NCBI GenBank assembly: GCA_945878775.1
Contig: CAMCUQ010000011.1
Coordinates: 1-39,575 of the forward strand
Direction: 5' to 3'
Source: Chthonomonas calidirosea
GTDB taxonomy: Bacteria; Armatimonadota; Chthonomonadetes; Chthonomonadales; Chthonomonadaceae
Length of the DNA: 39,575 nt
Within the stretch, counting starts at the first letter, position 1, and each line of letters opens with the position of its first letter. The notes under the pieces were generated by a model. It did no database searches. It was given only the letters and a program-made list of their open reading frames with translations, and was not told the DNA's origin. The translations under genes and the position numbers were made by a program. Positions 1 to 39,575 of this stretch are shown here, piece by piece.

Positions 1-5
1 TCTCA

Positions 6-31
6 AAAGCCTGTCTATGGAGATAGGCTTT
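6..31 (+). terminator. stem-loop, possible terminator of an upstream gene
   Basis: An 11-bp stem (AAAGCCT / AGGCTTT, a G-U pair, then TCT/AGA) closes a 4-nt loop, ATGG. The three T residues belong to the stem and are followed by CAGCCTCTTTG, so the U-tract is poor. It sits upstream of the wecB promoter and probably ends whatever transcript enters from the left. Confidence 0.45.
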
Positions 32-117
32 CAGCCTCTTTGACTTGGCTCTGCTCACAAGAACAAATAACTGCATCTTGCATCGTTCTTATCCGCATCA
101 GAATGAAACCTTGAAGG

Positions 118-126
118 TGCTATAAT
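118..126 (+). promoter_or_regulatory. extended -10 promoter of the polysaccharide operon
   Basis: TGC TATAAT is a perfect -10 hexamer with an extended TGn element. The region about 17 nt upstream (TCAGAA) is a poor -35, as is common for extended -10 promoters. It lies about 50 nt before the first start codon and would transcribe wecB and the four genes after it. Confidence 0.6.
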
Positions 127-177
127 CTGCACCCTTTTCTCAATAATGAATACTATCCTTTAGGAGACCGAAGACTC

Positions 178-1275
178 ATGCACTTAACCTGTGTAGTAGG
201 CGCACGCCCAAACTTCATGAAAATTGCCCCTATCTTAGAGGCGGCAAGGGCATCCGCCAACATCACACCCGTACTCGTTCATACAGGGCAGCACTACGAC
301 GAAAAAATGTCGCAACTGTTCTTTAACGATCTCGGAATGCCTGCCCCAGATTGCTACATGGGAATAGGCTCCGGTAGCCATGCCGTCCAGACCGCGAAGG
401 TGATGATCGCTTTCGATGAACTGTTGGATCAACAGCCCACCGATGTCGTTCTCGTCGTCGGAGATGTAAATTCCACTCTCGCCTGTGCCCTCGTTGCTGT
501 AAAGCGGAATATCATTGTCTGTCATGTGGAGGCAGGGCTTCGCAGCGGTGATCGCGCTATGCCAGAAGAGATCAACCGCATCCTCACCGATCAGGTCTCC
601 GATTACCTCTTTACCACAGAACGACAGGCACTAGAACACCTTGAAAAAGAGGGTGTTCCTGAGAGTCGCGTCCATTTTGTGGGCAATGTCATGATCGATA
701 CGCTTTTCAAGCACCGGGAGCGGGCAAAAGAGCGCACCATTCTTAACGACTTGGGAGCCATTTCCAAAGGCTACGCTCTTGTAACATTGCATCGCCCCAG
801 CAATGTCGACACACTCGAATCGGCGCAGAATACCATGGCTGCCCTCCAAGAGGTCGTGAATCGCCACCCTGTTATTCTGCCCATGCATCCCCGAACCAAA
901 GGCAAGCTTCAGCAGTTTGGACTCCTCGACACCGTCACAGGTTGGAAAAACGTCACCGTGTTGGAGCCACAAGGCTATCTCGATTTCTTGGCTCTCATGG
1001 ACAACGCGCAGGTAGTCGTTACCGACTCCGGTGGAGTGCAAGAGGAGACTACCGCTCTTGGTGTACCCTGCCTCACTTTCCGCGATAACACCGAGCGACC
1101 TATCACCGTCACCAATGGCACAAATCAACTGATCGGCTTGAGTGCAACACGGCTTGCTACCGCACTCGACGATCTGCTCTCCGGCAAAACACAGGTTTCT
1201 GACCGACGCCCAGAGCTATGGGATGGCAAAGCGGCACCGCGCATCATTGAGATACTCGAACGCCTTTTTGTTTAG
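178..1275 (+). CDS. wecB: UDP-N-acetylglucosamine 2-epimerase (non-hydrolysing)
   Basis: The enzyme interconverts UDP-GlcNAc and UDP-ManNAc in the cytoplasm, supplying ManNAc-type sugars for surface polysaccharide. The 365-residue length is normal for the bacterial WecB/MnaA family. Visible family motifs are HTGQHYD near residue 36, GDVNSTLACA, HVEAGLRSGDR with MPEEINR, VTLHRPSNVD and TDSGGVQEE near the C-terminal UDP site. An AGGAG lies about 11 nt before the ATG, a slightly long spacing. It is the first gene of a five-gene same-strand run with short gaps, behind an extended -10 promoter. The neighbouring Wzz and ligase genes support a role in polysaccharide precursor supply. The identity is secure; the final sugar is not known. 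Confidence 0.95.
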   Translation: MHLTCVVGARPNFMKIAPILEAARASANITPVLVHTGQHYDEKMSQLFFNDLGMPAPDCYMGIGSGSHAVQTAKVMIAFDELLDQQPTDVVLVVGDVNSTLACALVAVKRNIIVCHVEAGLRSGDRAMPEEINRILTDQVSDYLFTTERQALEHLEKEGVPESRVHFVGNVMIDTLFKHRERAKERTILNDLGAISKGYALVTLHRPSNVDTLESAQNTMAALQEVVNRHPVILPMHPRTKGKLQQFGLLDTVTGWKNVTVLEPQGYLDFLALMDNAQVVVTDSGGVQEETTALGVPCLTFRDNTERPITVTNGTNQLIGLSATRLATALDDLLSGKTQVSDRRPELWDGKAAPRIIEILERLFV

Positions 1276-1324
1276 TGCTCGCGCCTTATGCCGTTCTCAC
1301 CCTGTACCCTGAAGGTATAACTTT

Positions 1325-2575
1325 TTGACTACCGCGAATAATTCCAACCCGCTTTCACATAATGAGGTGCTGGCGACGATCAAAAAGTATCGTGTAGCTC
1401 TGCTCAGCCTCACCATATTGGGAGCATTGGGTGGAGTGGTCTCTACCTATCTCGCGAAGCCAGTCAATGAAGTAAAATCGGTTCTCATCATCCCCATCTC
1501 CCTCCCCTCTGCGGGAGAGCTTGGCGATCTTTTTGGTGTTGGTAAAGCGAACCCTGTAGAGATACTACAGGGTATGCTTGAAAGCCGTTCCATCACCAAG
1601 GTGCTTGCAAGCAAGTTCGGCATTCGTGAAAAAGAGATTTCACAATACTACAGCGTAGAAGTAGACACGAAAAAAAACCAACTCGCAATCAACACCCGCA
1701 TGGCGGGTTCAGAGCATCCCATAGCGATGAACCAACTCGCAATAGATACCCTCACTCAAGTGACCCGAAGCGTGAATAGGAACAAGGGGGAAAAGCTTGC
1801 GAGCCAGATCAAGACACTCAAAGACAAGGCAGAACAGAGTCTGCGTGAGGCACAGCAGAAGGTACTCAGCTATCAATTGGGCGTAAAGTCTGCTCCCGAC
1901 CCCCGTAACCCCACTGCCTCCGATGCCTTGAAACTGATCCGAGAGACAGAGTATCAACTCGAGCAGGCAAAGCAACAGCTTGAACTAGCCCGCAAACAGG
2001 CAGAGACCTACAGTAAAGTCGGGCTTACTCTCCCCACTGCCCTCCCTCCTGTCACCCAAATGCGGGACAAAATCGTGCAACTTGAACTCCAGATCAAGAT
2101 CGCAAAAGTACAGTTTGGTGATTCACACCCGCAGGTGGAGCGTCTTCTCCAAGAGCTACAAGTGACCAAGAGCCAAGTCAATGAGGAGATAGCCAATTAC
2201 CTCAAAGCGTCTGGTTCAAATCTTGATGCCAGAACAGCGGAGATATTGGGACGCAAAATGCTCCTCGAATGGCAGCTGAAGTACCTTAAAGACATCTACA
2301 AAGTTGCCCCCAAAGAGAGCCTCGACCTCACCAACCTAACGGCAGAACTTCAACTCAAAACGACCCTCTTTACTGACCTCGCTCAGAAATACGAGAGGGC
2401 GCGAGTCGAAGAGTTGGTAGACCCCATTCAGTGGACAACTCTGGTTCCTCCCTACATCACGCCGGATAGTCCCATCAACAAACGCTGGATTCGCACTCCC
2501 ATTACTTGGGCGACGCTCAGCTTTCTTGCCTTCTCCACGCTCTTCTTTTTCATCGACATCCGCAAAAAGCGTTGA
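1325..2575 (+). CDS. Wzz/GNVR-type polysaccharide chain-length determinant protein
   Basis: This inner-membrane co-polymerase probably sets chain length or couples export of the polysaccharide. A first TM helix (about residues 24-43, VALLSLTILGALGG) is followed by a long periplasmic region. That region is rich in charged heptads (about 150-300), consistent with coiled coil. A Pro-rich stretch and a second TM helix (about 386-412) precede a short basic tail, RKKR. There is no Walker-type tyrosine-kinase domain, so it is the stand-alone Wzz form. The start is TTG, with GAAGGT about 11 nt upstream. It follows wecB by 49 nt. Substrate specificity cannot be read from sequence. Confidence 0.85.
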   Translation: MTTANNSNPLSHNEVLATIKKYRVALLSLTILGALGGVVSTYLAKPVNEVKSVLIIPISLPSAGELGDLFGVGKANPVEILQGMLESRSITKVLASKFGIREKEISQYYSVEVDTKKNQLAINTRMAGSEHPIAMNQLAIDTLTQVTRSVNRNKGEKLASQIKTLKDKAEQSLREAQQKVLSYQLGVKSAPDPRNPTASDALKLIRETEYQLEQAKQQLELARKQAETYSKVGLTLPTALPPVTQMRDKIVQLELQIKIAKVQFGDSHPQVERLLQELQVTKSQVNEEIANYLKASGSNLDARTAEILGRKMLLEWQLKYLKDIYKVAPKESLDLTNLTAELQLKTTLFTDLAQKYERARVEELVDPIQWTTLVPPYITPDSPINKRWIRTPITWATLSFLAFSTLFFFIDIRKKR

Positions 2576-2602
2576 GATTTTTCATGCAAAGGAGCTAAGG
2601 GA

Positions 2603-3514
2603 ATGGAGCCGCAAAAAGGAGTTCGTGCTTTGTGGCTGACGAGTGTGAGCTTTTTGCTCTTAGCCATTTTCGATATTGTTTTGGTAGCACGCTTTAAGTA
2701 CTTTACGTTTGTAGAAGTCCCCACGCTTAAAGACGTGCAAGTACAGCAACCTGCCAACCTCCCCGAGTATCAAGCACCGCTGAATAAGCAAAATATCACA
2801 GGCTCCGAAAGCGAAAAATCGCTTCAGACACTTCGGTGGGTCACCCAGACAGCAACCAAAATCGACACCTTTCGCTCTGGAGACCCCATCGCGATTCTGA
2901 ACCACATCCAATCTGGAGGAGGGGTCATCTGCTCGAATCTAGCGATAGTTTTGCGGTCTGCCTTAGCCACACAACAAATCCCTTCGCGAAAAGTATGGCT
3001 CATGCGTAATATGCTCGATACCAAGGATACCCATGTGACTGTGGAGGTGCTACTCAAGGGTAAATGGGTATTGCTCGATCCTACTTTCAACCTCTCCTTT
3101 ACAAATCCCCAAGGAGAGTTACTCTCAGCACAAGAGGTTCACAACGCTTTGCTTCGGGGTGAAAGCAACAACATTAAGATCAAAGAGTACGGACAAGGCA
3201 AATACCCACTTCAGCTCAAGGATTACTATATTCATTTCTTGCCCCTGTTCAATAACGTGTTTGTGGTAGAACCCAATAAAGGCAGCTTTTGGTACTATCT
3301 GCCCAAGGTAGGCGTCGTTAGCTCTCTTACGCTCTACTATGAGCACTCCGATCAATTATCGAATGAGCATCTTCAAAATCTACAGTCGTTTCATCTGCTT
3401 TGGGGGCAAATCTTACCTTTTTTGAACCTCCTGCTCTTGGGAGTAATCCTGTATCAGCTACGGGGTTTTCTCCGGCAACGTGCGCGTGAGCGCAACGCAA
3501 CTTCTGCACACTAG
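2603..3514 (+). CDS. membrane-anchored transglutaminase-like (papain-fold) protein
   Basis: A short transglutaminase-like core lies between an N-terminal TM helix (about residues 12-35) and a C-terminal TM helix (about 268-288). The triad appears intact: Cys110 in GGGVICSN, His144 in DTHVTVEV and Asp159 in LLDPTFN, with the usual spacing for the superfamily. Members can be transglutaminases, peptidases or amidases; the substrate here is unknown. The active domain should face the periplasm. The gene lies between the Wzz gene (27-nt gap) and the ligase gene (12-nt gap), so it is probably co-translated with them and may act on the polymer or its protein partners. That role is inferred from position only. 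Confidence 0.75.
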   Translation: MEPQKGVRALWLTSVSFLLLAIFDIVLVARFKYFTFVEVPTLKDVQVQQPANLPEYQAPLNKQNITGSESEKSLQTLRWVTQTATKIDTFRSGDPIAILNHIQSGGGVICSNLAIVLRSALATQQIPSRKVWLMRNMLDTKDTHVTVEVLLKGKWVLLDPTFNLSFTNPQGELLSAQEVHNALLRGESNNIKIKEYGQGKYPLQLKDYYIHFLPLFNNVFVVEPNKGSFWYYLPKVGVVSSLTLYYEHSDQLSNEHLQNLQSFHLLWGQILPFLNLLLLGVILYQLRGFLRQRARERNATSAH

Positions 3515-3526
3515 GAAACCGATCTC

Positions 3527-4894
3527 ATGGAAGCGGACCAGCCTTTCCCAAGCCAGTCTCTCTCTCAAGTAAAGACAGAAGCGATACGCCTAGAGGTCAA
3601 GCTCCTTGCGGCGCTGTTGTTCTATCTACCTCTTGCCTACAGCAAGTTGGGGCGCATCTACTTGAGTATTGCAGGTTTGAGCGCGTCGGCAAGAGTGGAT
3701 GCTTCTCAAGCCTTCCTAATTCCCAGTTTTCTCATTGGCGTCGTTCTGCTTGCCTTGCGCTACTCCCGTTATCCACAGGTCAACAAGCACCCACTCCGCT
3801 ACCTGATTGAGTTCTCTTTTGTTTGCTGGTTTGTTGGGGCAACACTCAGCAGTATCAATCAATGGAATATTAACCGCACAGCGGTCAACTATGTCTCCAC
3901 CTTCATAACGCTCCCTATTCTATACCATGCCGCACGAGATATGGCGCTTTCGCGCAAAGACCTCAACGTTCTTTTCACGGCGCTCTGCCTCGGTACTCTG
4001 CCTGTCCTCACTATTTCGCTCTACTACTACTATAAAGCATTCAGTGTTCCCAGTCTCCTTGTGCTCCTGCTTTCGCGCTACGATATTCCCAAAATGACCG
4101 GATACCGTGAATGGACATTTGGGAACACAGGAAATACCGCCGCGTTTCTTATGTTGACTATGTTTCCTGTAATGATGATGTTCCGTAGCAAAGAAAACCC
4201 GAAACACCTACATAGGCTCTACGGGTTCACCTTTTTTCTGATGTGTGTCCATTTCGTGATCATTCAATCTCGTGTCACCTTTATTATTGCTCTTGCCTTA
4301 CTTCCTGTGCTAATCTTTCTTTTTTCTGCCACCACCAAGCAGTTCCTTACCCGAATAACAGGTCTCATCGTCTTCTTCACGGTGCTGATTGGCATTCTCT
4401 TTGCCACAGGGAGTACCGGCTTGATAACCCTCCTCGATAGATTCCAAAATGCAGCCTCCGCCAACCAAGAGGAGGACGATTCTGTACGGGAACGAGTCCA
4501 TTCTATGGTTCAGGGCAGGCGCGTCTTTGAGACACACTGGGAGATGGGGATCGGTATCGGGAACACACGTGACTACATTCTTGAAACAGCAGTCCATCAG
4601 TTCAATCTGAACCAAGGAACGGAGCTAGGTATTTTGGGCTTTATAGCCTCTATTCTTCTCTGTATAGGAACCGCAGCACGTACTGCCATTTTTATATTTG
4701 AAGCGAAACGGAAAGCGTGGGGATGGGAACGCCTCGCCTTTGCCTTAGGACCTTTTTGCTACCTTGTTTATGGGGCTATTGGCAATATGCCCCTGAATAT
4801 TGGCGTCATCAACACATGGATGAGCCTCTTAATTCTCTTCACAGCTTTTTATGACTACCTGCCCATTGAGGAAACAACCCCCTCCACTCCATAA
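3527..4894 (+). CDS. O-antigen ligase / polymerase family membrane protein
   Basis: This 455-residue polytopic protein has roughly ten or more hydrophobic segments and the layout of Wzy/WaaL-type enzymes. The large loop in the C-terminal half contains MGIGIGNTRDY and then HQFNLNQGTELGILGF, which resembles the family pattern of a His/Asn-containing loop before a Gly-rich helix (hN.yl..aelGilG). It would either polymerise repeat units or ligate the polymer to an acceptor on the periplasmic side. Its place after wecB, Wzz and the transglutaminase-like gene supports this. Ligase and polymerase cannot be told apart by sequence. Confidence 0.8.
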   Translation: MEADQPFPSQSLSQVKTEAIRLEVKLLAALLFYLPLAYSKLGRIYLSIAGLSASARVDASQAFLIPSFLIGVVLLALRYSRYPQVNKHPLRYLIEFSFVCWFVGATLSSINQWNINRTAVNYVSTFITLPILYHAARDMALSRKDLNVLFTALCLGTLPVLTISLYYYYKAFSVPSLLVLLLSRYDIPKMTGYREWTFGNTGNTAAFLMLTMFPVMMMFRSKENPKHLHRLYGFTFFLMCVHFVIIQSRVTFIIALALLPVLIFLFSATTKQFLTRITGLIVFFTVLIGILFATGSTGLITLLDRFQNAASANQEEDDSVRERVHSMVQGRRVFETHWEMGIGIGNTRDYILETAVHQFNLNQGTELGILGFIASILLCIGTAARTAIFIFEAKRKAWGWERLAFALGPFCYLVYGAIGNMPLNIGVINTWMSLLILFTAFYDYLPIEETTPSTP

Positions 4895-4941
4895 ACAGAC
4901 GGACTAAAAACCAGTCAAGCCGATAGATAAGGAGTTCTCTC

Positions 4942-5958
4942 ATGTTCACTCTTTTGAGTACTATAGCCCTATTAGCAACGTGCCAAAACACCAAAACCAA
5001 GATACCTTTGATAACCTACAGTTTTGTGAGAAATCCCAATCGAGTACAGTATAACAACTTTATGGATGGATCGCATAAAGTCTTGTTAGATCATATAGGA
5101 GAAGGTCTGCTCTATAACAATGCCGCAGGCATTCTGGCACTTGGAGCCTCCGATAGGATTAATATCTACAAAAACAACCTCGTCGTGGAAAGCCTGGTGG
5201 TAGAAGGCGACACGATTGTTCACTCTCTCAAGGGTTCTAAACCCAATATTCTTCCGTTTAAGCATTCGGGGCTTAGACTCTTCCCTAGTGGCTGGAACGG
5301 ATCAACACTCTACTTTTATTCGATGTGGGGAGAACAGGGCAAAGAGGGGTTTCTCTCACACGAAAACTATTTCCGATGGAATACAAAGACCCACACGATA
5401 GAACAGCTGGAAAACGTCCCTCCGTACCATAAGGTTCACGCTTTTCCAGAAGGTTTGCTTCTTACCCATACACACGCTGTCACTCTGTTGGACGCGCAGG
5501 GGAAGTTACGACATCAATGGGTGAATGAGGAGTTCGATTATTCTTTTCAACGTATATCGGGCAAGAACCGCTTCGTATTTACTACAACTTCTTCGCAGAC
5601 CTCTCTTTGGCTTTTGGATACACAAAAGCTTCGCTTGGAGCGTCTCCCAAAGAGGTATCCCGTAGATATATCACTTGTCGGAGAAAGCGAGAACTCGCTT
5701 CTCTACTCTCGATACATCAAGAACCACACCCACTTCTACCGTTTCCATCTGGATACCCTGCAAGCGAAGCGTTTGAACATCTCCACCCCAAAAAACAGAT
5801 ATTACTCTCTCATTGGTCTCTCACGAGACAAAAAATGGCTGATTGTAAGCTACCTGGAATCCTCACCGTGGCCCTCTCACCTCATGGCGATCTCCTTGCA
5901 TACCGGAAAACGAAAGTTTCTTCTTGAAAGCATCGTCAATGTGAGTATCGTACCTTAG
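4942..5958 (+). CDS. predicted exported beta-propeller-like protein, function unknown
   Basis: I do not recognise a specific family. The N-terminus (MFTLLSTIALLATC) looks like a short signal sequence. The Cys after LLAT gives an atypical lipobox, because Thr precedes the Cys. The rest is beta-rich, with repeating segments such as WLLDTQKLR, YRFHLDTLQAKR and MAISLHTGKRKF, and DKKWLIVSY near the end. This pattern recalls TolB/WD-like propellers. An AAGGAG Shine-Dalgarno supports the start. It is the last gene of the polysaccharide operon, 47 nt after the ligase, and is followed by a strong hairpin. A periplasmic accessory role is inference. Confidence 0.6.
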   Translation: MFTLLSTIALLATCQNTKTKIPLITYSFVRNPNRVQYNNFMDGSHKVLLDHIGEGLLYNNAAGILALGASDRINIYKNNLVVESLVVEGDTIVHSLKGSKPNILPFKHSGLRLFPSGWNGSTLYFYSMWGEQGKEGFLSHENYFRWNTKTHTIEQLENVPPYHKVHAFPEGLLLTHTHAVTLLDAQGKLRHQWVNEEFDYSFQRISGKNRFVFTTTSSQTSLWLLDTQKLRLERLPKRYPVDISLVGESENSLLYSRYIKNHTHFYRFHLDTLQAKRLNISTPKNRYYSLIGLSRDKKWLIVSYLESSPWPSHLMAISLHTGKRKFLLESIVNVSIVP

Positions 5959-6034
5959 CCCTAACACACAGCCACAGGTACTCATATCACCCAATAAAAA
6001 GGACTAAACCGTAAGAGTTCAAGGTTGTGGAAAA

Positions 6035-6065
6035 CTTTTCTAGGGGTTAGTAACCCCTAGAAAAG
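6035..6065. terminator. perfect 14-bp inverted repeat after the polysaccharide operon
   Basis: CTTTTCTAGGGGTT and AACCCCTAGAAAAG form an uninterrupted 14-bp stem with a 3-nt loop, AGT. On the plus strand no U-tract follows; on the minus strand the stem is followed by TTTT. It separates the polysaccharide operon from the MFS gene. It is probably a terminator or 3'-end stabiliser. Confidence 0.6.
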
Positions 6066-6086
6066 AGAAGCCGCCCCCGCGTAAGG

Positions 6087-6101
6087 TATAATGACTATAC
6101 T
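6087..6101 (+). promoter_or_regulatory. possible -10 elements upstream of the MFS gene
   Basis: Two -10-like hexamers, TATAAT (6087) and TATACT (6096), lie 24-38 nt before the MFS start codon, downstream of the hairpin at 6035. No convincing -35 is visible. A GAAGGAG Shine-Dalgarno follows. Confidence 0.35.
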
Positions 6102-6124
6102 GCTCCGAAGGAGAGTGCAGTCTT

Positions 6125-7444
6125 ATGGAACCACCCGCAAAACAGCCAGCCTCCCCAATTCTCTCCTCTCACTCGCCTCCTGTATCCCCCCAAAACCCGC
6201 GCCGAGATAGTCCGTTTGAAGCCCTCCGCTACCGCAATTTTCGCCTCTTCTATTATGGGCAAACCCTCTCCGTGGCAGGAACATGGATGCAGACAGTGGC
6301 GCAAAATTGGCTCGTGTGGGAACTCACGAAAGACTCCCGTTGGCTCGGTATTGTGAACGGCGCGAACGCCATTCCCTTTGTGCTATTTGCGGTGTGGGGT
6401 GGACAACTGGCAGACAGACACTCCCGAAGGCATATCCTGCTCCTAACTCAGTTTCTCGCCATGATCCTCGCCTTCGTCTTGGCGTTCCTAGCCTATGGCT
6501 TCTGGATAAAAGTGGAGGGTTGGCATATCGCTCTCCTCGGCGTACTCTCTGGCATCGTCACCGCTTTCAATATGCCTGCCCAACAGGCGTTCATCAGCGA
6601 TATGATCGAAGACCCACGCCATCTCGGCAACGCCATTGCGCTCAGTTCCTTGCGCTTTAACCTCGCCCGCGTACTGGGTCCCATGCTTGCCGGCTTCATC
6701 ATGGCAAAAACAGGAGTCGCCACCTGCTTTCTCATAAATGCCCTCAGCTTTATAGCGGTGATAACCTCTCTCCTCATGATGCGTACTCCCCATGTGCCAA
6801 AACAGGGCAAAAAGCAGTCGATCCGCGAAGGGTTTCGCTACATAATAGAGAACAAGCTTGTCCTGCGGAACGTGCTTCTTATCGCAAGCGGTGCCCTGTT
6901 CGCCTGGTCTGCCTCCACCCTCTATCCTGTCTTCGCACATACATTTGGTGTGGGAGCCACAGGCTACAGTTGGCTCACCTCTGCCGCTGGTTTGGGAGCC
7001 ATGACAAGTGGCTTCATGCTTGCCAAATATGGAGAGAGTGTTCCCCGCCGGATTAGAATCTACGGAGGGGCAATGCTATTTGCTCTCTCCCTGATTCTCT
7101 TCACCTTCACCCACACCCTCGCTCAAGGCATGATTCTCCTCGTGTTTGTGGGCTTCGGGATGATCCTCTGTGCCAATACCTCCAATGTCGCTGTCCAAAG
7201 CGAGGTTCCGGCACAGTTGCGGGGGCGTGTTATGGCGGTGTACTCTTTGGCGTTTCAGGGGATCATGCCCGTGGGAGGGCTACTGGCGGGGTACATGGCA
7301 AAGCGATTTGGCGCACCACAGACGATTCGGATCAATGCGATGTTCTTCCTCATCATTGTCTGTATGCTCCTTGTTTGGAGTTATCAGGACAGCAATACTA
7401 CTGGGACATCTGAGGGGAATACCGAAGACGCTTTGCGCAGTTAG
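6125..7444 (+). CDS. MFS transporter (EntS/MFS_3-like exporter)
   Basis: This proton-coupled major-facilitator permease of about 12 TM helices is most like the EntS/MFS_3 exporter group. After a Pro/Ser-rich cytoplasmic tail of about 30 residues come FEALRYRNFRLFYYGQTLS and TWMQTVAQNWLV, which are characteristic of that group. The loop 2-3 motif A appears as GGQLADRHSRR. The second half repeats the pattern, with QLRGRVMAVYSL. The substrate is unknown; relatives export siderophores, drugs or macrolides. It has its own apparent promoter. Its 3' end overlaps the convergent DHODH-like gene by 47 nt, so the last 15 codons are read on both strands. Confidence 0.85.
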   Translation: MEPPAKQPASPILSSHSPPVSPQNPRRDSPFEALRYRNFRLFYYGQTLSVAGTWMQTVAQNWLVWELTKDSRWLGIVNGANAIPFVLFAVWGGQLADRHSRRHILLLTQFLAMILAFVLAFLAYGFWIKVEGWHIALLGVLSGIVTAFNMPAQQAFISDMIEDPRHLGNAIALSSLRFNLARVLGPMLAGFIMAKTGVATCFLINALSFIAVITSLLMMRTPHVPKQGKKQSIREGFRYIIENKLVLRNVLLIASGALFAWSASTLYPVFAHTFGVGATGYSWLTSAAGLGAMTSGFMLAKYGESVPRRIRIYGGAMLFALSLILFTFTHTLAQGMILLVFVGFGMILCANTSNVAVQSEVPAQLRGRVMAVYSLAFQGIMPVGGLLAGYMAKRFGAPQTIRINAMFFLIIVCMLLVWSYQDSNTTGTSEGNTEDALRS

Positions 7445-8291
7445 CGAGGGTGGAGGGCTTCACAAGGCTTGCTATCCCAATGGCAACGGCATCGGCTCCC
7501 GCAATCATAAACTCCTCTGCATCGTCCGCCGACATAATCCCACCAGAGCCAATAATCGGTGCGGAGATACTCTGCCTCACACGCCATACCTGATAGAGTG
7601 CAAGAGGTTTTATCGCAGGTCCCGATAGCCCTCCAACCACATAGGGGAGACGAAGCTCACGACTGCTCAAACGAACGGCAACAGCAGGAAACGCTTGCCC
7701 GACAGCAATGACATCTGCCCCAGTATCGACGGCAGTCTTGGCAGCAAGCCCAATCTCTATGCCCACCGAGGGTAGCTTAGCGATGAGAGGGAGCCGTGTC
7801 TGAGCGCGTACCGCTTTCAATGCCTGTCGAATACGACTCAGAGACTCTGATTCTGAAGGAATTGCTCCCTGAACAAACCCTTCCTCATGGAGAGCAAGCG
7901 GAGTCAAATTCAGTTCGAGCGCAAAGACCCCCTCAGTACGCTCTAGCATCGCTCCCAGCTGCTCCCAATCTTCGGGTGTCTCACCGCAAATACTCACAAT
8001 AATGGGGCAAGGTAGCTTCCTCAAGCGAGGCAAGTCTTGTTCAACAAACGCCTCTACCCCCAGATTGGGCAGACCTGTCGCATGAATTAAGCCCCCTGTT
8101 ACCTCCACAGTGCGAGGCATAGGGTTGCCAAGTCGAGGGTTTACAGTGAGTGTCGGCGTGACAAATGCTCCCACCTCGGCAAAATCGACTAACCCCTCTG
8201 TGGTATCGGCAAAGCCAAGCGTGCCAGATGCTGCAAGCACTGGGCTTTGGAGAGAATGGTTGGGAGTGAGTAAAAAAGAGGCGGTGGGCAT
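7398..8291 (-). CDS. dihydroorotate dehydrogenase-like FMN protein with altered active site
   Basis: The fold is that of class 1 DHODH, about 297 residues from the chosen ATG. The start MPTASFLLTP then SPVLAASGTLGF aligns with family N-termini, so I prefer it to the upstream ATG at 8351. FMN-site features are kept: ASGT, Lys172 in AKLP, GGLSGPAIKP and GSGGI. Substrate-side residues are not. By family alignment (Lactococcus DHODA numbering), Lys43 is Pro46, Asn67 is His70, catalytic Cys130 is Pro131, Asn132 is Ala133 and Asn193 is Ala196. The usual NxSCPN reads NLTPLA; only Asn128 remains. It is therefore unlikely to be an ordinary PyrD. It is the third gene of hisC - sialidase-like - this, and no pyrK is adjacent. 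Function unknown. Confidence 0.75.
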   Translation of the reverse strand: MPTASFLLTPNHSLQSPVLAASGTLGFADTTEGLVDFAEVGAFVTPTLTVNPRLGNPMPRTVEVTGGLIHATGLPNLGVEAFVEQDLPRLRKLPCPIIVSICGETPEDWEQLGAMLERTEGVFALELNLTPLALHEEGFVQGAIPSESESLSRIRQALKAVRAQTRLPLIAKLPSVGIEIGLAAKTAVDTGADVIAVGQAFPAVAVRLSSRELRLPYVVGGLSGPAIKPLALYQVWRVRQSISAPIIGSGGIMSADDAEEFMIAGADAVAIGIASLVKPSTLANCAKRLRYSPQMSQ

Positions 8292-8353
8292 GGGTGTTTT
8301 CTGGTTCCAGACTTGGGGAAGCGAGGCAAACGCACTGCACTCCCCCCTCATCT

Positions 8354-9424
8354 CTATTTATGCGACTGTTTAATCCACTCCTCGTCCAAAACCACGTGCT
8401 GGATCGTCGTGCGATGCTGTGTGGTATAGACAATATGAATCTTGCCATCACGCGCCTGAATCACAGAGGGATAGCCGTGATCGATAGGAAGCGTGGAGAT
8501 ATTACGTTTGAATTTCCAAGTCTTGTCGCCATCTGTGGAGAGAGCAACGGTAAGCGGAGTTCTATCGATCATGCTGTCATTATAGACAAGGAGTAGGTTC
8601 CCGCTTTGGAGTTTGAGCAGATCAACGCCGGCATTTGGGTTTGCAAATGCGGAATCTTTGCCTTCCGACCATGTATGTCCCCCATCATGCGACTCGGATC
8701 GGATGATGTAGCCGTCCGTAACAGGGTCGTATCCTCCACCACGCCGGCAGTAGGCAACAAGGTAATCATGCGTTAGTTGCACTACCGCAGGCTGAAGATT
8801 CCCCTTCACGGAGGAGATAACCCCGCTCGGTTTCCAAGTCGCCTTTTTTGGGTCGAAGCGCACAAAGCGCGAGGTCGTATCCGCGCCCACCGTCTCGGTA
8901 TCATGCCCCGTTTCGTGATAGATGGGAAGCAGGTACTCTCCCGTATCGAGAACAATGGGCCGCCCCCGCACCATCGTCCCCTCCTCCTCTGTCACCACAA
9001 AGCTATCAGACCATGTTTTGGCGTTGTCATGCGAGACTTTGGCTTGAATGCGAGAAGAAGACCATGTCTCTCCCCAACGCACCACATAGAAGAGCCAAAC
9101 CACCTTATCGGGAGCCTGCCAAACCACTCCATTCCCCAAAGAGCGGTAGGGATCGTGGGCGATCTTTTGGGGCAGAGACCAACGCTTGGAACCCGCCTTT
9201 TTTCGCGCCCCAAACACTCCCGTGGCTGTCGCATACTCTCCCTCTCCACCATAGTACACAAGGTAGAGATCACCATTGTCAAGCTCGGTGATGGAGGCGG
9301 GATGCTTATAGGGTCCGGTTGGAATTTCGGGACCAAAGACGCGTTCGTTTTTCAAAAATCCAGTCTCCTTTGGAGGGGTAGGGCTGACGACAGCGAGAGT
9401 CATGGCAACCAGCAGGGCGATCAT
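8354..9424 (-). CDS. exported exo-alpha-sialidase-like / BNR-repeat protein
   Basis: A short hydrophobic leader (MIALLVAMTLAVVSPTPP) is followed by a six-bladed-propeller-type sequence. Asp-box motifs are visible: SHDNAKTWS, SHDGGHTWS and STDGDKTWK. Gene-family context is the BNR/sialidase-like proteins (BNR_2), which include sialidases but also many glycosidases and binding proteins without sialidase activity. A catalytic Arg triad cannot be assigned confidently. The start codon overlaps the hisC stop by 4 nt (ATGA), implying translational coupling. The pairing with an amino-acid gene is odd and may simply be co-transcription. Confidence 0.75.
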   Translation of the reverse strand: MIALLVAMTLAVVSPTPPKETGFLKNERVFGPEIPTGPYKHPASITELDNGDLYLVYYGGEGEYATATGVFGARKKAGSKRWSLPQKIAHDPYRSLGNGVVWQAPDKVVWLFYVVRWGETWSSSRIQAKVSHDNAKTWSDSFVVTEEEGTMVRGRPIVLDTGEYLLPIYHETGHDTETVGADTTSRFVRFDPKKATWKPSGVISSVKGNLQPAVVQLTHDYLVAYCRRGGGYDPVTDGYIIRSESHDGGHTWSEGKDSAFANPNAGVDLLKLQSGNLLLVYNDSMIDRTPLTVALSTDGDKTWKFKRNISTLPIDHGYPSVIQARDGKIHIVYTTQHRTTIQHVVLDEEWIKQSHK

Positions 9425-10563
9425 AGTAGCGGTAGCACCTTCTTGAGAGCGTTCACAAACTTGGCGTTCTCGGCATCAGTTCCCACCGTCACCCGTAGGT
9501 GTGAGGGCGCACCAAAAATGTCTCCAGTGCGAATGATCACCCCCTCATGCAGGAGTGCCTGAAAGACTGCTCTGCTGTTCTTGCCACTATCAAACCAGAT
9601 GAAATTGGCGAAGGTGGGCGTATAGCCTAGCCCCATCTCCTCGAAGGTGCGGTACAGCATCTGCTTACCCGCTTCGTTCATCTCTACAGTTTTGTCCACA
9701 TGCTCGGTGTCGGAGAGAGCTGCAAGAGCCGCTTCCTGCGCCATGAGGTTCACATTAAATGGCTCACGTGTGTGGTTCAGCCAATTTGCAATATCGGGAG
9801 GCATGATTCCATACCCAACGCGCAACCCTGCCAAGCCGTATGCCTTCGAGAAGGTACGTAGCACCACGACATTGCGCCCTTCCCGTACATAGCGCAGTGT
9901 TTCAGGATAGCCCTCCCTATTTGCAGCATACTCATAATAGGCTTCATCAATCACCACAACTGCCCGTTCGGGCACACACTCAAAAAAGCGATCCAATGCC
10001 TCCTGCGAAACAATCGTGCCTGTCGGGTTATTGGGGTTTGTGATGAAAATGAGTCGGGTGTTTGCGTTCACTTTTGCCGCCATCGCCTCTAGGTCGTGTA
10101 TCCAATCGGAGGTGAGGGGAACCATGTGGCAGGGCGCATTGTTCAGAATCGCCGCCGCCTCATAGCGCACAAAGGAGGGGTGTGCCTGAATCACTTCATC
10201 GCCCGGCTCTAGGAAAGTGATACCCAAAAGGTGAATAATATCATCAGAGCCGTTACCCAGCACCACACAGGCAGGGTCTACCTCCAGAGCGGAGGCGAGA
10301 GCGTTGGAAAGCTCAAAGGAACGCGCATCGGGATAGATATGCATCTTGAGAGCAAATTGGTGCATCGCTTCCACTGCTTTTGGCGAAGGACCCAATGAGT
10401 TTTCGTTGCTTGCAAGCTTAATAATTCCTGTAATCCCTAGTTCGCGCTCCACTTCAGCAACGGGCTTGCCGGGGCTATAGGGAACGAGGTGGGTAATATT
10501 CTCAGCAACCTGCACAGCAGTTTTCTCCGATTCGGTGCGAGAGAGGGTATCTATGGGTGACAA
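9421..10563 (-). CDS. hisC: histidinol-phosphate aminotransferase
   Basis: This PLP-dependent class I/II aminotransferase converts imidazole-acetol phosphate and glutamate to histidinol phosphate in histidine synthesis. Motifs run in the expected order: KLASNENSLGPSP, LGNGSDDIIHLL, FITNPNNPTGT, VVIDEAYYEY, the PLP-lysine segment RTFSKAYGLAGLRVGYG, and near the end GAPSHLRVTVGT. At 380 residues it is normal in length. The ORF-track start is TTG, with GAGGAG about 9 nt upstream. Relatives can act on aromatic amino acids, so specificity is not proven. No other his genes are nearby. It heads a three-gene minus-strand operon. Confidence 0.9.
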   Translation of the reverse strand: MSPIDTLSRTESEKTAVQVAENITHLVPYSPGKPVAEVERELGITGIIKLASNENSLGPSPKAVEAMHQFALKMHIYPDARSFELSNALASALEVDPACVVLGNGSDDIIHLLGITFLEPGDEVIQAHPSFVRYEAAAILNNAPCHMVPLTSDWIHDLEAMAAKVNANTRLIFITNPNNPTGTIVSQEALDRFFECVPERAVVVIDEAYYEYAANREGYPETLRYVREGRNVVVLRTFSKAYGLAGLRVGYGIMPPDIANWLNHTREPFNVNLMAQEAALAALSDTEHVDKTVEMNEAGKQMLYRTFEEMGLGYTPTFANFIWFDSGKNSRAVFQALLHEGVIIRTGDIFGAPSHLRVTVGTDAENAKFVNALKKVLPLL

Positions 10564-10584
10564 AGGCTCTTTCTCCTCAATAAA

Positions 10585-10610
10585 GGGGGTCTACACACTA
10601 TAAGACCCCC
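10585..10610 (-). promoter_or_regulatory. stem-loop in the hisC 5' leader
   Basis: GGGGGTCT and AGACCCCC form an 8-bp stem around a 10-nt loop. On the minus strand it is followed by TTTATT and then the hisC Shine-Dalgarno. It could be an attenuator-type terminator or a leader hairpin. No histidine-codon leader peptide is apparent before it. Confidence 0.45.
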
Positions 10611-10701
10611 AAAACGGCAATAATGTGTGCAAGAGTATTCGACTTTCACCTTGAAATATCCTTGTGGAAGAGAGTAGAACAGAAAGATGGAGGGCAAACA
10701 A

Positions 10702-11826
10702 ATGGTGCAAGTGGCTCTTTTGGGTGTGCTAACACTCCTCTTGGGTACGGGCTCACCGCTGGAAATGAGGTCAATTGTGGACGGTCATTTGGGACGCTAT
10801 TTTGTGGGCATCTCCGACTGTCATGCCTACCAACAGCAAGCCGATACGAACAAAAAGCAGATCGTGCTAACCTCCTCAGAGATAGAGTCGCGCATTCCTG
10901 CCAATGAGATCGTTCTCTCATGGAATCTCGCTTCCCCAACAGGTACAGGCATAGAGGTGGAGGCAAGAGCCAAACACAACGGACGCTGGACAAAATACTA
11001 TCATATGGGACATTGGTCAAAGGAGGTAGGGGTTTTCCCTAGAGAGAGCGTTAAAGGGCAGAAAGACCTCAATGGGGATGTGGAAACAGATACCCTCACC
11101 CTCAAACAGAACGCCTCCAGCGTTCAGGTACGCATGACTCTCCACTACACCGATGAAAACCAGAAACCCACGCTCAAGTTTCTGGGGCTCTCCTTCACCG
11201 ATACACATGCCCCTCACCTCTCCGCCTTGCCTGCAAACAAAAAGGTGTGGGGAAAAGAGATTCCCGTTCCTGCAAAGTGGCAAACGGGTTGGGAGGGCGC
11301 ACGGGGCTGGTGTAGCCCGACGAGTACCGCCATGACCTTAGCGTTTTGGGCAGAGCGTTTGAAGCGTCCAGAACTCGATTTTGCAGTACCCGACGCGGCA
11401 CGTGCCTGTTTCGATAGAGTCTATGACGGAACCGGAAACTGGGCATTCAACACCGCGTTCGCAGGCTCTTTTCCGGGTATTCGTGCCTACGTGACCCGTT
11501 TCGGAGATATTAGGGAGTTGGAGAACTGGATCGAAGTTGGGCTTCCAGTCGTCGTATCCTGTTCACTTGACCTGTTACGAAGCTTACACCGTGCCAACGA
11601 TCCGGGGCATCTTCTCGTATTGATCGGCTTTACAGAAACAGGAGACGTTATCCTCAACGATCCCGCCTATCACCCTGAAAAGAATGAAGTGGCGCGCCAT
11701 GTCTACTCACGCGCAAACTTCCTGAAGGCATGGAAGCGATCCAACAACACGGTCTACTTGATCTATCCCGAAGGAAGCTCGCTACCAGAAGACCCCAGCG
11801 AGCATTGGGAAAGCCCCCAAAAGTAG
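10702..11826 (+). CDS. secreted C39-type cysteine peptidase-like protein
   Basis: I prefer the second ATG (10702): it has GGAGGG 7 nt upstream and begins a clean signal peptide (MVQVALLGVLTLLLGTG). A beta-rich N-terminal half (about residues 25-180) precedes a papain-like peptidase_C39_2-type domain (about 190-355). Candidate catalytic residues are the Cys of GWCSPTSTAMTL, the His of DPGHLLVLIGF and the Asp/Asn region of VILNDPAYHP. Such proteins are exported and thought to cleave peptides, but substrates are unknown. It stands alone on the plus strand between divergent hisC and convergent phosphatase genes. The fold call is good; activity is inferred. Confidence 0.75.
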   Translation: MVQVALLGVLTLLLGTGSPLEMRSIVDGHLGRYFVGISDCHAYQQQADTNKKQIVLTSSEIESRIPANEIVLSWNLASPTGTGIEVEARAKHNGRWTKYYHMGHWSKEVGVFPRESVKGQKDLNGDVETDTLTLKQNASSVQVRMTLHYTDENQKPTLKFLGLSFTDTHAPHLSALPANKKVWGKEIPVPAKWQTGWEGARGWCSPTSTAMTLAFWAERLKRPELDFAVPDAARACFDRVYDGTGNWAFNTAFAGSFPGIRAYVTRFGDIRELENWIEVGLPVVVSCSLDLLRSLHRANDPGHLLVLIGFTETGDVILNDPAYHPEKNEVARHVYSRANFLKAWKRSNNTVYLIYPEGSSLPEDPSEHWESPQK

Positions 11827-11844
11827 CATGCAACGGCAGACACC

Positions 11845-13773
11845 TCAGCGCAAAACCTCTCCAATGCAGTGCCCCACGGCGTTTGCGGGAGGGGGAATAC
11901 CGAGGAGATGCGATAGGGTGGGTGCAATATCGGTCTGATGTACTCCCCCTATCTTCACTCCCTGCCGTACCCCCGCTCCACCGATATACCAGATTGCCTG
12001 CATCTTGCGTCGCCCTGAATAGAACCCATGACTGCCCCCTCCAATGGGAGAGGCGATATTCTGAACAACAGTCGGCAGTAGCTCCGCAGGATCGTAGCCG
12101 GGCGCGACATCGTAGTAGAGATCGCCCCCTGCCTCCCCTCCAATTCCCAAGCCTGCCGTCTCTTCCGGTCGAAATACCCGCGTGACGATATGCTTTCCCG
12201 TATCGGGGTCGGTGGCGGATAGTAGTACCTGCGTCAACTGTTGTATCAGGCTTTCCCGCTCCTCTGGAGGAACTATCCCCCCTTTGCGATCCGTCCCATT
12301 CACGCTCAAAAGCAGTTCGTTGTTGTTTAGGGTAAACACTGCCGTGCGAGTCAGATCGATGCTTCCATCCTGCTTGGTAGTGGCGAACCCGGTCTCAATC
12401 AGAAATCGTGCGGGCGAAAACTGTTTTCCGACGCCTGCCATACCGTGATCACTGACCAAACAGACAACGGTCTCCTGTCCCACCATATCCAGTACCGCCC
12501 CTAGCCACTCGTCCTGAAGCTGAAATACCTGCTCATAGAAGGGCATAATCTTGCGTGCCAATGCAGGGTTGTATCTGGGTGTATCGGGGTCTAACACCCC
12601 CATCCATGTATGCCCCGCCCCATCTGTCATGGGTGCATAGTGCAAGAGCAGATCGGGCTTCCAACGGCTCCACGCAAAGCGCGTCCCTCGCTTCAAAAAC
12701 TCGCAATCGAGCCGAACAAGCTCAATCAGGCGTCTCTCCGCCGTTCCGTCCCCCTCTTGCCACAATGTTTTCCCAAACTCTCCATTGCTATAGGTCTCAA
12801 ACGGGGAATCGTAAAACCCGCCATATGCCTTCAGGTACTCCTCACGTTGCGCGGTTGTGGAGGCTCCTTGTAGTGAGTGAGCGGCACGACGATAGAGGGT
12901 CATCTGCTTGCCGTCTGGGGAGAGAGAGAAGAGGCGAAAATAGGTGTATCCGAAGAGATTCCCCTTTGTCACCCGAAAAGAGGGGCTCCAGCTCCGCACA
13001 TTTGGAGAGGCATCCATGGGTTTCAAAGTTGCAGTTGCGGTCGCTTGTGCCGCGTGCCGGCTTCCCTGCCGTATCAGCAGAGTGTCCAACCCATCGGTTT
13101 TATCGTTCGGGTCATCATAGGCAAGAAGGTAGAAGCTCTGCTCTCCCGCCTTGGTAACACACTCTCGCAAGGCGTTCTTGTGGGGAGGCAAAGCGTCCCA
13201 ATCCTGTGCCGGTTGTAGCTCTCGCGCGGTAAGGCTCTTGCCGTCTGCAATACGCGACTCGAAGCCACTAAAAGAGAGATAGCGATCCAGCGGAACCTTT
13301 GCATCGTTCAGCCGCTTTAGAGTGGGATCAATGGGCATAGATTGGGTTGCAGAGAGAGAGACGACACGCTTTCCCGCTTTTGCCGCCGTCACCCAGATAG
13401 GCTCGGCGCGTAGAGCGCGGGCATCGAAACCCGATTGCCCTTCCAGCATCGTATGATCTGCGCGGGGCAACAGCCCAACTCCATTGCCCGTAACTCCATG
13501 CACATCGCTATAAGCACCTGTCCAGAGGGTGGCATGACCGGCAGCGGTAACGGAAGGGTAATTGGGCGTAGAGTACTCGGCACGTGCCCCCATACGGGCA
13601 AGCCGCGCAACATTCGGGAGTTTCCCCTCCTCCAGCAGACGATCCACAATCCAGTCTGCGGCTCCATCCCACGAGAGGATAATAGCTTTTGAGGCAGGAG
13701 ATGCCATACCGTTCGTTGCACTGCCAAACAACGCTACAAGCACCAATAAGCAACAGCATTTGTTACGGATCAT
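11845..13773 (-). CDS. exported alkaline-phosphatase-superfamily phosphodiesterase
   Basis: A signal peptide (about residues 1-25) leads into a type I phosphodiesterase/nucleotide pyrophosphatase-like metallo-enzyme. Metal-ligand and nucleophile signatures are visible: ILSWDGAADW near the N-terminus, PSVTAAGHATLWTG with the probable Thr nucleophile, MTDGAGHTW, VSDHGMAG and GGSHGFYSG. The superfamily uses two metal ions, usually zinc, to cleave phosphate mono- or diesters outside the cytoplasm. The natural substrate cannot be stated. It converges with the C39 gene (18-nt gap) and lies beyond the terminator of the kinase operon, so it likely has its own promoter in the short interval upstream. 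Confidence 0.85.
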   Translation of the reverse strand: MIRNKCCCLLVLVALFGSATNGMASPASKAIILSWDGAADWIVDRLLEEGKLPNVARLARMGARAEYSTPNYPSVTAAGHATLWTGAYSDVHGVTGNGVGLLPRADHTMLEGQSGFDARALRAEPIWVTAAKAGKRVVSLSATQSMPIDPTLKRLNDAKVPLDRYLSFSGFESRIADGKSLTARELQPAQDWDALPPHKNALRECVTKAGEQSFYLLAYDDPNDKTDGLDTLLIRQGSRHAAQATATATLKPMDASPNVRSWSPSFRVTKGNLFGYTYFRLFSLSPDGKQMTLYRRAAHSLQGASTTAQREEYLKAYGGFYDSPFETYSNGEFGKTLWQEGDGTAERRLIELVRLDCEFLKRGTRFAWSRWKPDLLLHYAPMTDGAGHTWMGVLDPDTPRYNPALARKIMPFYEQVFQLQDEWLGAVLDMVGQETVVCLVSDHGMAGVGKQFSPARFLIETGFATTKQDGSIDLTRTAVFTLNNNELLLSVNGTDRKGGIVPPEERESLIQQLTQVLLSATDPDTGKHIVTRVFRPEETAGLGIGGEAGGDLYYDVAPGYDPAELLPTVVQNIASPIGGGSHGFYSGRRKMQAIWYIGGAGVRQGVKIGGVHQTDIAPTLSHLLGIPPPANAVGHCIGEVLR

Positions 13774-13812
13774 ACTCTCCTCCTCATAAGAAAACGCACT
13801 CTTACAAAAGAA

Positions 13813-13848
13813 AATGAAGTCAGGCGAGAAAGCTCACCTGACTTCATT
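13813..13848 (-). terminator. intrinsic terminator of the kinase/phosphatase/HEAT operon
   Basis: AATGAAGTCAGG and CCTGACTTCATT pair over 12 bp, and an inner GAG/CTC extends the stem around an AAAG loop. On the minus strand it is followed by TTCTTTTG, a usable U-rich tail. It lies 41 nt after the HEAT-repeat gene stop. Confidence 0.8.
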
Positions 13849-13889
13849 CGACGATAAGGGTCTCCAAAGTAGATAAAACAGGTTGCGCC

Positions 13890-15398
13890 CTAATCCAGCT
13901 GCCCATTCCGATAGAGTTGCTCCCTTGCAATGTGTGCCACATCGGGATTAGAACTCGTCTTAAGTTGCTTGAGGATAGGATGCGCCTCCGCAATTCCCAT
14001 CTCACCAAGTGCCACAGCTGCCCAGCGTTGGGAGTTCGTGTTTTGGCTCTGTGCCGCCTGTTGGAGGGTCGGCAATACGACAACTCCAATACGCGCTAAT
14101 GCAAGTGCAGAACGATAGGCAGTAGCTTCGTCGCCTTTTTGAAAAGTGGCAATGAGAGTGGGGGCAGCAGACTCGCCAATTGTCGCCAAAGCGGTCTGCG
14201 CCGTACTCCCGATAATCTCGGTGTCGGATTCTCCCAAAAGACTCACCAATGCCCCCACGGCTCCAGCATTTTTGGGAAAACCGAGTGCCAAGATAGCCAC
14301 AGTACGCAGGTTTTCTGACAGGGTTTTGTTGCTAGCAATGCTGATAAGAGCGGTATTCGCTTCTGGAGCGGCGATCCCCTGTAGAGCCTGAGCAACCCCA
14401 ACCTTTGTTATCTCATTCCCAGTGTTCAGAGTTGCAATACACTTTTGAAGCACCATGCCAACGGGGGGAGCATCTGCCTTTGGGCGTCCTGCCCGCGCAA
14501 TAGACGCAGAAGCAACGGAGCGCAGTTTGAGATCGGAATCGTTCAAAGCCTTGAGCAGGGTATCAATGGCAGTGGGGGTTGCAATTTTCCCAAGCCCTAC
14601 TGCGGATTGAGAGCGGGCTTCGTCGTCGTCGTCGGTATTGTTGATCGCCTCGGTGAGCATCAGTTCGCCCGAAACATCGGCGATCAGTGCAATGGCTCCA
14701 ATACAGACACGACGCACTTGTGCGGTGTCCTTGTGCATTTTCTCATTGAGAATGGAAATAACCGCCTTATCACCAATCTTGCCCATCGCCTCCACCGTCG
14801 CGACACGAACCCCCTCATCTTTCTCTTCCAGATAGGGCTTTAGTAGGGGCAGGCTGGTTTGGCTCTCCTTCGCAAAGAGTCGGCTTCCGAGAACCGTCCC
14901 CACAGAGGCACGAGAGTCTCCCTCTTTCTTGAGATATTCCACTAGGGAAGGGATCGCGTTGGACTGGGGTCCCACCTTTGAGAAGACGAGAATACACCCC
15001 TTCTTGACGTTGTTATCGCCATCCTTCAAACCTGGGAGCATCTCTTTAACATGGTCTGGTGTCTTGAGACCGATAGCGATAAGGGTATTGACGGCACGCT
15101 CCCGCACCTTTTTATCTTGGTCCTTGAGGAGTGGTAACACCTGCTTCACGGCGGCAGGCGTCCCCAATGCCTCTAGGGACTCCGTGGCTTTGAGGCGTGC
15201 CTCAACAGTTTCGCCCGTAATGGCATCCATGAACTGCTCAGCCTTAATAAGCTCCGTCGCGGCGTTCGCCTGCGCCTGTTTGTCCCCGCTATTCATCCCC
15301 TCCACAAGCCCATGTATCCGCCGACTATGGCTCACTGCAAGCCCAACGACGCCAAGCACAAGCACCAAAAAAACGATGTAGTTTAAGTACTTCTTCAC
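13890..15398 (-). CDS. membrane-anchored HEAT-repeat protein
   Basis: An N-terminal signal-anchor (YIVFLVLVLGVVGLAVS, about residues 5-21) is followed by roughly 12 HEAT/PBS-lyase-type helical repeats to the C-terminus, for example AAVKQVLPLLKDQDKKVR and AIDTLLKALNDSDLKLR. Repeats of this type form a solenoid for protein binding; no enzyme motif is seen. The solenoid probably faces the periplasm if the anchor is N-in, which is inference. The ORF begins at GTG with a GAGAGGGG-like purine tract upstream. It is the last gene of the signalling operon, 43 nt after the kinase, and ends just before a strong terminator. It may be a scaffold or a target of the kinase/phosphatase pair. Confidence 0.8.
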   Translation of the reverse strand: MKKYLNYIVFLVLVLGVVGLAVSHSRRIHGLVEGMNSGDKQAQANAATELIKAEQFMDAITGETVEARLKATESLEALGTPAAVKQVLPLLKDQDKKVRERAVNTLIAIGLKTPDHVKEMLPGLKDGDNNVKKGCILVFSKVGPQSNAIPSLVEYLKKEGDSRASVGTVLGSRLFAKESQTSLPLLKPYLEEKDEGVRVATVEAMGKIGDKAVISILNEKMHKDTAQVRRVCIGAIALIADVSGELMLTEAINNTDDDDEARSQSAVGLGKIATPTAIDTLLKALNDSDLKLRSVASASIARAGRPKADAPPVGMVLQKCIATLNTGNEITKVGVAQALQGIAAPEANTALISIASNKTLSENLRTVAILALGFPKNAGAVGALVSLLGESDTEIIGSTAQTALATIGESAAPTLIATFQKGDEATAYRSALALARIGVVVLPTLQQAAQSQNTNSQRWAAVALGEMGIAEAHPILKQLKTSSNPDVAHIAREQLYRNGQLD

Positions 15399-15441
15399 GC
15401 TCTCTAATCCCCTCTCAAGCCACTAGCGTTCAAATTGCCCT

Positions 15442-17202
15442 CTACACATGCGAAAGTATATTTATGAGCATACTACAGACTCCCACCCCCGCACAGAACA
15501 GCGCAAAAGCCCATTGCTTCCAATAGCTCCCTCGGAAAAGCTGCCAAACCGTCAAACACAAAAACCCAAATCCCACAAAGACAACATAGCGATGTCCATA
15601 CTGAAAGAGGCTGGCAGCATTAGCGGAAAGCATGCTCCCAAGGAACATAAACGAGACTCCTGCCAAAAGCCCTGGCAAAAACCGCATCCCAACTTGGGTA
15701 TCTGCGCTCTTGCATATCAAAAACAACATAAGACACATGAAGGCGGTAGAAGCGACCGCAGGTGGGTCCAACCAACTTGTTCCCCCTCGTCCTGCCACAA
15801 TCGAAACAAGAAAACTGGGAGCCAACGAGAGTAGCAGTAACGGGACATACCACAGTCCAGCCTGAGCCAAAGTCAATCGAGCGCGAAGCACCTCTACGCG
15901 CAAGGGAAGGCGCATTTTGCCTGCCTCGGTCACCACCATCAAAGTATCGTCAAAAACTCCGGTCTGCTCAAAGCGTCCGCTATGTACCGTGAGGGTAATA
16001 GATTGGTTTGGATGCTCAAATGCACGGGGGTGTACGGTCAGCCACTCTGGCTTTTTCTCTACACTGCCAATAATAGCTCCTCGCGCCCCTTTGACTCGCA
16101 CCTTAATCTTCTTACTCTTGAGGTCTCCCTGATGCACTTGCCCAAACAATACCCTCTCTGGCGTCACTTGAAGCTGTAGGGCAACCTCTTTACGTTGAAA
16201 AATATTTTTCGGCACAGGAGGCGCAGACTCCTGCTTGTTTAGCACATTTATTGGAGTAAGAGGCACTTCAGCGACCACGGTTCCAATATCAGTCTGCACT
16301 GGCAGGGTTTTCAAGTCCCATTCTTGGGCAGGAAGGTGCTCCTGCTCTGCCATCTCTTGCGCCACCAGCAGAGTGGCACTCTCTACCCCCTTCCCTTCTT
16401 GGAATCGCTTGAGGTCGTCCCGAAAGTCTCCCGAACGGGCATACCGCTTCGCCTTGTTCTTGGTCAGGGCACGATCCAGAATCGCCTGTATCTCTGGTGC
16501 GACACGAGGTAGATAGGTCTCCAAGCGTTCTGGGGTTTCGTTCTCCAGCAGTCGTTTCCACGCAAAGGGGTCTTTTATTTTTCCTCTTTCGACTTGAAAA
16601 GGACGATGCCCCGTCAGCATCTCAAAGAGAGTCACCCCCACTGCCCAAATATCGGACTGATGGTCGGAGCGATCCTCTTCCGCAAAATCCTCTGGAGCCA
16701 TATAGGCATAGGTTCCCGCACCGCCCGCATAGGCGTTTGTGGAGAGAATCTCTGCTAAGCCAAAGTCGACAATCTTCACCTGCCCCTCACGCGTTATCAG
16801 AATATTGGCGGGTTTGATGTCTCGGTGAACGGTCTGCATCGAGTGAGCATAATCCAGCGCGTCGAGTATCTGAATGGCGTGTTCTAGAGATCGCTCTAAA
16901 GAGAGTCTGCCCTCACCTCGTAGCTTTTCCTGTAGATTCTCCCCTCGCACATACTCCATATCTATCACGACTTTACTGCCAATCCGATCCACTCCATTGA
17001 CCCTCACAATGTTGGGATGACGCAGACGATCCATGACCCGCGCCTCCTCCAAGAAACGCTGTAGGTCTCCCGCCTGCACATCGACCTCCTTCAGCGCGAT
17101 CTGCTTGTTGAGAAGCGTGTCCTTCGCCAGATAGACGATGCCAGAGACTCCATGCCCTAGCACGTCAAGCCGTTCATATTTTCCTAGCATTCCGAGTGGC
17201 AT
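15442..17202 (-). CDS. membrane serine/threonine protein kinase with Ig-like domain
   Basis: An N-terminal Hanks-type kinase (about residues 8-270) is complete: LGHGVSGIVYLAKD, the Lys in IALKEV, VHRDIKPANIL, IVDFGLA and YMAPE. A linker leads to an Ig/BACON-like beta domain (about 335-445, with PEWLTVHPRAF). About five hydrophobic helices follow (about 455-585) with almost no tail. Classical PknB-type receptors have one TM and an external sensor. Here the Ig-like domain precedes the membrane, so it should be cytoplasmic, and sensing may occur in the membrane. It is 6 nt downstream of the PP2C gene, so the two are co-translated and very likely act on the same targets. Confidence 0.9.
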   Translation of the reverse strand: MPLGMLGKYERLDVLGHGVSGIVYLAKDTLLNKQIALKEVDVQAGDLQRFLEEARVMDRLRHPNIVRVNGVDRIGSKVVIDMEYVRGENLQEKLRGEGRLSLERSLEHAIQILDALDYAHSMQTVHRDIKPANILITREGQVKIVDFGLAEILSTNAYAGGAGTYAYMAPEDFAEEDRSDHQSDIWAVGVTLFEMLTGHRPFQVERGKIKDPFAWKRLLENETPERLETYLPRVAPEIQAILDRALTKNKAKRYARSGDFRDDLKRFQEGKGVESATLLVAQEMAEQEHLPAQEWDLKTLPVQTDIGTVVAEVPLTPINVLNKQESAPPVPKNIFQRKEVALQLQVTPERVLFGQVHQGDLKSKKIKVRVKGARGAIIGSVEKKPEWLTVHPRAFEHPNQSITLTVHSGRFEQTGVFDDTLMVVTEAGKMRLPLRVEVLRARLTLAQAGLWYVPLLLLSLAPSFLVSIVAGRGGTSWLDPPAVASTAFMCLMLFLICKSADTQVGMRFLPGLLAGVSFMFLGSMLSANAASLFQYGHRYVVFVGFGFLCLTVWQLFRGSYWKQWAFALFCAGVGVCSMLINILSHV

Positions 17203-17208
17203 GGCGTT

Positions 17209-18771
17209 CTACGGGTTCCTTGGTGTTGCAGAGTTCACCTCTGCATTGGGTGACGGCTTGGGTGCGATAGGCTTCTTGGCTGGTTCTGTCTCGAAGGCAG
17301 GAATACTATAGAGATGCTGGCGCGAAATATAGAAGAGGTCACCAGAAGGGGCAACGGCTAGGGCAGTGGGAGAAACAACCTTCCCTTTCCCAATATCGTA
17401 GCGAATGCGCGTCCCCGCACTGTCAAATTTGAAGATACTCTGCGTGGGCGGGTGCGTCTGATAGCGGTTTCCGCTCTGATCGTAGATTACCCAGACAGCG
17501 GGAGGAGTCTGTTTCAATGCTGCTTCTGGCAGATCGGGGCGCCCCGGCATAGGCTTCAACTCTCCCTTACCGATTAGATGCGAGATATGCCCCTCTTCAT
17601 TCGCCACAATAGGCTTGCCCTCTTTGTCTAGCTGAAGAAAGCCACTCTGCACCTTTTCAGTACTCAGGGCGACCACTGCTCCATAAAAAAGAGGTTGAGA
17701 GGTGCGCGGTTCCACACGAACAGCCACAGGGGGAGGGACAACGGGTAGGGTTTTGGGTTGCAACTTCGGAATATGCACTAGCCATGTCCACGCCAAGCCC
17801 GATGTTAGCCCCACTACCAACATACAAAGAACGACCAAGAGAGCCACATTGCTTTTTTGAGGTGAAGGGTTGGAAGGAACAGCAAGGGCGACCTCCTCCC
17901 TCTCTCTCTGGCTTGCGGCACGTAGCTCCTCGCGCCATTTTCCGTCTGGGTCTGTGGTGTTCTCTTCCTCTTCGGAGGGTGTGGATTCTGGAGATTCATG
18001 CAGGGTCTGAGCGGCTACTTTGCCATAACAGAGAACCACTACGGTGATGTTATCTGAGCCACCCGCCTCTAAAGCGGCGTTTACAAGCCGCTCTGACGCC
18101 TCTTGTGGAGAGGAAGACCCCGCCAAAACACGTGCTATTTGGGCATCGGCGATCTCCGAGGAGAGACCGTCGGAGCAGAGTAGAAGCACATCACCCTCCG
18201 TGAGGTTAAGGGGGAAAATATCGGTCTCTAACTCTTCATTTAAGCCCACCATCCGCGTGACCACATTCCGGTGCTTGCTACTTCGTGCCTCTTCACGGCT
18301 CATCTGTCCGCTCTGAACCTGCCTCCAAACCTGCGAATGATCCTGCGTGATCTGGAAAAGTCTTCCCTGATGCAACAAATAGGCGCGGCTATCCCCCACA
18401 TTTCCAACGACGAGCGCACTCCCCTCCAAAATCGCAGCGACACAAGTCGTCCCCATCCGTTGCGTTTCGGAGCGTGCCTCGGCGTTGTTCTGCGCGAGAA
18501 CCTGCTCATTTGCCGTCTGGATCGCCTCTGCCAAAAGCGAGGAACCCTTTATGCCGTCTCCATTATGACGTAGTATGGCTTCGGGAACCGTTTCGGCAAC
18601 GGTGCGCGAGGCAATTTCGCCCCCTTTTACCCCCCCCATACCATCGGCAACAACAAGCAACGCATCCCGCTTTCCGCCCAGATCGGCACGGCGCAAGATA
18701 GCGTAACTGTCCTGATTTGTTTCCCGTCGCTTGCCGGGATGAGTTTTGAAGCCAATTGAGATAGAAATCAT
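17209..18771 (-). CDS. PP2C-family Ser/Thr protein phosphatase with membrane-anchored C-terminal region
   Basis: The PPM/PP2C domain (about residues 5-255) has the full set of metal-binding motifs: RETNQDSY, VVADGMGGVKGG, GNVGDSRAYL, LLLCSDGLSSE and GGSDNITVVV. A charged linker leads to one TM helix (about 310-332) and a C-terminal region of about 185 residues. That region should be extracytoplasmic and looks beta-rich (TALAVAPSGDLFYIS), perhaps a partial propeller. Bacterial PP2C proteins of this kind dephosphorylate targets of PknB-like kinases. The adjacent kinase gene (6-nt gap) is the obvious partner. The external domain is unusual compared with simple PstP, which has only a short tail. 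Confidence 0.92.
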   Translation of the reverse strand: MISISIGFKTHPGKRRETNQDSYAILRRADLGGKRDALLVVADGMGGVKGGEIASRTVAETVPEAILRHNGDGIKGSSLLAEAIQTANEQVLAQNNAEARSETQRMGTTCVAAILEGSALVVGNVGDSRAYLLHQGRLFQITQDHSQVWRQVQSGQMSREEARSSKHRNVVTRMVGLNEELETDIFPLNLTEGDVLLLCSDGLSSEIADAQIARVLAGSSSPQEASERLVNAALEAGGSDNITVVVLCYGKVAAQTLHESPESTPSEEEENTTDPDGKWREELRAASQREREEVALAVPSNPSPQKSNVALLVVLCMLVVGLTSGLAWTWLVHIPKLQPKTLPVVPPPVAVRVEPRTSQPLFYGAVVALSTEKVQSGFLQLDKEGKPIVANEEGHISHLIGKGELKPMPGRPDLPEAALKQTPPAVWVIYDQSGNRYQTHPPTQSIFKFDSAGTRIRYDIGKGKVVSPTALAVAPSGDLFYISRQHLYSIPAFETEPAKKPIAPKPSPNAEVNSATPRNP

Positions 18772-18798
18772 CAGAAGAAAACCCTACTCCAAGACGGT

Positions 18799-18900
18799 TC
18801 AGTCGCGTTCACGCCGAATCAGTCGAAAGAGTTGCCACAGAAAAAGGATAAAAAAAGCGAGTAGTACATACCGTAATAAACCCGCAACTACGGGAAGCAT
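18799..18900 (-). CDS. 33-residue membrane microprotein, FhaB-anchor-like
   Basis: This ORF is too short for the ORF track. An ATG is preceded at 7 nt by GGAGGG, one of the best ribosome sites in the window. The peptide is one hydrophobic helix (LLRYVLLAFFILFLWQLF) followed by a basic stretch, RLIRRERD, and a TGA stop. The pattern closely resembles the N-terminal anchor of FhaB-type FHA proteins, whose gene lies directly upstream of the PP2C phosphatase in actinobacteria. Here the PP2C start follows after 27 nt, and no FHA domain is present. It could be a true microprotein or the stump of an FHA gene. No function can be assigned. Confidence 0.65.
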   Translation of the reverse strand: MLPVVAGLLRYVLLAFFILFLWQLFRLIRRERD

Positions 18901-18995
18901 GGTTGTCCCTCCACACGAGAGATAAGAATCACTCTTCTCTCTTTCAGACGAAGCATGTGCCGATTCGGCGTCACAATTTTGCCTATCTCGTCACT

Positions 18996-21500
18996 TTAGC
19001 GATCTATTTCTATGTGATAGCGCCCACTGATGATCGCGAAAGTGAGTGTGTCGGCTTCACGAGTAAAGCGTCCCCCCATGCTTCCAAGGGGCTTCCCTGC
19101 CTCCCAAACAGTGCGGTTGTTGAGGCGCACTGTGGGGTTCTGGATTCCCTGCAAGGGCAGACGCACATGGGCACGAGTACCATTTGGGACAGTGAGATTA
19201 ACGGTTATGGCGGGAGAGGTGGCTCCCATTGGGATCGCGCTCCCCATGGGGTCTCGCTTGGGAATATCGGTGCGGGTGTGCCAGCCAAGCTCAATGTCTC
19301 CCCTCACGGTGGGAACAACAGTACGAAACCAAGTGAGATGCCCCGGATGTGGCTCCACGCTAAACTCTTCAAAAGCGGGTTGCAGGGGGCGTATCCCTGC
19401 GATTTGCGCCATTAACAGGTAGGTTGGAGCGGCACTCCATGCATGACAAAGGCTCCAGTGGGGTTCCCACTGCTCCCAGAATGTGGTTGCGCCTGCATCC
19501 AGCATGGGCTTCCAACGCGCCAAAATAGTGTCCATTGCCCAATCGTACTGCCCATTCGCAAAGAGTAGTTCCAGCAGATAGTAGGCGAAATAGGGAGTTG
19601 CGATCTCTACCTCTTTTGACCTGCCCGGAGTGCTCAGAAAGTCGAATATTTGCGCTCTCTGCCTCGCATCGGTGATGCCCACTAAAGCACACAGAACATT
19701 GGACTGCTGACTGGTTGCCTCCGTTGGATGCCCCTCAATGCGGCTATCGGCATAGAAGCCTTTGATTGGGTTCCAGAGTAGATCGTTGATGCCCTCTTTG
19801 ATCTCACTCGCGCCCATCTCCCACTGCCCCCCTTGCTCTGGATAGCCCAAGGCACGCGCAATCCGTGCACAATACTCCAAAGCCCAGTATGCTAAAGCGT
19901 TGACGGAGGCGCTCTGCCCCTTGGTAATCACATTTGCCCAATCGACAAAGACCCAGCCAGGTAAATCACAAAGTAACCCCTCCTCGTCTCTCAAGGAAAG
20001 GAGTGTTCTGGCGAGTTTTTGTATTCCCTCCCATAGTTCTGTCAGCAGGGTTTTGTCTTCGGTGAGGAGGAAGTACTCCCACACTGCCACGGGTAAAAGA
20101 CAGCAGAAGGTCGGCAAAACAGGATCGAAGGGGGGATCAGAGGGGAAAACCCCTCGAAACCAACCCGAATCGTCCTGCGACTGAATATATTGCAGGAACG
20201 CCTTACGTGCCAACGCAGAATCCCCAAAGGTGTAGGCGGCGACGAGCATTTCGACACGCATATCCCCAAGCCACTGTCCGCGCTCACGCCATGGAGTGTC
20301 CATGAAGGCATCATCCATGCACAGTTCTGTAGTATAGCGTCCCACCTCCCAAATCCTTTGTAGGAGCGCGTCCGAACACTGAAAATCTCCCCGGTATTGA
20401 ACGGGATACCCACTCGTCTGCATCTCAACAAGAATCTCTATGGGTTCGGGGTTATCGTAAAAATCGAGACGGAGATACCGTAAAGAGCGATGGTCCAGCG
20501 GGTCAAAACGTTGGAACCCTGCGCGAAGATAAAACCGATCCGCATAATGAACATCACACCCTCCCCAGCGGTTGGGATTCATGGTTCCATCGGCTTCTAT
20601 ACGTTCACTATAACCAATGTCGATCTGTCCACCAGAGGCTTTCCGCACAACGAGTATCGGGAATCCGCTCACCTCTTTGCCAAAATCCAAGACCACAGCG
20701 ACGCCCGTTTCTCCCTGTTGTGGAGCAATGGTCAGAAGGGCAGGGTGTCGCCACTGCACAGATTGGGAAGGAGCAGGACGGAGCTGTGTTGCTCTCTCCA
20801 TATCCTCGGCAGGGGTAGGAAGAGGTTGTTCTCCCTCTGGAGGCAGGGGCTTGTGGAGGAGGTGGGTGTGGACGACACGCACGGGCGCAATAGCACGGTA
20901 GAAAGGGAGCGGAATATCGCGCGGCATGAGGCGCAACCATGGCGCACATCCCACTTTACCTATGACACGCACTCTCTCCCATTTTGAATCGTCGAAGCCT
21001 TTCAGGTTCCATCCCACAGGCTCTTCTCGTGCATCAAAAACTTCGGGGTAGGCAAGTTGAATGCTCATTTGTGGAAAGCCGGTGCGGTATGGTGCAACCG
21101 CGACACACCACTCCTCCCCTGTCCCAAAAACCTGCGTGCTACCATCTGTGAAAGTGATCTCTACTTCTAGCAGGAAACCGGGTGAGCCGAGTCGAGAGTA
21201 GCAGGTTCCGACGCCGTAATGGGTCACAAACGCGGCAAAAAGGTTCTCGCCCGCCTTGAGTTGGGTAGGAAGCTCGTAGAGATCATAATACTGATAGGCA
21301 GGCTCGCTTCGTGCGGGACCATGCCCCAACATCTGCCCATTGAGCCACAGACGATAGCGCGTATCGGCACAGACTTTGAGGGTGGCTTGTGCTATCTCGT
21401 TGTCGGGAAGCGTGACAACTCCACGAAAATAGAAATGCCGACTGCTCTCCATTGAGGCACGGCTCCATATCCATTCTGATTGCCAACTCTGCTCTTCCAA
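18996..21500 (-). CDS. alpha-L-rhamnosidase-like glycoside hydrolase (GH78-type)
   Basis: At 834 residues it has the order of GH78 proteins. An N-terminal beta-sandwich (about 20-190, with YRLWLNGQMLGHGPAR) leads to a second sandwich and then a six-hairpin (alpha/alpha)6 catalytic domain from about residue 360. The catalytic-region signature reads DTPWRERGQWLGDMR, matching the acidic DxPxRxExxxWxGD pattern. A C-terminal beta domain follows (about 735-834). No signal peptide is obvious, so it may act in the cytoplasm on imported oligosaccharides. The start is TTG with GGAAGGG upstream. An L-rhamnonate-dehydratase-like gene at 37549 fits rhamnose use. Exact substrate unproven. Confidence 0.8.
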   Translation of the reverse strand: MEEQSWQSEWIWSRASMESSRHFYFRGVVTLPDNEIAQATLKVCADTRYRLWLNGQMLGHGPARSEPAYQYYDLYELPTQLKAGENLFAAFVTHYGVGTCYSRLGSPGFLLEVEITFTDGSTQVFGTGEEWCVAVAPYRTGFPQMSIQLAYPEVFDAREEPVGWNLKGFDDSKWERVRVIGKVGCAPWLRLMPRDIPLPFYRAIAPVRVVHTHLLHKPLPPEGEQPLPTPAEDMERATQLRPAPSQSVQWRHPALLTIAPQQGETGVAVVLDFGKEVSGFPILVVRKASGGQIDIGYSERIEADGTMNPNRWGGCDVHYADRFYLRAGFQRFDPLDHRSLRYLRLDFYDNPEPIEILVEMQTSGYPVQYRGDFQCSDALLQRIWEVGRYTTELCMDDAFMDTPWRERGQWLGDMRVEMLVAAYTFGDSALARKAFLQYIQSQDDSGWFRGVFPSDPPFDPVLPTFCCLLPVAVWEYFLLTEDKTLLTELWEGIQKLARTLLSLRDEEGLLCDLPGWVFVDWANVITKGQSASVNALAYWALEYCARIARALGYPEQGGQWEMGASEIKEGINDLLWNPIKGFYADSRIEGHPTEATSQQSNVLCALVGITDARQRAQIFDFLSTPGRSKEVEIATPYFAYYLLELLFANGQYDWAMDTILARWKPMLDAGATTFWEQWEPHWSLCHAWSAAPTYLLMAQIAGIRPLQPAFEEFSVEPHPGHLTWFRTVVPTVRGDIELGWHTRTDIPKRDPMGSAIPMGATSPAITVNLTVPNGTRAHVRLPLQGIQNPTVRLNNRTVWEAGKPLGSMGGRFTREADTLTFAIISGRYHIEIDR

Positions 21501-21611
21501 AAGTATCCCTTCCTTGCTTCTACTAGGGGCTATTCTACCCTATTTCAAAAGTGTTCGCTCAATTCAGTTTGACGTGTTCACAGGGCATAAGGTCACTCAG
21601 ATTCAATCAGG

Positions 21612-21617
21612 TATAAT
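21612..21617 (+). promoter_or_regulatory. possible -10 box for the small membrane protein
   Basis: A perfect TATAAT lies about 130 nt before the ATG at 21748, in the divergent interval upstream of the rhamnosidase. No clear -35 is seen, so the call rests on the hexamer alone. Nothing else was recognised between 21501 and 21747. Confidence 0.35.
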
Positions 21618-21747
21618 CAAAAAAAGAGAGGCGAAAGTAGAAGCAGTGGGGAGCTTGATGCCAAGAGTGCAACTTCGTGACATCATGACTGACGACAACC
21701 GCCGTGTGGGAGTGTGTTTGCCGTCGATAACAGCAAGGAGAAGACGT

Positions 21748-22128
21748 ATGGTAGGCGGATTCATTGGAGGGATCGTGGGTGCAATCGTGCTTTCCATCAT
21801 TGCAACGGCTTTGTATGCGATCTTTGCACCACAGGCGTTTGGAGATGGGCAGTTTGTGTTTGTCTACTTCTTCACGGTTCCGTTTGGGGGACTGTTGGGG
21901 GGCGCGTGGGGAACTGCTATTGAAATAGCGAAGCAGAAACCTCATTTTGCGGGCTGGCTCTGCGTCGGCGCGGGGGGATTGGTAGCAGCCTTTCTACTCT
22001 TTTGGATAAGCGCGCAGAGCAACTTCTTAGATCGACTAACTGCGCCTTGGTGTTCTGTCCCCCTTCTTGGGGCAATCATCACTCTAGCGCGGGGCATCTG
22101 GCTACTCTGGAACCATAGAAGGGGTTAA
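21748..22128 (+). CDS. small membrane protein, unknown function
   Basis: The ORF track opens at 21514, but the ATG at 21748 has AAGGAG 7 nt upstream, and the protein from there is a clean 126-residue membrane protein. I therefore treat the earlier part as untranslated. Four hydrophobic segments are visible: GGFIGGIVGAIVLSIIATAL, FVFVYFFTVPFGGLLGG, GWLCVGAGGLVAAFLLFWI and VPLLGAIITLARGIWLLW, followed by a basic tail, NHRRG. I do not recognise a family. It is not tightly linked to its neighbours. The first segment is glycine-rich (GGFIGGIVG), a common helix-packing pattern and not diagnostic. Confidence 0.6.
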   Translation: MVGGFIGGIVGAIVLSIIATALYAIFAPQAFGDGQFVFVYFFTVPFGGLLGGAWGTAIEIAKQKPHFAGWLCVGAGGLVAAFLLFWISAQSNFLDRLTAPWCSVPLLGAIITLARGIWLLWNHRRG

Positions 22129-22235
22129 GCCGAAGCGAATGTCCTTTCGCCTTCTAGCTCAGCGTGATTGCAGATACTGCTTCGCTTCTATGCGTTTACT
22201 CTTCGCCAATGCGTTGTTTGATTCGGATGTATTCC

Positions 22236-22270
22236 CTGTCCAAAGAGGCACTTCGCTGCCTCTCAGACAG
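22236..22270 (+). terminator. two-part stem-loop upstream of the split HEAT gene
   Basis: CTGTC/GACAG (5 bp) and, inside a small internal loop, AGAGGCA/TGCCTCT (7 bp) close a hexaloop, CTTCGC. The run GTCAAAAAGG follows, with no U-tract. It lies about 100 nt after the small membrane protein and 99 nt before the HEAT gene, so it could end one transcript or be a leader structure of the other. No gene is seen between 22129 and 22368. Confidence 0.35.
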
Positions 22271-22368
22271 GTCAAAAAGGGCGAGAGACACATACGTTTC
22301 CTATTTCAGGCGTATCCCCACATTTTGGAGAGTAACAAAAAGAGAGGTAAGAGTAGAGGGAGGTTTGC

Positions 22369-23088
22369 ATGAAAAAGAGCCGGCTTGCGCGAAACCGCAA
22401 AGAGGCTTCTGCCTCTTCCCTGAGAAAGATTCTACGCCTTTCTCAAAGTAAAGACCACGTGAAGCGTGTCTCTCTATTAAGTCAATTCTCCACGCGTCCC
22501 AAGTATTTGGCGCGAGTTATCGCGCTGAGCATGATGCATGATTCAAACAACGAGGTACGTTGTGAAGCGATAGACTTGCTTTGTGAGGTCTATCGCAAAA
22601 AAGACAAAAAGAGTTTACTCATGGCGTTGCGAAGCCCTTCATGGATAGTCCGCCACTCCGCTATGCTTGCATTGATAAAAAACAATAGTGCTTTGGGAAT
22701 GGCTCTCAATGAATTGCTCTTAAACGATAAGCATTTCGTCATACGCAGGGATGCCGTTTTGCTTTTGGGCAAAAAACAGTACCTGTAGAATTTGCCACTA
22801 TACAGGGGTTTGCTCGAAACAGAATCCACCCCAGAGGTTCGCATCGCACTTTTGAGTGCTTTGGTTTACTGGGGTGAGGATTATCTACTACCGGAACTCC
22901 TCTCCTCTATAAAATCTCCTTCCCCCTCGGTGCGAACTGCTGTGTGGATAGCGTGGGATTACGACTTTGATCCTATGATATTGTCAAAAGCTCGCAAAAT
23001 GCTACGAGGCTTTCTTGCAGAAACTATCGATTCCGACATAAAGCAAGACATTCGGGCATTTCTAAAACGGAATTTGTCTGGTGGATAA
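22369..23088 (+). pseudogene. HEAT-repeat protein gene interrupted by in-frame TAG
   Basis: Two track ORFs (22369-22788 and 22792-23088) are in the same frame, separated only by TAG at 22786 and one AAT codon. Together they give about 238 residues of continuous helical HEAT-like repeats, e.g. SWIVRHSAMLALIK, HFVIRRDAVLLLGK and PEVRIALLSALVYW. The stop falls inside the run of repeats. A strong GGGAGG precedes the ATG. The second part has only a TTG and no good ribosome site, so independent translation is doubtful. It is most simply a nonsense-mutated gene. Sequencing error or stop readthrough are alternatives. Function would be protein binding. Confidence 0.7.
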
Positions 23089-23119
23089 AGGCGTAAAGTC
23101 AGGTTCTGTTCATTCCCCG

Positions 23120-23992
23120 TTAAAAGTGAGCGGAACCGACACCATTTTGGACATCGTTTACTGCCTTGCTTACGCTTACTGCAAGGACAAGACCGAGAAT
23201 GACCACCGCACCTATAACATATCCCCAAGTGTTGTTGTTACTGATACGATTATTGCGAAACTCGCCCTCCGCAATGATCAGGTTGCCACGTTTGACCTGC
23301 AAGTTTGTCTTGCCGAGGATATCACGGGGGCTCTCCACCACATAGATACGTGGGGAAGCGACAAGAAAACGTGCCTCCTTATCACCCACCAGAATATGCA
23401 GGTCGTCTGTCCTGCTAGGAAACGGCAGATTCAACACAAGAGGACGTCCTGCTTGTCCTTTTACTGGTAGGCTTATCCTGTCTGTGTTTGGACTTGCGTT
23501 CGAGGGAAGTTTGCCACCCATCTCAGACAACACGGGGAGTGATAGGACTATGCGCGCTAACTCTTGTTGGGAGGCATCGGTCAGGACAAGTGCGAAACCG
23601 TCACCTTTATTGTCTGTGGGCAGATTCCAGTGGTGCACAGATTCTTTGACCGTCTGGCTTTGAGTGGCAATAGAGAGGATATAGTTGCTTAGCAGAGTGT
23701 GATTACTCGCCCTGTCGTTCTCGTTTTTCCCTTTCGGCTCCAGGCTAGCCGTTCCAACGATGGCGTCTTCGGGGCGCATATCCGCTGGCAAAAAGACGCG
23801 GATAGAACCTTGCGGCGTCTTGAAGATGACAGTGTTAAGGATGGTATCGGTCTTTTGAGTGACTTGTACCCGGCTCCGTGCCTTTGGCGGCGCGTCTTGT
23901 GCTCCTACAGCACTAGCGAAACCTGTGAGGAGCATACTCAGTGCTCCCACATTCAAAAGTCCTATTCTAATGCATTTTGTCGTGTGATTCAT
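23120..23992 (-). CDS. exported, C-terminally anchored protein of unknown function
   Basis: The N-terminus is a signal peptide (GLLNVGALSMLLTGFASAVGAQ, cleaved near residue 31). A beta-rich region of about 220 residues follows, and a TM helix near the C-terminus (WGYVIGAVVILGLVLAVSV, about 256-274) leaves a short tail. A VFLPADMRPEDAIVGTA segment and the later ARFLVASPRIYVVESP look like extracellular beta-sandwich strands. I recognise no enzyme motif or named family. A GAGGAAG Shine-Dalgarno precedes the ATG. It converges with the split HEAT gene (31-nt gap) and is otherwise isolated. It is probably a single-pass surface protein. Confidence 0.6.
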   Translation of the reverse strand: MNHTTKCIRIGLLNVGALSMLLTGFASAVGAQDAPPKARSRVQVTQKTDTILNTVIFKTPQGSIRVFLPADMRPEDAIVGTASLEPKGKNENDRASNHTLLSNYILSIATQSQTVKESVHHWNLPTDNKGDGFALVLTDASQQELARIVLSLPVLSEMGGKLPSNASPNTDRISLPVKGQAGRPLVLNLPFPSRTDDLHILVGDKEARFLVASPRIYVVESPRDILGKTNLQVKRGNLIIAEGEFRNNRISNNNTWGYVIGAVVILGLVLAVSVSKAVNDVQNGVGSAHF

Positions 23993-24331
23993 GGGCTTCC
24001 TCTTGAGTAATACGAGCTACCCTTGTTCACTTGTCGTAGCCTAACAGAATTTGAGAGACAGGACTAATAAGTATACGATGGGAGCTTGTATAAGGGGCGT
24101 CGAATATCCTGCAAGAGGAGTGAGTAAGATCAACTCATAGAGGACACTGTAGGTATTATGAAACGTAGGGCAACTATCCTTCTTTGCTAACTAAAAGATT
24201 ACCTGCTATGCGTTTTCCTCCCTATTTGGCTCGTTTTTAAGGATGAGCAGGAAGGCGTTGAATCGCCTTTTCGCCAACCCGATTTCCCATACAAGCTCTA
24301 GAACGGGGTACAATATAAAGAGTTTGCATTT
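23993..24331. other. intergenic region upstream of rapZ
   Basis: No gene is supported in these roughly 340 bases; only ORFs of 10-20 codons are open. AAGGCG-TTGAAT-CGCCTT at 24252-24269, followed by TTCG, is a 6-bp hairpin with a short U-run and may be a weak terminator. TACAAT at 24309-24314 is a possible -10 for rapZ, leaving a short leader. The rest shows nothing I can name. Confidence 0.4.
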
Positions 24332-24340
24332 TTGGGAAAG

Positions 24341-25246
24341 ATGAATACCACAATGCGATTTGTAATTGTAACGGGTCCTAGTGGAGCGGGAAAAACCCTT
24401 GCCCTCCACAGTTTTGAAGACGCTAACTACTTCACGGTGGACAACCTTCCCCCGCGAATGCTTCCTGAGTTGTCACACTATGTCGAGGACTACGATCTTA
24501 TCGCCGTCGTCGTAGACACCCGCTCTGGCAAAGCCTTTGCTCACTTTCCCACCGTCATTGATGAGATGCGATCCAAGGGAACCCAGATCGAGATTCTCTT
24601 TTTGGATGCGAGCGATGAGACCCTCGTGCGACGCTTTAAAGAGACACGACGCCCACACCCTCTCTTTGTGTTGCCCTCCGATGGAAGAACGGAAGAGGGT
24701 ATTATTGAGGCGATACATTCTGAACGCTCTCTTTTGGAGACGGCGCGTGGAATAGCAGATCGTACCATTGACACGAGTTCCATGACTGCCACACAGTTGC
24801 GTGACACGCTTCATTCCAGCTATGCCCAAGACACGCGCCCCGGAATGGTCGTGAGCGTCACCTCCTTTGGGTTCAAGCATGGGATTCCCATCGATGCCGA
24901 TCTCGTCTTCGATGTGCGCTTTCTCATCAATCCCCATTATCGCCCCGAAATGCGGAAGCGCACGGGACGCGATAAAGAGGTTTCCGACTTCGTTTACTCC
25001 GATCCGCGCACAATTCCTTTTCAAACCCTCATGAACGATCTGATTATGTACACGCTACCAGAGTATCTACGCGAGGGCAAAGCATACGTCAATATCGCCA
25101 TTGGTTGCACGGGTGGGCGTCACCGCTCCGTCGCCTTAGCGGAAGAGCTGGCTACCCACCTCAACACCAACGGGTTTAAAACGGTGCTACGGCATAGAGA
25201 CATTCACTTTGATGGGCAGGTCTCTCCTTCGGAACCACAATCATGA
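24341..25246 (+). CDS. rapZ: RapZ/YvcJ nucleotide-binding RNase adapter protein
   Basis: RapZ binds nucleotides and, in enterobacteria, UDP-activated amino-sugar signals and GlmZ/GlmY RNAs with RNase E. Outside that group (YvcJ) the role is less clear. The full family pattern is present: Walker A GPSGAGKT, VDNLPP, VVDTRSGKA, RFKETRRPHPL, then C-terminal SFGFKHGIP, FDVRFLINPHY and IAIGCTGGRHRSV. The start is uncertain: the track uses TTG 24332, and ATG codons exist at 24341 and 24353; I take 24341. It overlaps yvcK by 4 nt (ATGA). Both genes bear on amino-sugar/cell-wall metabolism, consistent with the wecB locus elsewhere in the window. Confidence 0.92.
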   Translation: MNTTMRFVIVTGPSGAGKTLALHSFEDANYFTVDNLPPRMLPELSHYVEDYDLIAVVVDTRSGKAFAHFPTVIDEMRSKGTQIEILFLDASDETLVRRFKETRRPHPLFVLPSDGRTEEGIIEAIHSERSLLETARGIADRTIDTSSMTATQLRDTLHSSYAQDTRPGMVVSVTSFGFKHGIPIDADLVFDVRFLINPHYRPEMRKRTGRDKEVSDFVYSDPRTIPFQTLMNDLIMYTLPEYLREGKAYVNIAIGCTGGRHRSVALAEELATHLNTNGFKTVLRHRDIHFDGQVSPSEPQS

Positions 25247-26643
25247 AACGTCTGCAACGTTCGCTCCGATGGCTCTATCCGGGAATGTTGGTTAAGCGGT
25301 GGGCAGCACTCGTCGTAGTAGGCATGGGACTCTTTCTTTTTGGCATGACGGTGCGTCTCCAAGCTCCCACCCCCGAAGCGTGGTTTATAGGCAATCTCTC
25401 CGCAAAAGTGGGTCTCTTCTACACTTTTTCTGGTATCAAAGCGCTCCAGTTTGGTTTGGTGCTCTCTGTGTTGGGGGTCATGCTCTGCCTCTTTGCCTTC
25501 CTTCGCATGATCCTATCGCTCATTCAAGCCATTGATCCAGAGAGGAAAGGGAAGAGCGATCTTGCCGATGTGATCTATCAGCGGCGTATTTTGGCACATG
25601 GCAAAAGAATCGTCGTAATTGGGGGCGGAACGGGTCTTTCGACTCTTCTGCGCGGTCTCAAGCAATATACCAGCAATATCACCGCCATTGTCACCGTCGC
25701 CGACGATGGTGGCTCCTCTGGCAAGATCGTCAAACAGCTGAATATGCTCCCGCCAGGTGACATTCGGAACTGCCTTGTTGCCCTTGCAGATGACGAGACT
25801 CAGATGACGGAACTCTTTCAATACCGCTTTGGGAAGAGCGTCTACCCAGAGGGAGAACTGGCACTTGCAAAGGCAGGGGCGGCAGGAGGAGTAGGCGTAG
25901 CAGAGAATCCAGAACAGGCAATGAGCTATGGAGAGGGTCTACGGGATCACGCTTTTGGAAATCTGCTTATTGCTGCTATGTGTGCTATCAATCGAGGCGA
26001 TTTTCAAAAGGCGATACGAGAGACGAGCCGGGTTCTCAATGTGCGCGGGCGCGTCTTGCCCTCCACCGTTGAGCATATCCAACTCAAGGCAGAGATGGAG
26101 GATGGTACTTTTGTGGAGGGCGAAACGAATATCGCCTCAGTACGCAAAAAGATCAAGCGCATGATGACCGTTCCCGAAAACCCACTTCCCGCCGATGAGG
26201 TCGTGGAAGCGATAGAGACCGCCGATGTTATCGTGCTCGGTCCCGGAAGCGTCTTCACCAGTATTATCCCAAATCTGCTTGTGAAGGGGATACCCGAAGC
26301 TATCCGACGCTCTAAAGCACGCAAACTCTATGTTTGTAATGTAATGACGCAGAGGGGGGAGACGGAGGGGTATTCGGTCTTTGAGCATATCAACGCACTG
26401 GAACGCCACGCCACACAGCGGATTTTTGACTATGTGATCGTGAATACTGGGGTGCCTGCCCCGGAGGTACTAGAGCGGTATCGCAAGTCGGGAGTTGACC
26501 TTGTGGAAAATGATATTGATCGGGTACGCGCTGCGGGGTATCGTCCCCTTCAGGGTAACTTCGTCAATCAATCGGATATTGTACGTCACAATTCAGAGGT
26601 GTTGGCACGAACCATTATTCAACTTCAGACAAACAAACGCTAA
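25243..26643 (+). CDS. yvcK: YvcK/CofD-like UDP-sugar-binding protein with N-terminal membrane helices
   Basis: YvcK proteins bind UDP-GlcNAc and are needed for cell shape and growth on gluconeogenic carbon in Bacillus and for wall control in mycobacteria. The core begins near residue 118: VVIGGGTGLSTLLRGLKQY, TVADDGGSSGK, PPGDIRNCLVALAD, then LVKGIPEAI. Unlike short YvcK forms, the first 95 residues hold two TM helices (about 18-36 and 65-89), placing the core at the inner face of the membrane. It overlaps rapZ by 4 nt. The third gene of the common trio, whiA, is missing; a strong terminator follows. Identity is secure; the membrane topology is predicted. Confidence 0.9.
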   Translation: MKRLQRSLRWLYPGMLVKRWAALVVVGMGLFLFGMTVRLQAPTPEAWFIGNLSAKVGLFYTFSGIKALQFGLVLSVLGVMLCLFAFLRMILSLIQAIDPERKGKSDLADVIYQRRILAHGKRIVVIGGGTGLSTLLRGLKQYTSNITAIVTVADDGGSSGKIVKQLNMLPPGDIRNCLVALADDETQMTELFQYRFGKSVYPEGELALAKAGAAGGVGVAENPEQAMSYGEGLRDHAFGNLLIAAMCAINRGDFQKAIRETSRVLNVRGRVLPSTVEHIQLKAEMEDGTFVEGETNIASVRKKIKRMMTVPENPLPADEVVEAIETADVIVLGPGSVFTSIIPNLLVKGIPEAIRRSKARKLYVCNVMTQRGETEGYSVFEHINALERHATQRIFDYVIVNTGVPAPEVLERYRKSGVDLVENDIDRVRAAGYRPLQGNFVNQSDIVRHNSEVLARTIIQLQTNKR

Positions 26644-26704
26644 CCACCCCTCTTGCCTCCGCAGAAACCTCCGCTTCTTCAGGCCACAGACGCTCCTACA
26701 AAAT

Positions 26705-26745
26705 ACATAATGGCGGGTTCCCAAAATGGGAACCCGCCATTATGT
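26705..26745. terminator. bidirectional terminator between yvcK and glnK
   Basis: ACATAATGGCGGGTTCCC and GGGAACCCGCCATTATGT form a perfect 18-bp stem with a 5-nt loop, AAAAT. The GC-rich core is flanked by AT-rich arms, so either strand reads as hairpin plus A/T tail. It lies between convergent genes and serves both. Confidence 0.85.
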
Positions 26746-26770
26746 GTCTTAGTACTGTCTAATGGCAAAC

Positions 26771-27130
<360 letters not shown>

Positions 27131-27189
27131 TCAGAATCCTCTCAGTAGGTCGCATTGAGGGGTTCTTTGCGACAAAGTTGTCTATACCT

Positions 27190-28545
27190 TTAGTGCCCAA
27201 ACCCTTCCGGTTCCAATGTATTGGCTCCTGAAGCGGGTTCTGCGTAGCCCGACTCTCCATGCTCGCTCAAATCAAGCCCCACAATCTCATCCTCTTCCGA
27301 GACGCGCAGTCCCATCGTTGCCTTTAGAATAGAGCCTAGGATGAATGTGACAACGATAGAGTAGACAATCGCTACTCCCACGCCCAATGCCTGTTTGCCA
27401 AGCTGATCCATACTGGCGTCTGCACCTAGAGGGTTTATCAGTTTCGAACAGAATACACCCGTTAGCAACGCGCCGAGAGTTCCGCCCACACCATGCACAC
27501 CGAAGACGTCCAGAGTATCATCGTAGCCAAGCTTCGACTTCATCTTGATAGCGGTGAAACAGATCGGCGAAACGACGGCTCCAATAATGAGCGCGGCAAT
27601 GGGACCCACAAACCCAGAGGCGGGTGTGATGGCAACCAAGCCCGCGACTGCACCCGACGCAAATCCCAACGCAGTCGGCTTTTTATAGGCGATCCACTCT
27701 ACGAGTACCCAAGAGAGTCCGGCAGTAGCGGCGGCGATATGGGTTACGACGAAGGCGGAGGCAGCAAGGCTACCAGAAGCCCCCGCAGAACCCGCATTAA
27801 AGCCGAACCAACCAAACCAGAGAATACCTGTTCCGATCAATGTCATGGGTAGGTTGTGCGGTCGCGCATCTCCTGTATGACGACGTTTGCCAAGCAAAAC
27901 CGCCATCACAAGAGCCGACATTCCCGAAGAGATATGAACAACAGTTCCACCCGCAAAGTCCAGAGAACCCTTGTCGCCAAGGAAGCCTTTTGTACCTGCC
28001 AAGCCCCATACCATGTGGGCAAGAGGTGCATATACCAGTAGGCTCCAGAGTGCGATAAAGACGACATAGGTGCTGAACTTCATTCGCTCTGCCACCGCGC
28101 CACTGATAAGAGCGGGAGTGATGATGGCGAACATCAGTTGGTAGATCATGTGTACCTGATGGGGGAAGGTTGCGCTATAGTCCGCATTAACCCCTAACCC
28201 CACATCTTTAAGCCCTAGCCAACCGAAGCCTCCAATAAAGGCGTTTCCGGGAGCGAAAGCGAGACTGTAGCCGATGAGTATCCAAAGCACCGTCACTACC
28301 GAAATGGCAATGAACGACTTCATCAGCATATTCAGAATGTTGCGCCCCCGCACCATTCCACCATAAAATAGTGCCAACCCTGGGGTCATAAAAAGCACTA
28401 ATGCAGAGGAGGTCAACATCCAGGCAGTATCGCCTGTATCTATTTTAGATGCGGTTGCATCTTGTGCAAAGGCACTCCTACCTAGTAGGAGGAGCAGACT
28501 CGTCAGCGCGAAAGTCTGCCAAGTACGATGATTTCTTGCAGCCAC
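27190..28545 (-). CDS. amt: ammonium transporter Amt
   Basis: This is a trimeric ammonium channel/transporter of the inner membrane. The track ORF begins at 28617, but GTG at 28545 has GAAGGAG at good distance and starts a normal signal peptide (TFALTSLLLLLGRSAFAQ), giving 451 residues. Family features are GDTAWMLTSSALVLFMTPGLALFYGGMVR, GNAFIGG, DFAGGTVVHISSG with one pore His, and DVFGVHGVGGTLGALLTG with the other; about 11 TM helices follow the leader. The C-terminal tail contains DLSEHGESGY, as in PII-gated Amts. glnK follows and an ANTAR regulator gene precedes, so it is plausibly controlled by both. The leader hairpins are listed separately. Confidence 0.95.
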   Translation of the reverse strand: MAARNHRTWQTFALTSLLLLLGRSAFAQDATASKIDTGDTAWMLTSSALVLFMTPGLALFYGGMVRGRNILNMLMKSFIAISVVTVLWILIGYSLAFAPGNAFIGGFGWLGLKDVGLGVNADYSATFPHQVHMIYQLMFAIITPALISGAVAERMKFSTYVVFIALWSLLVYAPLAHMVWGLAGTKGFLGDKGSLDFAGGTVVHISSGMSALVMAVLLGKRRHTGDARPHNLPMTLIGTGILWFGWFGFNAGSAGASGSLAASAFVVTHIAAATAGLSWVLVEWIAYKKPTALGFASGAVAGLVAITPASGFVGPIAALIIGAVVSPICFTAIKMKSKLGYDDTLDVFGVHGVGGTLGALLTGVFCSKLINPLGADASMDQLGKQALGVGVAIVYSIVVTFILGSILKATMGLRVSEEDEIVGLDLSEHGESGYAEPASGANTLEPEGFGH

Positions 28546-28679
28546 GGTTCCAATCTCCTTCGTTGAGTACCCGGTAGTTTCCACTGCTTGTTGGAAACAA
28601 ATAGTGGGCACGGTCATCGTGTGTGGGTCTCTTGTTGTATCCGGGGCGCCAAAGTAGTGAAACGCCCTCTTTTGGTTGA

Positions 28680-28758
28680 CTGCCCACGGTTCTGTGGGGC
28701 AGAGTTCAGAAAATTCCGATTTCGGTCTCTTCTGTATCGCAGGCAGTCACGTGCCTGC
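28680..28758 (-). promoter_or_regulatory. amt leader with two hexaloop hairpins, candidate ANTAR target
   Basis: In minus-strand order, hairpin 1 (28739-28758) is GCAGGCA-CGUGAC-UGCCUGC, 7 bp with a 6-nt loop. Hairpin 2 (28680-28702) pairs CUGCCCCAC with GUGGGCAG, 8 bp with one bulged C, around a 6-nt loop, AGAACC. ANTAR proteins are known to bind paired hexaloop hairpins with conserved A1 and G4. Hairpin 1 matches only G4 and hairpin 2 only A1, and the 36-nt spacing is long. A weak GGGCG/CGCCC stem follows downstream. The element lies just after the ANTAR gene and before amt. Confidence 0.45.
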
Positions 28759-28762
28759 AAAT

Positions 28763-29368
28763 CTAGGTTTTCTTGCGCGGTTTGGGCGGAAGGTTCAACT
28801 CTGCGGTGAGTATAATCGCCTCTGCTACCTCTTTAACCGCACGATTGGTCGTCAGTGCTTGCGCTTGTAGACGCCTCCATGCCTCTTTTTCCTCTATCTC
28901 GCTACGCTCCATGAGTATTTTCTTGGCGCGATCCACGAGGCGATTTGTTTCTAGCCTCTCTTGAACGCTATCAAGTGCGCCCTCTAGGGCAACCAACTCC
29001 CTATAGCGGGTCATCGCGATCTCAATGGTTGGTTGTAGCTCTTGTTGTCGAAAGGGCTTCACGAGGTAGGAGAGTACTCCTGCACGGGTCGCTTGTTCTA
29101 TCATGGGGACATCGCTATAGGCAGTGAGCATAATTAACGCTCCTACCCGCTCTTTGCCAAGGGCTTCTGCCACCTCCAAGCCGCTCTTGCGGGGCATCAT
29201 AATATCGAGGAGAATGACATCAGGGCGAAGAGTTCTGGCGAGTTGAATAGCGGTTTCGCCGTTATCAGCTTCACCCACGACCTTGTGTCCAAGGCTCTCC
29301 AGCGTAGCCTTCAAATCAAGTCGAGTTACGGCGTCATCGTCCGCAATCAAAATACGGGCTTGTTGCAT
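28763..29368 (-). CDS. ANTAR-domain response regulator (AmiR/NasR type)
   Basis: A receiver domain (about residues 5-118) has the acidic pocket DDD at 10-12, the phospho-acceptor Asp55 in LLDIMMP, Thr in MLTAYS and Lys in YLVKPF. A helical linker with coiled-coil character leads to a C-terminal ANTAR domain (about 128-188, with VDRAKKILMERSEIEEKEAWRRL). ANTAR proteins act on RNA by antitermination. The architecture equals Rv1626-like proteins and EutV. It precedes amt and glnK on the same strand, 217 nt upstream of amt, which suggests nitrogen-linked control. No histidine kinase is adjacent, so its partner is encoded elsewhere. Confidence 0.92.
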   Translation of the reverse strand: MQQARILIADDDAVTRLDLKATLESLGHKVVGEADNGETAIQLARTLRPDVILLDIMMPRKSGLEVAEALGKERVGALIMLTAYSDVPMIEQATRAGVLSYLVKPFRQQELQPTIEIAMTRYRELVALEGALDSVQERLETNRLVDRAKKILMERSEIEEKEAWRRLQAQALTTNRAVKEVAEAIILTAELNLPPKPRKKT

Positions 29369-29520
29369 AAGGGGTATCTTCCTCTAGCGATTCGGGTGTT
29401 CTGTTTGGTTTCTACGGCATGGAAAACTGATCCTGCTAAAAGCAAGAACAAAAAAATACACCACGAAGGTGATTTAGGTGAGATTCGGTAGAAAAGAGTC
29501 GTGAGGAGAAGATAAACGCG

Positions 29521-29583
29521 TCACCCAAATAGACCAGCGAAGGCAATCTTTGCCTTGTGCAGGATACTCGGCACGTTCATCAT
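29521..29583 (-). CDS. 20-codon leader ORF upstream of the ANTAR regulator
   Basis: The ORF starts at ATGATG only about 13 nt after the predicted transcription start and encodes MMNVPSILHKAKIAFAGLFG before TGA. No Shine-Dalgarno is visible, so translation would be near-leaderless. AAGGCA/TGCCTT (29540-29556) forms a hairpin inside it. About 150 nt then separate it from the regulator gene. It could be a leader peptide or a chance ORF; no repeated amino acid suggests a classical attenuator. Confidence 0.3.
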   Translation of the reverse strand: MMNVPSILHKAKIAFAGLFG

Positions 29584-29602
29584 TGAAACGGGAGTGATTA
29601 AA

Positions 29603-29631
29603 AGTATAACAAAATCCCTAGCGAAAGTCAA
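29603..29631 (-). promoter_or_regulatory. sigma70-type promoter of the ANTAR-amt-glnK cluster
   Basis: On the minus strand TTGACT (29626-29631) and TATACT (29603-29608) are separated by exactly 17 nt, the best -35/-10 pair in the window. A start near 29596 gives a leader of about 228 nt before the regulator. A dyad, GATTCT/AGAATC (29644-29665), lies just upstream of the -35. The leader also contains CACC/GGTG followed by TATTTTTTTG near 29453-29470, a weak terminator-like element. Confidence 0.8.
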
Positions 29632-29776
29632 CAGCAATTCCAAGATTCTGCAAAAAAAGAGAATCCTGCACGAGATAACTTCTTTTGTTAGCAGTAGCAA
29701 ATGCACTCAAACAAAAGAGAGTGTGTAGGAATAAGGGAGATTTACTGGAAGAACTGCCAGAGGGTAGGAGGCTCCT

Positions 29777-32266
29777 CTAGTCGTCATCCTCTTGCGCCAA
29801 CCTCCTCGAAACTCCCCCCGTTGGAGAATAAAGAATGCGACGGTTTATACTCGGATAAGGGACTGATGTCCCTTTGATACTGTGCCACAGAATGCGATTG
29901 AGGGATGCCACCTGCTCTGCTGTGAGGTGATCCGGAATCGAAAAATCCATCTTTGCGGAATCCTGTGCGCCGTAGGCTGTCACCCTGTTCTTCGCGAGGA
30001 GGTCAATACCAGGTGGTAGAGCCGTGTAAGGTGTGAAATCCGGCTTATTGGTGAAGGCATTGTACATGGGGGTGCTTGCCGCGTCGTACTGACTCATGGG
30101 AGGAAGTCCCAGGATCAGCTCCATGGTGCGTAGCATCGAAACGGTGTTATAATTCGTGCTAACTACTTTACCTGTACGCGTATAGGGTGAAATGATATAG
30201 GCGGTAGTGCGATGTGCCTCCACATGGTCGGGACCATCTTGCCCATCATCCTCAATCACAAAAATCGCCATCTGTTTCCAATATTTGCTATGGGAGCAGG
30301 CATCGACGATTCGCCCTACCCCTTGATCGTTGGAGGCGACACAGGCTTGTGGTGTAAAAGCGTTCGGTGTGGTTCCGCGCGTGTGGTCTTCGCGCAGCGT
30401 CATAATGATAAAGCGGGGCAAGTTGTTCTTCCGCTCGTACTCTTTGAGGTTACGAATGAATATGTCGGCGTTCTCTGTATCTCGCCTGTCCCAGAAGCCC
30501 TTGCGCCAGACTTCTGGCATATTTTGTTCCGTGTTGGGAGTCGTCCATGTGAAGTAGTAGGAGGCAAACGAGAGTCCAAACTTCGCGCAAACGTCCCAAA
30601 TGCGCCCAACAGGAGGGAAGAGATCGCGGTCTGAGAGTGCCCAAGCCGCACGCCCTGAGTAGGAGAGCATCCAACTCCGCTCCCCAATATCGGTTCCATA
30701 CGCCGCAGTACTCCAGGGATGACCATTGCCGGAGACATCACCATTGCAATAGGTGTTATCGAGTGTGATGAACTGGCGCGACAACTCATGGAGGTTGGGT
30801 GTCACTTTTTCGCCAAAGAGGGTGAGGTCAGGGTCTCCATTACCACGCGGTTTGCCGTTCTTATCTTTGAGGTCTCCCAGCACCTGATCGTAGGTTCGGT
30901 TCTCTTTGATTATATACAGAACATACTTGATGGGAGAAGGGTCTCCGAGGCGTGAGGGAATGGGGTTTGTTCCCCGCTTTGGCGTTCCTTTGGGGTTTAT
31001 GATTAGTGCATCTCGATAAGGTGTGTTCGCCATTACTTGGCGTGTGTAGGTTCCCAGTTGTTGGTCTGTGGGAATGGAGAGTGTGGAGAGCAACCCATAC
31101 ATAAGAGTTCCCACGTAGACATAAGATCGCTTCCCTTTCGCCTCTGGCGGAAAGAGCTTGGGTGAGTTTGGTCCAGTTCCCATTCCTTTACCGCTTCCGA
31201 TGAAGAGGTTTTTGCCGTTTGGAGCGAGGCAAACGAGGGTAGGATACCAGCCCGTCGGAATGAAGCCCATCACGTGGCTTCTGTTTGGCTTGGTGACATC
31301 TATCACCGCCACATCGTTATTATCGGAGTTCGCCACATAGAGAGTTTTGCCATCGGGGCTGAGGGCAAGCGCATTTGGGGTAGTTCCTGCGGGAGATTTT
31401 GGGGTGAGGCTCACCGCAATCCGCTCTCTGGTCTCCCCTGTCTTTGGGTCTATGGCAAGCACACTGTCGCTATTACCGCAAGAGACGAAAAGGCGTCCAT
31501 CGGGAGTAAAGAGCATATCGTTTGGATGCTTCTCTGTGCGAATAGATTTAATAGGGGTGAGATCAGAGGTCTTTAGGATCGCGATTTTGCCAAGTGCGCC
31601 CTCTGTGATATAGAGTTCCTCTCCTTTGGGTGAGAGGCGAAGGCAGTAGGGATGTGCGTTCTCTTCTAATATTTTCTGACGGATTACGGTTCCATTGGAC
31701 AAGTTGAGGGCAAAGATTGTGTCGGAGGCGAAATTGGCGACAAAGAGCGTCTTCCCGTCCTTTGAGAGTGCAAGCCCTGAGACGAGTGCCTGCTTTTTCT
31801 CTTTTCCCTTCTCGCGCTTTGGAACCAAGCCGGGGAGAACAAAGGCACTGGCAGGGTAAAACTTCCCATCAGCTCCTTTATCAAAGGTGTGGACTTTAGG
31901 ATCACCGCCCCCAGAGGCATAAAGCCGATTACCCTCTTTTGACCAAGCGATTCCGTTCCACGTCTTTGCAACCTTCAATTCTTGACGGAGCGCACCTGTT
32001 TTCGCATCGAGAAGATAGATGTGGTGTGCGTTGTAACCGGCATTTGTGAGAGCAAAGAGGCTCTTATCGGGGGAGAGGGCGCACCCCAGAAGCATATCAC
32101 CCACTTTTTGGTGGGTTCCTGCCGGGGTCAATTTCCAACCGTTGTGTAGGGTTGAGGAGGCTCTCACCTTTTCACTTTTCTGCACCCTGTTGGCATCTAC
32201 GCCTGTCTGTGACAAAAAAAGGAACCCAACTGCTATCATACCAAAAACCGCTCTGCGTTGCTGCAT
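29777..32266 (-). CDS. YVTN beta-propeller / phosphoesterase fusion protein, exported
   Basis: I prefer the ATG at 32266 (MQQRRAVFGMIAVGFLFL), 6 nt after AGGAG, which starts a signal peptide; the track ORF opens 18 codons earlier. Residues of about 50-400 are a seven-bladed YVTN/cytochrome-cd1-like propeller with repeated LSPDGKTLYVANS-type units. From about 455 a phosphoesterase (acid-phosphatase-like, PF04185-type) domain follows: IIKENRTYDQVLGDL, NTYCNGDVSGNGHPWS and IEDDGQDGPDHVEAHR. The combination is known in acidobacteria, planctomycetes and relatives, but the substrate is not established. It is a monocistronic-looking gene with a large hairpin just before its ribosome site. Confidence 0.85.
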   Translation of the reverse strand: MQQRRAVFGMIAVGFLFLSQTGVDANRVQKSEKVRASSTLHNGWKLTPAGTHQKVGDMLLGCALSPDKSLFALTNAGYNAHHIYLLDAKTGALRQELKVAKTWNGIAWSKEGNRLYASGGGDPKVHTFDKGADGKFYPASAFVLPGLVPKREKGKEKKQALVSGLALSKDGKTLFVANFASDTIFALNLSNGTVIRQKILEENAHPYCLRLSPKGEELYITEGALGKIAILKTSDLTPIKSIRTEKHPNDMLFTPDGRLFVSCGNSDSVLAIDPKTGETRERIAVSLTPKSPAGTTPNALALSPDGKTLYVANSDNNDVAVIDVTKPNRSHVMGFIPTGWYPTLVCLAPNGKNLFIGSGKGMGTGPNSPKLFPPEAKGKRSYVYVGTLMYGLLSTLSIPTDQQLGTYTRQVMANTPYRDALIINPKGTPKRGTNPIPSRLGDPSPIKYVLYIIKENRTYDQVLGDLKDKNGKPRGNGDPDLTLFGEKVTPNLHELSRQFITLDNTYCNGDVSGNGHPWSTAAYGTDIGERSWMLSYSGRAAWALSDRDLFPPVGRIWDVCAKFGLSFASYYFTWTTPNTEQNMPEVWRKGFWDRRDTENADIFIRNLKEYERKNNLPRFIIMTLREDHTRGTTPNAFTPQACVASNDQGVGRIVDACSHSKYWKQMAIFVIEDDGQDGPDHVEAHRTTAYIISPYTRTGKVVSTNYNTVSMLRTMELILGLPPMSQYDAASTPMYNAFTNKPDFTPYTALPPGIDLLAKNRVTAYGAQDSAKMDFSIPDHLTAEQVASLNRILWHSIKGTSVPYPSINRRILYSPTGGVSRRLAQEDDD

Positions 32267-32284
32267 CATTCTCTCCTGTGAAAC

Positions 32285-32326
32285 TACAAGATGCACCAAA
32301 GCCACTTTGCGCCGGTGCATCTTGTA
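32285..32326 (-). promoter_or_regulatory. 13-bp hairpin directly upstream of the propeller gene ribosome site
   Basis: TACAAGATGCACC and GGTGCATCTTGTA pair perfectly over 13 bp; the 16-nt loop contains a nested AAAG/CTTT. It ends about 8 nt before the AGGAG of the propeller gene and is not followed by a U-tract, so it is more like a 5'-UTR structure than a terminator. A smaller hairpin, GAAGCC/GGCTTC (32358-32375), lies just upstream at the end of the decayed gene. Confidence 0.5.
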
Positions 32327-32373
32327 CTATTTTACTCTACTTTTGAATGAATTATGAGAAGCCTTGATGGGCT

Positions 32374-32645
32374 TCACTCTGGCTTTTCAAGTGGACTGAA
32401 TACTCCTATTAGGTTTGAGTTCGCTTCAAGTATACGTTCTGCATGTTATGAACGAGTAAAGAGAACAATAAATTCTTGTGAAGGGTCGATACCGAACCGC
32501 TTCACGGAGGCTATTGGGTCTTCACACGTAGCACCGACACAGAATACGCAGGAAAGGTCTGATCAAAGCCCACTCACCCCTTTGCTTGTCCCCAAAAAGG
32601 GGCTAGAAGAGCAAGAGCGATAATCGCAACTCTTCTTGACTTCAA
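32374..32645 (-). pseudogene. decayed gene for a small secreted protein
   Basis: No intact ORF exists on this strand, but coding-like pieces line up. From TTG 32645 a signal-peptide-like segment (VAIIALALLAPFWGQAKG) ends at TGA (32574). In the +1-shifted frame SVKRFGIDPSQEFIVLF runs to TAA (32446), and beyond it HAERILEANSNLIGVF continues in frame to TGA at 32374. Two stops and one frame change would rebuild a protein of roughly 90 residues. I do not recognise it. The plus-strand track ORF at 32354-32623 is less convincing. Chance open frames remain possible. Confidence 0.4.
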
Positions 32646-32736
32646 TGTACTCGCACGCTCCCTTTTGCAACGCTGATCAGGGTCACTTTTACCCTCGCTA
32701 TACCTTCCTGAGTGAGGGGGAAGGGTTTGGGCAGGG

Positions 32737-35328
32737 TTATCGTCGGAACTCTTCCGCGTGTTCCTGACAGAGCCAAAGATAGTGTCCTTCAGGAGTCAGT
32801 ATCTTCTCCAAACCTCGAAAAAGTTCATTGGGGTCTGACTTTTTGAGCAGGGCGCGTAGTTGGCGTAGCTCATAACCTTCTATCGGGGCAGGCATCTCAG
32901 AACTGGTTCTCTCTTTCCAATACTCTTGATTTGAACCGATGATATCCCCATCAAATGTCTCAGGAATGGGGTGGTCCTTGAGTTCCTTTTGCCAAGCATC
33001 CACAAGATCGAGGTGCGATTCCAGAGCGTCGCTCCACTCTTTATGCCACACCTTCAGACTCGGCTTGACAAGAGAGACGTATTTCAAGATTTTGAGGCTC
33101 TTCTCCATGAGTGGCTTTAAGTTCTGAAGCCACTCTTGCGCCTGCGGAATGTTGTATGGCTCTCCAACGATGTGCCACTTTCCTGGATACTGGCAACAGA
33201 GATGGAGTTCGAGAGGGCGCGAAAAGAGGCTTCCTATACCCCTTTGCCCCTTCTCTTTGAGGAGAAAGACGTTTGGGCAATGGGATTCCACAAGGCGTTG
33301 TTGCTCATGGAAGGCTTTGACGAACTCCCGTTGGAGAATGGGGATCATTTCTGCGATTCCAGCCATGATTAGCGCAGTATTCTCGTCTGAGTGTTGGAGT
33401 ATCTTTGCTTCCATCGCATCTATTTTCTCATAAAGTGCGCCAGGTGTGAAGCCGTAGAGCAACTCCGCGACGGGAACCTCGTTCAGCGTTTTACCACAAT
33501 CGATGAGAGACTTTTTGTGTTCATAGTAGCGTTTTAGTGTCTCCAAGTCGAACCGATGGGTACACCCCTCTTCACAACAGCAAGGAATGAGGCAAGTGAT
33601 ACCCAAGCCCAGAAAACGATCAAGGGTCAACTGCAAGCCATCACGCACGAGGGCAAAAAAGTCGTGTGGCGCACTACCCCGCACAGTCAGGCGAACCTCA
33701 CGACTGCTTGGAGAGGCTTGAAGCAGGGCAAGGTGCTTGGGATCGTTTCGTTTATCTCCAAAGAGCGCACCCAATCGCCAGTGAAGCCCCAGCGTAAAGC
33801 GGTGCTGACGGGCAATCGTCCATGTGGGGATGCCTGCGGGTATGGAACTCAGTTGGAAGTGCATGGAGACCTCACGCTGTCCTTTCATTTCCTCCCATCG
33901 CTCCGTGTAGCTCGGCTCCTCCCACGGCACGCACTCCACCACAAGACTCTTGTTTTCGGGATCGTCGGGGATGCGGTAGGAGAGGTCGAACTGCTCCAGA
34001 AGCATGAGAAAATGATCGTGGAGACTGGAATCGAGATCGCTCCAGACTTCTTTCATCTCGGCGCGAGTAAAGACGCCCGCACGTTTCTGCACGTCTGCAT
34101 CGTTGAGAACCTTCGCAATGTGTTCTGTCACCCATTGGGGCTTGAGGATGACGAGATCGTTTAGCTCTGGCTTGTCTTGAAAATGGAGAATCTCACCGAG
34201 GTCATGCATCCACTGTGTGAGGACTCCCATTGCGTCTCTTTCGATGTAGTGGGTTTGCAGAAGGGCTTGAAACTGTGTCAGGGATCGGTGTTTTTCACTT
34301 TCAGGAAGGTTTCGAACGCCTCTGATAGCGTCTGCCCAACGCTTCGAAATCTTTTGTCCCATGAGAGGGAGGTTGGCACTGAGTTCCGCTATTTTATCGC
34401 GAAGTGCGTCGATTCCTTCTGCACTCTGATTACTGACCGCTAAGCAATCTATGACCTGTGGGTATTCGCGCTGAATCTGCTCTTGGGGAATCTGAGCAAG
34501 GCGTTGATCGGTGTGTGTGGCGACTATCAGGATGGGAACCTCGTCCCCCGCTCTGGCGCGAATGGTCTCTAGCCAGTAGTTGATTTTGCCTTGCTCCCAG
34601 TCGTGGCGGGCATTCCAAACCAGTAGATAGAGCGAACGGTTCGCAAGAAAAAACTGGTGTGTGGCGTGATTGATCTGCTGACCGGCAAAGTCCCACACGT
34701 TGAGGGTCATGGTCGTATCCGACTCTGTGGGGTGTGCTAGGCAGAGGTCACGAATGGCGATCCCGTGGGTGGTATCTTGGCTCGGCTCGAACTCCTCTCC
34801 TTTGAGGCGGCGAAGCAGGTTTGTTTTGCCCACTCCCCCTTGCCCCACAAGAAGCATTTTAGAGACCCAATGCCTCTGTGCATCTCTGGCAAGCTCCCGT
34901 AGATAATTCAGAATGGCGTCATTGCCTTGCCGTACTACCTCTGGGGGCATTTCGGAGAGGGGGTTATCATAGACATCAAGTCTCGTGAGGTTCGTGAGGT
35001 TCCCCAACCACTCAGGAAGAGAGGTGAGTTGATTAGAACTGACACCAAGTGCCGTGAGGTTCGTGAGGTTCCCCAAACTCTCAGGAAGAGAGGTGAGTTG
35101 ATTACCACGGACACCAAGTGTCGTGAGGTTCGTGAGGTTCCCCAAACTCTCAGGAAGAGAGGTGAGGTTATTATCCCCGACATAAAGTGTCGTGAGGTTC
35201 GTGAGGTTCCCTAACCACTCAGGAAGACGCGTTACCCTCAAGGTACTGAGACTGAGTACTGTTGCTCCTGTGCGCTCTGCCTCCGCTATTCTTTTCTCTG
35301 CTGCTTCATAGGACATCATTTTACTCAC
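32737..35328 (-). CDS. Roco-family protein: LRR - Roc GTPase - COR
   Basis: This is a bacterial relative of the LRRK2/Roco family. Residues of about 20-130 are leucine-rich repeats of 23 residues (LPESLGNLTNLTTL type). The Roc GTPase (about 150-320) has P-loop GQGGVGKTN, switch II WDFAGQQ and base motif ATHTDQ. A COR dimerisation domain follows (about 330-560). The C-terminal 300 residues include a helical stretch with no kinase. Roco GTPases cycle between monomer and dimer with nucleotide state. No TM or signal is seen, so it is cytoplasmic. GTG 35328 is used; ATG codons nine nt downstream are equally well placed. It follows the serine hydrolase gene by 17 nt. Confidence 0.92.
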   Translation of the reverse strand: MSKMMSYEAAEKRIAEAERTGATVLSLSTLRVTRLPEWLGNLTNLTTLYVGDNNLTSLPESLGNLTNLTTLGVRGNQLTSLPESLGNLTNLTALGVSSNQLTSLPEWLGNLTNLTRLDVYDNPLSEMPPEVVRQGNDAILNYLRELARDAQRHWVSKMLLVGQGGVGKTNLLRRLKGEEFEPSQDTTHGIAIRDLCLAHPTESDTTMTLNVWDFAGQQINHATHQFFLANRSLYLLVWNARHDWEQGKINYWLETIRARAGDEVPILIVATHTDQRLAQIPQEQIQREYPQVIDCLAVSNQSAEGIDALRDKIAELSANLPLMGQKISKRWADAIRGVRNLPESEKHRSLTQFQALLQTHYIERDAMGVLTQWMHDLGEILHFQDKPELNDLVILKPQWVTEHIAKVLNDADVQKRAGVFTRAEMKEVWSDLDSSLHDHFLMLLEQFDLSYRIPDDPENKSLVVECVPWEEPSYTERWEEMKGQREVSMHFQLSSIPAGIPTWTIARQHRFTLGLHWRLGALFGDKRNDPKHLALLQASPSSREVRLTVRGSAPHDFFALVRDGLQLTLDRFLGLGITCLIPCCCEEGCTHRFDLETLKRYYEHKKSLIDCGKTLNEVPVAELLYGFTPGALYEKIDAMEAKILQHSDENTALIMAGIAEMIPILQREFVKAFHEQQRLVESHCPNVFLLKEKGQRGIGSLFSRPLELHLCCQYPGKWHIVGEPYNIPQAQEWLQNLKPLMEKSLKILKYVSLVKPSLKVWHKEWSDALESHLDLVDAWQKELKDHPIPETFDGDIIGSNQEYWKERTSSEMPAPIEGYELRQLRALLKKSDPNELFRGLEKILTPEGHYLWLCQEHAEEFRR
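34984..35228 (-). repeat. four tandem 69-bp DNA repeats encoding LRRs
   Basis: CGTGAGG occurs at 34984, 35053, 35122 and 35191, exactly 69 bp apart. The units are nearly identical, including a nested 9-bp doubling, CGTGAGGTT CGTGAGGTT, which encodes NLTNLT. Each unit is one 23-residue LRR. Near-identity at DNA level points to recent duplication or conversion within the gene. Confidence 0.92.
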
Positions 35329-35345
35329 CCTTTCCCTGCTTGGCT

Positions 35346-36398
35346 TTACTTGGCAGTCGGCTCTAGGGCTTCAAGAACCACTCGCGCAAAGGTGTCGCCA
35401 TCCACGTTCGAGCTATTGCCCTGTATTATGCTGGTTAGCCGAATGACGATTATATCTTGTGAGGGGAAGACGGAAAGGAACTGCCCCCCAAAACCCACCG
35501 CATTATAGGAGTCCTTCGGAAGCTTCACGTCTGCGTTTTTGGTGCGAACCCACCAAAGATAGCCATAGTCCTTGTTTAGGTCTTGACTCGTGTTTGTCGC
35601 CTCCGTAACCCACCCCTTAGGCAACAGCTCCTTGTTTTTCCACTTGCCCCCGTTCAAGAACAGATAGCCTATCTTAGCCAGCTCCCGCGCCGAGATATTC
35701 AGCCCCATGTAGGCGAGCGTCTTGTCTTCAGACTTATCCATCACAAAATTCGTAATTCCGAGAGGTTTATAGAGTCGCTCCGTCAGAAAGTCGTTCATCT
35801 CCTTGCCACTCGCCGCAAAGATCACTTGGCTGAGGGTATTGCTGGCTCCATTGTTATAGTTCCAGATAGTGCCGGGCTTTTTGTCCAGTGGAAGGGCAAT
35901 GGACTTGGGCATCTGTTCTTTCTGCATAATAATGCCGCCGTCCTTGTTTGCCAGTCCCGAAGACATGGTGATCAAGTGCCGAAGCGTGATCGTTTTGCGG
36001 TCGTCATCCTTCCACTCTGGAATGAAGTCGTAGGCGGGCTGTTCGAGCTTCAGCTTTTTGTCCTTGACCAAAAGCCCGATCCCAGTGCTTGCAATCGACT
36101 TTGTGACGGAAAAGGCTTGAAAGCGTGTGTTCTGGTTTTTCCCGTCCCAATACCACTCTGCCACGATCTTGCCGTGTCGAATGACGAGCGCTGCCTGCGT
36201 CTTTTTATCTTGAAAGAGCGTTTTCAGCTTCTCTAGTTTGACGCTAGAGAGTCCATCAGCTTCGGGAGTCGAGACTGCCCAATCGGGTTGGGGCCAATTT
36301 TTGGTAGTCTTATCGGCGCGTGTCGCGCCCCCAAGTACGAGCATAATGCCACACAGGGCAAGCGTCGTTTGACCGAATAAACCTCTTCTTGTTTTCAA
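35346..36398 (-). CDS. exported serine hydrolase, class C beta-lactamase family
   Basis: A signal peptide (about residues 1-28, with LALCGIMLVLGGA) precedes a penicillin-binding-protein-like fold. The nucleophile motif SxxK is Ser97-Val-Thr-Lys100, and the YxN motif appears as WNYNNGAS. The third motif (usually HxG/KTG) reads GFGGQF, as in many EstB/6-aminohexanoate-hydrolase-like members. Such proteins are esterases, peptidases or amidases; antibiotic resistance should not be assumed. It follows the TIM-barrel gene by 42 nt and precedes the Roco gene by 17 nt, so the three probably form one transcript. Confidence 0.85.
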   Translation of the reverse strand: MKTRRGLFGQTTLALCGIMLVLGGATRADKTTKNWPQPDWAVSTPEADGLSSVKLEKLKTLFQDKKTQAALVIRHGKIVAEWYWDGKNQNTRFQAFSVTKSIASTGIGLLVKDKKLKLEQPAYDFIPEWKDDDRKTITLRHLITMSSGLANKDGGIIMQKEQMPKSIALPLDKKPGTIWNYNNGASNTLSQVIFAASGKEMNDFLTERLYKPLGITNFVMDKSEDKTLAYMGLNISARELAKIGYLFLNGGKWKNKELLPKGWVTEATNTSQDLNKDYGYLWWVRTKNADVKLPKDSYNAVGFGGQFLSVFPSQDIIVIRLTSIIQGNSSNVDGDTFARVVLEALEPTAK

Positions 36399-36440
36399 TA
36401 CTCTCTCCTTGTTTTATGAATGCGTTGTGACGGAAAATCT

Positions 36441-37325
36441 CTACTCATCGTGGGTGGCGTACTGCTTCCAAAGACTCTCAAAGTTGCGGAGACATTTCTC
36501 CACGCAAACCATAGGGGGAAGCCCATAACTCTCCTGCTCAATGATAAACCACTTGGTGGCGGTCTTGTGCTGTAGAATGGGGATCACCTCGCTCCAGTTC
36601 TCATCCCCTTCCCCAAGTAGGGCGTTCGGGTTCGTTTTGGAGTGGTCTTTGAGATGCACAGAGACTATGCGAGCGGGGTACTTGAGAAGATAAGGAGCCG
36701 CCTGCTCTCCCACAGAGAGGGCGTTTCCGGTATCGAACTGAAGCCCAACGCTTTTATTGGTGTTCGCGGTGAGAATGTCCCATATCATCTCTCCGTCAAT
36801 CTTCTTAAACTCGTAGTTCTCGTTATGCCAACCGAGCATCATTCCCTTCTTCGCGAGTCGTTTACCGATCTCGTTGAGAAGTTGCGCGGTTTCGAGGATC
36901 GTCTTTCTTGAGTTGCGCCGCTCTTCCGGTATCCACGGAATGGAGAGAAACTTGCACCCCAAGACTTTGCAGTATTCTACGGTCCTATCAAACTTCTCGC
37001 CGAGAAGATCACCTAAGCCGAGGTGTGTGCCATAGCATTTGAGCTTGTTATTATCCAGCAATTGGCGAACCTCTTTTGCGGTGCGCCCATAGTATCCCGC
37101 AAATTCGACTCCCTTAAAGCCCATTTTGGCAAGTGCCTTGAGGGTTCCGGGCAAATCTTTGGCACATTCGGCACGCACAGAGTAGAGTTGTAGCCCGATC
37201 CGAAGTTCTTCTGGTTCAATCTTTTTGGGTTTTCGCGCCAGCGGGTTGGCAGACAAACTTGGGATGAGGAGGAGACTGAGAAGCGCTAGGAAGCAGATTC
37301 TCGTGAGGAGCAGGGTACGCGACAT
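36441..37325 (-). CDS. exported sugar phosphate isomerase/epimerase-like TIM barrel
   Basis: The track ORF starts at 37445, but ATG 37325 has AAAGG about 9 nt upstream and begins a signal peptide (LTRICFLALLSLLLIPSLSA), giving 294 residues. The AP-endonuclease-2/xylose-isomerase-like TIM barrel follows, with IGLQLYSVR, MGFKGVEFAGYYG, LGWHNENYEF, QFDTGNAL and VHLKDH. The last three contain likely metal ligands (His, Glu, Asp, His). The family includes many enzymes on inositols and keto-sugars; the substrate is unknown, and export is typical of copies in planctomycete/verrucomicrobial-like genomes. It leads the operon with the serine hydrolase and Roco gene. Confidence 0.8.
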   Translation of the reverse strand: MSRTLLLTRICFLALLSLLLIPSLSANPLARKPKKIEPEELRIGLQLYSVRAECAKDLPGTLKALAKMGFKGVEFAGYYGRTAKEVRQLLDNNKLKCYGTHLGLGDLLGEKFDRTVEYCKVLGCKFLSIPWIPEERRNSRKTILETAQLLNEIGKRLAKKGMMLGWHNENYEFKKIDGEMIWDILTANTNKSVGLQFDTGNALSVGEQAAPYLLKYPARIVSVHLKDHSKTNPNALLGEGDENWSEVIPILQHKTATKWFIIEQESYGLPPMVCVEKCLRNFESLWKQYATHDE

Positions 37326-37548
37326 CGGTTTTGACCTTTCGTAGCTTGGTTCACAGGTTTGAGCGATAGGTAACGGGCGACTTTGCCCGCTCTGAAGTGA
37401 ATATAGGATACCCCACAGAACGAATTTGCGGATAAGAGGAGGCATTGGAAGCAGAGAAGGGGAAAGATAGAGGGCGAAGGGTCACGCTTGAAAAGTTAGA
37501 AGCGAGAGCAACCCTATCCCTCAATGCAGAGAAAGCGAGGAGAGTCTA

Positions 37549-38709
37549 GTGAAGATAACCGATATTCGTGCTGTGAAACTGAATGTGCCGAAGCCAGAAC
37601 CGAAAGCGCAGGGGCGTAGCAAATCCTGGGCGCAAGATGCCGAAGTTGCAAACCCTATGTCGCGCTACTCAGAATACAAGCGACACCGAAGCCTGTGGCT
37701 TCCCAAATGGGGAGAGGTCTGGTGCAAAGTGACCCTCGAAGATGGCACTTGGGGGCTAGGGCAGACGGGGAACGGCAGAGGCGTTGCAGCAGTGATTGAT
37801 GACCACTTGGCTCCTTTGCTCATTGGAGAGGATGTTCATGCCACCGAGAAGATCGCCGATATGATGTTCCGCATGACAAAACCCTATGGCTCGACGGGTT
37901 TGGCGTCGTATGCAGTCAGTGCTATCGATTTAGCGGTCTGGGACGCACGCGCAAAGCATTTGGGAATGCCGGTATATGCTCTACTTGGGGGTCTTCAGAA
38001 AGAGCGGATTCAGTGCTATTGTACCGGAAACGATGTTGCGTGGTACAAAGAGTTGGGCTTTCAGGCATACAAACTCGCCTGCCCCTATGGTCCTGCCGAC
38101 GGTTGGGAGGGGATCAAGAAGAATGAAGAGTTCATCGCCAACGCACGGGCAATCATTGGAGATTCTGCGGAGTTGATGTTGGACTGTTGGATGGCGTTTG
38201 ACGTGGAGTATATGGTACGCCTAACTGAGGTATTGCACCCCTATCACCTCAAATGGATGGAAGAGTACCTGATTCCCGAAGATTTCGACGGGCATTTGAC
38301 GGTGCGGGAACGGCTCCCTTGGCAAACTCTGGCAACGGGAGAGCATTGGTACACGCACGTTCCGTTCCTTTGGGCAGTGGCACACCGTGCGGTCGATATT
38401 CTTCAGCCCGATATTAACTGGTGTGGGGGAATTTCTACTTGTCGGCGCATTGCAGATGCATCCGATGCGGCAGGAATCGCTGTCATACTTCATGCGGGGG
38501 GAAATACGGTCTTCGGTCAGCACTTCAGTTTTGCCACGCCCAATGTTCCTTGGTGTGAGTTCTTTGTAGGTTCCGACCCCGGTATTCCATTGGAAGAGGG
38601 TTGGCGTTATCCGGGGCAGGCTATTCCTCGCGACGGCTGGATCACACCGAACGATGCGCCGGGGTTCGGCTTAGAGATTAAGGAGGAGTGGATTGAACCC
38701 TATTGGTAA
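37549..38709 (+). CDS. enolase-superfamily dehydratase, L-rhamnonate dehydratase-like
   Basis: This mandelate-racemase-type enzyme of 386 residues has two domains: an N-terminal capping domain and a barrel. Metal ligands sit in ELMLDCW, KWMEEY and LATGEHW, and the catalytic His in AVILHAGG, following the acid-sugar dehydratase layout. Strings such as NPMSRYSEY, YCTGNDVAWYKELGF, LDCWMAFDVEY and DILQPDINWCGG match L-rhamnonate dehydratase (RhmD/YfaW) best by memory. That enzyme converts L-rhamnonate to 2-keto-3-deoxy-L-rhamnonate. The start is GTG with AGGAG upstream. It overlaps the PhzF-like gene. The GH78 gene in this window supports rhamnose use; specificity still needs testing. Confidence 0.8.
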   Translation: MKITDIRAVKLNVPKPEPKAQGRSKSWAQDAEVANPMSRYSEYKRHRSLWLPKWGEVWCKVTLEDGTWGLGQTGNGRGVAAVIDDHLAPLLIGEDVHATEKIADMMFRMTKPYGSTGLASYAVSAIDLAVWDARAKHLGMPVYALLGGLQKERIQCYCTGNDVAWYKELGFQAYKLACPYGPADGWEGIKKNEEFIANARAIIGDSAELMLDCWMAFDVEYMVRLTEVLHPYHLKWMEEYLIPEDFDGHLTVRERLPWQTLATGEHWYTHVPFLWAVAHRAVDILQPDINWCGGISTCRRIADASDAAGIAVILHAGGNTVFGQHFSFATPNVPWCEFFVGSDPGIPLEEGWRYPGQAIPRDGWITPNDAPGFGLEIKEEWIEPYW

Positions 38710-39445
38710 ACCGATCTATCAGGTTGATGCCTTCACATCAGAGGCTTTTCGCGGGAACCCTGCGGCGGTCGTTCTTTTGGATGCGCCCGCGCCGGAAAGC
38801 TGGATGCAACAGCTGGCAATGGAGAATAATCTTGCCGAGACCGCCTATCTGCTTGCAGAAGGCGACGGCTACGGGTTACGCTGGTTCACGCCAGAGATAG
38901 AGGTTGATCTCTGCGGTCATGCAACCCTCGCAAGCGCACACGTGCTTTGGGAAACGGCAAAACTCTCCCGCGACACGCAAGCCCGTTTCTACACCAAAAG
39001 TGGACTGCTTACTGCCGACTATGAAGAGGGCTGGATCACTCTCAATTTTCCTGTCACGCCTCCACACCCCGTCGCTGTCCCCCCAGGGCTGCTAGAGGCG
39101 TTGGGAGCGGAGGCTACCTCCCTTCATAAGAGCCGGTTCGACTATCTTGTAGAGGTGGAATCGGAGGCGATTGTGCGTAACATGAACCCCGATTTTCGCC
39201 TCTTAAAGTCCCTGCCTGTGCGCGGTGTTATAGTCACTGCGAAGGCGGAAACGGGAGAATTCGATTTCATATCCCGCTTCTTTGCTCCTGGCGCAGGAAT
39301 AGAAGAAGACCCCGCTACAGGCTCAACCCACTGTTGCCTAACACCCTTTTGGGCAGAACGATTGGGAAAAACAGAGATGAACGCCTACCAAGCTTCCAAA
39401 CGGGGCGGTGTTTTACGGGTACGCTTAATCTTTAGTTTCCGGTAA
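38693..39445 (+). CDS. PhzF-family isomerase-like protein, C-terminus apparently truncated
   Basis: The PhzF fold is two similar beta-barrel halves. Signatures are QVDAFTSEAFRGNPAAVVLL, NNLAETAYLL with the probable catalytic Glu, DLCGHATLASAH and DPATGSTHCCLTPFW. The start is TTG, with AGGAGG 6 nt upstream, inside the last codons of the dehydratase gene (17-nt overlap), so translation is coupled. At 250 residues it is short. The last normal string, ASKRGGVLRVRL, is followed at once by IFSFR and a stop, where relatives continue for about 20 residues. The tail may have been replaced by inserted DNA. Substrate unknown; family members isomerise or epimerise small metabolites. Confidence 0.8.
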   Translation: MNPIGKPIYQVDAFTSEAFRGNPAAVVLLDAPAPESWMQQLAMENNLAETAYLLAEGDGYGLRWFTPEIEVDLCGHATLASAHVLWETAKLSRDTQARFYTKSGLLTADYEEGWITLNFPVTPPHPVAVPPGLLEALGAEATSLHKSRFDYLVEVESEAIVRNMNPDFRLLKSLPVRGVIVTAKAETGEFDFISRFFAPGAGIEEDPATGSTHCCLTPFWAERLGKTEMNAYQASKRGGVLRVRLIFSFR

Positions 39446-39575
39446 AAGTATGTAGACAAAAAGTGTGTTACGACATCAGGCAACTTCTGAGGTAGAGTTA
39501 AGTCGCCAAACAAATCCTCTTCCCGGAGTACCTGATGTCCTCTCTAGTCTACCGTATAATCCCGCTGTTCACACA
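39425..39575 (+). mobile_element. possible left end of an inserted element, cut by the window edge
   Basis: The PhzF-like reading frame loses family similarity near 39425, and the following DNA has no similarity to a PhzF tail. A new ORF begins at 39535. This looks like insertion of an IS-type element, but the right end, target duplication and terminal repeats are outside the window, so the call is tentative. Confidence 0.35.
39535..39575 (+). CDS. 5' end of an ORF, possibly a transposase (partial)
   Basis: ATG at 39535 follows GGAG by about 7 nt and opens MSSLVYRIIPLFT before the window ends. Thirteen codons are too few to name a family. Its place about 110 nt inside the presumed inserted element makes a transposase the leading guess. 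Confidence 0.35.
   Translation, partial: MSSLVYRIIPLFT

Follow-up and report, generated by a model that had tools for sequence, protein, structure and literature searches.

Studies of FhaB treat the protein as a phosphothreonine reader that acts in cell-wall and division signalling. Members of its family (FhaB/FipA, Rv0019c type; NCBIfam NF049868) are proteins of approximately 160–320 aa that combine an N-terminal single transmembrane (TM) anchor with a linker and a C-terminal FHA domain; the anchor opens with a basic and an aromatic residue and is followed by a basic tail. In mycobacteria the slot of FhaB lies between fhaA and pstP, and the protein belongs to a common pathway with a Ser/Thr kinase, the phosphatase and FhaA (PMC11898655, PMC3989709); mycobacterial FhaB (FipA) is a substrate of PknA and a proposed binder of FtsZ (PMC3989709).

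Here we describe a microprotein gene of Armatimonadota whose products share with FhaB/FipA the single anchor, the basic and aromatic residues at its start and the basic tail, and whose orthologues occupy the same slot between fhaA and a PP2C phosphatase gene, of which the locus analysed below retains the PP2C side only. Unlike FhaB, these products, at 29–43 aa, have neither linker nor FHA domain and, because the latter is missing, we do not regard them as members of the FhaB family. Like bacterial regulatory single-TM microproteins in general, they are small, have one TM helix and are encoded beside a presumed membrane partner, but their origin is traceable, in that they appear to be split off from a known signalling protein rather than to have arisen de novo. 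The best explanation, to which we assign a probability of roughly 70%, is that the gene is the anchor of a split FhaB, acting at the membrane with the PP2C phosphatase. Literature searches, which covered few of the subscription journals, turned up no description of an FhaB that is split or lacks its FHA domain.

A 33-codon gene in front of a membrane phosphatase

The window, meaning the whole stretch of DNA analysed, comprises 39,575 nt from Chthonomonas calidirosea. On its minus strand, at 18900-18799, lies a 33-aa ORF whose product, translated from the sequence, is MLPVVAGLLRYVLLAFFILFLWQLFRLIRRERD*; a single hydrophobic helix is followed by a basic tail, where the ORF ends, and 27 nt separate its stop from the ATG of the PP2C gene (18771). 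The features of the locus are as follows:

18799..18900, minus strand: single-TM microprotein, 33 aa, very probably a free-standing FhaB-type anchor (HMM, conservation, selection, anchor-profile scoring against controls, NCBIfam FhaB matches of orthologues)
18907..18912, minus strand: Shine-Dalgarno GGAGGG, 6 nt 5' of the microprotein ATG (read from the sequence)
17209..18771, minus strand: PP2C Ser/Thr phosphatase, Stp1/IreP-type, with a single TM helix (near residue 310) and an extracytoplasmic part at the C-terminus (NCBIfam Stp1/IreP, 245 bits)
15442..17202, minus strand: Ser/Thr protein kinase with a PknB-like kinase domain and C-terminal TM helices (score under the cut-off of the full PknB_PASTA model)
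13890..15398, minus strand: HEAT-repeat protein with an N-terminal hydrophobic segment, found 3' of PP2C or the kinase in several relatives
18996-21500: alpha-L-rhamnosidase, the gene upstream of the microprotein

Two further ORFs of the window, at 23120-23992 (minus strand, 290 aa) and 21514-22128 (plus strand, 204 aa), belong to no Pfam family.

At just 33 codons, and with no match to a sigma-70-type promoter found nearby, the ORF might be taken for a chance reading frame without a product, of the short and hydrophobic kind that happens to follow a good Shine-Dalgarno; indeed, a protein of this size is easily overlooked by standard gene finding. We identified orthologues of the PP2C gene in 125 of 151 relatives' genomes, and short TM ORFs like that of the window in their upstream regions. 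A hidden Markov model built from 20 such ORFs lying 5' of the relatives' PP2C genes recovered the microprotein in its own genome (E=8.9e-13) and orthologues in at least 35 of 291 Armatimonadota genomes (whole-genome search, E<=1e-3), or approximately 45 when loci read by eye are included. These orthologues fall into six families and are nearly always encoded directly 5' of a membrane PP2C or directly 3' of fhaA, and every match above 38 bits lies at the PP2C locus or behind fhaA. A Pfam search of the peptide gave no consistent family. Among approximately 106 genomes outside Armatimonadota there were no matches at E<=1e-3, nor were there any at 1e-3 in 151 genomes of one other phylum that possesses FhaA, where three weak matches appeared at E<=0.01, one of them to the anchor of a full FhaB.

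Selection on the peptide is strong. Pooled over nine species of a related genus (g23), pN was 0.026 against a pS of 0.433, such that the peptide is near-invariant while synonymous sites have diverged; among pairs of the window's congeners, dN/dS was 0.10–0.32 in five of six, the sixth being saturated. The microprotein is a real protein-coding gene under purifying selection, and because it is conserved and strongly selected in a related genus, a chance ORF, against which the synteny also speaks, can be set aside. The first-pass annotation, which had seen only this DNA, had suggested a free-standing microprotein behind a near-ideal Shine-Dalgarno and a search of related genomes for its conservation upstream of PP2C; both the ribosome-binding site and the short form held up, and the search found the peptide conserved either there or behind fhaA.

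A gene placed between two others could also act as a leader or coupling device, passing ribosomes on from fhaA to the start of the PP2C gene, with a peptide of little importance. In 13 of 31 loci the start codon of the microprotein shares one base with the fhaA stop (ATGA/GTGA), and in most of the others the two lie within 12 nt, as such a device would lead one to expect. Set against this are the far greater conservation of amino acids than of synonymous sites, the specific motif GLL[RK][YF] ... F ... L..[RK]R[DE] that is kept across families, and the retention of the microprotein at loci that lack fhaA or PP2C as a neighbour; we consider pure coupling highly improbable. The gene does appear dispensable at times, since four genomes with a long FhaA and PP2C (G004, G014, G008 and G068) are without it. 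Loci at which a long FhaA adjoins PP2C and the microprotein is missing (L077, L078, L085 and L122) look like secondary losses.

Likeness to the FhaB anchor

Searched against NCBIfam, six of 21 orthologues matched the FhaB/FipA model NF049868, with a best E of 0.0013, and no other NCBIfam model was matched by more than two. In the alignment of the best ortholog shown (14.8 bits, against a curated cut-off of 125 bits, which is not reached), residues 5-32 lie on profile positions 5-32. The window copy itself had no NCBIfam match. We therefore compared the peptides with a profile of the anchor only, built from 22 FhaB anchors, using 443 unrelated TM segments as controls. The window copy scored 14.4 bits against a control maximum of 10.0. 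It also exceeded every one of 200 full shuffles and, when only its hydrophobic positions were shuffled, 199 of 200. Across all orthologues the profile separated microproteins from controls with an AUC of 0.91, and the reverse test gave 0.95. The shared pattern opens the helix with G-L-L-[RKH]-[YF], has an F at the centre and closes with an [RK]-R-[DE] tail.

TM helices easily come to resemble one another, and several single orthologues score no better than shuffles on the FhaB-anchor profile. The case for homology therefore rests on the group, on the position and on the best-scoring members. The same facts might be explained by a TM peptide born independently, whose occupation of the fhaB slot is coincidence and whose likeness to the anchor is convergence. 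This we judge very unlikely: the slot is the same, and so are the length and the register on the FhaB model of NCBIfam; the [RK][YF] pair and basic tail are common to both; the AUC values were obtained for the group against real TM segments; and a search behind fhaA in lineages with the microprotein found no FhaB. We are thus left with little doubt that the peptide is a free-standing anchor of the FhaB type.

No FHA gene is present at the window locus, where the upstream neighbour is the rhamnosidase, and FHA matches in the same genome lie solely on contigs other than the window's. The first-pass description of a TM helix and basic tail like the N-terminus of FhaB, in the position of fhaB before the phosphatase gene and lacking the FHA domain, therefore agrees with what we find. 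A recent truncation of an FHA gene was considered and rejected, as the same short form occurs in congeners and in six families; as it is only other families and phyla that have a full FhaB there, the arrangement reflects an old, stable split rather than a fresh truncation.

FhaA and the fate of the FHA domain

In most relatives the gene 5' of the microprotein, and hence its adjacent partner, encodes FhaA (FhaA_N, PF12401, plus FHA), here a protein of approximately 400 aa with FhaA_N and two FHA domains. In other families of Armatimonadota, FhaA is short, carries a single FHA domain and precedes a complete FhaB with TM anchor, linker and FHA domain, which often lies 5' of PP2C; this FhaA-FhaB pair is also present in two other phyla. 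In the FhaA tree the long proteins form one clade (support 100/99), which makes a single origin of the altered architecture probable, and the lineages that bear the free anchor likewise form one clade. In one family (f32; L086 and L088), a short FhaA is followed by neither FhaB nor the microprotein, and its FHA domain groups with the first FHA domain (FHA1) of long FhaA.

The second FHA domain of long FhaA (FHA2; for example L066 3481-3714) forms a distinct clade. It is slightly more similar to the FHA domain of FhaB than to the other classes, FhaB giving the best foreign profile in 20 of 30 cases, and the best tree found with outgroups places the two together, a joining that is not rejected (p 0.44–0.50). 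Joining FHA2 with FHA1 is not rejected either; it costs 13.5–16.4 log-likelihood units (p 0.16–0.27), the figures with outgroups being 13.5 units and an AU p of 0.27. A plain duplication of FHA1 is accordingly disfavoured by the HMM comparison and the tree, though not rejected by the latter. The Ser and Asn that bind phosphothreonine, retained in 22 of 22 FhaB FHA domains, are mostly lost in FHA2, which is therefore probably a pseudo-FHA domain. Judging from these comparisons, we favour, without regarding it as proven, that FHA2 is the domain of FhaB moved onto FhaA and subsequently decayed.

Since the microprotein is anchor-like and sits in the fhaB slot, since the lineages with a free anchor form one clade, and since FhaA gained an FHA domain, the gene is best read as a split FhaB. 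It would descend from the N-terminal anchor of FhaB, which in an ancestor of several Armatimonadota families would have split, the anchor staying in place as an independent gene with fhaA on one side and the PP2C gene on the other; FhaA would have gained a second FHA domain, most likely that of FhaB itself, which later decayed.

In the genus of the window, fhaA has moved elsewhere. It lies on other contigs in three genomes (G001–G003), and the microprotein has remained with PP2C; a loss of FhaA from the genus is rejected by the same observation. The gene was not found in the assembly from which the window comes (G000), which is 65% complete. Two FHA proteins of that genome, on contigs C92 and C122, were considered as the missing FhaA and rejected, as they have no FhaA_N domain.

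Candidate partners at the membrane

A match to PP2C is present in all 35 genomes that have the microprotein, and PP2C is the sole component found in every one. The phosphatase retains its TM helix in 22 of 22 cases examined alongside the microprotein, even where its extracytoplasmic part is shortened (L081 and L082). Three genomes (G021, G024 and G029, all incomplete assemblies) have the microprotein and PP2C but gave no ortholog of the window kinase, and co-occurrence thus favours PP2C over the kinase. Given that PP2C is present in every genome with the microprotein and keeps its helix where examined, a subunit that contacts the phosphatase helix to helix is our first choice, and a tether for FhaA our second.

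The tether would make the microprotein the anchor half of a two-subunit FhaB that binds either the second FHA domain or the FhaA_N domain of FhaA and keeps that protein at the membrane beside PP2C and the kinase. It would account for the gene's place 3' of fhaA with overlapping or nearby start codons at most loci, and for the gain of an FHA domain by FhaA in the same clade. In one family (f24; L083, L117, L119, L120 and L121), moreover, the microprotein immediately follows fhaA while PP2C and kinase are paired at another place in the genome, an arrangement that FhaA as a partner fits equally well. Against the tether, the microprotein stayed with PP2C after fhaA moved off in the window genus, and it is kept beside PP2C in genomes without detectable fhaA (G021, G029 and others); in all, fhaA was not detected in five genomes with the microprotein (G021, G024, G028, G029 and G030), whose assemblies are incomplete. 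We regard the tether as a doubtful but serious alternative.

The most likely role of the microprotein, as far as its distribution and sequence can indicate, is that of a transmembrane partner of PP2C. Its predicted topology is N-out and C-in, with the basic RR[DE] tail in the cytoplasm, and the conserved basic-aromatic pair in the helix and the conserved helix face may form a TM-TM contact with PP2C, possibly also with the kinase or FhaA. Like the anchor in an intact FhaB, it could thereby hold the phosphatase at the membrane or tune it there; the first-pass annotation had suggested that it may tune the phosphatase or the kinase. That PP2C is the direct partner is quite possible, and we put it forward tentatively.

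With somewhat greater reserve, we suggest that the conserved core of FhaB function may be its membrane helix rather than the domain that reads phosphothreonine, the helix being a dedicated transmembrane subunit of PP2C that survived alone in this clade while the FHA domain moved to FhaA and decayed. If so, the anchors of intact FhaB proteins in other phyla would be predicted to do the same job. A clade that keeps only the FhaB helix beside the phosphatase would imply a function of the helix in its own right, and amounts to a natural separation-of-function experiment. It also illustrates that a protein of fewer than 35 residues can belong to a core signalling operon and yet be missed.

The genome of the window carries a second phosphatase-kinase locus (L072, G000:C122, 790-4709), in which genes for an FHA-FHA protein with a zinc ribbon and without FhaA_N, a PP2C and a kinase lie together. 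The microprotein was not found at this locus, which is resembled by two loci in relatives (L079 and L080).
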